DNA from: Desulfurobacterium indicum
Lineage (GTDB): Bacteria > Aquificota > Aquificia > Desulfurobacteriales > Desulfurobacteriaceae
Assembly: GCF_001968985.1 (NCBI RefSeq)
Contig: NZ_MOEN01000008.1
Span: 1-62,033 of the forward strand
DNA: 62,033 nucleotides
Reading direction: 5' to 3'
Shown: positions 1 to 62,033 of the stretch, piece after piece
How positions within the stretch are numbered: the first letter of the stretch is position 1
How the letters are laid out: each line of letters opens with the position of its first letter
The notes under the pieces: model-generated
Told to the model about the DNA's origin: nothing
Seen by the model: the letters and a program-made list of their open reading frames with translations, nothing else
Database searches by the model: none
Translations under genes and position numbers: made by a program

Positions 1-1
1 T

Positions 2-49
2 GAGGCTAAGGAAGAACTTCAGGATATGTTCTCCAGGAGGTACTCCTAA
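2..49 (+). CDS. C-terminal tail of an IS256-type transposase (partial)
   Basis: This is an open frame from the window edge, with 15 codons ending EAKEELQDMFSRRYS and then TAA. It stops five bases before the terminal inverted repeat, as expected for a transposase that fills its element. An AKEEL..MF.RRY-like ending fits my memory of IS256-type transposases, but so short a piece cannot be assigned from its sequence alone. The call depends on the adjacent repeat. Confidence 0.6.
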   Translation, partial: EAKEELQDMFSRRYS

Positions 50-53
50 TGGT

Positions 54-77
54 TTACACAAAATTATTGACACAACC
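54..77 (-). repeat. IS256-type right terminal inverted repeat
   Basis: This 24-base repeat reads inward on the minus strand as GGTTGTGTC followed by an AT-rich stretch and TTTTGTGTAA. It pairs with the left repeat at 61570-61593: positions 1-3, 5-8 and 14-24 agree. The outer bases GG and the inner TTTTGTGTAA are shared. No target duplication can be tested because the other end of this copy lies outside the window. Confidence 0.75.
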
Positions 78-268
78 GCATCATAAAAGAGAACTCAAAG
101 AAAGAATACATCAGAATAATGGAAGAATTTATCGAAAACAAAGCTGAAGGAATTATTTTAGGATGCACGGAAATAGGCCTTTTGGTCAAAAATGGAGATG
201 TTCCGGTGCTGCTTTTTGATACCACATTTATACATGCCGAAGCAGCAGTAAAAGAAGCTTTAAGCTAA
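78..268 (+). pseudogene. Aspartate/glutamate racemase, 3' remnant interrupted by the IS
   Basis: Bases 80-268 encode about 62 residues of the C-terminal part of an aspartate/glutamate racemase family protein. The second catalytic cysteine lies in the motif GIILGCTEIGLL, followed by VPVLLFDTTFIHAEAAV, which is typical of the family's C-terminus. The N-terminal two thirds, including the first catalytic cysteine, are missing because the IS ends at base 77. There is no start codon or ribosome site of its own, so the remnant is non-functional unless the upstream half survives elsewhere. Its stop overlaps the convergent dxr 3' end by nine bases. Confidence 0.85.
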
Positions 269-1399
269 AAAGCTCTGAACAACTTTTTCGGCGGTTTCTC
301 TTGCCAGTTTATCAATGGAAACAACCTCTTCTATAGTTTCCGGAGAGGAAAGGTTAAGTATATCCATTGTTTTTTCTATAACTTCCGGAATCGCTGTAAA
401 AGGAATTTTCCCTTTCAGAAAACTGTTAACCGCCACTTCATCAGCAGCATTTAAGATTATTGGATATGGATAACCTCTATCCAGAGCTTCAAAAGCAAGC
501 CTCAAACATTTAAACGTTTTCAAATCAGGCTTTTCAAATGTAAGAGACATTTCGTAAAACTCCATTCCAAGATTGTCAGGAAGCGGCAATCTTTCAGGAT
601 AGGAAAGAGCATAAGCTATCGGAATTCTCATATCCGGTTTTCCCATCTGGGCTATAAAAGAGTTATCACAAAATCTCACCATAGAATGGACAATACTCTG
701 AGGATGAACAACCACTTTTATCTTTTCAACAGGAACATCAAATAACCAAACAGCTTCAATAACTTCAAGTCCTTTATTCATAAGAGTCGCCGAATCTATT
801 GTTACCTTATTACCCATATCCCAGTTTGGATGGGAAAGAGCATCTTCAGGCTTTACATCTTTTAACTCTTCAAGTTTTTTACCTCTAAAAGGGCCTCCGG
901 AAGCTGTAAGAATAATCTCTTTTATCTCTTCTTTTTTTCCTGATAGAAGTGCTTGAAATATCGCAGAATGTTCACTATCAACAGGGACTAGCTCCTTTGC
1001 TACAGCTTTAATGAATTTACCAGCACAGACAAGAGACTCCTTGTTGGCAAGTGCCACCCTTTCTGCCTTTTTCGCAGATTCAAACGTCGGAATAATTCCG
1101 GAAGCTCCAGATATAGCAGCAACAACAATATCAAAATCAATATCCTGTATTAAAGATTTTATCCCTTCTTCTCCAGAATAAAAGTCAACACCTACAGGCG
1201 TCTCAAGTTCTCCTTCAAACAGAGCAACAGCTTCAGGATTAAACTTTTCCATCTGTTTTTTTAGCTTCTCACTGTTTTTCCCGGCAACAAGTCCTGTAAC
1301 CTTAAACCTTTCAGGAAACTGTCTGATAATATCAAGTGTGTTCTCTCCGATTGAGCCTGTAGAACCTAAAATCAGAACCTTCTTTGTGCCATTTCCCAT
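260..1399 (-). CDS. dxr: 1-deoxy-D-xylulose 5-phosphate reductoisomerase
   Basis: This enzyme converts DXP to 2-C-methyl-D-erythritol 4-phosphate with NADPH, the first committed step of the MEP isoprenoid pathway, in the cytoplasm. The N-terminal nucleotide-binding motif GSTGSIG is at residues 12-18. The metal-binding VDSEHSAIFQ block and TLMNKGLEVIEA are both present. Its 379 residues are the normal length. I chose the ATG at 1399, which overlaps the hisS stop as TGATG, over a TTG one codon upstream; a GAGG sits just before it. It is the last gene of the minus-strand group that starts at 5412. Confidence 0.96.
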   Translation of the reverse strand: MGNGTKKVLILGSTGSIGENTLDIIRQFPERFKVTGLVAGKNSEKLKKQMEKFNPEAVALFEGELETPVGVDFYSGEEGIKSLIQDIDFDIVVAAISGASGIIPTFESAKKAERVALANKESLVCAGKFIKAVAKELVPVDSEHSAIFQALLSGKKEEIKEIILTASGGPFRGKKLEELKDVKPEDALSHPNWDMGNKVTIDSATLMNKGLEVIEAVWLFDVPVEKIKVVVHPQSIVHSMVRFCDNSFIAQMGKPDMRIPIAYALSYPERLPLPDNLGMEFYEMSLTFEKPDLKTFKCLRLAFEALDRGYPYPIILNAADEVAVNSFLKGKIPFTAIPEVIEKTMDILNLSSPETIEEVVSIDKLARETAEKVVQSFLA

Positions 1400-2631
1400 C
1401 AAAGCCTCGCTAACAATTCAGCAACAGATTCTATCCTTTCCTGCTTGCCGGTTTCAAAACACTTCAAAGAGTAAAAACCGCCCTCCAATTCTTCATCGCC
1501 TATGATAACTACATATTTTACGTTTAACTTATTGGCAAGCTTAAACTGAGATTTAAAACTACCTTGCCTATGATCTATCTCTGCATAGAATCCTTTATCT
1601 CTTAAAGTTTTAACAAGTTTAAGTCCCTCTAAATAGGCTTTTTCTCCTCCGGTTACGACAAAAAGACCTTTTCTCTCTTTCTCTTCATCAGGAAGGAGAA
1701 GCATTATTCTGTCAATACCCATTGCAAAACCGAGAGCCGGAACATCACCACCGCCGAGCTCTTTTATCAAATTATCGTAGCGACCACCTGCCAAAACGGT
1801 ACTTTGAGCTCCTAAATTTTCAGATTTAAACTCAAAAACGGTTTTTGTATAGTAATCAAGACCTCTCACGATGAAAGGATTGTGAACAAAAGGAACATCA
1901 AGCTCTTTAAGTAAAACTTTAAGTCTCTCAAAATGTTCCCTGCACTCATTACAAAGATAATCTGTTATTAAAGGTACCTCTCTAACAACTTCTCTGCAGG
2001 ACTCGTTTTTACAATCAAGAACTCTCAAGGGATTTCTTTCAAGTCTGCTCTGACAATCTTTACACAAACTCTCTTTTTTAGATGAGAGATACTCAATTAA
2101 TGCTCTCCTGTAATTCGGTCTGCACCTTTCACATCCGATAGAGTTAATCTCAAGAGTAAACTTAACATCTAATGCTTTTAAAATTTCTGAAGCGAGAAGT
2201 ATAACCTCCGCATCCGCTCCGGGAGAAGAAAGACCAAAAACTTCACATCCCGCCTGGAAAAACTGTCTATTCCTCCCAGCCTGAGGCCTTTCGTAACGAA
2301 ACATAGGACCTATGTAAAACCACTTTGTAAAAGGTTCTTTCACATAAATACCGTGCTGAATGTAAGCCCTCACGGCAGAAGCTGTTCCTTCAGGTCTCAG
2401 AGCTATCTTTCTGCCACCCCTATCTTCAAAAACATACATCTCTTTCTGAACAATATCCGTTGTTTCTCCAACACTTCTTAAAAACAGCCCCGCTTCTTCA
2501 AAAACGGGAAGAATAACCTCTTTAAAACCGTAAACCTTTACCTTTTCTTTAAACGTCTCAGCAATTTTTTCAAATTTTTCACTTTTAGGCGGTATTACGT
2601 CCTCAACACCTCTAACCGTCTTAAATTCCAT
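1399..2631 (-). CDS. hisS: Histidyl-tRNA synthetase
   Basis: This class II aminoacyl-tRNA synthetase charges tRNA-His in the cytoplasm. At 410 residues it has the standard bacterial length. Motif 2 is visible as FYIGPMFRYERPQAGRNRQF and the histidine-specific block as ALGFAMGIDR. A GGRYDNL segment and a C-terminal anticodon-binding domain follow. A small set of CxxC pairs (CERCRPNY, CKDCQ, CNEC) lies in the insertion domain and may bind zinc. AGAGGATT precedes the ATG, which lies inside the end of upp, so translation is probably coupled. Confidence 0.97.
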   Translation of the reverse strand: MEFKTVRGVEDVIPPKSEKFEKIAETFKEKVKVYGFKEVILPVFEEAGLFLRSVGETTDIVQKEMYVFEDRGGRKIALRPEGTASAVRAYIQHGIYVKEPFTKWFYIGPMFRYERPQAGRNRQFFQAGCEVFGLSSPGADAEVILLASEILKALDVKFTLEINSIGCERCRPNYRRALIEYLSSKKESLCKDCQSRLERNPLRVLDCKNESCREVVREVPLITDYLCNECREHFERLKVLLKELDVPFVHNPFIVRGLDYYTKTVFEFKSENLGAQSTVLAGGRYDNLIKELGGGDVPALGFAMGIDRIMLLLPDEEKERKGLFVVTGGEKAYLEGLKLVKTLRDKGFYAEIDHRQGSFKSQFKLANKLNVKYVVIIGDEELEGGFYSLKCFETGKQERIESVAELLARL

Positions 2632-3274
2632 AATCCTCTACAACCTCCACCCCTTCCGTGTAACAAAACCTATCACCGGCATCACCAAGACCCGGCATAA
2701 TATAACCTTTATCGTTCAAACATCTATCAATTGAAGCCGTGAAAATTTCAACGCCAGAAAACGCCTCAAGCTTTTCAATTCCTTCCGGTGCACTTACCAG
2801 AGAAACAAATTTTATCCTATCAGGTTTTACATTTAATCCCAAAAGCTTACCTATTACACATGCAGCCGTCCCGCCGGTAGCAAGCATGGGATCAAGAATA
2901 AAGTAAAAGGCATCTTTAACAACAGGCACTTTAAAGTAATATAGGTTTGGTTCCAGTGTTTCCTCATTCCGATAAACACCAGCAAATCCTATTCTTCCCC
3001 TTTCATAAAGCGAAATGGCAGGATGAAGCATCAAAAGCCCTGCTCTCAAAATGGGAACAAATACAATATCAACGTTCAGAACATCAGCTTTAACACCACT
3101 TTCAACAGGCGTATCTACAACAACCGAATCAACAGGAAGATTAGATAAAGCTTTTGATATCAAAACCGAAGTAAGTTTTTCTGCAGCTTTGCGAAAAGAA
3201 ACACCATCACTTTTTCTATCTCTTAAAACAGTAAGAAGGGAAGATGTAAAGCTATTTTTAACCTCGGTTATCAT
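2621..3274 (-). CDS. upp: Uracil phosphoribosyltransferase
   Basis: This pyrimidine salvage enzyme makes UMP from uracil and PRPP. The PRPP-binding loop DPMLATGGT lies at residues 128-136 and the uracil-binding PGLGDAGDR near the C-terminus. Its 217 residues are slightly longer than the roughly 208 of common homologs. The ATG overlaps the stop of the upstream TPR gene (ATGA), with AGGGGAAG as ribosome site. Its stop runs 11 bases into hisS. The tight packing implies co-transcription with hisS and dxr. Confidence 0.96.
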   Translation of the reverse strand: MITEVKNSFTSSLLTVLRDRKSDGVSFRKAAEKLTSVLISKALSNLPVDSVVVDTPVESGVKADVLNVDIVFVPILRAGLLMLHPAISLYERGRIGFAGVYRNEETLEPNLYYFKVPVVKDAFYFILDPMLATGGTAACVIGKLLGLNVKPDRIKFVSLVSAPEGIEKLEAFSGVEIFTASIDRCLNDKGYIMPGLGDAGDRFCYTEGVEVVEDYGI

Positions 3275-3960
3275 TGAATAACTTCCCCTAAAACAGCCGT
3301 GTAGAAACTATTTTTATAATCTCCGCTCAAAATATCATAAGTCTCTTTCGCTTTATCCTTTTTACCATTTGAAAGGTAGTAGATTGTTAAGTAGTAAAGC
3401 CCGGCAGGATATGTCCAATCCTTATCCCTCGAAAGTGAGGCAAACTTTTGAACTGCCATTTCGCCCTTCCCGTCTTTCATCATAAAAATACCATCTTCCA
3501 ACTTTGCAGCAGGAGAAAGCGTAAAGCTTTTAACGCCTTCTAACTTTTTAATATAAGATACATCATTTGCCAACTTTCCATACAGAAAAGCTCCTGCTTT
3601 CCCGGAAGGTGCAGAAAAATATTTATCGGCAGCCTCTTTAAAATACTTCTCGGCTTCTTTCTCATTGCCATTTTCGAGGGCAATCATTCCTCTATCAAAA
3701 ATAGACGCTGCTTTCATCTCCAGACTATTTTTATACCATTTATAACCAAAATAACTTCCGCCTAAAATTACCAGAGCTGCAAGAACAGCGACAAACTTAG
3801 AAGCATGCTCCTGAAAAAATGCAACAACTTTATAAACATCATCAACCATCATCTCGGCTTCCGGAGTATCAACAGGAGCCGGTATATCAATGTGCTTTTC
3901 TATTTTTGCTTTCTTTTTCTTTTTATCTCTTCCGTAAGATTTATAAGGCGGCTTTTTCAT
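3271..3960 (-). CDS. TPR-type single-pass membrane protein, YfgM-like
   Basis: The protein has about 229 residues. A lysine-rich cytoplasmic N-terminus (residues 1-30) precedes one transmembrane segment (FVAVLAALVILGGSYFGYKW) and a helical region with TPR-like repeats (GMIALENGNEKEAEKYFKEA and later YYLSNGKKDKAKETYDIL). The layout resembles YfgM and other TPR_21 ancillary proteins of the Sec/BAM periplasmic chaperone network, but identity is too weak for a firm name. I start at 3960 because AGGAGG lies just upstream; an earlier in-frame ATG at 3999 lacks such a site. It overlaps the PHP gene by 20 bases. Confidence 0.75.
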   Translation of the reverse strand: MKKPPYKSYGRDKKKKKAKIEKHIDIPAPVDTPEAEMMVDDVYKVVAFFQEHASKFVAVLAALVILGGSYFGYKWYKNSLEMKAASIFDRGMIALENGNEKEAEKYFKEAADKYFSAPSGKAGAFLYGKLANDVSYIKKLEGVKSFTLSPAAKLEDGIFMMKDGKGEMAVQKFASLSRDKDWTYPAGLYYLTIYYLSNGKKDKAKETYDILSGDYKNSFYTAVLGEVIQ

Positions 3961-4609
3961 TCCCCATTTTCCTCCTGACCATTTCCTCAGACGTTGCAAA
4001 AGCCATTTCTACCTCACGCATTGTAAGTCCTGCACCAAGACCAACTTTCATAGCGAAAGCTCTATCTATCAAATCGGAAGGTGCATGAGCATCAGTATTT
4101 ATAACAAATCTAACACCAACTTCTCTACCAATTTTCACAACGTATCCATTGGTTATATTATGCCCTTTTCTTGCAGTTATCTCAATAGCTACACCATTTT
4201 TAGCCGCCATCTCAAGTATCTTCAAATCCACAAGTCCAGGATGAGCAAGAATATCGGCTCTACCCTCAATTGCTGCCAGATTTGTTCCCTCAGCCACCGG
4301 CTCGACTACTGTCTCACCGTGAACAACAACAACTTTAGCTCCTTCGTTTCTGCACTTCTCTATCAATTCCGGAATTTTAACAGGTGGAACATGAGTTATC
4401 TCCACACCAGGAAGAACAACTATGTTCGTATTTTCAGTGAGAATCTCAACTGTTTTTAGAAGATTTTCAATAATAAACTGATAATTGGAGTAATCTGCAT
4501 GGTCAGTTATGGCTATCGCTCTGTAACCTAAAAACTCGGCACGCCGAACAAGTTCGGAAGGAATAAGCTCACCGTCACTAAAAACCGTATGAGTATGAAG
4601 ATCTATCAT
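3941..4609 (-). CDS. PHP-domain metal-dependent hydrolase
   Basis: This is a polymerase-and-histidinol-phosphatase family protein of about 222 residues. The N-terminal metal motif IDLHTHTVFSDGEL, then ITDHADYSNY, VVVHGET, ILAHPGL and INTDAHAPSDL give the expected set of His and Asp ligands. Such stand-alone proteins include phosphatases acting on histidinol phosphate or small phosphoesters; the substrate is not evident here. I use the ATG at 4609, preceded by AGAGGAAG, so the protein starts MIDLHTHT. The upstream alternative at 4639 would overlap hslV by 20 bases. Confidence 0.85.
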   Translation of the reverse strand: MIDLHTHTVFSDGELIPSELVRRAEFLGYRAIAITDHADYSNYQFIIENLLKTVEILTENTNIVVLPGVEITHVPPVKIPELIEKCRNEGAKVVVVHGETVVEPVAEGTNLAAIEGRADILAHPGLVDLKILEMAAKNGVAIEITARKGHNITNGYVVKIGREVGVRFVINTDAHAPSDLIDRAFAMKVGLGAGLTMREVEMAFATSEEMVRRKMGNEKAAL

Positions 4610-4619
4610 TTCTTCCTCT

Positions 4620-5159
4620 TTAAGAAAGTTCTTCCACAACTATATTAACATTTGTATAGATACATATACTTCCAGCTATTTTTAGAGATTTTTCAACAAT
4701 CTCTCTTGCCGACAAATTGGTATTCTCATAAAGGGCAGTAGCAGCCGCCTGAGCATAAGCACCACCTGAGCCTATCGCCATAACGGGAATGTCAGGCTCT
4801 ATCACATCCCCATTACCAGAAATAAGTAGTATCCTACTCTTATCTGCAACAAGAAGCATCGCTTCAAGACGCCTCAAAACTCTATCGGTTCGCCAATCTT
4901 TTGCAAGCTCAACAGCAGACTTTAAAAGATTACCGCCGAAGGAAGTTAACTTGGATTCAAATCTCTCAAGAAGGGAAAAAGCATCGGCAACAGAACCGGC
5001 AAATCCAACCAGAACATTACCGTTATATATTTTCCTAACTTTTCTGGCACCGTTTTTAAACACAGTGTTTCCCAGAGTAACCTGACCATCACCGGCCATG
5101 GCTACTTTTCCATCCTTTATAACGGCACAGATAGTAGTACCGTGAAAAGTCTCACTCAT
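4620..5159 (-). CDS. hslV: ATP-dependent protease HslV, peptidase subunit
   Basis: This is the threonine-protease subunit of the HslUV (ClpQY) complex, which degrades unfolded cytoplasmic proteins. The mature N-terminal TTICAV begins at residue 8, so a seven-residue propeptide is removed to expose the nucleophilic threonine. The GDGQVTLG and [12 protein letters not shown] motifs are typical. Its 179 residues are standard. The ATPase partner hslU is not adjacent, although the two are often paired. A strong GGAGG precedes the start, which overlaps the upstream membrane-protein gene by eight bases. Confidence 0.95.
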
Positions 5160-5412
5160 AAAGACCTCCAGGATAATATCTTCTCCTTATCATACCTCCG
5201 ACAAGCTGACCAACAACCGCCGTAGCAATAAGAATAGGAGCAAATTTTATACTGATTCCAAGCAAAATCCTGCAGGCTATTATAAACGGTATAGGAAGGT
5301 GAATGTATAGAAACCACTTTTTTGAAAACTTCTCCGTCGTTTCTCTCAACCAGCCAAAAGGTAAATTTAAAACAAGTGTGAGAAGAATCACAAAAAGCAA
5401 TTTTTCAAACAT
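5152..5412 (-). CDS. Small hydrophobic membrane protein, function unknown
   Basis: This protein of about 86 residues has two or three hydrophobic segments ([39 protein letters not shown] and [18 protein letters not shown]). It ends in an Arg/Tyr-rich tail and has no cysteine motif or catalytic pattern I recognise. I chose the ATG at 5412, which has GGAGGAAAAAGC before it, rather than the in-frame start at 5430. It is the first gene after the promoter and palindrome at 5436-5473, so any regulation there acts on it first and then on hslV. Confidence 0.7.
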
Positions 5413-5435
5413 GCTTTTTCCTCCTTTCAAATGTA

Positions 5436-5473
5436 GTTAGGGAAAAATTATTAACATTCCCTAACTATGTCAA
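5436..5473 (-). promoter_or_regulatory. Promoter with overlapping 9-12-9 palindromic operator
   Basis: A perfect inverted repeat GTTAGGGAA, 12-base spacer, TTCCCTAAC spans 5436-5465. On the minus strand TTGACA (5468-5473) and TAATTT (5445-5450) are 17 bases apart, so the repeat covers the spacer, the -10 and the start-site region. Neither strand has a T-tract after the repeat, so it is not a terminator. A repressor site controlling the 5412-to-260 gene group is the simplest reading. It is not the CIRCE or LexA consensus. Confidence 0.65.
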
Positions 5474-5486
5474 TTGCAACTCATTA

Positions 5487-6947
5487 TCAATCTTTCCAAA
5501 AAGAAGGCATAAAGATCGCAAAAAGTGCAAATATCTCAAGTCTTCCAAGTATCATTTCTATGGAAAGCATGAACTTCTGCCAGTCGGCAAAAAAGTGATA
5601 GTTTCCGGCAGGACCTGTCTTTAAAAGGCCTGGACCGGAACAACTAGCGCAGGCAATTGAAGATGAAAATGCAGTTACAAGATCAGTGCCATTTAAACAA
5701 AGAAGGATTCCCACAATCACAGTAATAAATGTAAAAGCCGCTCCAAAAGCCCATATTGCATTAAGAGCAGAAAAATCAAGAGTTTTACCGTCCAGTTTAA
5801 TCCTGTAAACAAGTCTTGGATGTGCAGTTTTTTTCAACTCACCATATATGGATTTTCCCAGAGCAACAAGTCTGAACTGTTTTAAACCACCTGCTGTTGA
5901 ACCTGAAACACCGCCCAAAAACTCCAGAATAATAAGCACCGCTAAAACAAATGTCGGCCAATGAGTGTAATCCGTAGAAGAGAAACCTGTTGTAGATGCT
6001 GAGTTAATAACTTGAAATATACTGTATCTTAGAGCCTGAAGGGGATTATAAAATCCGTCAACAGTCAGAATAAAAGCACATAGAACAATGGCAATTCCAA
6101 GAATTGTAAAGTAAAGCTTGTTCTCTTCCGATTTAAAGAAAACCCTCCAGTTTTTTGTTCTGTAAAGGTGATACCAGTTAAGAAAATTAACAGAACCAAA
6201 AACCATAAACAGAGCAACTACCATCTCTATAAAAACACTGTGATAGCTCCCTATACTGCTGTTTTTAACGGAAAAACCACCGGTTGCTATCGTGCAAAAC
6301 GCATGGTTAACGGCATCAAAAAGAGGCATTCCACCAATAACAAGAAGAAGAATTTCAGCAAGAATCAAACCGTTATAAATAACAAAGATTATTCTTGCGA
6401 CCTCTTTCACTTTTGGCTTTAATTTCTCCTCTACTGCTTTAGAAGCCTCAAACTTCATCATTTGCATACCGCCAGAACCAAGGGCTGGCAAAAGTGCAAT
6501 AGCAAAAACGACAAACCCAAGACCGCCAACCCAGTTTGTAGTGGAGCGCCAGAGCAGTAAACTTTTCGGCATAGCTTCCACATTTGTTAGTATGGAAGCT
6601 CCCGTTGTCGTAAAACCGGAAACAGATTCAAAGTAAGCCTCTATGAAGTCAGGAATAGCACCGTTTATCCAGTAAGCCATCGCCGAAATGGCGGGGAATA
6701 TGAGCCATATGAGAGATATAGATAAAATCGCCTCTTTAAGTGTCAAATCATCTTTTACTTCTATCTGATAGGCAAGAAGATATATTGAACCTACAAGAAG
6801 AAACGGATAGATAAAATCCATAACCTGTCCATCACCTACAACCAGAGAATAAGTAGCCGGAATCAGAAGAGAAAGAGACATGTAGAAAAGAATTGAAACA
6901 ACAACCTTAAAGACCACTACTAAATCAATACCCTTCACTTTCATCAC
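5487..6947 (-). CDS. trkH: Potassium uptake protein TrkH
   Basis: This is the membrane subunit of the Trk potassium uptake system, with about 10-12 hydrophobic segments. The four selectivity-filter-like loops are visible, for example SVSGFTTTGASIL, CTIATGGFSVKNSS, SASTTGFSSTDY and SIACASCSGPGL. Its 486 residues fit the family. Two ATG codons open the frame and either could be used, with CAGAGG upstream. One base separates it from trkA, so the channel and its regulatory subunit are made together. The -10/-35 at 5473 belongs to the next group, not to this gene. Confidence 0.93.
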   Translation of the reverse strand: MMKVKGIDLVVVFKVVVSILFYMSLSLLIPATYSLVVGDGQVMDFIYPFLLVGSIYLLAYQIEVKDDLTLKEAILSISLIWLIFPAISAMAYWINGAIPDFIEAYFESVSGFTTTGASILTNVEAMPKSLLLWRSTTNWVGGLGFVVFAIALLPALGSGGMQMMKFEASKAVEEKLKPKVKEVARIIFVIYNGLILAEILLLVIGGMPLFDAVNHAFCTIATGGFSVKNSSIGSYHSVFIEMVVALFMVFGSVNFLNWYHLYRTKNWRVFFKSEENKLYFTILGIAIVLCAFILTVDGFYNPLQALRYSIFQVINSASTTGFSSTDYTHWPTFVLAVLIILEFLGGVSGSTAGGLKQFRLVALGKSIYGELKKTAHPRLVYRIKLDGKTLDFSALNAIWAFGAAFTFITVIVGILLCLNGTDLVTAFSSSIACASCSGPGLLKTGPAGNYHFFADWQKFMLSIEMILGRLEIFALFAIFMPSFWKD

Positions 6948-6948
6948 A

Positions 6949-8241
6949 CTACCTCTGCCTTATACATATAAGAATATCTCCTTTTTTAACAACAGTGTCT
7001 CCACCAACTACCTGAATATCATTATCCCTTTTAAGAGCAAGAACCAATGGACATTCTTTACACTTTATTTCAGCTATCTGTTTACCATCCCACTCTTCAC
7101 CAACCCGCATTTCAAGAATCTCTATATTTTCTCTTAACTCAAAAACATCAAGAAGACTTTTACTGCTAAGAGTAGTATAGACACGGCTTGCCAGCAATTT
7201 CCTGGGAACTATAGGTGTATCAATGCCGATTGATTCTATGATGTTCTCATATTCGGAATGGGCTATTAAAGCGGCCGCTCTTTTTGCTCCCAACTTTTTG
7301 GCAAGAATACAAGAAAGAACGTTGTTCTCTTCGTCTTCTGTTATAGCTATCACCAAATCGGCTTTATCAATACCTTCCGATTTAAGAAGCTCAACATCCG
7401 TAACTTCACCGTGAAGAACATCAATATTCGGAAACTCTCCGGCTGTCTCTTCACATTTCTGTAAATCAGGTTCAACAAGCTTTATCTTCAATCCTTCAAA
7501 ATCACTTATCCTTTTAAGAAGCTCAACCGTAAACTTTGAATACCCAAGTATAAAAGCAAGTTTAACTGGCTCGGCATTTTTAAGGAGATGTTCCTGAAAC
7601 ATCTTCACATCTTCTTCTTTTATTACGAAGAAAAGAGAATCTCCAGGATAAACTATTGTATCACCATCCGGAACAGTGACTTTTCCGTCTCTTTCCAAAG
7701 CGGCAATAGTAAACGGAATCAACCTTCTTAAAGCCTGAAGCTCTTTTATCTGCTTACCTGCGAAAATATCTTCAGAAGAAACCATATAATTCAAAAGAAT
7801 TAATTTACCTTTCTCAAAACGCACAACCGAACGGGCAAACGGAAATCTAATAGTATCAATAATTTTTGTTATGACCTCTGTTAGAATGTTAACCGGTTCA
7901 ACACCGAGTAATTCTTTAATCGGAGGAGCTGCAAAAGCATTTTTACTAACTCTTATAATTATCTTGTCTTTCTTGAAAAAAGACTTCAAAATTGCCGCTA
8001 TCGCTATATTCCTTTCATCACTGTCTGTCACAACAATAAAAAGTTCAAAATCTTTTACCTTATCCAGACATCTAACTTCTGTAGCATCACAATCAATTCC
8101 CATTATGTCAAGAGTTGATGTTAAGTCTTCTATCTTGGCACCATTTTTATCTATAACTGCAATCTCATAACCTGAAACCGAAAGTTTTTTTGCAAGGGAG
8201 CTACCAACAACACCAGCACCTATGATACAAACCTTTTTCAT
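6949..8241 (-). CDS. trkA: Trk system potassium uptake protein TrkA
   Basis: This is the cytoplasmic NAD(H)/ATP-binding regulator of TrkH. Its 430 residues show the duplicated RCK layout: an N-terminal Rossmann motif GAGVVGSSLAKKL at residues 8-20 with TrkA-C, then a second Rossmann half beginning near residue 230 (ILGYSKFTVELLKRI) with its own TrkA-C. AGGTGAAAG directly precedes the ATG. That ribosome site overlaps the region where the divergent murJ promoter should have its -35, so transcription of the two may interfere. Confidence 0.94.
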   Translation of the reverse strand: MKKVCIIGAGVVGSSLAKKLSVSGYEIAVIDKNGAKIEDLTSTLDIMGIDCDATEVRCLDKVKDFELFIVVTDSDERNIAIAAILKSFFKKDKIIIRVSKNAFAAPPIKELLGVEPVNILTEVITKIIDTIRFPFARSVVRFEKGKLILLNYMVSSEDIFAGKQIKELQALRRLIPFTIAALERDGKVTVPDGDTIVYPGDSLFFVIKEEDVKMFQEHLLKNAEPVKLAFILGYSKFTVELLKRISDFEGLKIKLVEPDLQKCEETAGEFPNIDVLHGEVTDVELLKSEGIDKADLVIAITEDEENNVLSCILAKKLGAKRAAALIAHSEYENIIESIGIDTPIVPRKLLASRVYTTLSSKSLLDVFELRENIEILEMRVGEEWDGKQIAEIKCKECPLVLALKRDNDIQVVGGDTVVKKGDILICIRQR

Positions 8242-8265
8242 CTTTCACCTCGACCAAAACTCTTA

Positions 8266-8271
8266 TATAAT
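8266..8271 (+). promoter_or_regulatory. Candidate -10 box of murJ, only eight bases before the ATG
   Basis: A perfect TATAAT lies at 8266-8271 in the 38-base gap between divergent trkA and murJ. Transcription would start at about 8278-8280, at or next to the murJ ATG (8280), giving a nearly leaderless mRNA. There is no ribosome-binding site between the box and the ATG. The -35 region (around 8243, TTTCAC) is poor. The inference needs transcript mapping. Confidence 0.5.
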
Positions 8272-8279
8272 TGCCTATT

Positions 8280-9797
8280 ATGCCAGAAAATAAAAGTATA
8301 GGAAAATCATTTCTAATTGTAGCATTATCTATATTTTCAAGCAGAGTATTTGGCTTGCTAAGAGATGTCGTCATAGCATCAACTTTCGGTGCCGGACGGG
8401 CAACAGATGTATTTTTTGTAGCTTTCAGAATCCCAAACATGTTAAGAAGAGTATTTGCAGAAGGAGCATTCAGTTCAGCTTTTACGCCAGCTTTTGCAAA
8501 AAAACTCCAGATTAGCAAAGAAGAAGCCATAGAATTTGCCTCAAGATTCTTTTTTATTCTTTCAATATCTCTTATCACGGTCGTAATTATTGGAGAAATA
8601 TTTGCCCCTCTAATAATAAAAGTTATAGCACCGGGATTTTCAGGAGAATTTGAAAAGCTTGCTATCTCTTTAACAAGAGAAATGTTCCCTTACATATTTC
8701 TGGTAAGCCTTGTAGCCTTTTTCGGCGGTATACTGAACGGATACGAGCATTTTTTTGCACCGGCTTTTTCCACAGTCCTTTTTAACATTTCGCTTATACT
8801 CTGTGCAATATTTTTGAAAAATAAGCTTAATATCCATGCACTCGCTCTCGGTGTTGTAATAGGTGGATTTTTGCAGGTGCTTCTTCAACTCTATTTCCTC
8901 AAAAGAGAGGCATTTGTTCCTAAACCAATACCGGAAATTGATGAAGATGTCAAAAAAGCACTAAAAAACATCATTCCGGGAATATTCGGATTCGGTGTAA
9001 GGCAACTTTCCATGCTGGCAGATACCATTATTGCCTCTTTTTTAGCTGCCGGTGCTATCTCCTATCTTTACTACGCAAACAGATTTGTTCAGTTACCTCT
9101 CGGAATATTCGCGATAGGCCTGTCTCAAGTGCTTCTTCCAAAACTTGCCAAAACATTCAAAGATGAAGATGCATTCAGGTATAACCTAACAATAGGACTC
9201 AGATTATGCGCAATGATAATAATCCCCTCAACCATAGGCCTTCTCTTTTTCGGGAAACCCCTGATTGATATAGTTTTTCACCACGGTAAATTTACAGTAA
9301 AAGATTTGAACGCAACCTACTATGTGCTGTGTGGATACGGAATCGGCCTTCTGTTTTATTCCTTTGAAAAAATCCTGGTAAACGCTTTCTACTCCCTTGA
9401 CGATTACAGCTATCCTGTTAAAGTCGGAGCCGCAACCCTTATATTTAATATAATCGTGAACATAATCCTCTGTTTTGAACTTAACCTCGGAGCCGCAGGA
9501 TTGGCTCTTGGCACGGCAATGACTTCTTTGCTAAATGTTGTTTTTTTAATAAGAAAACTTGAAAAAAACGTTTCTTTTATAGATAACTGGTTAAAAGGAA
9601 ACTTCAAATACTTACTCTTATCTCTTCCCATAATTCCAGTTGCAATTTACGGCACAAGAATATACTTTCAGTTTGCGTCACCACCACTAAAAATTACAAC
9701 CATAGCAGTAACCATATTAACAGCTGCGACTGTTTATTTTGCAACACTTGCTCTAACAGGTGACAAAATCGCGTTGAAATTAATAAGGAGGCAATAA
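8280..9797 (+). CDS. murJ: Lipid II flippase MurJ
   Basis: This integral membrane protein flips lipid II across the inner membrane for peptidoglycan synthesis. It has about 505 residues and some 14 hydrophobic segments. The N-terminal signature SRVFGLLRDVVIASTFGAG and the conserved FFVAFRIPNMLRRVFAEGAF, carrying the essential arginines, are plain. I use the ATG at 8280 in preference to a TTG at 8271 that would sit inside the -10 box. It is followed without a gap by lgt, so both probably share a transcript. Confidence 0.95.
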   Translation: MPENKSIGKSFLIVALSIFSSRVFGLLRDVVIASTFGAGRATDVFFVAFRIPNMLRRVFAEGAFSSAFTPAFAKKLQISKEEAIEFASRFFFILSISLITVVIIGEIFAPLIIKVIAPGFSGEFEKLAISLTREMFPYIFLVSLVAFFGGILNGYEHFFAPAFSTVLFNISLILCAIFLKNKLNIHALALGVVIGGFLQVLLQLYFLKREAFVPKPIPEIDEDVKKALKNIIPGIFGFGVRQLSMLADTIIASFLAAGAISYLYYANRFVQLPLGIFAIGLSQVLLPKLAKTFKDEDAFRYNLTIGLRLCAMIIIPSTIGLLFFGKPLIDIVFHHGKFTVKDLNATYYVLCGYGIGLLFYSFEKILVNAFYSLDDYSYPVKVGAATLIFNIIVNIILCFELNLGAAGLALGTAMTSLLNVVFLIRKLEKNVSFIDNWLKGNFKYLLLSLPIIPVAIYGTRIYFQFASPPLKITTIAVTILTAATVYFATLALTGDKIALKLIRRQ

Positions 9798-10556
9798 ATG
9801 CATCCAATACTTTTCAAGATAGGCCCCTTCACCGTCTACACTTTCGGCGTAATGGTAGCAATCGGTATCATCTGCGGGTACTTCATTTTAATTAAACTCG
9901 GAGAAAAAGAAGGAATAAACACAAATGATCTTTCAGATCTTATGATCTGGACTGTTATCTCCGGTTTTATTGGAGCGAGAATTTTCTTCTTCCTGTATAA
10001 TCCACAATACCTTCATCCTATATGGAGAATATTTTATTTCTGGGAAGGTGGACTTGTCTGGTATGGCGGATTTTTATTCGGATTCATAACCGCTCTTTAC
10101 CTTGCAAAAAAGAAAAACATTCCCATATGGAAAACAGCTGATATTGCAGTAATAGCCGGTGAAGTCGGACTTGGTTTTGGAAGAATAGGTTGCACGATGG
10201 CAGGATGCTGCTACGGTAAAGTTTGCCACTCACGATTTGCCATTGTGTTTAAAGACCCCCACTCAGCTGCACCTCTTAATATTCCTCTTTATCCAACAGA
10301 GCCTATATCTTCTGCGGCAAACTTCCTCATAGCCGGAATACTATATCTACTTTACAGGAGAAGAAAAGCACCAGGAGAAATATTTGGCTTTTACTTCATT
10401 CTTTACGGAATTTTTAGATTCCTGATTGAATTCTGGAGAGCAACACCAAAAACATATTTTGGCACTTTAAGCAATAACCAGATAATGAGTATCTTCATGA
10501 TTATCCTGGGAATAGCACTGGTGATATATAGAAGGAAAGCCTTCAAAGAAGTATAA
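9798..10556 (+). CDS. lgt: Prolipoprotein diacylglyceryl transferase
   Basis: This enzyme transfers diacylglycerol from phosphatidylglycerol to the lipobox cysteine of prolipoproteins in the inner membrane. It has 252 residues with about seven hydrophobic segments. The Lgt signature is the cysteine-bearing variant GRIGCTMAGCCYG (about residues 130-142), where E. coli has GRIGNFINGELWG, and the preceding loop is WEGGLVWYGG. I have seen this variant in other deep-branching bacteria, but from memory only. AGGAGG precedes the ATG, which abuts the murJ stop. Confidence 0.88.
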   Translation: MHPILFKIGPFTVYTFGVMVAIGIICGYFILIKLGEKEGINTNDLSDLMIWTVISGFIGARIFFFLYNPQYLHPIWRIFYFWEGGLVWYGGFLFGFITALYLAKKKNIPIWKTADIAVIAGEVGLGFGRIGCTMAGCCYGKVCHSRFAIVFKDPHSAAPLNIPLYPTEPISSAANFLIAGILYLLYRRRKAPGEIFGFYFILYGIFRFLIEFWRATPKTYFGTLSNNQIMSIFMIILGIALVIYRRKAFKEV

Positions 10557-10596
10557 TTGATTTCTCAAGGAAAAACTCAAAACTGGAGGAGAAAAA

Positions 10597-11514
10597 ATGG
10601 CTCAACGCTATGCCTACTTTGAAGGTAAATTCGTTCCAATAGAAGAAGCAAACATAAATATTCAAACAAACTCTTTTCACTACGGAACAGCCGTTTTTGA
10701 AGGAATCAGAGCATATTGGAACGAAGAAAAGCAACAACTTTTCGGTTTATTTTTTAAAGAACACTATGAAAGAATGCTGGCAAACTGCAAAATACTGAAT
10801 TTTCAGGTGAATAAGACTGTCGATGAACTTGTTGATATAACCGTTGAACTTCTTAGAAAATGCGAACACAAAGAAAACGTCTACATAAGACCAATCGTTT
10901 ACTTCCCTAACCTTCAAATTTCACCAAAACTCATAGGCTATGACACCGAACTGGCAATTTACACCGTTCCACTTGGCGATTACCTTGATACAAAAAAAGG
11001 ATTAAAAGTTATCACATCATCTTTCCACAGAATTAACGACTCTATGATTCCTGCAAGATGCAAAGTTGCAGGAGCTTATGTAAACAGTGCTTTTGCAAAA
11101 ACAGAAGCAATCAGAGCCGGTGCAGACGAAGCAATAATGCTCAACCCTGACGGAACAGTTGCGGAAGGAAGCGCGGAAAACCTGTTCATTATAAGAAACG
11201 GCGTTGCAATAACTACACCTTCATACAGCAACATTCTTGAAGGAATTACAAGAAACGCAATAATAAAACTTCTAAAAGAAGAATTAGGTGTTCCTGTGGA
11301 AGTAAGACCAATGCTAAGAAGCGAACTTTACATAGCAGACGAAGCCTTCTTTACAGGAACAGGAGCACAGGTTGCACCAATTGCAGAGATAGACGGAAGA
11401 ATTATCGGAACTGGAGAAGTCGGAGAGATAACCTCAAAACTTCAAGACCTTTACTTCAATATAGTGAAAGGCAACGTTAGTAAATATAGCGATTGGCTCA
11501 TTCCTATATACTAA
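10597..11514 (+). CDS. ilvE: Branched-chain amino acid aminotransferase
   Basis: This class IV PLP-dependent aminotransferase catalyses the last step of valine, leucine and isoleucine synthesis with glutamate as donor. It has 305 residues. Family blocks include FHYGTAVFEGIRAYW near the N-terminus, the PLP lysine region RCKVAGAYVNSAFAKTEA, the phosphate-binding AEGSAENLFII and the closing FFTGTGAQVAPI. GGAGGAGAAAAA precedes the ATG. It lies 40 bases after lgt and is followed at once by a strong terminator, so it ends the murJ group. A D-amino-acid aminotransferase is less likely given these motifs. Confidence 0.92.
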   Translation: MAQRYAYFEGKFVPIEEANINIQTNSFHYGTAVFEGIRAYWNEEKQQLFGLFFKEHYERMLANCKILNFQVNKTVDELVDITVELLRKCEHKENVYIRPIVYFPNLQISPKLIGYDTELAIYTVPLGDYLDTKKGLKVITSSFHRINDSMIPARCKVAGAYVNSAFAKTEAIRAGADEAIMLNPDGTVAEGSAENLFIIRNGVAITTPSYSNILEGITRNAIIKLLKEELGVPVEVRPMLRSELYIADEAFFTGTGAQVAPIAEIDGRIIGTGEVGEITSKLQDLYFNIVKGNVSKYSDWLIPIY

Positions 11515-11516
11515 GA

Positions 11517-11537
11517 AAACGGGGCTACGCCCCGTTT
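11517..11537 (+). terminator. Rho-independent terminator after ilvE
   Basis: AAACGGGGC, loop TAC and GCCCCGTTT form a nine-base-pair GC-rich hairpin that begins three bases after the ilvE stop. It is followed by a pyrimidine-rich stretch (TTTCTATTT). It separates the murJ-lgt-ilvE group from the next promoter. Confidence 0.85.
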
Positions 11538-11546
11538 CTATTTACA

Positions 11547-11575
11547 TTGAAATTATCCTGTGTCTGCCTTAAAAT
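11547..11575 (+). promoter_or_regulatory. Sigma-70-type promoter for the nitrilase-nadE-tldD group
   Basis: TTGAAA (11547-11552) and TAAAAT (11570-11575) are separated by exactly 17 bases, directly after the ilvE terminator. This predicts a start near 11582 and a leader of about 28 bases before the ATG at 11610. Confidence 0.7.
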
Positions 11576-11609
11576 AGTCTTGTAATTCAATTACCAACAG
11601 GCGGTGATT

Positions 11610-12452
11610 ATGAAAGTTGCTGTTGTCCAAATAAACACTGTTTTGGGAAACTTAGAAAAGAATATAGAAAAAATCTGCCAGTTCGTAGAGAAATGCATAG
11701 AAAAAGGAGTAAGTATCTGCCTGTTTCCAGAACTTTCTATGACAGGTTACTACCTTCAAGACATAACATCTGAAATAGCAATAAAACCGGACGATGAAAG
11801 ACTATCACCTTTAAAAAGACTGAGCAGACACATCGGAATAATAGTTGGCGGTATAGAAGAGTCAGAAGAACATATCCTTTATAACTCTGCTTTCTTTATA
11901 GAAGATGGAGAAGTAAAACACATACACAGAAAAGTTTATCTGCCGACATACGGGATGTTTGATGAAGCCCGCTTTGTCGGTGCAGGAAATAAGTTTGAAA
12001 CTTTCGCTATGTGTGGCTTTAAATCAACAATTCTCATATGTGAAGACTGCTGGCATTTCTCTTCCATTTATATACCATTTCTAAAAGGAACAAAACTTAT
12101 ATTTGTCCAATCTGCCAGCCCCGGCAGGGGCTATAGAGAAAACCGCATGTTCGGCAACTCAAAGATATGGAAAAATATGGGAGAATTTTACTCCCGGCTT
12201 ACAGGCTCATACTTTATCTATGCAAACAGAGTCGGTGTTGAAGACGGATTCGTTTTCTCAGGAAACTCATTTATATGCGATCCCTATGGTAACATCGTGA
12301 ATGAAGGAACAACATTTGAAGAAGAAATAATTACTGCCGACATAGAACCATCTTTGATACGTTCTGCAAGAATAAATCTTCCTCTGCTGAGAGACGAGAA
12401 ACCCTGGTTAATTGAAAAAGAACTAAAAGCCTTTCTGGAAGGAAAAAAATGA
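11610..12452 (+). CDS. Nitrilase-superfamily amidase, probable glutaminase partner of NadE
   Basis: This carbon-nitrogen hydrolase has 280 residues. The Glu-Lys-Cys triad is intact: E41 in FPELSMTGY, K108 in HRKVYLPTYGMFDE and C144 in LICEDCWH. The HRKxYLPTYxxFDE block is shared with the N-terminal amidase domain of glutamine-dependent NAD synthetases. The stop overlaps the nadE ATG by four bases, so the most economical role is to supply ammonia from glutamine to NadE. A free-standing omega-amidase is the alternative. The ATG at 11610 is preferred over an upstream GTG at 11604. Confidence 0.85.
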   Translation: MKVAVVQINTVLGNLEKNIEKICQFVEKCIEKGVSICLFPELSMTGYYLQDITSEIAIKPDDERLSPLKRLSRHIGIIVGGIEESEEHILYNSAFFIEDGEVKHIHRKVYLPTYGMFDEARFVGAGNKFETFAMCGFKSTILICEDCWHFSSIYIPFLKGTKLIFVQSASPGRGYRENRMFGNSKIWKNMGEFYSRLTGSYFIYANRVGVEDGFVFSGNSFICDPYGNIVNEGTTFEEEIITADIEPSLIRSARINLPLLRDEKPWLIEKELKAFLEGKK

Positions 12453-13288
12453 AAGAAAAACTAATAGAAATTTTAAAGATAAAAGACAAAAAATTCATCA
12501 TGAACGTCCTTACCACTTTCATAAAACAAGAAATAGAAAAAGCGGGATTTAAAAAAGCCGTTATCGGCGTAAGCGGCGGCGTTGACTCTGCCCTTTCTGC
12601 ATTTTTGACGGTAAAAGCCCTCGGTAAAGATAACGTCATACTGATATCAATGCCTTATAAAGAAAGCTCTAAATCTTCAGTTGAAGACGCCAGACTGGTG
12701 GGAGAAGTTCTCGGTGCAGAATTTCACGAAATAGACATAACACCTCAAATAGATGCATACTTCAAAAGATTTCCTGAAGCATCAAAACTAAGACGCGGTA
12801 ATAAAATGGCCAGAGAGAGAATGTCTATTCTCTACGACCTTGCTTACGACAGCAATGCCCTTGTTATAGGAACAAGCAACAAAAGTGAACTCTTAATAGG
12901 CTATTCTACTCGCTGGGGAGACAACGCACACGACATCAATCCACTCGGCGACCTTTACAAAACACAGGTGTGGGAACTGGCCGAATATATCGGTGTCCCT
13001 GAAAGAATAGTTAAAAAGAAACCCTCCGCAGACCTATGGCCGGGACAAACAGACGAAGGAGAAATAGGCTTTTCATACTATCTACTTGATCAGATATTAG
13101 TTGCATACGTTGACCTGAAGATTAAAAAGGAAGAAATTATAGCCTTCGGATATGAGCCTGAAATAGTAGAAAAGGTTATGAGAATGATTCAACGTTCACA
13201 ATACAAGAGAAAATTACCAATTATATGCAAAATAGCTCAGAGGACGGTAGACAAAGACTTCCTCTATTTCAGAGATTGGGGGATATAG
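12449..13288 (+). CDS. nadE: NAD+ synthetase, synthetase domain only
   Basis: This enzyme amidates deamido-NAD to NAD with ATP. Its 279 residues correspond to the ammonia-dependent form. The PP-loop SGGVDS is at residues 42-47, and GTSNKSELLIGYSTRWGD and PSADLWPGQTDE are the standard substrate-binding blocks. It has no amidase domain of its own, whereas the protein encoded immediately upstream, with a four-base overlap, has exactly that fold. The pair could form a split glutamine-dependent enzyme, which I infer from context. Confidence 0.94.
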   Translation: MKEKLIEILKIKDKKFIMNVLTTFIKQEIEKAGFKKAVIGVSGGVDSALSAFLTVKALGKDNVILISMPYKESSKSSVEDARLVGEVLGAEFHEIDITPQIDAYFKRFPEASKLRRGNKMARERMSILYDLAYDSNALVIGTSNKSELLIGYSTRWGDNAHDINPLGDLYKTQVWELAEYIGVPERIVKKKPSADLWPGQTDEGEIGFSYYLLDQILVAYVDLKIKKEEIIAFGYEPEIVEKVMRMIQRSQYKRKLPIICKIAQRTVDKDFLYFRDWGI

Positions 13289-13290
13289 TT

Positions 13291-14682
13291 ATGTTAGTTG
13301 ATTTCAAGGAGCTTGGCGAATTTGGTGTTAGGGAACTGCTTAAACGCGGTGCCGACTTTGCTGATCTGTTTTTTGAAAAGAAATTTACATTCGTTGCAAA
13401 GTGTGAAGAGAATCGTATTGAGAATATATCCAACGGAATAGAAATTGGCGTTGGGATTAGAATGATAAAAAACGGTAAAACTTACTACGGTTTTACCAAC
13501 GAGATAACCCAAAAATCTATTCTTTCTGTAATAGAAAATCTGGCAATAGCATCAACGTCTGAAAAAGAAATATCACTTGATATGAGAATCAAAGACAAAA
13601 GATATCCGGAAATAGTTGACGGAGAAATAGACTTTACCATACCCGTAGAAAATAAAATTATGCTCTTAAGAAGAGCCAATTACAGAGCAAGAGAATGTGG
13701 AGACAGAATCAAACAGGTAACGGTAATGCTGAAAGACTCTATTCAAGAAGTTGTAATTGTCAACTCTCTCGGAAATATCGTTGAGGATGTAAGACCAAGA
13801 GTTGTATTCTACGTTCTTGTCGTGGCATCCGATGGAAGAACTCTTCAAACAGGTTATGAACCTGTCGGCCATCTCGGTGATTACTCCATTTTTGAGAAAA
13901 TAACACCGGAAGACATCGCCCTGAAAGCAGCCGAAAGAGCCATAAAGATGCTCTCCGCAAAACCGGCTCCTGCCGGAACGTTTCCGGTAGTGATATCTTC
14001 AAAAGCAGGCGGAACGATGGTTCACGAAGCCGTAGGTCACGGACTCGAAGCAGACCTTGCAAACCAGGGACTTTCAGTCTATTCAGGCAAAATCGGAGAA
14101 AAAGTGGCCTCTGACCTTGTAACCGTTGTTGACGACGGAACGCTCAAAGGGAAATACGGCTCTTCAGGATATGACGACGAAGGAGTAGCAACGGCAAAAA
14201 ACGTCCTGATAGAAAACGGAATCCTCAAGGGATTTATGTATGATTATCTTCAAGCGAGCAAAGCAAACCAAAACCCGACAGGCAACGGAAGAAGAGAGTC
14301 ATACATGCATGTGCCCATCCCGAGAATGACAAACACCTTTATAGCACCGGGGCACGACGATCCGGAAGACATTATCAATGACACAAAAGAAGGAATCTTA
14401 GTTGTAAAAATGGGTGGCGGCCAGGTTAACACAATAAACGGAGACTTTGTATTTGAAATTTCTGAAGGATATATGATAGAAAACGGAAAGGTAACACATC
14501 CAATAAAAGGTGCATCACTAATAGGAAACGGACCCGCTGTTCTTCAAAACATAGATGCGGTTGGAAACGATCTCGGATTTGCCATAGGAACCTGCGGAAA
14601 GGACGGACAGGGAGTTCCCGTTTCAGATGCACTACCAACAATCAGGATAAAAGAGATGACAGTAGGCGGAACTAAAAGCTGA
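13291..14682 (+). CDS. tldD: TldD/PmbA-family metalloprotease, TldD type
   Basis: This is a zinc metalloprotease subunit of 463 residues. The TldD active-site motif HEAVGHGLEADL has its HExxxH at residues 245-250, which marks the catalytic TldD rather than the TldE/PmbA partner. The C-terminal GKDGQGVPVSDALPTIRI is typical. TldD works with TldE to trim peptides such as modified microcins; no tldE gene is adjacent. I use the ATG at 13291, two bases after the nadE stop. An earlier GTG-type extension would lie inside nadE. Confidence 0.9.
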   Translation: MLVDFKELGEFGVRELLKRGADFADLFFEKKFTFVAKCEENRIENISNGIEIGVGIRMIKNGKTYYGFTNEITQKSILSVIENLAIASTSEKEISLDMRIKDKRYPEIVDGEIDFTIPVENKIMLLRRANYRARECGDRIKQVTVMLKDSIQEVVIVNSLGNIVEDVRPRVVFYVLVVASDGRTLQTGYEPVGHLGDYSIFEKITPEDIALKAAERAIKMLSAKPAPAGTFPVVISSKAGGTMVHEAVGHGLEADLANQGLSVYSGKIGEKVASDLVTVVDDGTLKGKYGSSGYDDEGVATAKNVLIENGILKGFMYDYLQASKANQNPTGNGRRESYMHVPIPRMTNTFIAPGHDDPEDIINDTKEGILVVKMGGGQVNTINGDFVFEISEGYMIENGKVTHPIKGASLIGNGPAVLQNIDAVGNDLGFAIGTCGKDGQGVPVSDALPTIRIKEMTVGGTKS

Positions 14683-14685
14683 CAC

Positions 14686-14713
14686 TTGAAATATCAACGT
14701 AAGAGTATATAAT
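14686..14713 (+). promoter_or_regulatory. Promoter of the rpmI-rplT-pheST group
   Basis: TTGAAA (14686-14691) and a perfect TATAAT (14708-14713) are separated by 16 bases, just after the tldD stop. Transcription should start near 14720, leaving a leader of about 28 bases with GGAGG before rpmI. No infC gene precedes rpmI here, unlike the usual infC-rpmI-rplT order. Confidence 0.75.
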
Positions 14714-14747
14714 TACTACCGTTTAACTTTCGAAGGAGGCGATTGGC

Positions 14748-14945
14748 ATGCCAAAGATTAAAACACGCAGGTCAGCAGCCAAGAGAGTAAAGATAACTGC
14801 TACCGGAAAGGTGAAGCACTGGCATCCTAACAAGGGCCACATCCTCACCAAGAAAAGTAGAAAGAGAAAGAGAAGACTCAGAAAGGCAGATTACCTCACA
14901 GGTGCTCAGGCTGCAAACTACAGAGAGTTAGTGCTCTACAAGTAA
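14748..14945 (+). CDS. rpmI: 50S ribosomal protein L35
   Basis: This small basic protein of the large ribosomal subunit has 65 residues. The N-terminal [20 protein letters not shown] and the internal [18 protein letters not shown] are diagnostic. GAAGGAGG lies ahead of the ATG. It is the first gene after the promoter at 14686, and rplT follows after 58 bases that contain a stable hairpin. Confidence 0.98.
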
Positions 14946-14955
14946 GTGATGCAAC

Positions 14956-14979
14956 CGGGCATAAGCCAGAAGGCGCCCG
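14956..14979 (+). promoter_or_regulatory. Bulged hairpin in the rpmI-rplT gap, possible L20 leader
   Basis: CGGGC, bulge ATAA, GCC, loop AGAA, GGC and GCCCG form an eight-base-pair helix with a four-base bulge, ending 25 bases before the rplT ATG. L20 is known to repress its operon by binding an mRNA fold that mimics its 23S rRNA site. That this hairpin is such a site is inference from its position. No T-tract follows, so it is not a terminator. Confidence 0.5.
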
Positions 14980-15003
14980 TAGCTCGCTAAAAGGAGGAAA
15001 AAG

Positions 15004-15351
15004 ATGAGAGTAAAGACAAGCCCAAGGAAGTACAGAAGGAAAAAGCTTAAAAAGCTAACCAAAGGTTACTTCGGTGCAAAGCACAAACTTTACAGAACAA
15101 TGAAAATCCAGGTAATGAAATCCCTCTTCTACGCTTACAGACACAGAAGAGAAAGAAAGAGAGAATTCAGAAGACTCTGGATCGCAAGAATTAACGCTGC
15201 AGTAAGACAGTTTGACCTTAACTATAGCAGATTCATCAACGGTCTAAAAAAAGCTGGCATAGAGCTTGACAGAAAAGTCCTTGCGGACATTGCCGTTAGA
15301 GATCCGGAAGGCTTCAAAGCCTTAGTTGAAAAAGTTAAAGCTGCTCTTTAA
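15004..15351 (+). CDS. rplT: 50S ribosomal protein L20
   Basis: This early-assembly protein of the large subunit has 115 residues. The basic N-terminal tail ([20 protein letters not shown]), [15 protein letters not shown] and [14 protein letters not shown] are typical, as is the C-terminal globular part with [34 protein letters not shown] precedes the ATG. A hairpin follows the stop and may lower read-through into pheS. Confidence 0.98.
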
Positions 15352-15358
15352 ATTTGGC

Positions 15359-15379
15359 GGGGAAGGCTCTTTCTTCCCC
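15359..15379 (+). terminator. Hairpin between rplT and pheS, weak terminator or attenuator
   Basis: GGGGAAG, a seven-base loop and CTTCCCC form a seven-base-pair stem starting eight bases after the rplT stop. It is followed by CTTAAATTTTA, which is T-rich but interrupted. It may reduce transcription from the ribosomal protein genes into pheST. Confidence 0.5.
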
Positions 15380-15408
15380 CTTAAATTTTATTCAGGATAG
15401 AGGGGAAA

Positions 15409-16443
15409 ATGAACCTTGAAACACTTAAAGAACTTAAATCAAAATTTATAGAAGAACTCTCAAAAATAGAAAATCTAAAAAATCTTAATGAATTAAGAGT
15501 CAAATATATTGGAAGAAAGGGAGAAGTAACATCTCTCCTAAAAAGAATTCCGGAACTTCCCCCTGAAGAGAGAAAATCATTCGGAAAAGCCTGTAACGAA
15601 CTAAAAAAAGAGATAGAATCACTGCTCCAAAACAAAATAAACGAACTTAAAGCAAAAGAAAAAGAAGAGAGGTTAAAAAAAGAGTTTATTGACATAACCC
15701 TTCCCGGAAGAAAAATTCCTTCAGGAGCCCTCCACCCTATAACAAAAACTCTGGCAGAAATAACAAAAATATTTACATCTATGGGCTTTGCTATTGCAAG
15801 CGGTCCTGAAATAGAAACTGACTTTTATAATTTTGAAGCTCTCAACATACCTAAAGGTCACCCTGCAAGAGAGATGCAGGACACCTTTTACATAAAAGAT
15901 GAAGTTGTTCTAAGAACCCACACTTCACCTGTCCAGATCAGAGTAATGGAATCCACAAATCCACCGATACAGATAATAGCTCCTGGAAAAGTTTATAGAA
16001 AAGATGCAGACCTAACACACACCCCTATGTTCCATCAGGTTGAAGGACTCATGGTTGATACATCAGTAACATTTGCAGACTTAAAAGGTGTTCTTGAACT
16101 TTTCTTGAGAGAATTCTTCGGTTCTGAAACAAAAGTTAGATTTAGACCAAGCTTCTTTCCATTTACAGAACCAAGTGCCGAAGTGGATATTGGCTGTGTA
16201 ATATGCGGCGGCAAGGGCTGTAAGGTATGTAAAGGAACAGGATGGCTTGAAGTTCTTGGCTGCGGAATGGTTGATCCTGCAGTATTCAAGGCTGTAAACA
16301 TTAATCCTGAAGTCTACCAGGGGTTTGCTTTCGGAATGGGCGTTGAAAGGCTAACGATGCTTAAATACGGAATAGATGACCTAAGACTTTTCTTTGAAAA
16401 CGATCTAAGATTTATAAAACAGTTCAAAGGGTTGGAAGTATGA
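15409..16443 (+). CDS. pheS: Phenylalanyl-tRNA synthetase alpha subunit
   Basis: This is the catalytic subunit of the alpha2-beta2 enzyme charging tRNA-Phe. It has 344 residues: an N-terminal coiled coil (about 1-90), then the class II core with HPITKTLAEI, the motif 2 region and GFAFGMGVERLTMLKYGI as motif 3. A cysteine-rich insert (CVICGGKGCKVC) could bind zinc and occurs in a subset of PheS proteins. It overlaps pheT by four bases (ATGA). Confidence 0.97.
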   Translation: MNLETLKELKSKFIEELSKIENLKNLNELRVKYIGRKGEVTSLLKRIPELPPEERKSFGKACNELKKEIESLLQNKINELKAKEKEERLKKEFIDITLPGRKIPSGALHPITKTLAEITKIFTSMGFAIASGPEIETDFYNFEALNIPKGHPAREMQDTFYIKDEVVLRTHTSPVQIRVMESTNPPIQIIAPGKVYRKDADLTHTPMFHQVEGLMVDTSVTFADLKGVLELFLREFFGSETKVRFRPSFFPFTEPSAEVDIGCVICGGKGCKVCKGTGWLEVLGCGMVDPAVFKAVNINPEVYQGFAFGMGVERLTMLKYGIDDLRLFFENDLRFIKQFKGLEV

Positions 16444-18827
16444 GAATAACATATAACTGGTTAAAAGAGTTCATAGACATTGACGACCTATCTCCGCAGG
16501 AAGTTGCGGACATCATGACCGACATAGGAATAGAGGTTGACTCTGTTACTTATGCCGGAAAAGACATAGAAAAAGTAGTAATAGGAAAAATACTAACCAT
16601 TGAAAAGCATCCAAACGCCGACAAGCTAAAAATCTGTCAGGTTGATGTTGGAGACACTGTTCTTCAAATCGTAACAGGTGCCGACAATATATTTGAAGGC
16701 GCTATTATCCCGGTAGCTCTTCACGGCTCAAAACTGCCGATAGGTATAAGAATTAAAAAAAGCAAGCTGAGAGGCGTAGAATCAAACGGGATGCTATGCT
16801 CAGAGGAGGAACTGGGTCTCACCACTCACTCCGAAGGTATAATGATTCTTCCTGAAAATGCAGGACTTCAGATCGGCGAAGACGCAGTAAAAGCTTTAGG
16901 TCTTGATGACTGGATAATTGAATACGAAATAACAACCAACCGCCCGGACGCTCTAAGTATACTTGGTATTGCAAGAGAACTTAAAAGCGTATTGGGCAGA
17001 GAAGTTGTACTGCCAGAAACTTCTTTCTCAACCATTGATGAAAATGCTTTAGACGCTCTTACACTTTCAGTGAAAGACGAAGTTGCCTGCCCCAGATACG
17101 ACGGATTCGTTGCAAGAAACGTAAAAGTCAAACAGTCACCTCTTTTTATGCAGATGAGACTTTACAAGGTAGGTTTAAGACCTATTAACAATGTCGTTGA
17201 TATAACAAATTACGTCCTATACGAAGTAGGACAACCTATGCACGCTTTTGATGCCGACAAGCTAAAAGAAAACACTATAATTGTTAGAAAAGCAAAAGAT
17301 GGTGAAACTATCGTAACTCTTGACGGTGTTGAAAGGAAGCTCTCCTCCGAAGACCTTGTAATAGCAGACGCAGAAAAACCTGTAGCCCTTGCAGGTATAA
17401 TGGGTGGCGAAGATTCAGGAGTAACTTTCAATACGGAAAGAATTGTCCTTGAAAGTGCTCACTTTGAACCTTTAACAATCAGAAAAACGGCAAAGAGGCT
17501 CGGTATATCAACAGACGCATCTTATAGATTTGAAAGAGGCGCAGACATAGAAGCAACCATCTTTGCAGCGGAAAGGGCACTCTATCTCATCCAGAAGTAC
17601 GCCGATGCTGAAATCTACTCCGGCGTCGTCGAATTTTATCCAAAACCTTACACACCAAAAGTAATTGTATTCAATCCGGAAAGAGTTAAAAAGCTTATTG
17701 GAGTTGATATTCCACCGAGGAAATCCTTCGAAATTCTTAACTCTTTGGGCTTCCCTGTTAAAAAAGAACAGGACTACATAATTGTAAAAGTCCCTTCATG
17801 GAGAAAGTATGATGTTTCAAGGGAAGTTGATCTTATAGAAGAAGTTGTCCGCATATACGGAATGAAAAAGATAGAAAGCACATACCCACTTATGCACTCA
17901 AACATAGAAAGGCCCCGTAGATTTGACAACATAATGAAAACGAAAGAGTTTTTATCTACAAAAGGACTGAACGAAGCAATAAACTACAGTTTCATCGGAA
18001 AGAAACTTTACGACGCCTTCGGCCTTGATTTTGAAAATCTCATCAAAATATCCAACCCCTTATCAGAAGAATGGGTTGGGATGAGGGATCTTTTAACGCC
18101 TTCTCTTGTCAACAACTGTGCTCAAAACGTCAAAAGAAACGAAAAGAACGTTGCGCTCTTTGAAGTCTCTGTCGTATTCAAAAACACAGGGAAAGAGCTT
18201 CCAGACGAAAAACTCCATGTCGCGTTTTTACTGTCAGGTAAACTTCCCGAAGACATATATAGAGAAAGGGACGTTGACTTTTACGATATCAAAGGCATCG
18301 CCGAAGAACTTATCGAATATTTCGGACTAAAAGCTGAATTTGAAAGAGCAGAAGAAAAGTTCCTTCACCCGGGACAATCTGCAAAAATTTTAGTAAACGG
18401 TGAAGAAATAGGATTTATAGGAAGAATCCATCCTGACGTTGAAGAAAAGATGGAAATAAAACAACCTGTTCATGCAGGTGAAATAGAACTTGAAAAGCTT
18501 TTCGAACTCACCAGTAGAGAGAAAAAAACCTTTAAAAAGCTTCCGAAATTTCCACCTGTAACAAGAGATATCGCCGTGCTTGCAGATAAAGAGGTTCCTG
18601 CAGCAAAAGTTGAAGAAATCATAAGAAAAGCAGCCGGAAAACTTCTTGAGAAAATAAAACTTTTTGATATTTACGAAGGAGAGAACATTCCGAAAGGCAA
18701 AAAAAGCCTAGCATTCTCACTTACATTCAGGTCTTCTCAAAAAACATTGTCAGATGAGGAAGTTTCTCGTATAATAGATAAAGTGATTAAAAAACTGGAA
18801 GAGTCCAACATCACCATAAGGGCATAA
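16440..18827 (+). CDS. pheT: Phenylalanyl-tRNA synthetase beta subunit
   Basis: This 795-residue subunit has the full bacterial architecture. An N-terminal EMAP-type tRNA-binding domain (about 40-150, with HPNADKLKICQVDVG) leads into the B3/B4 editing domain, the B5 DNA-binding-like domain and the catalytic-like core. The C-terminal anticodon-binding fold follows, with PKFPPVTRDIAVLAD. RPDALSILGIARE is a family marker. It overlaps pheS by four bases, and zapA follows after 13 bases. Confidence 0.97.
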   Translation: MRITYNWLKEFIDIDDLSPQEVADIMTDIGIEVDSVTYAGKDIEKVVIGKILTIEKHPNADKLKICQVDVGDTVLQIVTGADNIFEGAIIPVALHGSKLPIGIRIKKSKLRGVESNGMLCSEEELGLTTHSEGIMILPENAGLQIGEDAVKALGLDDWIIEYEITTNRPDALSILGIARELKSVLGREVVLPETSFSTIDENALDALTLSVKDEVACPRYDGFVARNVKVKQSPLFMQMRLYKVGLRPINNVVDITNYVLYEVGQPMHAFDADKLKENTIIVRKAKDGETIVTLDGVERKLSSEDLVIADAEKPVALAGIMGGEDSGVTFNTERIVLESAHFEPLTIRKTAKRLGISTDASYRFERGADIEATIFAAERALYLIQKYADAEIYSGVVEFYPKPYTPKVIVFNPERVKKLIGVDIPPRKSFEILNSLGFPVKKEQDYIIVKVPSWRKYDVSREVDLIEEVVRIYGMKKIESTYPLMHSNIERPRRFDNIMKTKEFLSTKGLNEAINYSFIGKKLYDAFGLDFENLIKISNPLSEEWVGMRDLLTPSLVNNCAQNVKRNEKNVALFEVSVVFKNTGKELPDEKLHVAFLLSGKLPEDIYRERDVDFYDIKGIAEELIEYFGLKAEFERAEEKFLHPGQSAKILVNGEEIGFIGRIHPDVEEKMEIKQPVHAGEIELEKLFELTSREKKTFKKLPKFPPVTRDIAVLADKEVPAAKVEEIIRKAAGKLLEKIKLFDIYEGENIPKGKKSLAFSLTFRSSQKTLSDEEVSRIIDKVIKKLEESNITIRA

Positions 18828-18840
18828 GAGGAAGTGGAAA

Positions 18841-19140
18841 GTGGCGAATTTGCCAAACACAGTTGAGATAATTGTCTCCGGCAGGAGATTTACCATAAGG
18901 ACAGACAAAGATCCTGAATACGTGAAGCATCTTGGCATTAAGCTTGAGAAGATGCTGGAACGTATAAGGGCCGGCAATAATCGTATAACTTACGATAAAG
19001 CTTTAATAATAGCCTGCCTTTACCTGCTTGATGAGAATGAATCTCTCAGAGAACAGATAAGAGATCTTGGTATTGAAATCCAACGACTGCACGAAGAGGG
19101 TGCAAAGATTCTGATTAATTCAAGAAAGATAGCGCCTTAA
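18841..19140 (+). CDS. zapA: Cell division protein ZapA
   Basis: This 99-residue protein matches ZapA, which bundles FtsZ filaments at mid-cell. The N-terminal beta-rich part has VEIIVSGRRFTIRTDKDPEY, followed by a long helix (ALIIACLYLLDENESLREQI) for tetramer formation. It starts at GTG 18841 with AGAGGAAG upstream. It is followed by 5-formyltetrahydrofolate cyclo-ligase, an order often seen in bacteria with 6S RNA between the two; here the gap is only 35 bases. Confidence 0.88.
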   Translation: MANLPNTVEIIVSGRRFTIRTDKDPEYVKHLGIKLEKMLERIRAGNNRITYDKALIIACLYLLDENESLREQIRDLGIEIQRLHEEGAKILINSRKIAP

Positions 19141-19150
19141 CTTTTCCCTT

Positions 19151-19172
19151 CCCCTTATGCCCCGAAAGGGGT
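19151..19172 (+). promoter_or_regulatory. Two competing hairpins over the ribosome site of the cyclo-ligase gene
   Basis: The ribosome site GGGG (19168-19171) lies four bases before the ATG. It can pair with CCCC at 19160-19163 across a GAAA tetraloop, or within AAGGGG with CCCCTT at 19151-19156 across a nine-base loop. Either fold hides the ribosome site. Whether this matters at high growth temperature is unknown. Confidence 0.4.
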
Positions 19173-19175
19173 AAC

Positions 19176-19739
19176 ATGAAAGAGAAGAAAGCAAAACTCA
19201 GACACAGAATCAGAGAGAAGCGGCTATTACTTAGTGCAAAAGAGATTGAGGAAAAGAGTAGGCTCATATGTGAAAAAATTTTGAACCTTCAAATCGTTAA
19301 AGAAAACTCAAGCTTTCTTCTCTACTACCCTTTCAAAAACGAAGTTTCACTATTGCCGCTTTTTGATGCATTGAAGAAAGCAGGCAAATCCGTGTCGTTT
19401 CCGAAAGTTTCAGGTAAAGAAATAGTCCCCGTGAAGGTTAACTCACTAAACGAATTATATCCGGGATACATGGGTATCCTTGAACCAAAAGAAACGGCAA
19501 ACACCGAGAAACCATCCGTTGTTTTCGTACCCGGAATAGCATTTGACCTTAAATGTTACAGGTTAGGTTACGGAGGAGGATTTTACGATCGCTTTCTTTC
19601 CGGAGGTGAATACACCACAGTTGGAGTCTGTTTTGATTTCCAGATAGTTAAAAATTTACCTGTTGAGCCGTTTGACGTACCTGTAAATCTTGTAGTATCC
19701 GAAAAAAGAACGATAAGGAGGAAAGAATGGAACTATTAA
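19176..19739 (+). CDS. 5-formyltetrahydrofolate cyclo-ligase
   Basis: This enzyme converts 5-formyl-THF to 5,10-methenyl-THF with ATP, keeping the folate pool active. It has 187 residues. The N-terminal basic helix with [12 protein letters not shown], the [20 protein letters not shown] block and [20 protein letters not shown] are characteristic. Names in use are ygfA, fau and MTHFS. Its last codons overlap the start of rny by 13 bases. Confidence 0.93.
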
Positions 19740-21400
19740 TGATAGTTGCACTATCAATAATTGCCGGATTCGGCACCGGTTTCGTCGTTGGAGCCAAAAA
19801 GGAAAAAGGCGAAATCGAAAGAATCAGAGAACAGATAAGAAACGAAGCTAAAGAAGAAGCTGAAAGACTCATAAAAAGGGCAAAAGAAGAAGCTGAAGAT
19901 ATAAAGAGAAAAGCTGAAACAATTCTCAAAGAAGCACAATCAAAAGTTGACGAGATAAGAAGAGAAGCCCTCCTACACGCAAAGGAGAAAGTTCAGCTTG
20001 AAAAAGAGAAAATAGAAGAAGAGTTAAAAGAGAAACGGAAAGAACTACAAGAGTTTGAGAAAAGACTCCTCAAGAGAGAAGAATTTCTCGATAAAAGAGA
20101 AACTTCTCTTGACAAAAGAGAAGAAAATCTGGACAGAAGAGCCGAATTTCTTGAAAGAGTCGAGAAAGAACTTGAAGAGAAAAAAGCCGAACTCCAGGAA
20201 CTTGAAGAGAAACTTTCAGACAGAGAACTTGAGCTTGCAAGACTTATAGAAAGCGAAATACAGAAACTGGAAGAAATATCAGGCATGACAAAAGAAGAAG
20301 CAGAAGAAGAACTTCTAAGAAGGATGGAAGAGGAAATAAAAAGAGAACTTGCAGTAAGATACAAAAAAATGGAAGAAGAATTTGAATTCATGGCAGAAAG
20401 ACGTGCCAGAAGAATCTTATCAACAGCCATACAGAGACTTGCAACGGAACACGTTGCAGAAACGACAGTTGCCGTGGTGGACCTTCCAAACAACGAAATG
20501 AAAGGAAGGATCATCGGTAGAGAAGGAAGAAACATAAGAGCATTCGAACTTGCAACCGGTGTTGACCTAATTATTGATGATACACCAGAAGCAGTTGCAA
20601 TATCATGTTTCGATCCTGTAAGAAGAGAAGTAGCAAGAATTGCCCTTGAGAGACTTGTAGCAGACGGGAGAATACACCCTGCAAGAATTGAAGAAGTTGT
20701 TGAAAAAGTCAGAGAAGAAATAGAACAAGAGATCATCGCCACAGGTGAAGAAACCCTGTTTGAACTCGGTATCTCAAACGTTCATCCTGAACTCATAAAA
20801 CTTCTGGGAAGCCTTAAATTCAGAACAAGCTATGGACAAAACGTTCTTCAACATGTAAAAGAAGTTGCATACCTTGCCTCAATGCTCGCTGCCGAAATAG
20901 GTGCCGATGTTGAATTAGCAAAAAGGGCAGGACTGTTCCACGATATCGGAAAGGCCGTTTCTCACGAAACGGAAGGCTCTCATGCAGCTGTTGGTGCCGA
21001 AATACTCAAAAGATACGGTGAACCGGACGAAGTAATCAACGCAGCAGCTTCTCACCACGGAGAAGTAGAAGCAAAATATGTAGAAGCCGTCCTTGCACAG
21101 GTTGGAGACGCACTATCAGCAGCAAGACCGGGAGCAAGAAGAGAAAGCCTTGAAGCTTACATCAAGAGAATAGAAAAGCTTGAAAGCATTGCAGAATCCT
21201 TCCCTGGCGTTTCAAAAGCCTTTGCTATCCAGGCAGGTAGAGAAGTCAGAATTATGGTCGAACACGATAAGATTACAGATGAAGAAGCAGCACTGCTTGC
21301 TCACCAGATAGCCAAGAGAATAGAAGAAGAAGTCCAGTATCCGGGACAAATTAAGATAACCGTAATCAGAGAGACACGAGCCGTAGATTACGCAAAGTAA
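19727..21400 (+). CDS. rny: Ribonuclease Y
   Basis: This membrane-anchored endoribonuclease initiates mRNA decay. It has 557 residues: one N-terminal transmembrane helix ([20 protein letters not shown]), a long charged coiled coil (about 25-215), a KH domain with [15 protein letters not shown] near 260 and an HD domain with the HDIGKA metal motif near 405. AAGGAGGAAAGA precedes the ATG inside the cyclo-ligase gene. A long open frame on the opposite strand over the coiled coil is a by-product of its repetitive GAA/AGA codons. Confidence 0.97.
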
Positions 21401-21411
21401 AGAGGTGAAAA

Positions 21412-22365
21412 ATGCTCAAGAGGTTAGATGAACAGGTAAAAAAAGATTTCAAAGAGTATTTTAAAGATAGAGATTACGGCGTAATTGCAGTAACCGAAGA
21501 AGATGCAATAAGAGTTTTTGCAATCAGGACAACAAACCTTACGGAAATAGCCCGTCTAAAACACGGGCTATTTCCTCTTTCAGCCGTAGTTTTAGGCAGA
21601 ACAATGGCAGGAGTAATACTCCTTACAACGCTTATAAAACACGGAACAGACCAGAGAATTCTTCTGAGAATAGAAGGTGACGGACCGGCAGGGCTCGTTG
21701 TAGCCGAAGTAAACGGAAAAGGTGAGGTCAGAGGATTCATTCAGAATAAACATATAGAAACTGCAACAAAAGACGTAAACGGAAAAAAGAAATTTGACGT
21801 CAGAAGCGCAGTCGGCAAAGGAACATTAACGGTTATAAAGGATCTGGGACTAAAAACACCTTACGAAAGCTCTGTTCCTTTAATCTCAGGTGAAATAGCA
21901 GAAGACATAGCATACTACCTGCTCAAATCCGAACAGATACCGTCAGCAGTATCTCTCGGTGTTCTCATAGGAGAAGACGGAAAAGTTAAAGCTGCAGGCG
22001 GTTTTATCGTTCAGCCGCTGCCGGGAGCAAAAGAAGAGAGCATTGCAAAGATAGAAAAAACAGTTAAAAACCTCCCGCCGGTAACAGAAATGCTAACATC
22101 AGACAAAAGACCAGAAGATATTGTTGAAGAAGTATTGAAAGGTTTTGGCGTAAACGTCCTGGCATTGAAAGAACTTTCATTCAGATGCAGATGCTCAAAA
22201 GAAACAGCCATGCAAAGTCTGCTAATGCTTCCCGTCGAAGAGCTCGAAAAACTCATAGAAGAAGGAGGAGCAGAAATAACCTGTAACTTCTGTTCTACAG
22301 TCTATTATTTTACTCCCGAAGAGATAAAAAATGTTATAAAATTAAAAGAGACAGGAGATAATTAA
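21412..22365 (+). CDS. hslO: Redox-regulated 33-kDa chaperone Hsp33
   Basis: This cytoplasmic holdase is activated when its zinc centre is oxidised. It has 317 residues. The four C-terminal zinc ligands are visible as CRC (near residue 258) and CNFC (near 290). The N-terminal substrate-binding domain includes LGRTMAGVILLTTLIKHG. AGAGGTGAAAA precedes the ATG, 11 bases after rny. A perfect 12-base inverted repeat lies inside the gene at 21543-21575 and is listed separately. Confidence 0.94.
   Translation: MLKRLDEQVKKDFKEYFKDRDYGVIAVTEEDAIRVFAIRTTNLTEIARLKHGLFPLSAVVLGRTMAGVILLTTLIKHGTDQRILLRIEGDGPAGLVVAEVNGKGEVRGFIQNKHIETATKDVNGKKKFDVRSAVGKGTLTVIKDLGLKTPYESSVPLISGEIAEDIAYYLLKSEQIPSAVSLGVLIGEDGKVKAAGGFIVQPLPGAKEESIAKIEKTVKNLPPVTEMLTSDKRPEDIVEEVLKGFGVNVLALKELSFRCRCSKETAMQSLLMLPVEELEKLIEEGGAEITCNFCSTVYYFTPEEIKNVIKLKETGDN
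21543..21575 (+). repeat. Perfect 12-bp inverted repeat inside hslO
   Basis: GGAAATAGCCCG, a nine-base spacer and CGGGCTATTTCC form a perfect 12-base-pair stem within codons 44-55 of hslO, followed by TCTTTCAG. A stem this long is unusual inside a coding region. It could be an intragenic attenuator, an RNase site or a protein-binding palindrome; I cannot decide from sequence. Confidence 0.7.
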
Positions 22366-22382
22366 ACTGGATAGAGGGCTTT

Positions 22383-22970
22383 ATGAAAACCATCGCTTTT
22401 CTCACTCTGGACATACCTTCTCTGCCGAAAGCCGATTTTCCGATAAACGTTGATTTCGAAGGTGATAAAGTCATAGTTCCGGCCAGCAAAATCATAAAGT
22501 TTATTGACACATCAAAAGGACTAAAGCTGATAGATCACCACAACAAAGTTCAGGTTTATGATATAAAAAATATTCAAGGAAATATTCTTGTAGTTGAAAA
22601 AGTTACCGTTTTCGAAAACAGAAGAAAATCGATAAGGCTCCCTTTTATAGGTAGATATAAAGGTTTTTTCGTATCTTCCATAAACGATGTTCCAGATATT
22701 TATAAGCTAAGAGACATCTCCTTTGAAGCGATTGCCGTCGAGACCGTAGGGGACTCAGTTCCTGTATTCCCTGAAAACAAGGAAATAAACGGCAGACTCT
22801 ACTTTCCTGCAATGGGAATCAAATCGCCTGTTCTCCCTTTTTACATAATAAGAGCAGCAGAAAAACTCGCAGTATTTGGATTTGAAGGGAAAACAGAATT
22901 TGCAAAAGAACTCATGCTAAACCTTACCATAGAGCTTAAACATCTCCTCAAAAACGCCAAAATAACCTAA
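22383..22970 (+). CDS. Hypothetical protein, possible PilZ-like domain
   Basis: This protein has 195 residues with no signal peptide or membrane segment. Two short pieces suggest a PilZ-type cyclic-di-GMP fold: RRKSIRLPF (about residues 80-88), fitting the RxxxR motif, and LRDISFEAIAV about 30 residues later, fitting D/NxSxxG except that the final glycine is not conserved. The resemblance is modest and an unknown family is equally possible. GAGGG precedes the ATG. It lies 17 bases after hslO and 32 before purB. Confidence 0.55.
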   Translation: MKTIAFLTLDIPSLPKADFPINVDFEGDKVIVPASKIIKFIDTSKGLKLIDHHNKVQVYDIKNIQGNILVVEKVTVFENRRKSIRLPFIGRYKGFFVSSINDVPDIYKLRDISFEAIAVETVGDSVPVFPENKEINGRLYFPAMGIKSPVLPFYIIRAAEKLAVFGFEGKTEFAKELMLNLTIELKHLLKNAKIT

Positions 22971-23002
22971 CAAACAAAAACTCAAATAGATTCGGAGGTC
23001 AA

Positions 23003-24322
23003 ATGATAGCACGCTACTCACTTCCAGAGATGAGCGCTGTTTGGGATTTGCAGAACAAATACAGAACATGGTTAAAAGTGGAAATTGCTGCAACAAAAGC
23101 CTGGGTTGAACTTGGCAAGATTCCGGAAGAAGCACTCAAAACAATCGAAGAAAAGACAAAAGACTATATAGAAGGCAAAAAAATTTTTGATATTAACAGA
23201 ATAAACGAAATAGAATCTGTCACAAATCACGACGTCATAGCTTTCTTAACCTACATAAAAGAGATAGTCGGTGATGCTGCAAAATATCTTCACTTTGGCA
23301 TGACATCTTCGGACATGCTTGACACCGCTTTCGCGCTCCAGATAAAAGAAGCAGGAGAAATACTTTTAAAAGACATAGACAAAATTCTGGAAGCGATAAA
23401 AAGAAGAGCCCTTGAACATAAATATACCATAATGATAGGAAGGACCCACGGCATTCATGCAGAGCCTATCACATTCGGCCTTAAACTGGCTATTTGGTAT
23501 GAAGAGATGAAAAGAAATAGAGAAAGACTTGAAGCAGCCATAAAAAGGGCAGCCGTAGGTAAAATATCCGGCGCCGTGGGAACATACGCCAACATAGATC
23601 CAAGAGTTGAGGAAATAGCGTGCAGAGAACTTGGCATAGGTCACGCAAAAGTCTCAAACCAAGTGGTTCAAAGGGACAGACACGCCGAATTTTTAAACAC
23701 ATTAGGTCTCATAGCAAGTTCAATAGAACAGTTCGCAACAGAGATAAGACATCTTCAAAGAACGGAAGTTAGGGAGGTAGAAGAGCCTTTCAGGAAAGGG
23801 CAGAAAGGCTCCTCCGCGATGCCCCATAAAAGAAATCCTATCCTTTCAGAGAGACTCTGCGGACTTGCAAGAGTCGTAAGAAGCGCGTCCATTGTCGGTA
23901 TGGAAAACATAGCACTCTGGCATGAAAGGGACATAAGCCACTCATCTACAGAAAGAACAAGCTTTGTAGATGCATGCATAGCTCTGGACTATATGCTTCA
24001 GAAGTTTGAATGGCTTATATCAAATCTAACAGTTTATCCTGAAAACATGATGAAAAACCTTAATCTATTAAAAGGTCTCGTCTTTTCTCAAAGAGTTCTA
24101 CTTACACTGATAGAAAAGGGCGGATTAACAAGAGAAGAGGCTTACGCAATTGTTCAGGAAAATGCTATGAAAGTGTGGGCCGAAGGAGTTAAATTTAAAG
24201 AGCTATTAAAGAAAGATGAAAGAGTTAAAAAGGTTTTAACAGATGAAGAGATAGAAGACATTTTTGATCTTTCATACCACACAAAGCATGTTGACTATAT
24301 CTTTAACAGAGTCTTCGGATAA
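23003..24322 (+). CDS. purB: Adenylosuccinate lyase
   Basis: This enzyme catalyses two fumarate-releasing steps of purine synthesis (SAICAR to AICAR, and adenylosuccinate to AMP). It has 439 residues of the fumarase/aspartase superfamily. The signature GSSAMPHKRNP is at about residue 270, with HFGMTSSDMLDTA and GRTHGIHAEPITFG as the other conserved regions. CGGAGG precedes the ATG. The gene ends the long plus-strand group; the stop codon lies in the arm of a bidirectional terminator. Confidence 0.97.
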   Translation: MIARYSLPEMSAVWDLQNKYRTWLKVEIAATKAWVELGKIPEEALKTIEEKTKDYIEGKKIFDINRINEIESVTNHDVIAFLTYIKEIVGDAAKYLHFGMTSSDMLDTAFALQIKEAGEILLKDIDKILEAIKRRALEHKYTIMIGRTHGIHAEPITFGLKLAIWYEEMKRNRERLEAAIKRAAVGKISGAVGTYANIDPRVEEIACRELGIGHAKVSNQVVQRDRHAEFLNTLGLIASSIEQFATEIRHLQRTEVREVEEPFRKGQKGSSAMPHKRNPILSERLCGLARVVRSASIVGMENIALWHERDISHSSTERTSFVDACIALDYMLQKFEWLISNLTVYPENMMKNLNLLKGLVFSQRVLLTLIEKGGLTREEAYAIVQENAMKVWAEGVKFKELLKKDERVKKVLTDEEIEDIFDLSYHTKHVDYIFNRVFG

Positions 24323-24349
24323 AAACGGCGGCCTTAGGCCGCCGTTTTT
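24321..24349 (+). terminator. Bidirectional terminator between purB and the roadblock gene
   Basis: AAAAACGGCGGCC, loop TTA and GGCCGCCGTTTTT form a perfect 13-base-pair stem with T-tracts on both strands. It sits between convergent genes and overlaps both stop codons, so it can end transcription from either side. Confidence 0.95.
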
Positions 24350-24729
24350 CAAGCTCCAAGAACAGATTGTATTCTTTCTATTGCATCTTCAACTTCAAGA
24401 TTTAAAAGTCCCACATTTGCATTTGATTTAACAACGCAAACAAGAATGGCTCTTCTTCCGGCTTTCTTTGTCAAAATATTTTGAGATGAACATCTGATAA
24501 GAGCATCTTGAAAATCACCAGCTTCAACAACTTTGGACAATCTTTCCGAAGTTCCGACAACTGCGGCAGCCATAGCGGCAAGCTTTTCAGCACTTAAACC
24601 GCCTTTAACCATCGTAGAAACAACAACCTGACCGTCTGGTGTTGCAACAAGAGCTCCGAGTATATCTGAACCGAGTGAATCGGCAAGAGACAACAAAATA
24701 TCTTCTAAAAGTTCCCTTTTACTTGCCAT
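24349..24729 (-). CDS. Roadblock/LC7 domain protein
   Basis: This 126-residue protein is of the roadblock/LC7 family, which includes MglB-type GTPase-activating proteins and small dimeric scaffolds. The N-terminal helix ELLEDILLSLADSLGSDILG is followed by GALVATPDGQVVVS and a central helix with AAMAAAVVGTSERL, as in the family. No small GTPase (MglA-like) gene is adjacent. It lies 11 bases after the Hmd paralog and is likely co-transcribed with it, so a role linked to that protein should be considered. Confidence 0.82.
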   Translation of the reverse strand: MASKRELLEDILLSLADSLGSDILGALVATPDGQVVVSTMVKGGLSAEKLAAMAAAVVGTSERLSKVVEAGDFQDALIRCSSQNILTKKAGRRAILVCVVKSNANVGLLNLEVEDAIERIQSVLGA

Positions 24730-24740
24730 AACAGCCTCCT

Positions 24741-25811
24741 TTAATCGTTTTCACCATGATAAAGTTTCTTAAGGGCTTCTCTAACAATACCTCTTGTAAC
24801 ATCTTCCCCTGCAAGCTCTTCCATATAAGATATAAGCATTGGAGAAGGAGCAGAAAGAAACGTTTTTTCTTTTGGTTCAAACTTTGAAGCCATATCATCA
24901 AAACTACCTATAACTCCCTCTATATCAGATATATTTTCGAGAGATTTCATTGCGGCAAAAGAAACTTTTTGAATCTTTTCGTCAAAAAGCATTGATTTTA
25001 GGGATTTTTTAAGAGCTTCAGCATTTAAAAACTTCACAAGACCTTCAATACCATATTTAGCAATAATACTTGAAACAACCTGAAAAGCCTGTGCAAGCTG
25101 AAATTCCGTCATTGCTTTCGTTGTCTTTAAAACACTCTTTGAAACTGCATAATATTCAAGAGCACTAATAGCTGCAGAAGCCGTTGCAACAACACCCATA
25201 TCACCTATAGGAGAAATTAGCTCCGCCGGAATCAGATAAGCTTTCTTTCCGGTATCTTCGGCAAGCTTTTTTAATTTCTCTATCTGATGAGGTTTCACTA
25301 TCTCTTCTTCTAAAAGCTCATTAGTAGCAATGAAATAGTGTGTATGTTGTGGAGTTCCCGGTATGGCAGCCGGATGCAATGTAGAAAAACCTATGTCCTC
25401 TCTGTCCTCCATAAAAAGGACATTCTTAACGGATGTTTCAAGGACAAGAACAGGCATTGTGCAGGTGGTGGCAATAACAGCATCGTTTCCAAGATTAGGA
25501 ATAATCTTCTCGGCAACTTTAACGGTTAAACCGCTTCTAAAGGGCGTAAAAAGAACAGCAACGTCAGCACCTTCAGCTGCTTCAACATCATCAGTTGTAA
25601 GTTTTACACCGGCATCGAGAAGTTTCTGCTTAAATTCCGGTTTGATTGTATCCATTCTGGGATCGGACAGAAAAACTTCATGACCTGCTTCAGCAAACTC
25701 AAGAGCCATTCTTGAACCGCCGTAAGGTGGTTCTCCTCCAAGATTTTCGGAAACTTTCAGGACATTTCTGTAGTAGGTTTGATTACCAAACCCATAAACT
25801 GCTACTTTCAT
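24741..25811 (-). CDS. Hmd-like protein, [Fe]-hydrogenase paralog (HmdII type)
   Basis: This 356-residue protein is related to H2-forming methylenetetrahydromethanopterin dehydrogenase. Matching blocks include GGSRMALEFAEAGHEV (32-47), LFTPFRSGLTV and TTCTMP with C117, which lines up with the cysteine that ligates iron in Hmd, then STLHPAAIPGTPQHTHYF (143-160). By ungapped N-terminal comparison the catalytic histidine 14 of Hmd is Tyr here. Bacterial HmdII of Desulfurobacterium has been reported to use tetrahydrofolate derivatives. No FeGP-cofactor (hcg) genes are in the window, so activity as a hydrogenase is uncertain. GGGAGG precedes the ATG. Confidence 0.85.
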   Translation of the reverse strand: MKVAVYGFGNQTYYRNVLKVSENLGGEPPYGGSRMALEFAEAGHEVFLSDPRMDTIKPEFKQKLLDAGVKLTTDDVEAAEGADVAVLFTPFRSGLTVKVAEKIIPNLGNDAVIATTCTMPVLVLETSVKNVLFMEDREDIGFSTLHPAAIPGTPQHTHYFIATNELLEEEIVKPHQIEKLKKLAEDTGKKAYLIPAELISPIGDMGVVATASAAISALEYYAVSKSVLKTTKAMTEFQLAQAFQVVSSIIAKYGIEGLVKFLNAEALKKSLKSMLFDEKIQKVSFAAMKSLENISDIEGVIGSFDDMASKFEPKEKTFLSAPSPMLISYMEELAGEDVTRGIVREALKKLYHGEND

Positions 25812-25909
25812 CCTGCCTCCCCTAGTTTTAAAATGTCAGATAATTTTATCATAGTCTAAATTGGGAAAAGATTAATAAAAGACAAAAATTGAGAATTTAA
25901 AAATTGAAA

Positions 25910-26599
25910 TTAAAAGAGAGACAGGATTTTCCTGAAACCTTCCGAAGGATTTTCTTTATAAAGTTCTATTCCTAATCTCAAGTCATTAGAAGAAATACCA
26001 AGAAAATTAAGCCTTTCCGGCTTTCTCAAAATATGAAATCCCAAAAATTGAAGAAGATTCCTCGGATTACCAGTAAATCTGGCACTCTCAAAGTCTATAA
26101 ATCTTATACCCCTATCACTCACTATAATATGCTTCTCTCCTTTTAACTCAGAGTGATTAACACCTGACTTATCAAGAATGTAACACTTTTCCATAATTTC
26201 TTTAAGAATATTTAGAAGTTCATTTTTCGAATGGAAACTGCCAAAAGAGAACGGGACACCCTCTATGTATTCCATTATTATTACTTCTTCGTCATAATAG
26301 TAAACAACAGGAGCTATAGATTTTGGTTCCAGATATTCCAGAATCCTTGCCTCTTTCAAGAGAAAGTGCTTTTTACCTGCATCGCTCCTTGCAAATTTTA
26401 TAGCTACTTTAACAGGTATCGTAAACTGGTCGTAAGGCTTTATAAACCCCGAAAAGACCGTTCCTCTGTATCCTTTAGCGATAAAATCACCAAGTTCTAT
26501 ATCAAGATTCTCCAGTGTTTCAAGCCTTCTAAGGACGATATTTTCACGTCCGGCGGGGTAATCAATCAACGACAACAATTGTAAATTCAGGAATTTCAT
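25910..26599 (-). CDS. Atypical protein kinase-like protein, RIO/COG2112 type
   Basis: This 229-residue single-domain protein has a kinase fold. It shows a glycine-rich loop region (GDFIAKGYRGTVFSG, 37-51), VAIK with the ATP lysine at 68, a glutamate in KEAR (83) and the hinge MEYIEG. The catalytic loop reads HSELKGEKHIIV (from H149) instead of HRDLxxxN, and the metal motif is DFE (169-171). From memory, such HxEL loops mark a family of predicted archaeal-type kinases. It overlaps the upstream unknown gene by 38 bases and is last in the rpoN-glnE group. AAGGGAG precedes its ATG. Confidence 0.72.
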   Translation of the reverse strand: MKFLNLQLLSLIDYPAGRENIVLRRLETLENLDIELGDFIAKGYRGTVFSGFIKPYDQFTIPVKVAIKFARSDAGKKHFLLKEARILEYLEPKSIAPVVYYYDEEVIIMEYIEGVPFSFGSFHSKNELLNILKEIMEKCYILDKSGVNHSELKGEKHIIVSDRGIRFIDFESARFTGNPRNLLQFLGFHILRKPERLNFLGISSNDLRLGIELYKENPSEGFRKILSLF

Positions 26600-27185
26600 A
26601 CCGCTCCCTTAAAGTTTTCTTAACAAGAGCCTTATAAGTTATTTTATAAATTTTCTCGTCCCAGTAAAACCTATATCTTTCCAGTTTAGCAGTCACCTTC
26701 TTTAAAATTTCATCCTTATCAGGCAAATTATTCAGTAAAAAGGCAAAAAAATCGTCTTCAAAAATCTCCAACTGTTCCTCTATTAACTCATCATCAAGCT
26801 CAGATATTTCTCTTAATTTCTCAAGAATTAAAACATTATCTACAGGTAGAGAAAGCAACACATCCTGTAAAATGTCATAGAGACACTGCAATCTCTCAGA
26901 AGTGGTTAAAGGCCCTTCTTTATAAAGCTGTTTTTTTTCCTTTCGTTCTTTCTTTTTTTCCAGTTTAAATAATTTTTCCACACGTTTCCCTAGTTCTTTC
27001 AGAGTTTTCGGAGAATCTTCTTGCATCTCTGTAACACACTTCATAACAAACTTATCAGGAATCCTCAAATGATACCACCGCTTTATAATTTTCTGATCAT
27101 CACTTCCCTTAAAATGCAGGTAAGGAAAAGTTTCAGAAATATACTTTATTATCTCCCGGGCATACTCACTAAAGCTTCTATCCAT
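26562..27185 (-). CDS. Hypothetical protein in the rpoN-glnE operon
   Basis: I do not recognise this 207-residue protein. It is soluble, charged and predicted helical. The N-terminal region has IIKRWYHLRIPDKFVMKCV, a pattern that recalls helix-turn-helix segments of DnaD-like or replication-linked proteins, followed by a lysine/glutamate-rich linker (residues 65-90) and a helical C-terminal half. There is no nucleotide-binding loop or cysteine motif. It overlaps glnE by 37 bases and the kinase-like gene by 38 bases, so the three are translated from one message. Confidence 0.7.
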   Translation of the reverse strand: MDRSFSEYAREIIKYISETFPYLHFKGSDDQKIIKRWYHLRIPDKFVMKCVTEMQEDSPKTLKELGKRVEKLFKLEKKKERKEKKQLYKEGPLTTSERLQCLYDILQDVLLSLPVDNVLILEKLREISELDDELIEEQLEIFEDDFFAFLLNNLPDKDEILKKVTAKLERYRFYWDEKIYKITYKALVKKTLRERYEIPEFTIVVVD

Positions 27186-29830
27186 TTAAAAAACTCCAGA
27201 TAAAGTTCTCTATTTTCATCCATTAAGCTTTCAAGATCACGGAATTTAATGAGCTTTCCGTATAACCTCTTCTCCGTTTCTGCTTCCCTTAAAAGGGAAA
27301 ATATTTTATAAAAGTCCTTCTTCATTCGTTCAGAAACTTTCTTAAGCACTCTGTAAACATTACCTATCCTTTCCTTTTCAAAAAGTTGATAAGTATACGC
27401 AACAAACTCCGAATCAACAATGCCACCTATACCGTATTTCATCAAACTTTTCTTACCCAGCTCCTTTTCAAGCCTTTTCCTCATACCTTTAATTTCTTCT
27501 AACGTATCAAGAGAAAGCGGCTGAGAAAATAAAAATTCATCAACAACCCTGTAAATATCATCTTTAAAAGAAACTCCATCGGTAACAAGTCTAAAACGCG
27601 TATAAGCAAGCTTTTCCCATACTCTTGCCGATTCAAAGAAATATTTTCCCATATAGTTAACTGTAAACCCTATTTCTCCTTTCTCTCCAAAAGGCCTTAA
27701 CCTCGTATCAATCTCATAACCAAAAGCTCCCAACTTCTCAATAAAGGAAGGAATAAGGCCTATATCTTTCTCTTTATCCCCTTCATCTTTAAATATAAAA
27801 AGCAGATCAAGGTCAGAACCTACATTCATCTCCCTGCTTCCAAACTTTCCAAGAGAAGCAACGGCAAAGGAAGGAGCCATCTCATTATAAATTTTAAGTA
27901 AAACTACATCTGTTACATTTGTAAATTCTCTATTGAAAGTTTCTACATCCGTTCGCCCGAGCAGTTTTCTCAATATAACTCTGACCTCTTCGAGATTTTT
28001 TGCAAGTTTGTCGTTTTTCAAAAAATCAAAAGTTTCTCTAACAGCGCTTATAGTTCTTGGATTTTCTATACCTTCAGGATCAAACAGGTATTCCATTATC
28101 TCCGGCGTTTCAATGAATCGTCTGATGAAAAAGTCTTTCAATGAAAAAAGCATAAGCAAAACTTTGAGAGTATTTATCTGTTTTAAATAGAAGAGAAAGT
28201 ATATTTTCCCTTCCTCTTTCTCAAGGAACGAAACCAAATTTTTCATACAGAGTTTGGAATCAGGCATCTCAAATATTAGATCTATAAAAGTATCTCCCAT
28301 AAGGTCAAGCCTATTTTGAGCTTCAGCAGAAAGAACCTTACCGTTGAAAAGACAATCTATAAATTTCTTTATCTCTTCAGGCTCAAAAAACTTCTTGCGG
28401 CGTAAATCTTCAACAGTAAGAGAGGATAAAGTTTTCTTCTTTTCCGTAGGGAAAAACCTGTTAAAGAGATTGTGAACGTTATTCATGGTCCTCTTTAACT
28501 CAGATAAAAACTGTTCCTTGTCAGCAAAACCCATTTTTGAAGCAAGCTCTTCAGCTTCTTCACTTTCAGGATGAAAAGTCTGTGTCTGTCTGAAATGAGT
28601 AACCTGAATCATATGTTCTGTTCGCCTTAAAAACTCATAACTGTCCCTTAAAGTTTCATACTCAGACTCTGTTAAAAATCCCCAACGTCTCAACTTATCC
28701 AGAGCTATTAAAGTATTCCTGGAACGAATATTTTTGTTTTTACCACCATAAATTACTTGAAAAGCCTGGACAATAAATTCTATCTCTCTGATACCACCTT
28801 CCCCCAATTTCACATCTATCTTATTCAGTCTCTTTGAAACCTTCGCCTTTATAAGCTCCTTTAATCTCAGCACCTCTTCAATCAAAGTAAAATCAATATA
28901 TTTCCTGTAGACAAAAGGTGTTATAAGCTTTTCAAATTCAACACCTATAACCTTTAAGTCGCCAGCTGCAGGCCTTGACTTTAAAAGTGCAAATCTTTCC
29001 CATGGTCTTGCAACAGCAGTATAATACTCTTCAAGAGCTTCGATGTCGTTACAAATCGGCCCCATCGTCCCGTTGGGGCGGAGCCTCAAATCAAGCTCAA
29101 AACACTTTCCATCTTTTGTGTTTTCAGTCACAAGCCTGGTAACGTATTCGGAAAGTAGAGAAAAATAGTCGTGATTATCAAGCTTCCCATAATCTCCGCC
29201 TGAAGTTTTTCCATACCTTGAAAGATAAACATATATAACATCAAGATCTGAAGAATAATTAAGCTCAAAACCAGAAGCTTTCCCCATATCAACAATACAA
29301 AAGCCGCTGTTTCCAGGACTTCCGTAACGCTTCTCCATCATTTTTTCAGCAAACTTTAGAGCAGCTGACATAATGGCATCATGTAAAAGAGTCACGTCTC
29401 TGGTTAGAAATAACAGTGAATCCATACCGCAAATATCCCTCAGAACAATCCTTCCCATATGAAAACGATGATGAAATCTTATAAGCCTTTTAAATCCAGC
29501 TTCATCACCATCTCTCCATTTTGAGACTGCAAAGTCTGAAGGCATAAACCTTTTCTTATAAATAGCCTTCAGCTTTGGAAGAAAATCCGGATTTGAAACG
29601 AAAAAATCTCCTAAAAATTGAGAGAAAGAAAAAAGCTTTATTAAATCTTCCAAAAATTGATCCTGCAGAAAATCGGGCAGCTGTTCAGGATACTTATTCC
29701 TCAATTTATCAATAAGAATAAGTGCTCTACGGACATTGGGAAGTTTATCTTTATTGTTTTCAATAATATCAAGAGCCTTCTGCCAGCTGTCTGGATATTC
29801 ACTTCTACACTTTTGTAAAAGATACTTCAT
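27149..29830 (-). CDS. glnE: Glutamine synthetase adenylyltransferase/deadenylyltransferase
   Basis: This bifunctional 893-residue enzyme adjusts glutamine synthetase by adding or removing AMP in response to PII and glutamine. Both nucleotidyltransferase halves are present: the N-terminal one with SSDLDVIYVY (from 193) and the C-terminal one with GSDLDLLFIF near 670, each with the DxD metal pair, and the middle GEGGIREIEFIVQ block. Length is slightly under the 945 of E. coli. It overlaps rpoN by four bases. glnA and glnB are not in this window. Confidence 0.94.
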   Translation of the reverse strand: MKYLLQKCRSEYPDSWQKALDIIENNKDKLPNVRRALILIDKLRNKYPEQLPDFLQDQFLEDLIKLFSFSQFLGDFFVSNPDFLPKLKAIYKKRFMPSDFAVSKWRDGDEAGFKRLIRFHHRFHMGRIVLRDICGMDSLLFLTRDVTLLHDAIMSAALKFAEKMMEKRYGSPGNSGFCIVDMGKASGFELNYSSDLDVIYVYLSRYGKTSGGDYGKLDNHDYFSLLSEYVTRLVTENTKDGKCFELDLRLRPNGTMGPICNDIEALEEYYTAVARPWERFALLKSRPAAGDLKVIGVEFEKLITPFVYRKYIDFTLIEEVLRLKELIKAKVSKRLNKIDVKLGEGGIREIEFIVQAFQVIYGGKNKNIRSRNTLIALDKLRRWGFLTESEYETLRDSYEFLRRTEHMIQVTHFRQTQTFHPESEEAEELASKMGFADKEQFLSELKRTMNNVHNLFNRFFPTEKKKTLSSLTVEDLRRKKFFEPEEIKKFIDCLFNGKVLSAEAQNRLDLMGDTFIDLIFEMPDSKLCMKNLVSFLEKEEGKIYFLFYLKQINTLKVLLMLFSLKDFFIRRFIETPEIMEYLFDPEGIENPRTISAVRETFDFLKNDKLAKNLEEVRVILRKLLGRTDVETFNREFTNVTDVVLLKIYNEMAPSFAVASLGKFGSREMNVGSDLDLLFIFKDEGDKEKDIGLIPSFIEKLGAFGYEIDTRLRPFGEKGEIGFTVNYMGKYFFESARVWEKLAYTRFRLVTDGVSFKDDIYRVVDEFLFSQPLSLDTLEEIKGMRKRLEKELGKKSLMKYGIGGIVDSEFVAYTYQLFEKERIGNVYRVLKKVSERMKKDFYKIFSLLREAETEKRLYGKLIKFRDLESLMDENRELYLEFFKWIEALVSMPGR

Positions 29831-31131
29831 CTCTCTTTCCTCTCAAACGCACCGGGAATGCCCATCTCTTCCCGATATTTTGCAACCGTCCGCCTTGCTA
29901 TTTTTATTCCTCTTTTACCAAGCAGCTGTGCTATCTTTGAATCACTTAATGGTTTTTTCTTATCTTCACTTTCAATAATTTCCTTTATAGCTTTCTTTAT
30001 AACATCTACGCTTGTTCCTGATACAGAACGTTTAAAGAAAATCTTAAACGGATAAACACCAAAAGGCGTTTCAACAAACTTATCCTTTACTGCACGACTG
30101 ATAGTTGATTCATGAATGGAAAGTCTCCCAGCTATCTCCCTGTAAGAGAGAGGTTTTATTGCAGATTCACCGTGTTTCAAAAACTCTATCTGATGAGAAA
30201 AGACAACTTCAGCTATGGCTTTAAGCGTGGCATTTCTCTGCTCTATAGCCTTTTTAAGATTAAGAGCTCTCTGGTACTTTTCGTTAAGGTATTTCTTGAG
30301 CTTTTCCGTATCGGCCGAACGAAGATAAGAAGAATTTATCCTGAAGTTAAAAGTTTTCGTTTTTAGAATCTTTACAACCGGCTTACCGTTCTCAAGATAA
30401 ACAATTAAATCAGGTGTAATCCTTACGGTTTCAACTTCTATTCCAGGCTGTGGATCAAGATGCTTCAATACGGCCAAAAACTTTTCCAGTTCCCCTTCAG
30501 TTAATCCGGTCTTTTCAAGGAATCTTTTCCTATTTTTTCTCAGAAGCTCTAATTCATCAATGGCTTTGAGAAACTTATCATCAATGCCAAGCTCTTCCGC
30601 CTGAACCTTGAGACATTCAATCAGAGAAAGAGACGCGCAACCAACCGGATCAAAGTGTAAAATTCGTTTCCTTACAGACTCTACCTTACAAACAGGAACG
30701 GAAAGAAAACGGGCTATTTCTTCAACAGAAACAGCCAGGAAACCTTTTCTATCGAGATTATCAATAATAAAACGGGCAACTTCAAAATCTTCTTTCTCAA
30801 ATTCAAGAGAAGCCTGTTTCAGCAACCTGTCTCTTAGAGAAACAGGAGAAGCCTTAATACTCAAAGGATCAAAAACTTCTGAATCGTCTTTAACAAAAAG
30901 ATTTCCTCCGTCAACAACGAAATCCCAAACACTCTCGTTACTTTCATTCTTCTCAGCAGCTTCACTCTGTTCATATTCAATCTCTATCAGAGGATTGGTC
31001 TCTATTTCATCCTTTATAAGGTTCTCAAGCTCAAGAATGGGAAGTTGCAAAAGTTCTATATTCTGCAAAAGCACAGGGGTCAGTTTTAACTCAAGCCCCA
31101 GCTGTTGCTGCAACTCAGGTTTTATTTCCAT
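29827..31131 (-). CDS. rpoN: RNA polymerase sigma-54 factor
   Basis: This sigma factor recognises -24/-12 promoters and needs AAA+ activators. It has about 434 residues. Region I is at the N-terminus (PELQQQLGLELKLTPVLLQN), then the core-binding region, an HTH (SYREIAGRLSIHESTISRAV) and the RpoN box ARRTVAKYRE near the end. I chose the ATG at 31131, which has AGAGGAAG upstream and begins MEIKPELQQ, rather than the longer frame from 31203, whose extra residues are not family-like. It leads an operon with glnE. Confidence 0.95.
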   Translation of the reverse strand: MEIKPELQQQLGLELKLTPVLLQNIELLQLPILELENLIKDEIETNPLIEIEYEQSEAAEKNESNESVWDFVVDGGNLFVKDDSEVFDPLSIKASPVSLRDRLLKQASLEFEKEDFEVARFIIDNLDRKGFLAVSVEEIARFLSVPVCKVESVRKRILHFDPVGCASLSLIECLKVQAEELGIDDKFLKAIDELELLRKNRKRFLEKTGLTEGELEKFLAVLKHLDPQPGIEVETVRITPDLIVYLENGKPVVKILKTKTFNFRINSSYLRSADTEKLKKYLNEKYQRALNLKKAIEQRNATLKAIAEVVFSHQIEFLKHGESAIKPLSYREIAGRLSIHESTISRAVKDKFVETPFGVYPFKIFFKRSVSGTSVDVIKKAIKEIIESEDKKKPLSDSKIAQLLGKRGIKIARRTVAKYREEMGIPGAFERKER

Positions 31132-31158
31132 AACAAAGACTTCCTCTATAAACGGGAT

Positions 31159-31187
31159 TTGTGTTGTAAAATTATGGCTGATATATA
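31159..31187 (+). promoter_or_regulatory. Promoter of the kdsD-kdsC-lpt group
   Basis: TTGTGT (31159-31164) and TATATA (31182-31187) are separated by 17 bases in the gap between divergent rpoN and kdsD. This predicts a start near 31194 and a leader of about 50 bases. Confidence 0.6.
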
Positions 31188-31246
31188 GCAATATAAGCAG
31201 CAATCAACGACAATTAAATCAATTATACCTGATAAGGAGTCTATAA

Positions 31247-32203
31247 GTGAGTGAAAAAATTCTTAAAATTGGAAAGCAGGTTTTAAAAGAAGAAGGCAAA
31301 GCTCTCATCAATCTGTCAGAAAGTCTGGGAGTAGATTTCATCAAAGCAATAAATATTTTACTCAAAACAGAAGGTAGAGTGGTTTTAACCGGAATGGGTA
31401 AATCGGGGCTCATCTGTAAAAAAATAGCCGCAACACTGTCCAGCACAGGAACCCCTTCTTTCTTTCTCCATCCCGCAGATGCTGTTCACGGAGATCTCGG
31501 AATGCTAAAAGGAGATGACACGGTGATAGCTGTATCAAACAGCGGTGAAACAGCAGAACTTCTTAATATAATACCTATAATAAAAAGTTTCGGCATACCA
31601 ACAATAGCGATAACGAACAATTCTGAATCTTCTCTTGCAAAACTCTGCGATATCAGTTTGGTTCTAAACGTAAAAAAAGAAGCCTGTCCGTTAGGACTTG
31701 CTCCTATGACAACTACAACGGCAACATTAGCCCTTGGAGATGCAATAGCTGCTGCTTTAATGGTAGAAAAAAGCTTCAAAAGCGAAGACTTTGCAAAATT
31801 TCATCCCGGAGGAAAACTCGGCATCCGGCTCTCACGAATAAAAGATATAATGAGAAAAGGAGAAGATGTTCCAATAGTCTCACCGGAAACAACCATAAAA
31901 GATGCTATTTACGAAATATCTTCAAAAAAACTTGGAGCAACACTGGTAGTTGAGAACGGAAAACTTACAGGAATATTAACAGACGGGGATCTGAGGCGAT
32001 TTTTTGAAAAAGGTGGCAACATCAATTCCAGAGTTAAAGAAGCAATGACTCCTTCTCCAAAAACAATTGCAGAAGATGCTTTCGCCGAAAAAGCAATAGA
32101 AATGATGGAAAGATACAAAATTACAGTTCTTCCTGTCGTTGATAATCAGGGAAATCTGAAAGGCATTATACATCTTCATGACATACTGGGAAGGAGGATA
32201 TAA
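31247..32203 (+). CDS. kdsD: D-arabinose 5-phosphate isomerase
   Basis: This enzyme makes arabinose 5-phosphate from ribulose 5-phosphate for KDO synthesis. It has 318 residues: a SIS sugar-isomerase domain (about 1-190, with VVLTGMGKSGLICKKIAATL and VIAVSNSGETAELL) followed by two CBS motifs (about 205-318). The start is GTG 31247, with AAGGAG eight bases upstream. kdsC follows with a one-base overlap, so two KDO enzymes are coupled. KpsF and GutQ are paralogous names. Confidence 0.95.
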   Translation: MSEKILKIGKQVLKEEGKALINLSESLGVDFIKAINILLKTEGRVVLTGMGKSGLICKKIAATLSSTGTPSFFLHPADAVHGDLGMLKGDDTVIAVSNSGETAELLNIIPIIKSFGIPTIAITNNSESSLAKLCDISLVLNVKKEACPLGLAPMTTTTATLALGDAIAAALMVEKSFKSEDFAKFHPGGKLGIRLSRIKDIMRKGEDVPIVSPETTIKDAIYEISSKKLGATLVVENGKLTGILTDGDLRRFFEKGGNINSRVKEAMTPSPKTIAEDAFAEKAIEMMERYKITVLPVVDNQGNLKGIIHLHDILGRRI

Positions 32204-32670
32204 TGGAAATAAAATTAATCGTCCTTGACGTTGACGGTGTTCTCACCGACGGTTCCATTTACTACGACAGCGAAGGAAGAGAATATAAGAGATTTAACGT
32301 AAAGGACGGCTTTGCAATAAAGTATACTATATCTAAAGGTATAGAAGTAGCAGTAATAACAGGAAGAACTTCTTCCATAGTGGAAAAAAGGTGTAAAGAA
32401 CTCGGAATAAAACACGTATTTCAAAACATAAAAGATAAAGAAGGTGTATGTGATCAACTTGTCAAGCAACTCAACATCACATATGCAAATGTAGCTTACA
32501 TGGGCGACGATATTCCTGATCTGCCGCTGATAAGAAAAGCAGGATTTTCAGGCGCTCCTATTGATGCAGTAAGAAAGGTTAAAAAAGAGGCAGACTTTGT
32601 AAGCGTATATCCGGGAGGAAAAGGAGCAGTCAGAGAATTTATAGAACAGATAGTAGGTGAAATCGGGTGA
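32203..32670 (+). CDS. kdsC: KDO 8-phosphate phosphatase
   Basis: This HAD-superfamily phosphatase, 155 residues long, removes phosphate from KDO-8-P. The first HAD motif is LVLDVDGVLTDGSIYYD near the N-terminus, then AVITGRTS, and MGDDIPDLPLI as the last motif. It is the tetrameric C0-cap type. AAGGAGG precedes the ATG. It overlaps kdsD by one base and lptC by four. Confidence 0.96.
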   Translation: MEIKLIVLDVDGVLTDGSIYYDSEGREYKRFNVKDGFAIKYTISKGIEVAVITGRTSSIVEKRCKELGIKHVFQNIKDKEGVCDQLVKQLNITYANVAYMGDDIPDLPLIRKAGFSGAPIDAVRKVKKEADFVSVYPGGKGAVREFIEQIVGEIG

Positions 32671-33203
32671 GAAAAAAACTTTTCAGAATTGCCATTATCA
32701 TTGGCATAGCAGGGCTTCTTCCCCTGCTATTTGTTTTGCTTCACAAAAACGCACCACCTCCAAAAGTTCATATAAAGAAAACAAAGCAGCAGATTATAAA
32801 AGACTTTGTATTTTTCCAGGAAGAAAACAACCAGACAAAATGGAGTCTAAAAGCTCCCGAAGCTAAATTCATAGACAACCATATAATACTTAAAGAACCT
32901 ATTCTAAAAGTAAACACAAAAACACTGGTTGAAATAATCGCTCAAAAAGCCATATACTACAGACAGGAAAATAGAGCAACTTTCGAAAATGTAAAGTTAA
33001 AAGGAAAAGACTTCTACGCAGAAACGCCCTTTGGAAAATTTGATGGGAAACTACAAACCTTTCACTCTAATTCAAGCTGTCTGATAAAATTCTCAAATGG
33101 ATACATTATAAAAGGTAAAAACTGCTCAATAAACTTCAAAACAGGAAAGGTTATAATTAGCAAAGAAGTAAAAACGGTCATAAAACCTATGGAGGAAAGA
33201 TGA
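32667..33203 (+). CDS. lptC: LPS export system protein LptC
   Basis: This 178-residue protein has one N-terminal transmembrane segment (LFRIAIIIGIAGLLPLLFVL) and a periplasmic beta-jellyroll region of the LptC type, with alternating motifs such as EAKFIDNHIILKEPIL and KGKDFYAETPFGKFDGK. LptC takes LPS from the LptB2FG complex to LptA. It starts with GTG, preceded by AGGTGA. Sequence conservation in this family is weak, and the position between kdsC and lptA strengthens the call. Confidence 0.88.
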   Translation: MRKKLFRIAIIIGIAGLLPLLFVLLHKNAPPPKVHIKKTKQQIIKDFVFFQEENNQTKWSLKAPEAKFIDNHIILKEPILKVNTKTLVEIIAQKAIYYRQENRATFENVKLKGKDFYAETPFGKFDGKLQTFHSNSSCLIKFSNGYIIKGKNCSINFKTGKVIISKEVKTVIKPMEER

Positions 33204-33694
33204 TAAAAAAAATTCTCTTAATTTTAATAATAGCTATAACGATAATACCAAACAACTCTTTTGCCGTTAAAAAAACAGCATTTAAAAATGTCCCTATTGT
33301 TGTAGAAGCAAGACAACTAATCTACGATAAGAACAAACACACAGCAATATACATAGGAAATGTAATTGTTCAACACGATAGAATAACCATAACTGGAGAC
33401 AAGCTAATAATATATTTTGATAAAACCGGGAAAATCATAGAAAAGGTAGAAATGATCGGAAATGTCGTTCTAAAAAGCGACCAAGGAAATGGAAAATGTG
33501 ACCGTCTGGAATACTATCCTGCCCAAGAAAAAATAGTCCTTATAGGAAACGCTGAACTGAAAAAAGGCAAAAACGTTATAGTGGGAGACAGAATAGTCGC
33601 CTTTAAAAACGGAAACGTCATAGTCGAAGGAATAAAACAAAAAGTAAAAACAATTATATTCCCCGGAGAAGCGATAAATGCCACAGTTAAATAA
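33200..33694 (+). CDS. lptA: LPS transport periplasmic protein LptA
   Basis: This 164-residue protein begins with a signal peptide ([19 protein letters not shown]) and carries OstA-type beta-jellyroll repeats ([20 protein letters not shown], then [10 protein letters not shown]). It should bridge the periplasm between LptC and LptD. GGAGGAAAG precedes the ATG, which overlaps the lptC stop. Its 3' end overlaps lptB by 17 bases. Confidence 0.92.
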
Positions 33695-34424
33695 GATCGA
33701 TTTAAACGTTTTATCAGCCATTAATATAAAAAAGATATACGGAAAAAGAACCGTTGTTGAAGATGTTTCTCTAAAGGTAGAAGAAGGAGAAGTTGTAGGA
33801 TTGTTAGGACCAAACGGTGCCGGAAAGACAACTACCTTTTACTGCATAATAGGGCTGGTAAAACCCGAAGGTGGAAGAGTCTTTATCGGAGAAGAAGAAA
33901 TAACAAACGATCCAACTTATATAAGAGCAAGAAAGGGACTTTCTTACCTTCCGCAGGATGCTTCAATATTTAGAAAGTTAACCGTTGAAGAAAACCTGAT
34001 AGCAGTTATGGAGATGCATAACTACCCCAAACGGGAAATAGAAGAAAAAACAACATCTCTGCTGAAAGAGTTCGGAATAGAATATCTACGAAAAAACAGA
34101 GCCGACACACTATCCGGCGGAGAAAGAAGGCGACTTGAAATTGCAAGAGCATTAACAATAAATCCGAAATTTCTGCTCCTTGACGAACCTTTTGCTGGAG
34201 TTGATCCGATAGCTGTATCAGATATTCAGGAACTGATAAAAAACCTCAAAAACAGAGGTATCGGAATACTGATAACGGATCATAATGTAAGAGAGACTCT
34301 AAGAATTATAGACAGAGCCTATATCATAAGCCACGGAAAAGTGCTTGCAGAAGGGACACCAGAAGAAATAGCAACATCAGAAATCGTAAGAAAAGTCTAC
34401 TTAGGTGAAGAGTTCTCCCTTTAA
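33678..34424 (+). CDS. lptB: LPS export ABC transporter ATPase LptB
   Basis: This is the 248-residue ATPase of the LptB2FG extractor. Walker A is GPNGAGKTT (near residue 40), the Q-loop follows as [18 protein letters not shown], the signature is [15 protein letters not shown] and Walker B is [13 protein letters not shown]. It overlaps lptA by 17 bases, with GGAGAAG as ribosome site. The membrane partners lptF and lptG are not in the window. Confidence 0.97.
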
Positions 34425-34433
34425 GGCGGAAAG

Positions 34434-35324
34434 ATGTGGCACGTTTTAATAAACGTTATCCTTCCTATATACATTCTCATAGCCTTAGGATTTCTATCTG
34501 GCAAGCTTAAAAAAGACATAGAAACAGATACAATAACATTTATAGTTTTATACTTTTTTGCTCCGGCTCTTATTCTCTCCTCGTTTAAAAACATCAACTT
34601 ATCAATAGAAAACATAAAATTTATCGTTATCAATGGAACATTAACCATTGGAATCGTCTGGATAGCAGCTGGCATTATAAGTAAAAAGTTTTACAGAAAA
34701 AGAATCCCCGCACTTGAAATCTCATCAGCCGTAATGAACATAGGTTATCTGGGACTTCCGCTAATATACGTCCTGTTTGGAGAAAAAGCCTTAGGTTACG
34801 CAATCAGTTACATGGTTTTCGTAACAATTATACACTTCACAGTAGCAATAGTGGCACTTAATCCTGAAAGCTTCAAAAAAGGATTGTATGAAACTCTTAA
34901 AATACCGCTCATTTATGCTGTTATCGCCGCATTCCTCCTTAAAAAAGTTCAATTTCCCGAAGGTATAGGAAAAATGCTTAAATTAACAGGTGATTCGACA
35001 ATGCCGCTCATGCTAATAGCAATAGGGATAAAACTTTCCAGAATAAAACCTGATAAACTTTCTCCTGCCATCACGGGAACAATTTTAAGACTTGTAATAG
35101 GAACTTTTATATCTTTCGTGGTGGTAAAAACCATTCAGGCTCCTTTGCTTTTAAAACAAACAGTCTTCATCCAATCAACACTTCCTTCTGCTATTCTCAA
35201 TTTCGTCCTTTGCGACAGGTTCAATCAAAACCCGGAAATCAGCGCATCAATAATATTCTTAAGCACACTCCTTTCGCCATTGTGGCTTATATTCGTTATT
35301 AAAATTTTACTTCCGGCAATTTAA
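34434..35324 (+). CDS. AEC family transporter (auxin efflux carrier-like)
   Basis: This 296-residue membrane protein has about ten hydrophobic segments. The pattern LPIYILIALGFLSGKLKK at the N-terminus, ISSAVMNIGYLGLPLIYVLF in the middle and a C-terminal QSTLPSAILNFVL are typical of the membrane transport protein/AEC family, which includes malate and other carboxylate exporters. The substrate cannot be told. It follows lptB by nine bases with GGCGGAAAG as ribosome site, but has no known LPS role. Confidence 0.82.
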   Translation: MWHVLINVILPIYILIALGFLSGKLKKDIETDTITFIVLYFFAPALILSSFKNINLSIENIKFIVINGTLTIGIVWIAAGIISKKFYRKRIPALEISSAVMNIGYLGLPLIYVLFGEKALGYAISYMVFVTIIHFTVAIVALNPESFKKGLYETLKIPLIYAVIAAFLLKKVQFPEGIGKMLKLTGDSTMPLMLIAIGIKLSRIKPDKLSPAITGTILRLVIGTFISFVVVKTIQAPLLLKQTVFIQSTLPSAILNFVLCDRFNQNPEISASIIFLSTLLSPLWLIFVIKILLPAI

Positions 35325-35336
35325 AGGAGAGTTTAC

Positions 35337-35555
35337 ATGAAAGAAATCCTGGGATGGGCAGGATGTATACTGCTTCTCATAGCGTATCTCTTCCTGTATC
35401 TTAAAAAATTCAAACTTTTTCTTTATTTCAACTTCATAGCGTCTCTATCTCTCACCATATACAGCCTCATGCTTAAAAGCATTCCGTTTGCAATAGTAAA
35501 CAGCTTTATAACCATAGTAGTTGCTAAAAAGATTATAAAGGGAGAAACTTCATAA
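35337..35555 (+). CDS. Small membrane protein, CBU_0592-like
   Basis: This 72-residue protein has two or three hydrophobic helices (ILGWAGCILLLIAYLFLYL, FLYFNFIASLSLTIYSLM, FAIVNSFITIVVAKK). The GWxG...AY start and the N/S-rich helices resemble the CBU_0592 family of small membrane proteins of unknown role. AAGGAGAG precedes the ATG, 12 bases after the AEC gene. Its stop overlaps the convergent activase gene by six bases. Confidence 0.7.
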   Translation: MKEILGWAGCILLLIAYLFLYLKKFKLFLYFNFIASLSLTIYSLMLKSIPFAIVNSFITIVVAKKIIKGETS

Positions 35556-38500
35556 AACTTTCCTCTTATACTCTTTCAAAAAGTAATCTATCGTCTCTAC
35601 CCTTATCTTTATCGCACCGGAAGGACGATTTTCATCTATCTCGTGAAATGTAAAGTAAGGAGTACCGCTACTTTCCATTATTTCCTCTATAACTCTATAG
35701 GTTGGGGCATCCGGTCCACATCTGAAACTTGAAAAATCAAGAACGGCAATATTCGGATGACCAGCAGCATAGAGAGCTCCCCATATCTTTCTGTTGGTAT
35801 TTTCACTGTAAGACTTTTTATATACATCTGAAATGGTAAAAGGATCTCTTCCTTTAAAAACTCTATTTAAAATATCTTCATCAACAGGAAGTGAATCAAT
35901 TGTAAGAATTGGATAACCCTTCTTTTGAATTTCTGTCGTAATACCGTGATTTATCCCGGGATCGTTATGATAAGGTCTTCCAAGAGCAAGAACAACAACG
36001 CTACCACTTTCCTCAGCCTGTTCAAGAATTTGTCTGCCATAACCTCTCAATCGGGAAAGATACCTATGATACACCTCAAAACCAACATTTATTGCCTCTC
36101 TGTTCTCTTTTCTGCTAATATCAAACAGCTTCCCGAACGTATCTAACAGTTCAAACTCAAGAAAATCTCTATCGTGAAAATGAAGAATTGGAGAAATAAA
36201 TTTAACTCCCTTTTGTTTAAAAATATCGTCCTCTTTTGTTAGAACAGCCTTTACAACCATAGGCGTTCCTGAAACCGTAGGGCAGGCTTTAGAATCTTCA
36301 GAATCCTTTAAAAATCTCATCAAAGTCAGAATTTTCGGAAAAAAGATCAGATCAGGCTTTTCTCTTAACAGATTAACGACATGAGCAAGAGCAACTTTAC
36401 TGGGGAAGCAAGGATCTATGGCCCCGCCAATCATATCCCTTTTCACCATAGTTTCCGATGTAAATGGAGAATAGATAACATTTGCCCCTAAGGATTTAAA
36501 ATAACCAAAAAAGAATGGAGCAAGAGAATAAAAATTAAGAACTTTAGGAATACCTACTACAATGCCTTTCAATTTATCAGTCACTTCATCAACTTCAAAA
36601 CTACCAAATACCGTTTTAGCAGAAATTTCCGTCATATCCGGAAATCTATTTTTAATACTTTTTAAAGCACCTATATGTTCCTTAAGAGAGTCTTTATCAA
36701 CAACCATCCCTTTTTCGCAAGGAGCAATAATATAAAGTTTATCCCTATCTTCAGATTTTATAAATGTTCGCAAGCATCTATTAGAACAGAAATTGCATCG
36801 TGTAGTTTCATCATTAATAATTTCAAACTTCATACCTTTAATAAGCTCAAAACCCGGAAAAACCGTTTTTTCGGTTTTCATCGCTTCAACTGCTGCACCA
36901 AAAGCCCCTGCCTCACCGGTGATGGGATGAACAAAAATTTCAGCATCAGGAACTTTTTCTTTTATAAAGTCATACTGCGCTTTAACTGCCGCAAGATTTC
37001 TCTGTGTTCCTCCTTGCAAAAGAAACCGCTTACCAAACTTCTTAAGATTCGGTTCTTTAACAACATACAACCAGATATTTTTAGGAAGCACTTTGGCAAG
37101 ACCAGCCATTATTTCATGAGGCTCCCAGCCAAGTCGCTGAAAATCCACAATATCCTGCTCCAGGAAAACGGCACATCCAAAGTTAAACTCAGGAGCATAT
37201 CTGGCTTTAAAGGCAACATCTGCATATTCTTCAACTTTATAACCGAACTTCTCGGCAGTTGTCTGAAGAAAATAACCGTTACCAGCAGAACACTGAGTAT
37301 TAAGCTTAAAATCCTTAACCTGATTGTTAGACATAAACATAACCTTTATATCCTGACCACCTACATCAACAATAACATCAATTTTGTCGAAGAAAGAAAG
37401 AGCCGAAATGGTATGAGCAACGGTCTCAACAACAGCAACATCAGCGCCTATAAACTCTTTTATCATATCCTTAGCATAGCCGGTAACACCAACACCTTTA
37501 ACATCAAGCAAAATACCTTTAGATTCAGCAGACTGATGAATTTGCATGAGCAGTTTTTTCACATCTTCTAAAGGATTACCACAAGAGAGCGTATAAGCTT
37601 TATCAACCACTCTCTTTTCATCATCAATAACAACAATTTTCGTAGATGTAGAACCACCATCAATGCCTATATAACAAGAAATCCTCTCTCTTTCTTCTAA
37701 CTCTCTCACGGGAGCAAAAAGATTTCCATACTTTTTCAAAAATTGTTCAAGCTCTTCATCATCCTTAACCAGACCCGGTATGCCCATTTCCTTTTTCAAT
37801 CCATCTATACCGACTCTCAGAAATTCTTCCAGCTTTTCAGAACCTCTATATGGACTCTCTTCTCTTTCCCCCGAAAGGGCAGCACCTATGGAAGCAAAAA
37901 ATTGAGCATCTTCTGGAACTACTATACTATCTTCACTAAAGCTTATCCCCTTCTCCTCCCAGATCCTTTCAAGATGAAACTTCCATGCCTGACAAAGCGC
38001 AGGGAAGAAAGTATGAGGACCGCCCAGAAGCAAAACCTTAGGATAAAGTGTATATCCCCGCGTAAGAACAGAAAGATTCTGAAGAACTATTGCATCAAAA
38101 AGAGAAATAAGAAGCTCCTCAGCAGGAACTCCGCTTTTTTGAAGTCCAGTAATGTCTGTTTCTGCAAAAACGCCACACTTTGCAGCTACAGGATAAACTT
38201 TTGAATGATCATAAGAAACAGAAATTGCAACTTCAGGAGATATTTTAAGTTTACTCAAAATTCTGTCTATTGTAGCACCTGTTCCGCCGGCACACTTATC
38301 ATTCATGGTGGTCAGTTTTCTTTTCCTACCATTAACATCAAACCAGAAAATCATCTTTGCATCCTGACCGCCAAGTTCAACAACGCTTCTTGTTTCAGGC
38401 ATCAGTCTCTCTACCGCCCGAGTAATAGCATTTACCTCCTGAATAAACTGAACTCCTAAAACCCTGGAAAAAGATGTAGCACCACTTCCCGTCATGAACA

Positions 38501-38669
38501 AATTGAAATCTTTACTGGCAATGGATTCTATATCCTTTAAAAACTTTAAAAGCTTCTCTCCCTGCCTTGCCTCATGTCTCTCATAACGTTTATATATAAT
38601 CTCTCCATTTTCGTCCAATAAAACACACTTGATAGTAGTTGAACCTATATCTATACCTGCATTTTTCAT
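35550..38669 (-). CDS. Fused acyl-CoA dehydratase activase and HgdB-like reductase protein
   Basis: The 1039 residues contain two ASKHA ATPase domains of the BadF/BcrA/HgdC type. The first starts AGIDIGSTTIKCVLLDENG (4-22), with cluster-ligand candidates MNDKCAGGTG and AAKCGVFAE. The second starts GIDGGSTSTKIVV near 335, with NTQCSAGNG and FGCAVFLEQD. A C-terminal DUF2229/HgdB-like part follows, with RCNFCSNRCLRTF, AIDPCFPSKVALAH and FSSFRCGPDAP. Such activators pump low-potential electrons with ATP into 2-hydroxyacyl-CoA dehydratases or double-cubane cluster proteins. Known fusions are often nearer 1400 residues. No separate dehydratase is adjacent. Confidence 0.82.
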   Translation of the reverse strand: MKNAGIDIGSTTIKCVLLDENGEIIYKRYERHEARQGEKLLKFLKDIESIASKDFNLFMTGSGATSFSRVLGVQFIQEVNAITRAVERLMPETRSVVELGGQDAKMIFWFDVNGRKRKLTTMNDKCAGGTGATIDRILSKLKISPEVAISVSYDHSKVYPVAAKCGVFAETDITGLQKSGVPAEELLISLFDAIVLQNLSVLTRGYTLYPKVLLLGGPHTFFPALCQAWKFHLERIWEEKGISFSEDSIVVPEDAQFFASIGAALSGEREESPYRGSEKLEEFLRVGIDGLKKEMGIPGLVKDDEELEQFLKKYGNLFAPVRELEERERISCYIGIDGGSTSTKIVVIDDEKRVVDKAYTLSCGNPLEDVKKLLMQIHQSAESKGILLDVKGVGVTGYAKDMIKEFIGADVAVVETVAHTISALSFFDKIDVIVDVGGQDIKVMFMSNNQVKDFKLNTQCSAGNGYFLQTTAEKFGYKVEEYADVAFKARYAPEFNFGCAVFLEQDIVDFQRLGWEPHEIMAGLAKVLPKNIWLYVVKEPNLKKFGKRFLLQGGTQRNLAAVKAQYDFIKEKVPDAEIFVHPITGEAGAFGAAVEAMKTEKTVFPGFELIKGMKFEIINDETTRCNFCSNRCLRTFIKSEDRDKLYIIAPCEKGMVVDKDSLKEHIGALKSIKNRFPDMTEISAKTVFGSFEVDEVTDKLKGIVVGIPKVLNFYSLAPFFFGYFKSLGANVIYSPFTSETMVKRDMIGGAIDPCFPSKVALAHVVNLLREKPDLIFFPKILTLMRFLKDSEDSKACPTVSGTPMVVKAVLTKEDDIFKQKGVKFISPILHFHDRDFLEFELLDTFGKLFDISRKENREAINVGFEVYHRYLSRLRGYGRQILEQAEESGSVVVLALGRPYHNDPGINHGITTEIQKKGYPILTIDSLPVDEDILNRVFKGRDPFTISDVYKKSYSENTNRKIWGALYAAGHPNIAVLDFSSFRCGPDAPTYRVIEEIMESSGTPYFTFHEIDENRPSGAIKIRVETIDYFLKEYKRKVL

Positions 38670-38780
38670 ACCTTGTTCCCTGCAACAAAAAAAGTATCTA
38701 AAAGAAAGTTAAGATGATTGTTGAAGACTGGCAATAAACGGCTATCTTTATTTTATAACTATTCTACAGATGAGGATAAA

Positions 38781-39971
38781 ATGGAACTTCTATCACCTGC
38801 AGGAACGCTGGAAAAGCTTAAAGTTGCAGTAAATTTTGGAGCCGATGCGGTATACGCCGGCGTTAAGAAGTTTTCTCTAAGAGAAAGAGCTGGCAACTTT
38901 ACAATTGAAGAACTTAAAGAAGGTATTGACTACGCTCACTCTAAAGGGAAGAAAGTTTACGTAACGTTAAACGCTTTTCTGAAAAATCACGAAATTGAAA
39001 ACTTCAAAAAAACAGTTGATGCGGTAGCAAAACTAAATCCTGACGGTTTCATTGTCGCAGATATAGGAGCATTGTCGATAATAAAAGACAGAACAGATAT
39101 CCCAATCCACATAAGCACCCAGGCCAACGTGACAAACATAGTAACAGTAAAAGCCTACAAAAATCTGGGAGCCAGTCGAATCGTTCTTGCCAGAGAACTT
39201 TCATTAAAAGAAATTGCAGAAATAAAAAAAGCCGTTTCTAACATGGAAATAGAAGTATTTGTCCACGGCGCAATGTGCATGGCATACTCAGGAAGATGCC
39301 TTCTTTCAAACTATTTAACAAAAAGAGACCCCAATCGAGGAAGTTGTGCTCAAAGCTGCAGATGGAAATATTATGTGGTCGAAGAAAAAAGGGAAGGTGA
39401 ACTATATCCAATAGAAGAAGACCATCACGGAACTTACATCTTTAATTCTAAAGACCTATGTGCTCTACCTCTCCTTGATAAACTATACGAAATAGGTGTT
39501 AATTCTGTAAAAATCGAAGGTAGAGTAAAAAGCGTTTATTACGTAGCCGTAACAACAGCAATATATAGAAGAGCCATTGACCTCATCAAAAACAATCCAG
39601 AAAGCTTTAAAACAGAACTCCCGAAACTGTTAGAAGAACTGGATAAAGTAAGTCATAGACCTTACACTACAGGATTCTTACAACAGGAAAAAGAACTGCA
39701 GTACTATCCTACAAGTTCTTACATAAGAAAATATAAATTTCTCGCCATATACAAAAACAACTTCTGGAAAGTTAAAAATCCATTCAATATAGGTGATAAA
39801 GTAGAACTTTTTTCAAAAGACGGAAAAAGTATAAAAGCAACTATTAAGAAAATAGTTAAAAACGGAGAAAAACAGATCCATACAGCTCACACAAATTATA
39901 ATGTTGATATAGAATTTATCCCACATTTAAAACCTGAAAACTACGACATTATAAGAAAAGAAATCACTTAA
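38781..39971 (+). CDS. U32 family protein, TrhP-like tRNA hydroxylation protein
   Basis: This 396-residue protein is of the peptidase U32 family. The block FVHGAMCMAYSGRCLLSNYL, then RGSCAQSCRWKYYV, gives the four conserved cysteines and matches TrhP (YegQ), which with prephenate makes 5-hydroxyuridine at the tRNA wobble position, better than it matches the collagenase-like members. I start at the ATG at 38781, with GATGAGG upstream; an earlier frame from 38718 adds unconserved residues. The 3' end overlaps convergent pilC by eight bases. Confidence 0.85.
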   Translation: MELLSPAGTLEKLKVAVNFGADAVYAGVKKFSLRERAGNFTIEELKEGIDYAHSKGKKVYVTLNAFLKNHEIENFKKTVDAVAKLNPDGFIVADIGALSIIKDRTDIPIHISTQANVTNIVTVKAYKNLGASRIVLARELSLKEIAEIKKAVSNMEIEVFVHGAMCMAYSGRCLLSNYLTKRDPNRGSCAQSCRWKYYVVEEKREGELYPIEEDHHGTYIFNSKDLCALPLLDKLYEIGVNSVKIEGRVKSVYYVAVTTAIYRRAIDLIKNNPESFKTELPKLLEELDKVSHRPYTTGFLQQEKELQYYPTSSYIRKYKFLAIYKNNFWKVKNPFNIGDKVELFSKDGKSIKATIKKIVKNGEKQIHTAHTNYNVDIEFIPHLKPENYDIIRKEIT

Positions 39972-41181
39972 TTAAGCTACCCATCTTAAATATCGGTAGA
40001 TACATAGCAATAATAATAAAACCTATAACTCCACCTATGAAAACCATCATTAAAGGCTCTATCAAAGAAGTCAAACCATCGACCATTGTATCCACCTCTT
40101 CTTCATAAAAATCAGCTACCTTGGCAAGCATTTCATCAAGATTACCAGCATCCTCTCCTATCGCTACCATATTTATAAGCATAGGGGGAAAGATTTTACT
40201 TCGAGAAAGAGCTACAGCAAGACTTATACCTTTCTCCACTTGCTCTTTCACTTTGCTTATTTCCTCTTGAATTATTTGATTATTTGAAGTTTCTGCTGCA
40301 ATATCAAGAGCCTTCAATATATTGATACCACTTGAAAACATAGAAGATAATGTTCTGGCGAAATTAGCTATAGAACTTTTAAGAATTAGCTCCCCAAAAA
40401 CAGGAACTTTCAACATAAACAGATCAAAATAGTATTTAAATTTCGGAATTTTAAGCAATCTCTTAAAAATAAAGATAAAAATTACTATGCCAGCGATCAG
40501 CCATCCTATATAATCCCTCAAAAAATCGCTCGCTTTAATAACCATCCGAGTAAGCGCCGGAAGTTCTCCTCCAAATTCCTTGTATATTCCAGCAAACGTA
40601 GGAATAACAAAAATCAAAATACCAGCTACTATAATAGAAGCTATAATCAAAACAAATGTAGGATAAAACATTGCACTTTTTACTTTTGAACGTAGATGTT
40701 CTACTTTTTCAAGATATTCTGCAAGTCTTTTCAAAGTTGTATCAAGCGTTCCTGCTTCCTCTGCTGCTTTTATCATACTTATATAAAGATCACCAAAAAC
40801 ATCTCTATACTTTGCAAGTGCTGCTGAAAATCTACCTCCCTCCTCTACCTGTTTTGCAACATCTTTTATAATCTCTTTAAGTTTACGATTTGAAACCTGT
40901 TGTTCCAAAGCCCTCAAAGCACTAACTAATGGAATACCCGCATTTATCATAGAGTAAAGCTGGCGAGTAAATAAAACTATATCTTTGAGCTTTACTTTAT
41001 CCATAAAAGACAAATTAATTTCCATATTTAAGCCAGAGGATTTTTCCTCTTTAAGGGATTCTATATAAACAACACCTTTACTTCTTATGAGATTTTTAGC
41101 AATATCGATATTATCCGCAGTTACCTTGCCTCTTTTCACTTTTCCTAATATTGTTTTACCTCTATAACTATAAACAGGCAT
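39964..41181 (-). CDS. pilC: Type IV pilus/type II secretion inner-membrane platform protein
   Basis: This 405-residue GspF/PilC protein has two duplicated cytoplasmic helical domains with three membrane segments. Family marks are FTRQLYSMINAGIPLVSALR, YPTFVLIIASIIVAGILIFV and the second repeat FARTLSSMFSSGINILKALD. The platform protein works with the PilB/PilT motors. It lies ten bases after pilT on the same strand. No pilB or pilin gene is nearby. Confidence 0.92.
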   Translation of the reverse strand: MPVYSYRGKTILGKVKRGKVTADNIDIAKNLIRSKGVVYIESLKEEKSSGLNMEINLSFMDKVKLKDIVLFTRQLYSMINAGIPLVSALRALEQQVSNRKLKEIIKDVAKQVEEGGRFSAALAKYRDVFGDLYISMIKAAEEAGTLDTTLKRLAEYLEKVEHLRSKVKSAMFYPTFVLIIASIIVAGILIFVIPTFAGIYKEFGGELPALTRMVIKASDFLRDYIGWLIAGIVIFIFIFKRLLKIPKFKYYFDLFMLKVPVFGELILKSSIANFARTLSSMFSSGINILKALDIAAETSNNQIIQEEISKVKEQVEKGISLAVALSRSKIFPPMLINMVAIGEDAGNLDEMLAKVADFYEEEVDTMVDGLTSLIEPLMMVFIGGVIGFIIIAMYLPIFKMGSLIK

Positions 41182-41191
41182 ATCTTCTTAC

Positions 41192-42265
41192 CTATCCCGA
41201 ATAAGTTTTTATCAAAGATTCTAACTCCCTAACATCAGGAGAAACTGTTTTTGCTGTTTCAAGAGAAATTGTACCTGAAAGATAAAGTTTTGCAAGAGTC
41301 TGATTCATCGTTACCATCCCGGTTTCAGCCTGACCTGTTTGCATCAATGAATAAATTTGATGAAGTTTATTTTCTCTTATAAGATTTCTTATAGCTGCCG
41401 TCGGAATAAAGACTTCAGCTGCCGCTACTCTTCCTTTTTTATCTTTCCTCTTTAAAAGCCTCTGTGCAACAATTCCCTGAAGGGAAAATGATAACTGAGT
41501 TCTTATCTGAGACTGCTTATCTGCAGGAAAAACATCAACTATACGGTTAATAGTTTCGATGGCAGAATTCGTGTGAAGAGTTCCAAAAACAAGATGCCCC
41601 GTTTCAGCAGCAGTTAAAGCTGCTGCAATAGTCTCAGTATCTCTCATCTCGCCTACAAGGATAACATCAGGGTCTTCACGAAGAGCCGACCTTAGCGCAT
41701 TCGCAAAACTTTTTGTATCACTACCAAGCTCTCTCTGATTCACCAAAGACTTTCTATGTTCATAAACAAACTCAATAGGATCTTCAATCGTGATTATGTG
41801 GTAAGGATAAGTTTCATTAATGATATTAATAAGAGAAGCAAGAGTTGTAGATTTACCAGAACCGGTAGGACCCGTTACTAAAATCAATCCCTGATCAAGA
41901 TGTGCAAAACTTTTAACAACATCAGGTAAGCCCAATTTTTCAAATTCTGGGATTTCAAACGGAATTAAACGGAATACCGCTGAAAGAGCAGAACGCTGAA
42001 AAAAGGCATTACCTCTAAACCTTGCAAGATTCTCTATACCAAAAGAAAAATCAAGTTCCAGTTCTTCTTCAAGACGTTTCTTCTGCATATCAGTAAGAAC
42101 ACTATAAATAAGCTTCTTCGTTTCATTAGGAGTCAAAAGGTTATATTCATCCATTGGAATGAGATCACCACTAACTCTCACTCTAGGAGGACTCCCGGGG
42201 GAAAGATGTAAATCTGAACCTCCCCTTTCAACCAGCTCTTTTAAAAAATCAACTATTGAAGCCAT
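41192..42265 (-). CDS. pilT: Twitching motility retraction ATPase PilT
   Basis: This hexameric ATPase retracts type IV pili. It has 357 residues. Walker A is GPTGSGKST (132-140). The Asp box (ITIEDPIEFVYEH), Walker B region (VGEMRDTETI) and His box (GHLVFGTLHTNSA) follow. The N-terminal GSDLHLSPGSPPRVR is typical. GTGAGGAAAAATA precedes the ATG. Together with pilC it forms a two-gene operon transcribed away from the glycosylation cluster, with its own -10 box. Confidence 0.95.
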   Translation of the reverse strand: MASIVDFLKELVERGGSDLHLSPGSPPRVRVSGDLIPMDEYNLLTPNETKKLIYSVLTDMQKKRLEEELELDFSFGIENLARFRGNAFFQRSALSAVFRLIPFEIPEFEKLGLPDVVKSFAHLDQGLILVTGPTGSGKSTTLASLINIINETYPYHIITIEDPIEFVYEHRKSLVNQRELGSDTKSFANALRSALREDPDVILVGEMRDTETIAAALTAAETGHLVFGTLHTNSAIETINRIVDVFPADKQSQIRTQLSFSLQGIVAQRLLKRKDKKGRVAAAEVFIPTAAIRNLIRENKLHQIYSLMQTGQAETGMVTMNQTLAKLYLSGTISLETAKTVSPDVRELESLIKTYSG

Positions 42266-42321
42266 TATTTTTCCTCACATTCACAAAACTCTTAACTGCT
42301 TTTCTTCGTTTATCAATTTTA

Positions 42322-42327
42322 ATTATA
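42322..42327 (-). promoter_or_regulatory. Candidate -10 box of pilT-pilC
   Basis: A perfect TATAAT on the minus strand lies about 57 bases before the pilT ATG, in the 93-base gap behind the TauE/SafE gene. A -35 at 17 bases is weak (TTATCT). The gap shows no clear terminator for the upstream cluster. Confidence 0.5.
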
Positions 42328-42358
42328 ACATACTCCCATCACACAGATAACCAAATAA

Positions 42359-43186
42359 TCAAAAAGTGGAAGTCAAAACTTTAACAACCACTTCTACTGC
42401 AACTGCCAAAAGAAAAAAAGCAAACCACTTCCTCAATTTTTCTGCTTGAACTTTATGCATAACTTTTACTCCCATTTTCGTCCCAAAATAAAGAGGAGGA
42501 ATCATAAAAACAAGTGCGGGTATATAAATATACCCTAAAAAGAAAATACTTTTAATATGATGCCAGCCATAATAGATATAATTAAGAGTAGAAAAAAAAG
42601 CATTAAAAAAAACAACTCCTGTTGATGTAGCCATGGCATTTTTTATAGGAATATCAGCAAAAGAGTAAAGCATAGGAGTAACAACAGCCCCACCCCCAAC
42701 TCCAAGAAGTCCAGCAAGAAATCCAGAAGTAAATCCTGTAACAAGAATTGAACGATAGTTTAATTTTTGTTTTTTCCCTTCTTCTTTTTTTGAACCTTTA
42801 AGCATTTTTATGGACATAAAAATTAAAAACAGAGCGAAAAGAACTTTTGTCATCTCAGGAGAAAGAATTTTAGCCGTTAAAGCACTTCCCACAAAATCTC
42901 CTGGAATAGCTCCCAATATAAGAAAAAGAAAAATATCTTTCCTCAAAAACCCCTTTTTTATATGTTGCCAGGCAGAAGTTGCTGATGTAACAGTCATACA
43001 AGCAAGAGACGTTGCAACTGCAGACTTAGGAACTATGCTTTCTGGAATTCCAAGAAAAGGAAACACGACCCAGAAAGTTGGAATAAATAACATCCCTCCA
43101 CCTTTCCCAAGAAGACCAGATAGAAAACCAATAAAAAAACCTGCTATCGAGAGAACAATCCCAGCTTCAATAATATGTGAAAGCAT
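42359..43186 (-). CDS. TauE/SafE family sulfite/sulfur-compound exporter
   Basis: This 275-residue membrane protein has about eight hydrophobic segments in two repeats. The duplicated motif is visible as GFLSGLLGKGGGMLFIPTFW at the N-terminus and GFLAGLLGVGGGAVVTPMLY in the middle. Family members export sulfite, sulfonates or related anions. It follows the glycosyltransferase gene by 13 bases, so it may be read as the last gene of that cluster. In a sulfur-metabolising thermophile it could equally act in dissimilatory sulfur metabolism. Confidence 0.87.
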   Translation of the reverse strand: MLSHIIEAGIVLSIAGFFIGFLSGLLGKGGGMLFIPTFWVVFPFLGIPESIVPKSAVATSLACMTVTSATSAWQHIKKGFLRKDIFLFLILGAIPGDFVGSALTAKILSPEMTKVLFALFLIFMSIKMLKGSKKEEGKKQKLNYRSILVTGFTSGFLAGLLGVGGGAVVTPMLYSFADIPIKNAMATSTGVVFFNAFFSTLNYIYYGWHHIKSIFFLGYIYIPALVFMIPPLYFGTKMGVKVMHKVQAEKLRKWFAFFLLAVAVEVVVKVLTSTF

Positions 43187-43199
43187 ACAAAAACCTCAC

Positions 43200-44120
43200 T
43201 CAATTTTTTTCTTTTTCCCAATATTGTCTATTCATCGAAAAGTATTTTCTAATGTTCATAGGTATCTTATCAAAGTTATATCCTACTTTATAACCAACAT
43301 ACTTAGCCAAATTCTTTAAAAGAAATTTGGGTAAAAAATAAAGAGCTTTCTGATTCAATAAAAATTTCAATTCTGACTTAACATATTTCAGACCCTCTTT
43401 TTCAGGTTTTCCAAATGTATCGAGCATCCAGGCCTGTGTTCTATGAAAAACACCTATATCGAAATATCTTCTGAACTCCTGAAATACTGAATAAGAATGT
43501 GAATGATAAACTTTGGCTTCAGCAACATATTTAATTTTGTAACCTTTTAATAACAACCGGGCTGCTACAACAGAATCTTCACCAAATATAACACCTTCCG
43601 GGAACCAACCTACAGATTCAAGTAAATTTCTATTATACGCAGCAAAAGAGTTAGAAAGAAAAGCAACTTTAAACCCCATATGTTCTCTGTCTTTTAAATT
43701 TTTCTCAAAAGACTTTTCTGGATAATTAAATAGCCTCAAATGTTTTCCAAACAAATCAGTATCATTATATGGAATTTGACGTCCATAAGTAGCTGCTATT
43801 TCTTTATCTTTTTCCAAAGGAAGTGTTAAAAACTCAATTGCCCTATTGTTAGCAGGAATAGCATCTTGAGTAAAATAAACCAAAATATCTCCTTTTGCCT
43901 CTTTGCCTGCTAATGTTCTGGTCCCTCCATGATCAAAAGTATTTTTCGGAATAGAAATAACACGTGCTCCTTTTGAAACAGCAATATTTACCGTCCTATC
44001 CGAAGACGAGGAATCTACAACAATAACTTCATCTGGTCTCATAGTCTGATTGTTAAGAGCATCAAGAAGCCTTTCTATGTACTTTTCCGCATTATATGTT
44101 GGGATTATCACAGATATCAT
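43200..44120 (-). CDS. Glycosyltransferase family 2, rhamnosyltransferase-like
   Basis: This 306-residue GT-A fold enzyme starts MISVIIPTYNAEKYIERLL and has the nucleotide-sugar loop VIVVDSSSSDRTV. The block YFTQDAIPANNRAIEFL and the catalytic GVIFGEDSVVAARLLL resemble rhamnosyltransferases of polysaccharide clusters, but the sugar is not certain. It begins 29 bases inside the upstream glycosyltransferase gene, indicating coupled translation. The C-terminal helical tail may contact the membrane. Confidence 0.85.
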   Translation of the reverse strand: MISVIIPTYNAEKYIERLLDALNNQTMRPDEVIVVDSSSSDRTVNIAVSKGARVISIPKNTFDHGGTRTLAGKEAKGDILVYFTQDAIPANNRAIEFLTLPLEKDKEIAATYGRQIPYNDTDLFGKHLRLFNYPEKSFEKNLKDREHMGFKVAFLSNSFAAYNRNLLESVGWFPEGVIFGEDSVVAARLLLKGYKIKYVAEAKVYHSHSYSVFQEFRRYFDIGVFHRTQAWMLDTFGKPEKEGLKYVKSELKFLLNQKALYFLPKFLLKNLAKYVGYKVGYNFDKIPMNIRKYFSMNRQYWEKEKN

Positions 44121-45081
44121 AGAAATCCTCTTTTACATATCTTAAATACCACAAAAATCCAAGGTTTCTCAGAAAATTTTGCTTGAAAAGTTTAAAACGA
44201 AAAACGGTAAGTAATTTTCTAACGTAAGATACATAAGGAATCTGCACATAAGCCCTAAGCATATCTTTTTGTTCCGGTTTTAAACATTGCTCAAAAGTTG
44301 ATAAAAAATTCTGAGCCTGTAAAACTGTTTTGGCAATTGATTTAACCAAATCATCCTTTCGCATGAATTTTCTAATAGCATATCTTACATCAACATTTTT
44401 AGCCCCTGTATCATTTTTTTCATGCTGTCGATACAATACTGTTGGTTTTGAAATAAAATCCACCACTCCAAACGCAGACGCAACAAGAGAAAGCCACCAA
44501 TCATGCATAATAGCTTTTCTTCCTATAGGATGGGCTTTTTCTAACAAAGCCCTATTAACAGCACAGGCACAACCAGTTACATTATTTTGAACAAGTAGAT
44601 AATTAAGTGTTTTACATTCTGGATTAAGCTTCTGATAACGCCACATAGAATCGCTTATCACATCTAAATTAGAATCCACCACTTTCAAATCAGAATGCAA
44701 AAGAATTGATAAATCTTTACGTGAACTTTCAATTCCTTTAAACCTCTGAAGAAAAATCTCTATTTTATTTTCAATCCAAACATCATCCTGATCACAAAAA
44801 AAGAAATATTCAAAATTCCTTTCTAAAGCAATACCAATGAGATGACTAAAGTTATCCTTAGCATTGCCAAATTTTAATCCGTCGTTAAGAAAAATAATCC
44901 TTTCAGGATATTTAATGCTATACTCTTTCAAAATATCAACTGTTCCATCTTCTGACCCATCATCATGAACCAAAAGAACCCAGTTTTTGTAAGTTTGAGA
45001 TATAATAGAATTAAGCTGTTGAGCTAAAAACCGTTCACCATTATAAGTAGCCATTAAAATTGCCACTGTCTTTTCTTCCAC
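44092..45081 (-). CDS. Glycosyltransferase family 2 with DQDD motif
   Basis: This 329-residue enzyme begins VAILMATYNGERFLAQQLNS and carries the metal motif FFFCDQDDVWIENKI, then MHDWWLSL and VLYRQHEKNDTGA near the end of the GT-A domain. The DQDDVW pattern is common in O-antigen and exopolysaccharide GT2 enzymes adding rhamnose or similar sugars; the substrate remains unknown. It lies seven bases after the sulfotransferase gene and overlaps the next glycosyltransferase by 29 bases. Confidence 0.85.
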   Translation of the reverse strand: MEEKTVAILMATYNGERFLAQQLNSIISQTYKNWVLLVHDDGSEDGTVDILKEYSIKYPERIIFLNDGLKFGNAKDNFSHLIGIALERNFEYFFFCDQDDVWIENKIEIFLQRFKGIESSRKDLSILLHSDLKVVDSNLDVISDSMWRYQKLNPECKTLNYLLVQNNVTGCACAVNRALLEKAHPIGRKAIMHDWWLSLVASAFGVVDFISKPTVLYRQHEKNDTGAKNVDVRYAIRKFMRKDDLVKSIAKTVLQAQNFLSTFEQCLKPEQKDMLRAYVQIPYVSYVRKLLTVFRFKLFKQNFLRNLGFLWYLRYVKEDFYDICDNPNI

Positions 45082-45088
45082 ATTTACC

Positions 45089-45949
45089 TCAACACAGATT
45101 ATGATAACCTAACTTTCTAACTAACGGTTTTTCCTTTATGTTTTCATAAAATTTTACAAGATGTTTGTTTGATAAAAAAGCATAACTCCTTGAAGTATTT
45201 ATAAGAGCAACCGCTTCCTTTACTCTATCCTTATCTACAGAAATATTAAAATAGTTCAAAATAGTTTCAATCGTTGAATCTGGATTTTCCAAAAATTCCT
45301 CATACTTCAGATGCAAGATTCTCTTATCTGAACGCTTTTCAAAATCATATATTGATGATAAATATTCTTCCCATAGCTTAAAACCTTCTTCTAGAAACTG
45401 CAAACGAACTGAATCAACAAAATTTAATTTACCTTTAGCAAACATAGATTTTATAGTGTGTTTATAGTTCCATCTGAAATTATTTTTATTTTTTAAGACT
45501 CTCTTCCTCAAACTTTCAGCTACATCTACAGGATTACGATATATATGAATTATTTTTGCTTGAGGAAAAATCTCTGACCATATATTCAAAGTAATACTAT
45601 TTCTTGGATCTTTCCATCCCCAAAGAAAAGGAAGATTGTCTAATTTTCTGTACTTTAGGAACCTGCGAATGCCAAGAAATTTCAATATTCTAAAACTGGA
45701 AATACTAATCTTAACTGCTTTTATTAAAGTTTCTTTGAATGTATCATCTATAAATCTAAAATTGTATGGATTATCCCACGTGGCATTTGTTTGAGCCAAC
45801 AACCAATCATTAAGCTCAAGAAAAAAGAAAGATTCATTATTTGGATCTCGACTTGCTCCCATAAAAATTCCACATTTTTGAAGAACCCTTGAAAGTAAAG
45901 ATGTCCCCGAACGATGCATCCCAACAATAATAATTGGCGGGTATTCCAT
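45089..45949 (-). CDS. Sulfotransferase family protein
   Basis: This 286-residue protein carries the 5' PAPS-binding loop GMHRSGTS (10-17) and a 3'-phosphate motif IIHIYRNPVDVAESLRKR. These define the PAPS-dependent sulfotransferase fold. ILHLKYEEFLENPDSTIETI closes the core. Such proteins in glycan clusters add sulfate to sugars, although some family members act otherwise. It lies between the flippase and the glycosyltransferases in one tight transcript, which supports glycan sulfation as its role (inference). Confidence 0.85.
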   Translation of the reverse strand: MEYPPIIIVGMHRSGTSLLSRVLQKCGIFMGASRDPNNESFFFLELNDWLLAQTNATWDNPYNFRFIDDTFKETLIKAVKISISSFRILKFLGIRRFLKYRKLDNLPFLWGWKDPRNSITLNIWSEIFPQAKIIHIYRNPVDVAESLRKRVLKNKNNFRWNYKHTIKSMFAKGKLNFVDSVRLQFLEEGFKLWEEYLSSIYDFEKRSDKRILHLKYEEFLENPDSTIETILNYFNISVDKDRVKEAVALINTSRSYAFLSNKHLVKFYENIKEKPLVRKLGYHNLC

Positions 45950-45961
45950 TTGACAGCTCCA

Positions 45962-47308
45962 TTATATTATATTTATAGTATAAAAACCATAATATTTCTT
46001 AACAAGGAAAAGCGGTACAATATTGATAAAGACAAGACTTATTGCACTGGCAATGGCAGCTCCGTTTATCCCATAATAAGGAATTAAACAAGCATTAAGA
46101 ACAACATTTATAAAAGTACCACCAAATATAATATTTTGCATAGTTTTTTCTTTCCCTGTCATCATCAAAATATAGCCAACACTTCCAACAATTGCATTTA
46201 CGAATTGCCCTAAAGAAAGAATAACAAGCGCCGAAGAAGCAACAATAAAATCTTTACCAAAAATTAACAATATTTGTTTGGAGAAAAAAACAAAAACAAG
46301 CAATATTGGGAGCGACATCCAAAAGATTAGTCTAGCAGACTGCCTTGCAACTTTTGCAAGACCCTTCAAATCTTTCCGTCCCCAAAACTCCGCAAACTTC
46401 GGAGCAGCAATTGAATTTATAGAAAAAAGAACAATACTAATTAATGTAGAAAGTTTTAGAACCACATTGTATATTCCTACGTCTCTGGTGGTTTTAAAAA
46501 CTCCTATCATAAAAGTATCCGTCCATCCCATAATAAAAACCAATACACTTGAAAAAAGAAGAGGTAGAGAAACAGATAAGATATACTTATAAGAAATCTG
46601 TTTTAATACTGGTTTAACATAGAGGGAAAATGCCATCAAATACTTTCTACAAAGAAAAAGTGCAAAAAAGGCAAATATAATGATAGATATACCGTACGAT
46701 AAAATTGGAATCAAATAAGGATAGTTTATTTTCAAAAACATTAAAGAGAAAACTAAAATAACAGACGCCAGAGCAAAAACACCAAGCTGTTGTAATAACA
46801 TATAAATAGCTATTTTCTTCAATCCTCTAATAACCTCTCTTGTAATCCATAAAACCACAAAAGGAATAACAAAGATAGAAACCAATTTTAAAGGTAAAAT
46901 TAAAATAGAATTATGAAATACTTTAATTGCTATATAATTAGCAAACAGAAACAAAATAAAAGATAATACACTTGAAACACTTAAAGTCAACAATAAACTT
47001 TTTTTAAAAACTTGAGGTATCAAATACTTATCTTCTGAAACCATAAACTCGGAAGTAAACCTCAAAAGTGCTATGTCCATCCCCAAACGACCAAACATTC
47101 CCGATATCTGAAGAAACATAAGACATATAGAGAAAACACCCCATGCTTCAGCACCATAATGACGAGTAACAATAACCGTAAAGCAATAACCAACAACTAT
47201 GCCAGCAATCTTCAGAATAAAAGCAATCCCCGAGTTTTTTAAAAGTTCCTTTAAATCCTGATCTTCAAAACATCTATGCGCTAAATTAACAATTCGATTG
47301 ATAATCAT
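45962..47308 (-). CDS. Wzx-type lipid-linked oligosaccharide flippase
   Basis: This 448-residue membrane protein has 12-14 hydrophobic segments and belongs to the polysaccharide biosynthesis/MOP superfamily. The N-terminal GYCFTVIVTRHYGAEAWGVF and the mid-protein LVFIMGWTDTFMIGVFKTTR fit Wzx. It would flip an undecaprenyl-linked glycan to the periplasm. Seven bases separate it from the oligosaccharyltransferase upstream, so flipping and transfer to protein are encoded together. Confidence 0.9.
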   Translation of the reverse strand: MIINRIVNLAHRCFEDQDLKELLKNSGIAFILKIAGIVVGYCFTVIVTRHYGAEAWGVFSICLMFLQISGMFGRLGMDIALLRFTSEFMVSEDKYLIPQVFKKSLLLTLSVSSVLSFILFLFANYIAIKVFHNSILILPLKLVSIFVIPFVVLWITREVIRGLKKIAIYMLLQQLGVFALASVILVFSLMFLKINYPYLIPILSYGISIIIFAFFALFLCRKYLMAFSLYVKPVLKQISYKYILSVSLPLLFSSVLVFIMGWTDTFMIGVFKTTRDVGIYNVVLKLSTLISIVLFSINSIAAPKFAEFWGRKDLKGLAKVARQSARLIFWMSLPILLVFVFFSKQILLIFGKDFIVASSALVILSLGQFVNAIVGSVGYILMMTGKEKTMQNIIFGGTFINVVLNACLIPYYGINGAAIASAISLVFINIVPLFLVKKYYGFYTINII

Positions 47309-47315
47309 TCAATAA

Positions 47316-49409
47316 TTATTCCTCACATACCAGTTTATATGCCACCATAACTGGAAAATCATCGTAAACAAGCTTAAAATATTTATTATCATAATGCCTA
47401 AGAATAAACATCTGATTAAACATAGAATAGAAAGGCTGCTGATCCATTATAAAACCAAGTAACTTACCTTTACTTTTCACAAGATCAAAATAATATCTTC
47501 CCGCAGGATCATAAGAAAATTCCCTATAATGTCCATCTATATTAATGGCTATTTTATTTAAAACAGCTGTTCCCCTGGCCTTGATAACTCCTGTTTTAAG
47601 ATCTATAGTAATACCTCCACAAATAACCTTATTCTTAGAAGGAATAAAACAGACTCCTACCGGGTTAATGCTGTCTTTAATTCCCTTTTTCAAATCAAAA
47701 TTCCATGTTCCGAAATAGTTAATCCACGCAAACTTCCCAATTTCATCTTCAGTAAAAATCCAGTAAACAGGATGACTTAACCTACCATTAAACACCCCTT
47801 TAAAAAACTTGTCTCTAATTGACTCTGGAGTCTGCCCCTCTTTCAGCCATTTATTTATATAGGTTACTCCCACATTAGATATACCTTTAATCGTGTTATA
47901 AGCAATTTCTGGAGAAGAAGTAGAAAATGTAGTGGCAACAAAGTAAGTCTTAGGAGAAAGCTGAGATTGTCCGTCATGATAGACAGCTCGCCTTGATAGA
48001 TATTGAATAGCAGTTCCGTAATCCCACCATGTCCATATCCAAGAATCTACAGGTGTAATCTCTTTCAACTTTAAAAAGGCTCCTTCAAGTGTAGGAGTTA
48101 TTTTAGGAACAGCTACAAACTTCACTGCTTCTGTTTGAGAAACGAAAGCAATAATAGTAATTAATACAGCAATCGACAAAGTCAAGATATTCCTGAAAAT
48201 AACTTTTCCCTTCTCATCATTTTTTGGTTTTGGCAAACTCAATTTCAAAACATAGTTAAATAACTCATCAAAAATATACCCAAAACCAATACCCACGAAA
48301 GGAGCCAAATACATAGAAAATCTATTACCACTTTTAAAAACCATAAGTCCTAAAAGAAAAGAAGGTATCAAAAATATCGTTTCTCTCCATTTCCTATAGA
48401 ACATGTAAAATATAAAAGCCATTCCTAACCAAAAAATGATACTGCTGCCAACAGTTGTCAGTATTATCATCTTTAAAGAAGCTCTCTGAGCCTCGCTAAT
48501 GGATTGGAGAACGTTGGGGAATCCTGTTTTTACAGCTGTTTTACCAAAATTAATTATGTACATACTCGCTCTTGATATAAAGGAATGAATACCATGCCAG
48601 AGAACAAACGGACTTGAAAATAGAGCCAGAACGCCTATTAATTTTAAATCCTCCTTTGTAACTCTCCCATTTGTTATAAAAATCCCTAATATAAAAACGA
48701 CAAACATAATCAAAACAAGATCTGGATGAGCATACCACCAGTTAAACAAATAACAAGATATCCCTGCTAAAATTGCAAAAATATATCTTTTCCGCCCTTC
48801 AGTATGCAGAATTTTATGAAAAAAATAAGCTATTAAAAAAGGGAAGAACAAATTCAAAGAATCTGTATCAAAACGAGCAATTGTTGTCCTTGCAAGATAC
48901 ATTAAAGATAGTACTCCAAACACAGCACCGGAAAAACCAGCAACTGGAGCACCTATTTCATCCATATAAATTACCAAAGGAATAACGAACAAAACAGCAA
49001 GTATAGGTGTAAGATAAACTGCCACATTCTCTATATGTGTATTAAAAAACTTGGAAAAAACGGCACCCATAAAACTTTCAAGGGGTATCGGATCAGGATA
49101 TACAGCTTTGTAAGCTTTAAGTTTTTCAACTTCCGAATCAGATAGTTTAGAAACTATATAATTATCTGGAACAAACCTTAAAGGATCCATCTTTCCAGCT
49201 TTATATTTTCCTTCAAGATAATCTTCACTCCATCTCGCAAAATAGAAAGCATCGTAACTTGTGAATAAAGGACGATCTTTATAATAAAAACTGGATCTTC
49301 TAGCATGCCAAACTGCAAGATCATCAAAGCGCAAATAAAGTCCTGCTATAACAGGAATTATAATGAAAACAAGCAACCTCACCAATCTCCAACTTCTAAT
49401 CTTCTCCAC
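47316..49409 (-). CDS. STT3/PglB-type oligosaccharyltransferase
   Basis: This 697-residue membrane enzyme is predicted to transfer lipid-linked glycan to asparagine in N-x-S/T sequons. It has an N-terminal block of about 11-13 membrane helices and a periplasmic C-terminal domain. The WWDYG motif is at 461-465 (WTWWDYGTAIQYLS). The first external loop carries FTSYDAFYFARWSEDY, and the second acidic motif is ARFDTDSLNLFFPF, matching PglB active-site regions. I start at GTG 49409, which has GGAGATAGG upstream; a longer ATG frame from 49463 would span a TATAAT box and lacks such a site. It leads the glycosylation operon. Confidence 0.88.
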   Translation of the reverse strand: MEKIRSWRLVRLLVFIIIPVIAGLYLRFDDLAVWHARRSSFYYKDRPLFTSYDAFYFARWSEDYLEGKYKAGKMDPLRFVPDNYIVSKLSDSEVEKLKAYKAVYPDPIPLESFMGAVFSKFFNTHIENVAVYLTPILAVLFVIPLVIYMDEIGAPVAGFSGAVFGVLSLMYLARTTIARFDTDSLNLFFPFLIAYFFHKILHTEGRKRYIFAILAGISCYLFNWWYAHPDLVLIMFVVFILGIFITNGRVTKEDLKLIGVLALFSSPFVLWHGIHSFISRASMYIINFGKTAVKTGFPNVLQSISEAQRASLKMIILTTVGSSIIFWLGMAFIFYMFYRKWRETIFLIPSFLLGLMVFKSGNRFSMYLAPFVGIGFGYIFDELFNYVLKLSLPKPKNDEKGKVIFRNILTLSIAVLITIIAFVSQTEAVKFVAVPKITPTLEGAFLKLKEITPVDSWIWTWWDYGTAIQYLSRRAVYHDGQSQLSPKTYFVATTFSTSSPEIAYNTIKGISNVGVTYINKWLKEGQTPESIRDKFFKGVFNGRLSHPVYWIFTEDEIGKFAWINYFGTWNFDLKKGIKDSINPVGVCFIPSKNKVICGGITIDLKTGVIKARGTAVLNKIAINIDGHYREFSYDPAGRYYFDLVKSKGKLLGFIMDQQPFYSMFNQMFILRHYDNKYFKLVYDDFPVMVAYKLVCEE

Positions 49410-49467
49410 ACCTATCTCCAGAAACTGAGTATTTAAGACAAAAGCAATTATAGCAAAGCGCACAATA

Positions 49468-49495
49468 TTGACATTTAAATTCAGACACCTAAAAT
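49468..49495 (+). promoter_or_regulatory. Promoter of tRNA-Pro
   Basis: A perfect TTGACA (49468-49473) and TAAAAT (49490-49495) with 16 bases between them lie 24 bases ahead of the tRNA, predicting a start near 49502. It is divergent from the oligosaccharyltransferase gene. Confidence 0.75.
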
Positions 49496-49518
49496 ATCTT
49501 TACACATAACTATTATCT

Positions 49519-49595
49519 CGGAGCATGGCGCAGTCTGGTAGCGCGCTTGGTTCGGGACCAAGAGGTCGGGGGTTCAAATCCCCCTGCTCCGACCA
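49519..49595 (+). tRNA. tRNA-Pro(CGG)
   Basis: The 77-base cloverleaf includes an encoded CCA. Acceptor strands CGGAGCA (49519-49525) and TGCTCCG (49585-49591) pair fully, with discriminator A. The anticodon stem CTTGG/CCAAG encloses TTCGGGA, giving anticodon CGG for proline codon CCG. The T-arm GGGGG-TTCAAAT-CCCCC is standard. The convergent coaE frame overlaps its last 22 bases on the opposite strand. Confidence 0.98.
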
Positions 49596-50161
49596 CTATC
49601 TATATATTTAACCAACTTATCTGCCTGAAGTTTTAAATTTAACAGGTTCCCTGTGTTACAAATTAAGAAATCAGCGAACTTCAGCTTTTCACCATAAGGA
49701 AGTTGTAGTTTATCCCTCCTGATAACCTCTTTCATTCCAAACTTTTTAGAGGCTCTCATATATCTTTGACCTTTATAAGCAAAAACAAGCACAATTTTAT
49801 CAACAATCTCATGCCAGCCAGATTCTATTAAAACTGCTGCCTCAATAAAAATAAGCTTATTACTTCCTGACATAGAGATAATTTTTTCTTTTACCAAAGG
49901 ATGAGTAACAGAAGTGAGTTTTTTTAAAGCTTCCCTATCGGAAAACACAATGTCTGCCAATCTTTTTTTATCTATTTCACCGTCAGCACGAAGAATATCT
50001 TTACCAAACAGAGAGATCACAGTATCATAAGCTACCTCGCCTCTTTTCAAAAATTTTTTAGCCATATCGTCAGCATTTAAAACTCTGTAACCCTTCATTC
50101 CAATAAACTGAGAAAGAGTGCTTTTACCTGCCCCGATATTACCTGTTATACCTATAATCAT
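49574..50161 (-). CDS. coaE: Dephospho-CoA kinase
   Basis: This kinase catalyses the last step of coenzyme A synthesis. It has 195 residues. The P-loop GNIGAGKST is at 7-15, with NADDMAKKFL and the conserved HPLVKEKI region following. The frame continues 22 bases into the antisense strand of tRNA-Pro, so the last seven residues (SGRSRGI) are tRNA-derived and the TGA stop lies in the T-loop. It overlaps the permease gene by four bases. Confidence 0.94.
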   Translation of the reverse strand: MIIGITGNIGAGKSTLSQFIGMKGYRVLNADDMAKKFLKRGEVAYDTVISLFGKDILRADGEIDKKRLADIVFSDREALKKLTSVTHPLVKEKIISMSGSNKLIFIEAAVLIESGWHEIVDKIVLVFAYKGQRYMRASKKFGMKEVIRRDKLQLPYGEKLKFADFLICNTGNLLNLKLQADKLVKYIDSGRSRGI

Positions 50162-51219
50162 GTTTTCATTTCCTTTTTCATCATAAAACTATCAAAAACA
50201 GGCAATATCATTGCAACTACCGGAACAGCAACAATTATACCCAGAAAATTTCCATAGGTTGCACCAAAAAAGACCGCAAAAAATATCAAAAGCGGATTTA
50301 TTCCCGTAGTTCTGCTCATAACCATAGGATATATAACATTTTCAAGAGCAGCTTCCGATAAAAAAACGATTCCAACGGCAACTATATGAAAAAGATCTCC
50401 GTTATCAAAAATAGCCAGCAAAATGGAAGGAACAAAAGCGGTAAAAAAACCCACATAAGGAATCATATTCATTATCCCGGCAACAACTGCTATAAGAAAA
50501 CTATATCTAATTCCAATTGCCGTTAAGGTAATAGAAAAATAAACAGCGACTAAAAACGCCATTAACAACTGGCCTCTGATATATCCTGACAGAGAATCAT
50601 TTACCTTGTCTATCAAAACAGCCGTCTCTGCCCTATGTTCAAAGGGCAAAAGTTTCAAATACAAATCCCTTAAATTTTCCCAATCTACAAGGATATAATA
50701 AGAAAGAAATGGTATTACAACAATGTTTATGGCTATAGAAGCTATTGAAAAAACACCAGAGAATATTTTCTGAACCAAAGCCGCAACTGTTATTGAATTG
50801 TTGATATCAAAGTTTCGATAGATGAGAGAAAAAACAGATTTCATATTGCCAGGATTAAATCTTCCTGAAAAAATTTTTTTACCTAAATATTTAGCAAGAT
50901 AAAAGTCAATTTTAGAGACTAAAACAGGAAGATAATCGATAAAACTTTCAATCTGTTTTAACAAAACCGGGAAAATTACAAGTATCAATCCTAAAATTGC
51001 TACCAATATCAATACTACTGTTAAAACCGCAGCTATCTGGCGCTTCTTAAACAATTTTAAAAAAAATTCGAATATCGGAAATGTTATATATGCACTTGCC
51101 ATAGCGGCAAAGAAAGGAAAAATTACCGATTTCATTATAAAAAGAGAAATAACAAAAATAATAATAGTAGAGATAACCACAATTTCGGGAAAATATTTAT
51201 CAAAGAGTGTTCTATTCAC
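50158..51219 (-). CDS. AI-2E family permease
   Basis: This 353-residue membrane protein has about eight hydrophobic segments and belongs to the AI-2E (formerly UPF0118) family. Typical features are the early FPFFAAMASAYITFPIFEFF, the central SGYIRGQLLMAFLVAVYFSI and the late NPLLIFFAVFFGATYGNFLG. Members have been linked to autoinducer-2 export or Na+/H+ exchange; which applies here is unknown. It overlaps coaE by four bases and pgsA by eight. Confidence 0.88.
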   Translation of the reverse strand: MNRTLFDKYFPEIVVISTIIIFVISLFIMKSVIFPFFAAMASAYITFPIFEFFLKLFKKRQIAAVLTVVLILVAILGLILVIFPVLLKQIESFIDYLPVLVSKIDFYLAKYLGKKIFSGRFNPGNMKSVFSLIYRNFDINNSITVAALVQKIFSGVFSIASIAINIVVIPFLSYYILVDWENLRDLYLKLLPFEHRAETAVLIDKVNDSLSGYIRGQLLMAFLVAVYFSITLTAIGIRYSFLIAVVAGIMNMIPYVGFFTAFVPSILLAIFDNGDLFHIVAVGIVFLSEAALENVIYPMVMSRTTGINPLLIFFAVFFGATYGNFLGIIVAVPVVAMILPVFDSFMMKKEMKT

Positions 51220-51754
51220 TTCCCAGCTCCCTTATCCCTATTATTACATAGCTTATCCCTGAAATAACAGTCACACCACCAGTAAAGGGATATAGGAATT
51301 CTAACATAATGTTTAGATAATAATTATTGAAATTTAGATGAAGTAATGTAAAAAATATTGTTAAAAATTGAGAAAATGCTGTAAATTTTCCTATTAAAAT
51401 CGGTTTTATTCTATCCAGCTTCTCAAAAACAGTTAAAAGCCAACCACCAACGATTATTAAGATATCTCGTGAAATAACTAATATGGTAAGCCATGGAGGA
51501 ATAATTTTATGGACATAACTTAACACAACAAAAGCCGAATCGATAAGAGCTTTGTCAGCTAAAGGATCCATTATCACTCCGACAATTGTAACTTGCTTCA
51601 ATTTGCGGGCTAAAAATCCATCAACAGCATCACTTAAAGCGGCTATAATAAACAATATAAGCGCTATCTTGAAATTTCCATAATGAAGAGCCATTATAAA
51701 AAGAGGAACAATTAAAGCCCTAACAACAGTTATAGAATTTGGTATATTTACCAT
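51212..51754 (-). CDS. pgsA: CDP-diacylglycerol-glycerol-3-phosphate 3-phosphatidyltransferase
   Basis: This integral membrane enzyme makes phosphatidylglycerol phosphate, the precursor of phosphatidylglycerol, which is also the donor for Lgt. The CDP-alcohol phosphotransferase signature is complete: DAVDGFLARKLKQVTIVG then MDPLADKALID. I use the ATG at 51754 (180 residues, starting MVNIPNSITVVRA) with GGAG upstream; a TTG at 51769 has no ribosome site. The divergent nadC lies 31 bases away. Confidence 0.93.
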   Translation of the reverse strand: MVNIPNSITVVRALIVPLFIMALHYGNFKIALILFIIAALSDAVDGFLARKLKQVTIVGVIMDPLADKALIDSAFVVLSYVHKIIPPWLTILVISRDILIIVGGWLLTVFEKLDRIKPILIGKFTAFSQFLTIFFTLLHLNFNNYYLNIMLEFLYPFTGGVTVISGISYVIIGIRELGSE

Positions 51755-51785
51755 TAGCACCAACTCCAATATTAGAGGTTGAATA

Positions 51786-52634
51786 ATGCAATTTTCAAAA
51801 ATAGCAATTGAGGATTATATACTATCTTTTCTGAAAGAAGATATAGGCTTTACAGGAGACATAACATCATCCTCTCTTCCAGGAAAACGAATAAAAGCAT
51901 ACATCGAAGCAAAAGAAAATTTTATACTTGCAGGAAGTCCTTTCTTCCAGAAAACATTCGAAATGTTAGACAAAAGCTTTGAATTCATATGGAAGAAAAA
52001 TGAAGGCAATCGAGTAGCTAAAGGAGAAATAATCGCTTATATTGAAGGTAATGAAAAAGCTCTTTTAACAGGAGAAAGAACTGCTCTAAACCTTATTCAA
52101 CATCTCTCCGGCATAGCTACAAATACCCGTAAATATGTAGAGATATTAAATGGAACAAATATTAAGCTTCTGGATACGAGAAAAACCACTCCAGGACTTA
52201 GATACTTTGAAAAGTATGCAACAAAAGTTGGAGGAGCCTACAACCATAGAATGGGTTTATACGACGCAGTAATGATAAAGGACAACCACATTAAAGCATT
52301 TGGAAGCGTTGAAACTGCTGTTCTTGAAATTTCAAAAAATATTCCTGTAACAATGTCTATAGAAGTCGAAATAGAAAATTGGCAGCAGCTTGAAGAAGCT
52401 ATTAAAGTTAAAGAATTAATAAACATCATCATGCTGGACAACTGGTCATTACAAGAGATAGACAGAGCAGTGAAATTTATCAGAAAAAATTTTAATCACG
52501 TTGAAATAGAAATATCCGGAGGAATAACATTAGAAACATTAAAAATGTTAAGAAACAAAGATATTGACTACGTATCAACAAGCAAGCTCATCACCAGAGC
52601 CAAATGGGTTGATATAAGTATGGAGGTAGAATGA
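51786..52634 (+). CDS. nadC: Nicotinate-nucleotide pyrophosphorylase (quinolinate PRTase)
   Basis: This enzyme forms nicotinate mononucleotide from quinolinate and PRPP in de novo NAD synthesis. It has 282 residues. Diagnostic blocks are TRKTTPGLRYFEKYATKVGG, NHRMGLYDAVMIKDNHI and EIEISGGITLETL. AGAGG precedes the ATG. Its stop overlaps the cvpA start by four bases. It supplies precursors to the NadE step encoded at 12449. Confidence 0.96.
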   Translation: MQFSKIAIEDYILSFLKEDIGFTGDITSSSLPGKRIKAYIEAKENFILAGSPFFQKTFEMLDKSFEFIWKKNEGNRVAKGEIIAYIEGNEKALLTGERTALNLIQHLSGIATNTRKYVEILNGTNIKLLDTRKTTPGLRYFEKYATKVGGAYNHRMGLYDAVMIKDNHIKAFGSVETAVLEISKNIPVTMSIEVEIENWQQLEEAIKVKELINIIMLDNWSLQEIDRAVKFIRKNFNHVEIEISGGITLETLKMLRNKDIDYVSTSKLITRAKWVDISMEVE

Positions 52635-53179
52635 ATATTCATCCGTTAAATTTACTAGATGCAGTCCTGGTAATAATTCTGGGATGGAATTTTTTCAGAG
52701 GCTTCAACAAAGGTGTCATAGAAGAAATTATATCCATTGCCGGAGTTATCGTGAGTATATTTATAGCTATCAAAACAGCCCATATAGTAGCTGCAAAATT
52801 TGTACCCGATCCTGACGCACCTGTAATTATCATGACAGGATTTGTAATATATGGAATCCTATTCTTAATATCAAAATACATAGCGTTTACTTTGAATTCG
52901 CTCTATTCTAAAGGTTTCTTGGGACTAATTAATAATATCATGGGATTCCTATTCGGTATATTCAGAGGAATTCTGCTTGCATCCATATTTTTACTCTTCA
53001 TAGGGACAACTATGCCTGACAGTTATCTAATAAAAACAAGCTATCTTGGCGGATTCTTAGTACCGGTAACTGATACAATAGTATCCTTTCTGCCTGAAAA
53101 GGCAAAAAAGAAAGTCGAGAAAAACTGGAAAGTTGCAGAAGTAATACTTCTTAAAAACAGAAAAAGATGGAAGGAATAA
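52631..53179 (+). CDS. CvpA family membrane protein
   Basis: This 182-residue protein has four hydrophobic segments and the CvpA-family start NLLDAVLVIILGWNFFRGFNKGVIEEIISI. The third helix pair contains GFLGLINNIMGFLFGIFRGI, and a charged C-terminal tail follows. CvpA proteins are linked to colicin V production and envelope-stress tolerance, with no settled mechanism. It follows nadC with a four-base overlap and ends at a bidirectional terminator. Confidence 0.85.
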   Translation: MNIHPLNLLDAVLVIILGWNFFRGFNKGVIEEIISIAGVIVSIFIAIKTAHIVAAKFVPDPDAPVIIMTGFVIYGILFLISKYIAFTLNSLYSKGFLGLINNIMGFLFGIFRGILLASIFLLFIGTTMPDSYLIKTSYLGGFLVPVTDTIVSFLPEKAKKKVEKNWKVAEVILLKNRKRWKE

Positions 53180-53181
53180 AA

Positions 53182-53208
53182 AAGGTCCGCTTTAATAAAG
53201 CGGACCTT
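53182..53208 (-). terminator. Terminator between cvpA and gap
   Basis: AAGGTCCGCTTT, loop AAT and AAAGCGGACCTT form a perfect 12-base-pair stem between convergent genes. On the minus strand a run of T follows, so it is a full terminator for gap; the plus strand has a poorer tail but probably stops cvpA transcripts too. Confidence 0.9.
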
Positions 53209-53227
53209 AAAAAGAAATTTTTCTCAA

Positions 53228-54247
<1,020 letters not shown>

Positions 54248-54273
54248 TTAAACGGTTTATTTCTAACACTTAA

Positions 54274-54302
54274 ATGATAAACTTTATTCATCACATTTAC
54301 AA
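54274..54302 (-). promoter_or_regulatory. Promoter of gap
   Basis: On the minus strand TTGTAA (54297-54302) and TATCAT (54274-54279) are separated by 17 bases, in the 85-base gap between divergent gap and the histidine kinase gene. The predicted leader is about 30 bases. Confidence 0.6.
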
Positions 54303-54320
54303 CAAAAAAGAGGTTCTTAA

Positions 54321-55508
54321 ATGCTTGCTATTGCCACTTTAGGACTATTCGTAGCAGGAATAGCTACAGGTGTTACATTGTTCCAAATGAAAAAGATGAA
54401 CACTATAAAGAAAAAACTGATTTCACTTTTTTCACTACCAAAACAGGTCAGCTGGAATGAACTCGTTTATTATATAGAAAAAGAGAGAAATGAAAAGAAA
54501 AATCGGGATAACATTCATCTTCTCTCCCAGGCATTAAACCTGTTAAACGAAGGATTAGTAATAATGTCCCCTGCCGGGAAACTTATATACACCAACAGAT
54601 TTGCAAGAGAACTTTTAGACATCGATAAAGAAAAATACAGGGATAGATATTTTTATCAGGTAATTAGTGACTTAGATGTGATAACTTTCATAAACGAAAA
54701 TTTCGACAAAGAATACAACGTGTGGGAAAGCAAAAAGATAAAAAATCGATATATACAACTCGTGTTCGCAGCAGATGTAGATGAAAAAGTTTTATTACTC
54801 AGGGATCTAACACAGATCAAAAAGTACGAAAATCTTAAAAGAGATTTCATCGCAAATGTCTCACATGAACTCAAAACACCCGTTGCCACACTCAAACTAC
54901 TTATGGAAACACTTGAAGATGAATGCCAAACAAACAAAACAGCAATCGACTTTATCAAAAAAGCCCAGGGAAGAATAGAATACATGGAACAACTCATACA
55001 GGATTTAATAACCCTGACAATGCTTGAAACAAGCAAGGGTATTCCATTTGAAAAGAAAAAAATCAAACTTAAACCGATAATAGATAAAATAGTCGAAGAA
55101 ACCAGCGTCATAGCCAAGCAAAAAAATGTTCAAGTTGAATCGCTTCTACCCGAAGACCTTGAAGTTATCGGGGACGAAAGACTTTTTTACTTTGTATTCA
55201 GAAATCTTATAGACAACGCGATAAAATACAACCACGAAGGCGGAAAAGTTGAAATAAAATACTCAACCCTTCCAAAAGAGCAGGTAATATCTGTTTGCGA
55301 TACAGGACCAGGCATACCAAAATCTCATTTACCCTTTATATTTGAAAGGTTTTACAGAGTGGATAAATCAAGATCTAGAAAATTGGGCGGAACAGGACTG
55401 GGACTTTCCATAGTTAAACTCGCTGTAGAAAAACTAAACGGAAAAGTTGATGTCGAAAGTGAAGTTGGCAAAGGAACATGCTTCAAAGTATATTTTCCTT
55501 ATTCTTAG
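54321..55508 (+). CDS. PhoR-like sensor histidine kinase, orphan
   Basis: This 395-residue membrane kinase has one N-terminal transmembrane segment (ATLGLFVAGIATGVTLF), a PAS-like region (about 65-165, LNEGLVIMSPAGKLIYTNRF), HisKA with the phosphoacceptor H182 in VSHELKTPVAT, and HATPase_c with N-box LIDNAIKYNHEGG and GGTGLGLSIVK. The domain order fits PhoR. No response regulator gene lies beside it. AGAGG precedes the ATG. bamA follows after about 42 bases, so a link to envelope sensing is possible. Confidence 0.88.
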   Translation: MLAIATLGLFVAGIATGVTLFQMKKMNTIKKKLISLFSLPKQVSWNELVYYIEKERNEKKNRDNIHLLSQALNLLNEGLVIMSPAGKLIYTNRFARELLDIDKEKYRDRYFYQVISDLDVITFINENFDKEYNVWESKKIKNRYIQLVFAADVDEKVLLLRDLTQIKKYENLKRDFIANVSHELKTPVATLKLLMETLEDECQTNKTAIDFIKKAQGRIEYMEQLIQDLITLTMLETSKGIPFEKKKIKLKPIIDKIVEETSVIAKQKNVQVESLLPEDLEVIGDERLFYFVFRNLIDNAIKYNHEGGKVEIKYSTLPKEQVISVCDTGPGIPKSHLPFIFERFYRVDKSRSRKLGGTGLGLSIVKLAVEKLNGKVDVESEVGKGTCFKVYFPYS

Positions 55509-55550
55509 TTGTGTTATTATTGTATCCACCAATTATTCGGAGGTTTTCCT

Positions 55551-57866
55551 TTGAGGAAAATAGTTATCGCAGTAGCGTTGGTACTCTCTATAATACCTTC
55601 ATACTCCAAAGCTCAAACACTGGCATCAAACAACACAATACTATCAACACAAAATACGACACTAAAACCTGTTATAGAAGAGATAAAAATTGAAGGAAAC
55701 ACATATCTGCCTAAAGAAAGTATTCTCTATAGAATTTCCTTAAAGCCGGGAGAACCACTAAACAGAGAAAAAGTAGCCGAAGACATAAAAAACATATTTT
55801 CCCTGGGTTATTACAAAACAATAGAAGTAGTTGAGGAAAAACAGGGGAGCAAAATAATTTTAAAATACATACTGAAAGAAAAACCCAAGGTAAAATCTAT
55901 AACTTTTAAGGGTAATAAGCACATCTCTACAAAAGATTTAATAAAAGAAACAGGATTCAATGAGGGAAATTTCACAGGGCATATATTATCCTACGAGAAA
56001 CTTGATGAATTAAAGAACAAAATAATTGATCTATATCATGAAAAAGGTTATATAAATGCCAATGTCACCTATTCCATAGCTGAAACCGAACCCCAAAAAG
56101 CAGATGTAGTATTCAAAATAGATGAAGGACAAAAAGCGTACGTTTGCAAAATCGTAATAAAAGGAAACAAGGCACTTGCTACAGGAGACATAAAGGACGC
56201 TCTTCTTACAAAAGAGCGTTGCGTCTGGAAATTAAGATTTCATCCACCGCTTGTAAAGGAAAACTTAGAAAAAGACGTAGAGAGGATAAAGAAACTTTAT
56301 GAAAGCAAAGGCTATATAGAAGTAAAAGTAGGAAAACCTATTGTAAAAAAACTAAACGGTTGTTACGAAGTTATATATCCCATTATAAGCGAAGGACCTC
56401 GATACTATTTCGGAAAAATCTCAGTCAAAGGAAATACACTATTTACATCAAAAGAGTTGTTAAAACTTGTAAACGGACTTAAGCCCGATAACCCTTATAA
56501 TCCTAATTTACTAACAGAATTTTCTATAAGAGTAGCAAAACTTTATGGAAAATACGGATACATCTTTGAAACTACAATACCAGAAATCAACATTGATGAT
56601 AAAAATCACAAAGTAAACGTAACATTTGTCATCCATGAAGGCGAGAGAGCAAAAATAAGATACATTAACATCAAAGGCAACTACAACAGCAGAGACAGAA
56701 CTGTAAGAAGAGAACTTGACATATATGAAACGGGAATATTCAACACGGAAAAACTTGAACGTTCCGTAAGAAGACTTTACAACACAGGTTATTACGAAGC
56801 TGTTAATGTTAAACCGAAAGTTGTAGATAAAAACCTTTTAGATATAGATGTTGATTTAAAAGAGCGTCTTACAGGAATGTTCTCCATCGGTGTTGGATAT
56901 AGCTCCACTACGAAATTAACTGGAATGGTTTCTCTACGCAAAGGGAATCTTTTTGGAACAGGAGATTCAATATTTATTTCCGGGCAGTTCGGCTCCTCAG
57001 TAACCTATTTTGATATCGGATACAACCACAAGTGGTGGCTCAACCAGCCTCAAACACTCGGAATAAGAGTTTACAACCACAAAAACGAATATACAACTTA
57101 CACGAGCCACAGAAAAGGCTTCTCTTTCAATATATTCAGAAGAGTAAAAAAAGACTGGAACATAGGTATAGGTTATACCCTTGAAAAGAACACTGTAAGT
57201 GACATAGACCCCAACGCCACAAGCATCGTTAAAGAAGAAGAAGGAACATCCGTAATAGGCCTTATATCATCAAGAATAACATTGGATTTAAGAGACAATC
57301 GTTTCCTTCCCCACAGAGGCTTTATGTTTAGCCTAAACACTAAATTTGCCGGACAAGCACTAGGCGGCGACAGCAACTTCTACGAAGCAGTTGCAGACAT
57401 ATCAAAATACATCTATCTTGATGATTTTTCAGAGAACTACAAAATTCCTGTTGTTCTATCAGCACACCTAAAAGCCGGATTTGCAGACACTTACGGAAAA
57501 ACTGAAGATGTTCCTATAGATTACAGATTTTTTGTCGGAGGCGATACAACAGTAAGAGGATTCCGCTGGGGAGAAGCTGGACCGGTCGATGCCAATGGCG
57601 ACCCGGAAGGTGCAAATAGAGAACTTGTTATGAACTTTGAAATAGGCTACGATATATCAAATAACTTACGTTTTATAGGATTTTTTGATATAGGTGCCGG
57701 ATGGTGGAACAAGATCGATCTGGGAACTTTAAGAAAAGCTGCCGGTGCAGGGATAAGAGTGATGACCCCTGTCGGACCGATAAGATTGGATATAGGTTAT
57801 AAATTAGACAGAAAACCTGGAGAAACTGCTTCCGAATGGCATTTCGGACTCGGAAGCTACTTCTAA
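55551..57866 (+). CDS. bamA: Outer membrane protein assembly factor BamA
   Basis: BamA folds beta-barrel proteins into the outer membrane. The protein has a signal peptide (RKIVIAVALVLSIIPSYSKA), five POTRA repeats to about residue 420 and a C-terminal 16-strand barrel with the conserved VRGF motif (TTVRGFRWGEAG). The final residue is Phe, as in BAM clients. I choose TTG 55551, with GGAGG eight bases upstream, giving about 771 residues. A frame starting 42 bases earlier lacks a ribosome site. Confidence 0.95.
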   Translation: MRKIVIAVALVLSIIPSYSKAQTLASNNTILSTQNTTLKPVIEEIKIEGNTYLPKESILYRISLKPGEPLNREKVAEDIKNIFSLGYYKTIEVVEEKQGSKIILKYILKEKPKVKSITFKGNKHISTKDLIKETGFNEGNFTGHILSYEKLDELKNKIIDLYHEKGYINANVTYSIAETEPQKADVVFKIDEGQKAYVCKIVIKGNKALATGDIKDALLTKERCVWKLRFHPPLVKENLEKDVERIKKLYESKGYIEVKVGKPIVKKLNGCYEVIYPIISEGPRYYFGKISVKGNTLFTSKELLKLVNGLKPDNPYNPNLLTEFSIRVAKLYGKYGYIFETTIPEINIDDKNHKVNVTFVIHEGERAKIRYINIKGNYNSRDRTVRRELDIYETGIFNTEKLERSVRRLYNTGYYEAVNVKPKVVDKNLLDIDVDLKERLTGMFSIGVGYSSTTKLTGMVSLRKGNLFGTGDSIFISGQFGSSVTYFDIGYNHKWWLNQPQTLGIRVYNHKNEYTTYTSHRKGFSFNIFRRVKKDWNIGIGYTLEKNTVSDIDPNATSIVKEEEGTSVIGLISSRITLDLRDNRFLPHRGFMFSLNTKFAGQALGGDSNFYEAVADISKYIYLDDFSENYKIPVVLSAHLKAGFADTYGKTEDVPIDYRFFVGGDTTVRGFRWGEAGPVDANGDPEGANRELVMNFEIGYDISNNLRFIGFFDIGAGWWNKIDLGTLRKAAGAGIRVMTPVGPIRLDIGYKLDRKPGETASEWHFGLGSYF

Positions 57867-57884
57867 AATATAAGGAGGACTATA

Positions 57885-58412
57885 ATGAACAGATTTAAAA
57901 AGCTACTAATCGCTATGGCAGGAGCATGTGTAATCTTCGGAATGGGAACATTTAAAGCTAAAGCAGAAGATTTTGCCGTTTATTATATAGACATGCAAAA
58001 GATAATTAACGAATCTTCTCAAGGTAAAAAAGCAAAGGCAGAACTGGAATCAAAAATAAAAAAAGCAGAATCAAAATTGAAGAAACTGGCAGAAGAAATC
58101 GAACAGATAAAGAAAGACCTTTCATCTCCTCTAATAAGCAAGAAGACTAAACAGGAAAAAGAAAACGAAATACAGACAAAAATTCTTCAATACAGACAAC
58201 TGCAACAAGAAAGCCAAAAACTACTCTCTCAACTTCAAAGAGAACTCACATCTAAAATTGTCGATGATGTTTTCAAAGTAGTAAAGCAATACAGAAAAAC
58301 ACATCGTATCCCAATGATTGTAGAGAAAAACGAAGCTGGAATAATATCAGCAGATCCAAAGTACGATTTAACGGATAAAATTCTAAAACTCTACAGCAGG
58401 GCAGGAAAATAA
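57885..58412 (+). CDS. OmpH/Skp-family periplasmic chaperone
   Basis: This 175-residue protein has a signal peptide ([20 protein letters not shown], cleaved near A26) followed by [19 protein letters not shown] and a long coiled coil (residues 50-120), then the C-terminal trimer-core piece. This is the Skp fold that carries unfolded outer-membrane proteins to BamA. AAGGAGG precedes the ATG. It sits between bamA and lpxD, the standard gram-negative order, and shares one base with lpxD. Confidence 0.92.
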
Positions 58413-59431
58413 TGGGCATAAGCATCAAAGAGATAGCAGAAATTATCGGCTGCACGATAAAAGGTAATCCTGACATAGAGATAAAAGGTATAAACGAAAT
58501 ACAAAAAGCTAAGGAAGGTGAACTTACATTCCTTTCAAATCCCAAATACGAAAAATTCCTCAATACAACAAATGCCTCAGCTGTAATTGTTGGAAAAGAG
58601 TATGACGTTCCGATAACCCAGCTTATCTGTGAAGAGCCTTATGTGGCATTTACCAAGGTGTTATCAATTCTTATTAAAAAACCGCTTCCTGAACCTAAAA
58701 TTTCAGAAACAGCAACTATCGATGAAACCGCAACCATAGGAAACAACGTATACATAGGAGACCATGTATCCATAGGAAAGAATTGCAGAATAGGAAACAA
58801 TGTTAAGATATATCCTGGCGTCGTAATAGGTGATCATTGTGAAATAGGCGATAACAGTATAATTTTTGCTAACGTTACAATATATCACGACATAAAAATC
58901 GGAAAAAATGTAAGAATACATAGCGGAACAGTAATAGGCTCAGACGGTTTCGGATACGCATTCAGCAAAAAAGAGATGAAAATTTACAAAGTTCCTCAAG
59001 TAGGAAGAGTAATAATAGGCAATGACGTTGAAATAGGCGCAAATACGACCATAGACAGAGGAACTATCGGAGATACAATAATAGGAGACGGCACAAAAAT
59101 AGACAATCTCGTCCAGATAGCACATAATGACAAAATAGGGAAAAATTGTTTTATCGTATCTCAGGTAGGCATTTCCGGTTCAACGGAAATAGGCGACAAC
59201 GTTACTCTTGCAGGACAGGTAGGTGTTGCAGGACATATTAAAATAGGAAGCAACATAACAGTAGGAGCAAAATCAGGCGTAACAAAATCCATCACAAAAC
59301 CTGGAATATATGCAGGTTTCCCTGTAAAAGATTTTAGAACATGGAGAAAAACAGAAGCTCTTATTAATCGTCTCCCTGAAATCTACGAAAGGATAAAATC
59401 TCTTCTCTCAAGCAAGGAGAAAAAAGGTTGA
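58412..59431 (+). CDS. lpxD: UDP-3-O-acylglucosamine N-acyltransferase
   Basis: This enzyme adds the second hydroxyacyl chain in lipid A synthesis. It has 339 residues: an N-terminal uridine-binding domain (about 1-100), then a left-handed beta-helix of hexapeptide repeats ([16 protein letters not shown] and similar) and a C-terminal helix. The catalytic histidine region is [12 protein letters not shown]. Because of the repeats, several long frames occur on the opposite strand without meaning. Its stop overlaps the nuclease start. Confidence 0.96.
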
Positions 59432-60555
59432 AAATCGCTCACATATCCGACAGCCATCTTGGATATGCCCAGTATAACCTCGTTGAGAGAAAAACAGATT
59501 TCTTTACAGCATTTGAACAGGCAATAGATAAAATCATAAAAGCTAATGTTGATCTTGTTATTCATACGGGAGATCTCTTTGAATCTCCGCAACCCGATAT
59601 GATATCTCTGTCAAAAACGATAAAACAATTCCGAAGGCTAAAAGAAAAGAATATTCCCGTAGTTGCAATCACCGGAAACCACGATAGGACTTTAAGAAAA
59701 GGAAGGATCCCTCCACAAAAAATACTGGAAGATTTGGGTCTGTTGCATCTCATTTCACCTTACGGTGAAAAAGTCTTTGGCGATCTTTACATTGCAGGCA
59801 TCCAGTTTATGACAAAAAATCATCTCTCAGAACTCAGGGAGAAAATTTTTCCATCGTTTTCAGAAAGAGCAGCTAAGTATAAATACTCCATATTTATGTG
59901 TCACCAGGGTATTTCTCCGTATCTTCCCTTTGAAGGTGCAGCCGAAATGAATATGTCCGACCTTCCAAAGGAATTTACCTATTATGCAGGTGGCCACATA
60001 CATAACTTTATACACAACACAACAGAAAAATTCTTTAGTTATGCAGGCGTAACCGAATTCAGAACGGCAAAAGAAGCAGAAACAACAAACCGGGGATTTA
60101 ATATAATAGACCTGAAAGCTAAAAGTTTACAGAGAGTAGAACTTGAGAATTTGAGAAAATTTCTCACCATTACGATAGAAGAAAGCGAAAACGAAAGTCA
60201 AAAACTTGAAGAGATAACAGAAAAAGCTTCCTCATGTGCTGAACCGCCAATTGTAATAATTAAATATCTTTATAAAGAAAAACCATTTTCAGAAACAACT
60301 GCTTTGAAAAAACTAAAAGGAAACACTCTCATCGTCAGAATCCTCCAGAAAAACATATCCCGAAAGGAGTCTGAAAAGATCCAGAACACAACATCCATAG
60401 AAGAAATTGTAAAAAAGTATTTTAAAGATAAGAAAAAATCTGTTCAGGATTTAAGCGTTGAGTTGGCAATATCTTCCATTGAACATACAGAAGAAATTCT
60501 TTTAAAGTTTTTAGAGGAGAAAACAGGATTAAAGATAACCTTTTTAAATTTTTAA
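59428..60555 (+). CDS. Mre11/SbcD-like DNA repair nuclease
   Basis: This metallophosphoesterase has 375 residues. The metal motifs are in order: ISDSHLG, HTGDLFE, ITGNHDR, CHQG and GGHIHN, as in Mre11/SbcD and archaeal-type relatives. A cap domain and a helical tail follow. It starts at TTG 59428, overlapping the lpxD stop, with AAGGAG upstream. The ATPase partner (Rad50/SbcC) is not in the window, so its complex is unseen. It is followed by comF. Confidence 0.85.
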
Positions 60556-61277
60556 GAGATTGTCTTATAGATGTTCTTTCTCCTGAATACTGCGCAGTAT
60601 GCGGAAAATTCCTTATAGGTAAACACAGAAAAATTGCATGCGAAGAATGCTGGAAAATTCACATAAAACCTTTTTCCGGAAAAAGATGCATAATATGTGG
60701 CTATCCTTTGAATCTTGCTCCCGGAAGTGAACCTTTATGCAGAGATTGCTTTGAGAAAAAGAGAAAATTCAATTTTTCAGAAATATCTTACTTCGGACTG
60801 TATAGCGGACTTCTCGAAATAGCAATCAAGACATTTAAAATAGGCAAACGGCACGACATAGGAGAAGAGATTGGAAAAACCATATCGGTTCACTTTAAAA
60901 ACTTTCTTTCACGTAACAGAATGGATTTTGTAATTCCCGTTCCACTCCATATTGAAGAATTAAAAACAAGAGGCTTTAACCAATGCCATCTAATTTTGTC
61001 TGCTGCAAATATTCCGTTTATGGACGGAGTTGAAAAGAGATATCACGGAAAAAAACAGGCTCTGCTTTCAAAAGAAGAAAGAAGAAAAAATGTCAAAGGC
61101 TTGTTCTCTATCAAAAGAGAAATCATTTCAAATATTAGAGGGAAACGACTCTGCATATTTGATGACATATTTACCACAGGAAGCACCGTAAACGAAATAG
61201 CAGAAGAACTTATCAAAGCCGGTGCAGATACCATTTACGTCTACACAGTCGCACGCTCCATCAAAAAATCAAAATAG
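60528..61277 (+). CDS. ComF family phosphoribosyltransferase-like protein
   Basis: This ComF-type protein has four cysteine pairs at the N-terminus (YCAVCG, ACEECW, RCIICG, LCRDCF) that probably bind zinc. A PRTase domain follows with FVIPVPLHIEELKTRGFNQC and the PRPP loop LCIFDDIFTTGSTVNE. ComF takes part in uptake of transforming DNA. The frame is open back to 60483 but contains no ATG, GTG or TTG before the zinc motifs. ATT 60528, seven bases after AGAGGAG, is the most likely start, giving 249 residues. A start at TTG 60708 would lose three cysteine pairs. Confidence 0.85.
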   Translation: MKDNLFKFLRDCLIDVLSPEYCAVCGKFLIGKHRKIACEECWKIHIKPFSGKRCIICGYPLNLAPGSEPLCRDCFEKKRKFNFSEISYFGLYSGLLEIAIKTFKIGKRHDIGEEIGKTISVHFKNFLSRNRMDFVIPVPLHIEELKTRGFNQCHLILSAANIPFMDGVEKRYHGKKQALLSKEERRKNVKGLFSIKREIISNIRGKRLCIFDDIFTTGSTVNEIAEELIKAGADTIYVYTVARSIKKSK

Positions 61278-61317
61278 TATAATTTTCATAAAGAAATCCT
61301 TTTAAAAGGGGATAACG

Positions 61318-61593
61318 ATGAAAAGAATAGGATACACTATAACCGCTTTCTTGCTTCTGATTTTTGGAATGAAAGCAATAGCTTCCACGTATACAGGTTT
61401 CAAACCTCTTAAAAAGGGCGATTGGTCAAAATACACAATAATAAGCGAAGATGGAAAAAGGACAACATTAACTTACATATATGGTGGAAAAGAAAAAATC
61501 AACAGAAAAACCATCAACATAATAGAATTTTCCGGAAAATACGGAAACATAGCAGGAGTAATACAACTCGGTAGTGTACGATATTTTGTGTAA
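61318..61593 (+). pseudogene. Secreted protein gene truncated by an IS
   Basis: The frame starts with a signal peptide (RIGYTITAFLLLIFGMKAIA) and continues with FKPLKKGDWSKYTII and a mainly beta-like stretch. I do not recognise the family. Codons 1-84 are native; from codon 85 (base 61570) the frame runs into the left repeat of an IS256-type element and stops at TAA 61591-61593, at the inner edge of that repeat. The real protein was therefore longer. AAGGGG precedes the ATG, 40 bases after comF. Confidence 0.8.
61570..61593 (+). repeat. IS256-type left terminal inverted repeat
   Basis: The 24 bases run from GGTAGTGT to the inner block TTTTGTGTAA. They match the inverted copy at 54-77 in 18 positions. 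The repeat also supplies the stop codon of the interrupted gene. Confidence 0.85.
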
Positions 61594-61611
61594 GCTTGAG
61601 AAATGGGATAA

Positions 61612-61650
61612 CCTCCTGGGGAACACCCCACAAATACCAACCCCAGGAGG
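61612..61650 (+). promoter_or_regulatory. Hairpin hiding the transposase ribosome site
   Basis: CCTCCTGGGG (61612-61621) is the exact complement of CCCCAGGAGG (61641-61650), with 19 bases between. The 3' arm contains the AGGAGG ribosome site five bases before the transposase ATG. Transcripts entering from outside would fold and block translation, a known protective device in other IS families. A smaller GGGG-AACA-CCCC hairpin lies in the loop. Confidence 0.75.
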
Positions 61651-61655
61651 CAAAA

Positions 61656-62033
61656 ATGGAACTACAGAAGATTTTACCAGACCTAGTTAAGGAAGTGGTA
61701 AAGCAAACCTTAGAGTCAATCATGACGGCTGAAAGAGAAGTGTTTCTTAAAGAACATGGAGGAACAAAGAACGGCTTTTACGTTAGAAACTTAGATACTG
61801 TTATCGGTAAGCTTGAAAATCTGAGAATTCCAAGAGATAGAGAGGGAAAATTCAGAACAAAGTTGATAGAACCTTATAGAAGAAGAGATATCAATCTTGA
61901 AGACTTAATACTTGGGATGTTTGCCTCTGGTATGAGTGCAAGAGCAGTAGCCCAGGCTCTTGAAAGCGTGTTTGAACTTAAATACTCACCCTCAACCATA
62001 AGCAAAATATCGCAGGTAACCTTAGAGGAAATA
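61656..62033 (+). CDS. IS256-family (mutator-type) transposase, N-terminal part
   Basis: This is the first 126 codons of a DDE transposase, running off the window. The N-terminal MELQKILPDLVKEVVKQTLE, then GTKNGFYVRNLDTVIG, LRIPRDREGKFRTKLIEPY and DLILGMFASGMSARAVAQAL match the IS256/mutator family. The catalytic DDE domain is not reached. CCAGGAGG precedes the ATG and is buried in a hairpin. Confidence 0.93.
   Translation, partial: MELQKILPDLVKEVVKQTLESIMTAEREVFLKEHGGTKNGFYVRNLDTVIGKLENLRIPRDREGKFRTKLIEPYRRRDINLEDLILGMFASGMSARAVAQALESVFELKYSPSTISKISQVTLEEI

Follow-up and report, generated by a model that had tools for sequence, protein, structure and literature searches.

[Fe]-hydrogenase (Hmd) paralogues of the HmdII type have had a disputed role for years, and have been described as a scaffold, a carrier sensor, a tRNA-synthetase partner and a weak enzyme. 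The scaffold proposal (Goldman 2009; PMC2739858) was made in a text that does not mention operons, genomic context or GTP, and a role as methylene-H4MPT sensor was proposed on biochemical grounds (Fujishiro et al., as cited in PMC7460606). The bacterial HmdII of the genus Desulfurobacterium is already known and its structure has been solved (PDB 6huy). Small GTPases of the MglA family lack the G3 aspartate, and G1 and G2 are separated by an insertion in the bacterial members; the surroundings of the Group 4 mglA genes are stated to hold no conserved proteins (PMC4316618). An earlier sequence-only reading of this DNA remarked that roadblock/LC7 proteins were not known to it as Hmd partners. Text searches combining Hmd with roadblock returned nothing; the primary papers Watanabe 2019 and Fujishiro 2015, which may show the neighbouring gene, lay outside the scope of these searches. 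Relative to the literature examined, the roadblock partner of HmdII described here is new, and it is general.

The window, the whole stretch of 62,033 nucleotides analysed here, is one contig (C8) of the 1.6-Mb genome of Desulfurobacterium indicum, which is 99.98% complete. The hmdII gene (24741-25811, minus strand; 356 amino acids) encodes the window-type copy of a duplicated bacterial HmdII and is followed, 11 bases downstream, by a gene for an MglB-like roadblock/LC7 protein (24349-24729, minus strand; 126 amino acids), both as the sequence-only reading had placed them. The 11 intergenic bases (24730-24740, minus strand) contain what reads as the ribosome-binding site of the roadblock gene, with GGAGG at 24735-24739, and the full Shine-Dalgarno motif AGGAGG overlaps the stop-codon region of hmdII. 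A perfect GC-rich inverted repeat flanked by runs of A and T (24322-24349) lies between the roadblock gene and the convergent purB gene; it is exact, with 0 such repeats expected by chance, and it is absent from the list given by a consensus scan. This repeat is likely a terminator for both strands, serving purB and the roadblock gene, so that the transcription unit most likely comprises just hmdII and the roadblock gene. The expected place for the promoter of this unit is the 98-base region upstream of hmdII (25812-25909, minus strand), where a sigma-70 promoter scan gave no convincing site and nothing above chance.

The pair is flanked by purB and by a small kinase-like gene. The latter (25910-26599, minus strand), directly upstream of hmdII, encodes a small protein with weak protein-kinase/RIO similarity; it is conserved in two further genomes (G012, G013), and the hmdII pair stands next to it only at window-type loci. 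Elsewhere in the window, genes at 39964-42265 (minus strand) resemble type IV pilus PilC and PilT when the sequence is read by eye. In other systems, type IV pili are among the outputs of MglA/MglB. An SIS/CBS protein (31247-32203) gave a weak match to the roadblock profile (E 1e-4) and was ruled out as a roadblock protein by Pfam.

The window HmdII scores 312.7 bits against the TIGR01724 hmd_rel model (cut-off 167.2, residues 1-351), whereas it reaches 80.5 bits against the true Hmd model TIGR01723, below the cut-off of 341.45. Its closest solved structure is 6huy, the HmdII of Desulfurobacterium thermolithotrophum (E=9.6e-139, 60% identity). Genome G011 contains the exact 6huy sequence, and so is either D. 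thermolithotrophum itself or a genome closely matching it. In the alignment with Hmd, C117 of the window protein falls on the iron ligand Cys176 and H146 on His201, and C117, H146/H156, D204 and Tyr14 are all retained. The iron-ligand cysteine and the HPAAIPGTPQH block are kept, as the sequence-only reading had stated, and the protein probably holds the FeGP cofactor.

Residue 14, where the key histidine of Hmd had been thought replaced by tyrosine, is indeed Tyr, but this is not peculiar to the window copy, as Tyr14 is invariant in all aligned bacterial and archaeal HmdII proteins. Tyr14 corresponds to Hmd His14 by position only, the N-terminal alignment to M. jannaschii Hmd being gapped there. 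No histidine occurs ahead of residue 44, which leaves none conserved elsewhere in that part of the protein. A special loss of His14 in the window copy is ruled out, since the tyrosine is found throughout the family, and so is a degenerate copy, given the intact reading frame, the retained binding residues and the presence of the copy in 4/4 genomes of the genus. In Methanothermococcus genomes, three to four diverged hmdII paralogues stand in tandem (L006:6212-11026, L009:8854-12222), and some of them have lost the iron-ligand cysteine.

The roadblock protein matches Pfam Robl_LC7 (PF03259; E=2.8e-10, 40.2 bits against a cut-off of 23), and its profile matches MglB and Asgard roadblock structures. 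Among 24 genomes of Desulfurobacteriales, HmdII is encoded in eight, by 12 genes, and a member of this roadblock family, counted at E < 1e-50, lies directly downstream on the same strand at all 12. The two-gene unit is therefore kept throughout the order wherever HmdII occurs, and the prospect that orthologues might never have the roadblock gene beside them falls away. Chance neighbours are ruled out by this adjacency together with the three layouts that preserve the linkage, described below.

Four further Desulfurobacteriales genomes (G003, G005, G006 and G022) have the roadblock gene without HmdII. In each it stands 9-12 bases behind a gene of the ODP family of diiron/MBL proteins (Pfam PF19583), beside the same GTPase cassette. 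The locus of genome G004 reads ODP, hcgG to hcgA, roadblock, hmdII, cluster 9, cluster 8, GTPase, and that of G003, G005 and G006 reads ODP, roadblock, cluster 9, cluster 8, GTPase. On the simplest reading, HmdII and the hcg genes were lost, or not gained, in such genomes, and the roadblock gene has come to be paired with ODP. Loci L057 and L060-L063 show this exchange, in which the neighbour of the roadblock gene is ODP in place of HmdII. ODP is itself preceded by a small protein that carries no annotation (cluster 30) and may be another roadblock-type protein.

A search of the genome for hcg genes, as the sequence-only reading had advised, located the FeGP biosynthesis genes hcgA-G on another contig (C36), where a second HmdII gene, a roadblock gene and the hcg genes lie in this order. 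The set comprises an HcgA-type radical SAM protein, an HcgB-HcgC fusion, HcgD (NIF3 type), HcgF, HcgE (ThiF type) and HcgG. The order hmdII - roadblock - hcgA - hcgBC - hcgD - hcgF - hcgE - hcgG is found in eight bacterial loci. HcgB and HcgC occupy one reading frame, by Pfam, in bacterial hcg clusters of the order (e.g. L049:5070-6311, on contig C36 of D. indicum). Each of the four genomes of the genus has both HmdII copies. In the HmdII tree the bacterial proteins form one clade with two sub-clades, one hcg-linked and one window-type, and the roadblock tree likewise sets the window-type proteins apart; as both trees split in the same way, the pair was duplicated as a unit. In 64 of 66 bacterial pairwise comparisons, conservation is higher for the roadblock protein than for HmdII, and between the two pairs of D. 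indicum identity is 61% for HmdII and 88% for the roadblock protein.

The linked GTPase (cluster 11) is a small protein with weak Arf/Roc matches. At E < 1e-40 its family is found in exactly those 12 of the 24 Desulfurobacteriales genomes that have the roadblock gene and in 0/12 of the others, among which one genome of 62% completeness has a 60-amino-acid GTPase fragment. In D. thermolithotrophum the genes run GTPase - roadblock-fold protein - unknown protein - hmdII - roadblock - hcgA and onward, and in D. indicum the GTPase gene is on contig C3, away from both HmdII-roadblock pairs. The cluster 8 protein, encoded next to the GTPase, has no Pfam match, and its model (pLDDT 76) matches Asgard roadblock, MglB and LAMTOR structures; profile comparison with the roadblock profile gave nothing convincing, so the likeness is seen only by fold comparison. 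The G3 aspartate is missing (GxPGQ) in all linked GTPases aligned, and a 17-column insertion separates G1 from G2 in the bacterial but not in the archaeal proteins. These GTPases are assigned to the MglA family because both features agree with its description (PMC4316618), and the archaeal members are candidate Group 4 MglA proteins.

The same association is found in methanogens. In M. jannaschii (G036), whose HmdII is the 4yt4 sequence, the gene for a 154-amino-acid small GTPase and then a roadblock gene come after hmdII, while hmdIII has another roadblock gene immediately upstream. From their positions we take these to be MJ1338-MJ1339-MJ1340 and MJ0714-MJ0715, respectively. Among 36 Methanococcales genomes, 29 of them with HmdII/III, the roadblock family occurs in 28/29 with HmdII/III and 0/7 without, one of the seven having a 27-amino-acid fragment (Fisher 1e-6, a value that overstates independence as the genomes are related). 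The two genes are less than 1 kb apart on one strand in 18 genomes; in 11 of the 29 the roadblock gene does not adjoin hmdII. In 12 genomes an intact gene for the GTPase (E < 1e-30) separates hmdII from the roadblock gene; in two (G024:C1:110272-110723, G053:C1:712538-712989) the GTPase gene at this place is broken, in others it stands beside hmdII, and it is absent from the seven genomes without HmdII. In Methanocaldococcus, hmdIII is followed by a V4R-domain protein (L005:2380-2844, L004:11092-11556), another candidate small-molecule sensor.

Among 120 Methanobacteriales genomes, the roadblock family occurs in 20, comprising 16/16 with HmdII/III and 4/104 without (Fisher 2e-16, again overstating the independence of related genomes). 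The roadblock gene is 11-54 bases behind one hmd paralogue in eight genomes and is not next to hmdII in 8/16. The GTPase (E < 1e-30) is present in 20/20 genomes with the roadblock gene and 0/100 without. Where true Hmd is present and HmdII is not, most genomes have neither roadblock nor GTPase. Methanobacteriales also have another roadblock family, more distantly related, whose genes adjoin KaiC-like ATPase genes (L169, L168). Three layouts keep the linkage, with the roadblock gene downstream of hmdII, upstream of it (the MJ0714-MJ0715 type) or separated from it by the GTPase gene (the MJ1338-MJ1339-MJ1340 type). The association of HmdII, roadblock and GTPase is conserved across bacteria and archaea, in three orders of two domains. 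It is stronger than the sequence-only reading had put it, a reading that did not extend to the GTPase or to the further HmdII-roadblock pair with its hcg genes.

A sensor interpretation of HmdII is plausible, and these data suggest that HmdII senses hydrogen or one-carbon status for a Ras-like switch rather than mainly working as a hydrogenase, much as the sequence-only reading had supposed for the pair. That HmdII with FeGP is the ligand-sensing input of an MglA/MglB-like switch is the reading toward which we lean, by a modest degree, because of the tight unit, the co-occurrence in three lineages, the co-duplication, the retained binding residues and the exchange of the metal-protein neighbour. 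In such a switch, HmdII with FeGP would bind a pterin- or folate-like one-carbon carrier, perhaps also H2, and change between open and closed states. Its state (H2 bound, or methenyl- or methylene-carrier bound) would be passed to a dimeric MglB-type roadblock protein, which would alter GTP hydrolysis or exchange and with it the nucleotide state of a small MglA-type GTPase. That HmdII physically binds the roadblock protein and acts as the input is inferred, as are the ligand and the GTPase output. The retention of the roadblock/GTPase module where HmdII has been lost, and then behind another metal protein, ODP, speaks for a switch. Against it stand the unlinked position of the GTPase gene in D. 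indicum and the methanogens in which hmdII and the roadblock gene do not adjoin (11 of 29 Methanococcales, 8 of 16 Methanobacteriales). Four Methanobacteriales genomes have roadblock and GTPase without HmdII, and hence the module does not serve HmdII alone; bacterial HmdII is also reported to turn over folate derivatives, and may thus be an enzyme. In an AlphaFold model of a read-through HmdII-roadblock fusion (L001) the HmdII part is good and the roadblock part is unfolded (pLDDT about 33), and the model gave no usable interface between the two.

HmdII may instead be a working enzyme that performs H2-dependent reduction of a folate-type carrier in bacteria, with roadblock and GTPase setting its activity or cell location, so that HmdII would be the output. 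According to the title of a paper cited in PMC7460606, tetrahydrofolate derivatives are used by bacterial HmdII. These bacteria have no Hmd-type protein other than HmdII, for which they keep the seven hcg functions and whose Cys, His and Asp residues are intact. We nevertheless consider this unlikely, as tyrosine replaces the catalytic His region across the family, archaeal HmdII/III are reported inactive (PMC3087415), and roadblock and GTPase outlive HmdII, coupled to ODP. Less probable again is a role of roadblock and GTPase as maturation factors that load FeGP into HmdII, as might be read from the position of the roadblock gene between hmdII and hcgA in the eight bacterial loci. GTPases do act as maturation factors for nickel enzymes. 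True Hmd has the same cofactor, however, and genomes with Hmd but no HmdII lack both roadblock and GTPase (7/7 in Methanococcales and nearly all such Methanobacteriales), which weakens the case for the roadblock protein as a cofactor-assembly factor. Moreover, genomes that have lost HmdII and hcg still keep roadblock and GTPase, no hcg genes adjoin the window copy, and the title of Lie et al. 2013, as cited, gives hmdII as dispensable for Hmd function in M. maripaludis.

Passive linkage would mean that an old gene order was kept by descent and transfer while the products are functionally unconnected. The genomes inside each order are related and the bacterial pair probably stems from few transfers, but this explanation is very improbable when the linkage recurs in three layouts, the genes co-occur genome-wide even where they lie apart, and the pair was duplicated together. 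The least probable of the explanations considered places HmdII in translation, with the switch reporting on its binding of tRNA or prolyl-tRNA synthetase. It draws on the binding of M. jannaschii HmdII to ProRS and tRNA, as cited in PMC4394549, but among the loci read no translation gene is conserved beside the unit.

Its strict association with a roadblock protein and with a GTPase of the MglA type points to the first specific, readily testable pathway for HmdII. If the sensing switch is real, Group 4 MglA of methanogens gains a partner where none was found (PMC4316618), the retention of seven cofactor genes by bacteria without any true Hmd is explained, and a hydrogenase cofactor can be turned to signalling. 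In its broadest form, the proposal is that an FeGP metalloprotein derived from [Fe]-hydrogenase senses H2 or the state of a one-carbon carrier and passes it to a Ras-like switch of GTPase and roadblock protein, in archaea and also in bacteria, where it was perhaps recruited separately onto a bacterial MglA, with an input exchangeable for a diiron oxygen-type sensor (ODP). This would be a signalling system new to biology, and it is put forward tentatively, as a real possibility that falls somewhat short of an expectation.

The closest described protein is the HmdII of D. thermolithotrophum (PDB 6huy, 6huz), which belongs to the same family, has the 60% identity noted above and shares the same Cys, His and Tyr14 residues. 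Its gene (L021/L050) is directly followed by a roadblock gene, as in the window; the window copy differs in being the second, window-type paralogue, which is found only in genus g1 and has no adjoining hcg genes. HmdII/HmdIII of methanogens (MJ1338, MJ0715; PDB 4yt2-4yte) are also of family TIGR01724 and are linked to roadblock genes in M. jannaschii too, although identity is 41% and the archaeal loci often have the GTPase gene between hmdII and roadblock. In relatives without HmdII, the neighbour of the roadblock gene is instead ODP (oxygen-binding diiron protein, PF19583), a metal-site protein whose fold and metal site are unrelated. The actinobacterial conservon (CvnA-D / Mfp) likewise unites a sensor, a roadblock protein, a small protein and an MglA-type GTPase in one cluster. 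Its sensor is a histidine-kinase-like protein and not a metalloprotein, and it has no Hmd; conversely, no histidine-kinase-like CvnA was found in the bacterial and archaeal clusters read, which sets them apart from conservons. The MglA/MglB switch of Myxococcus and Thermus and the Group 4 MglA of methanogens also combine a GTPase without the G3 aspartate with a roadblock protein, and the bacterial insertion is shared, whereas the conserved partner here is an FeGP-type metalloprotein.
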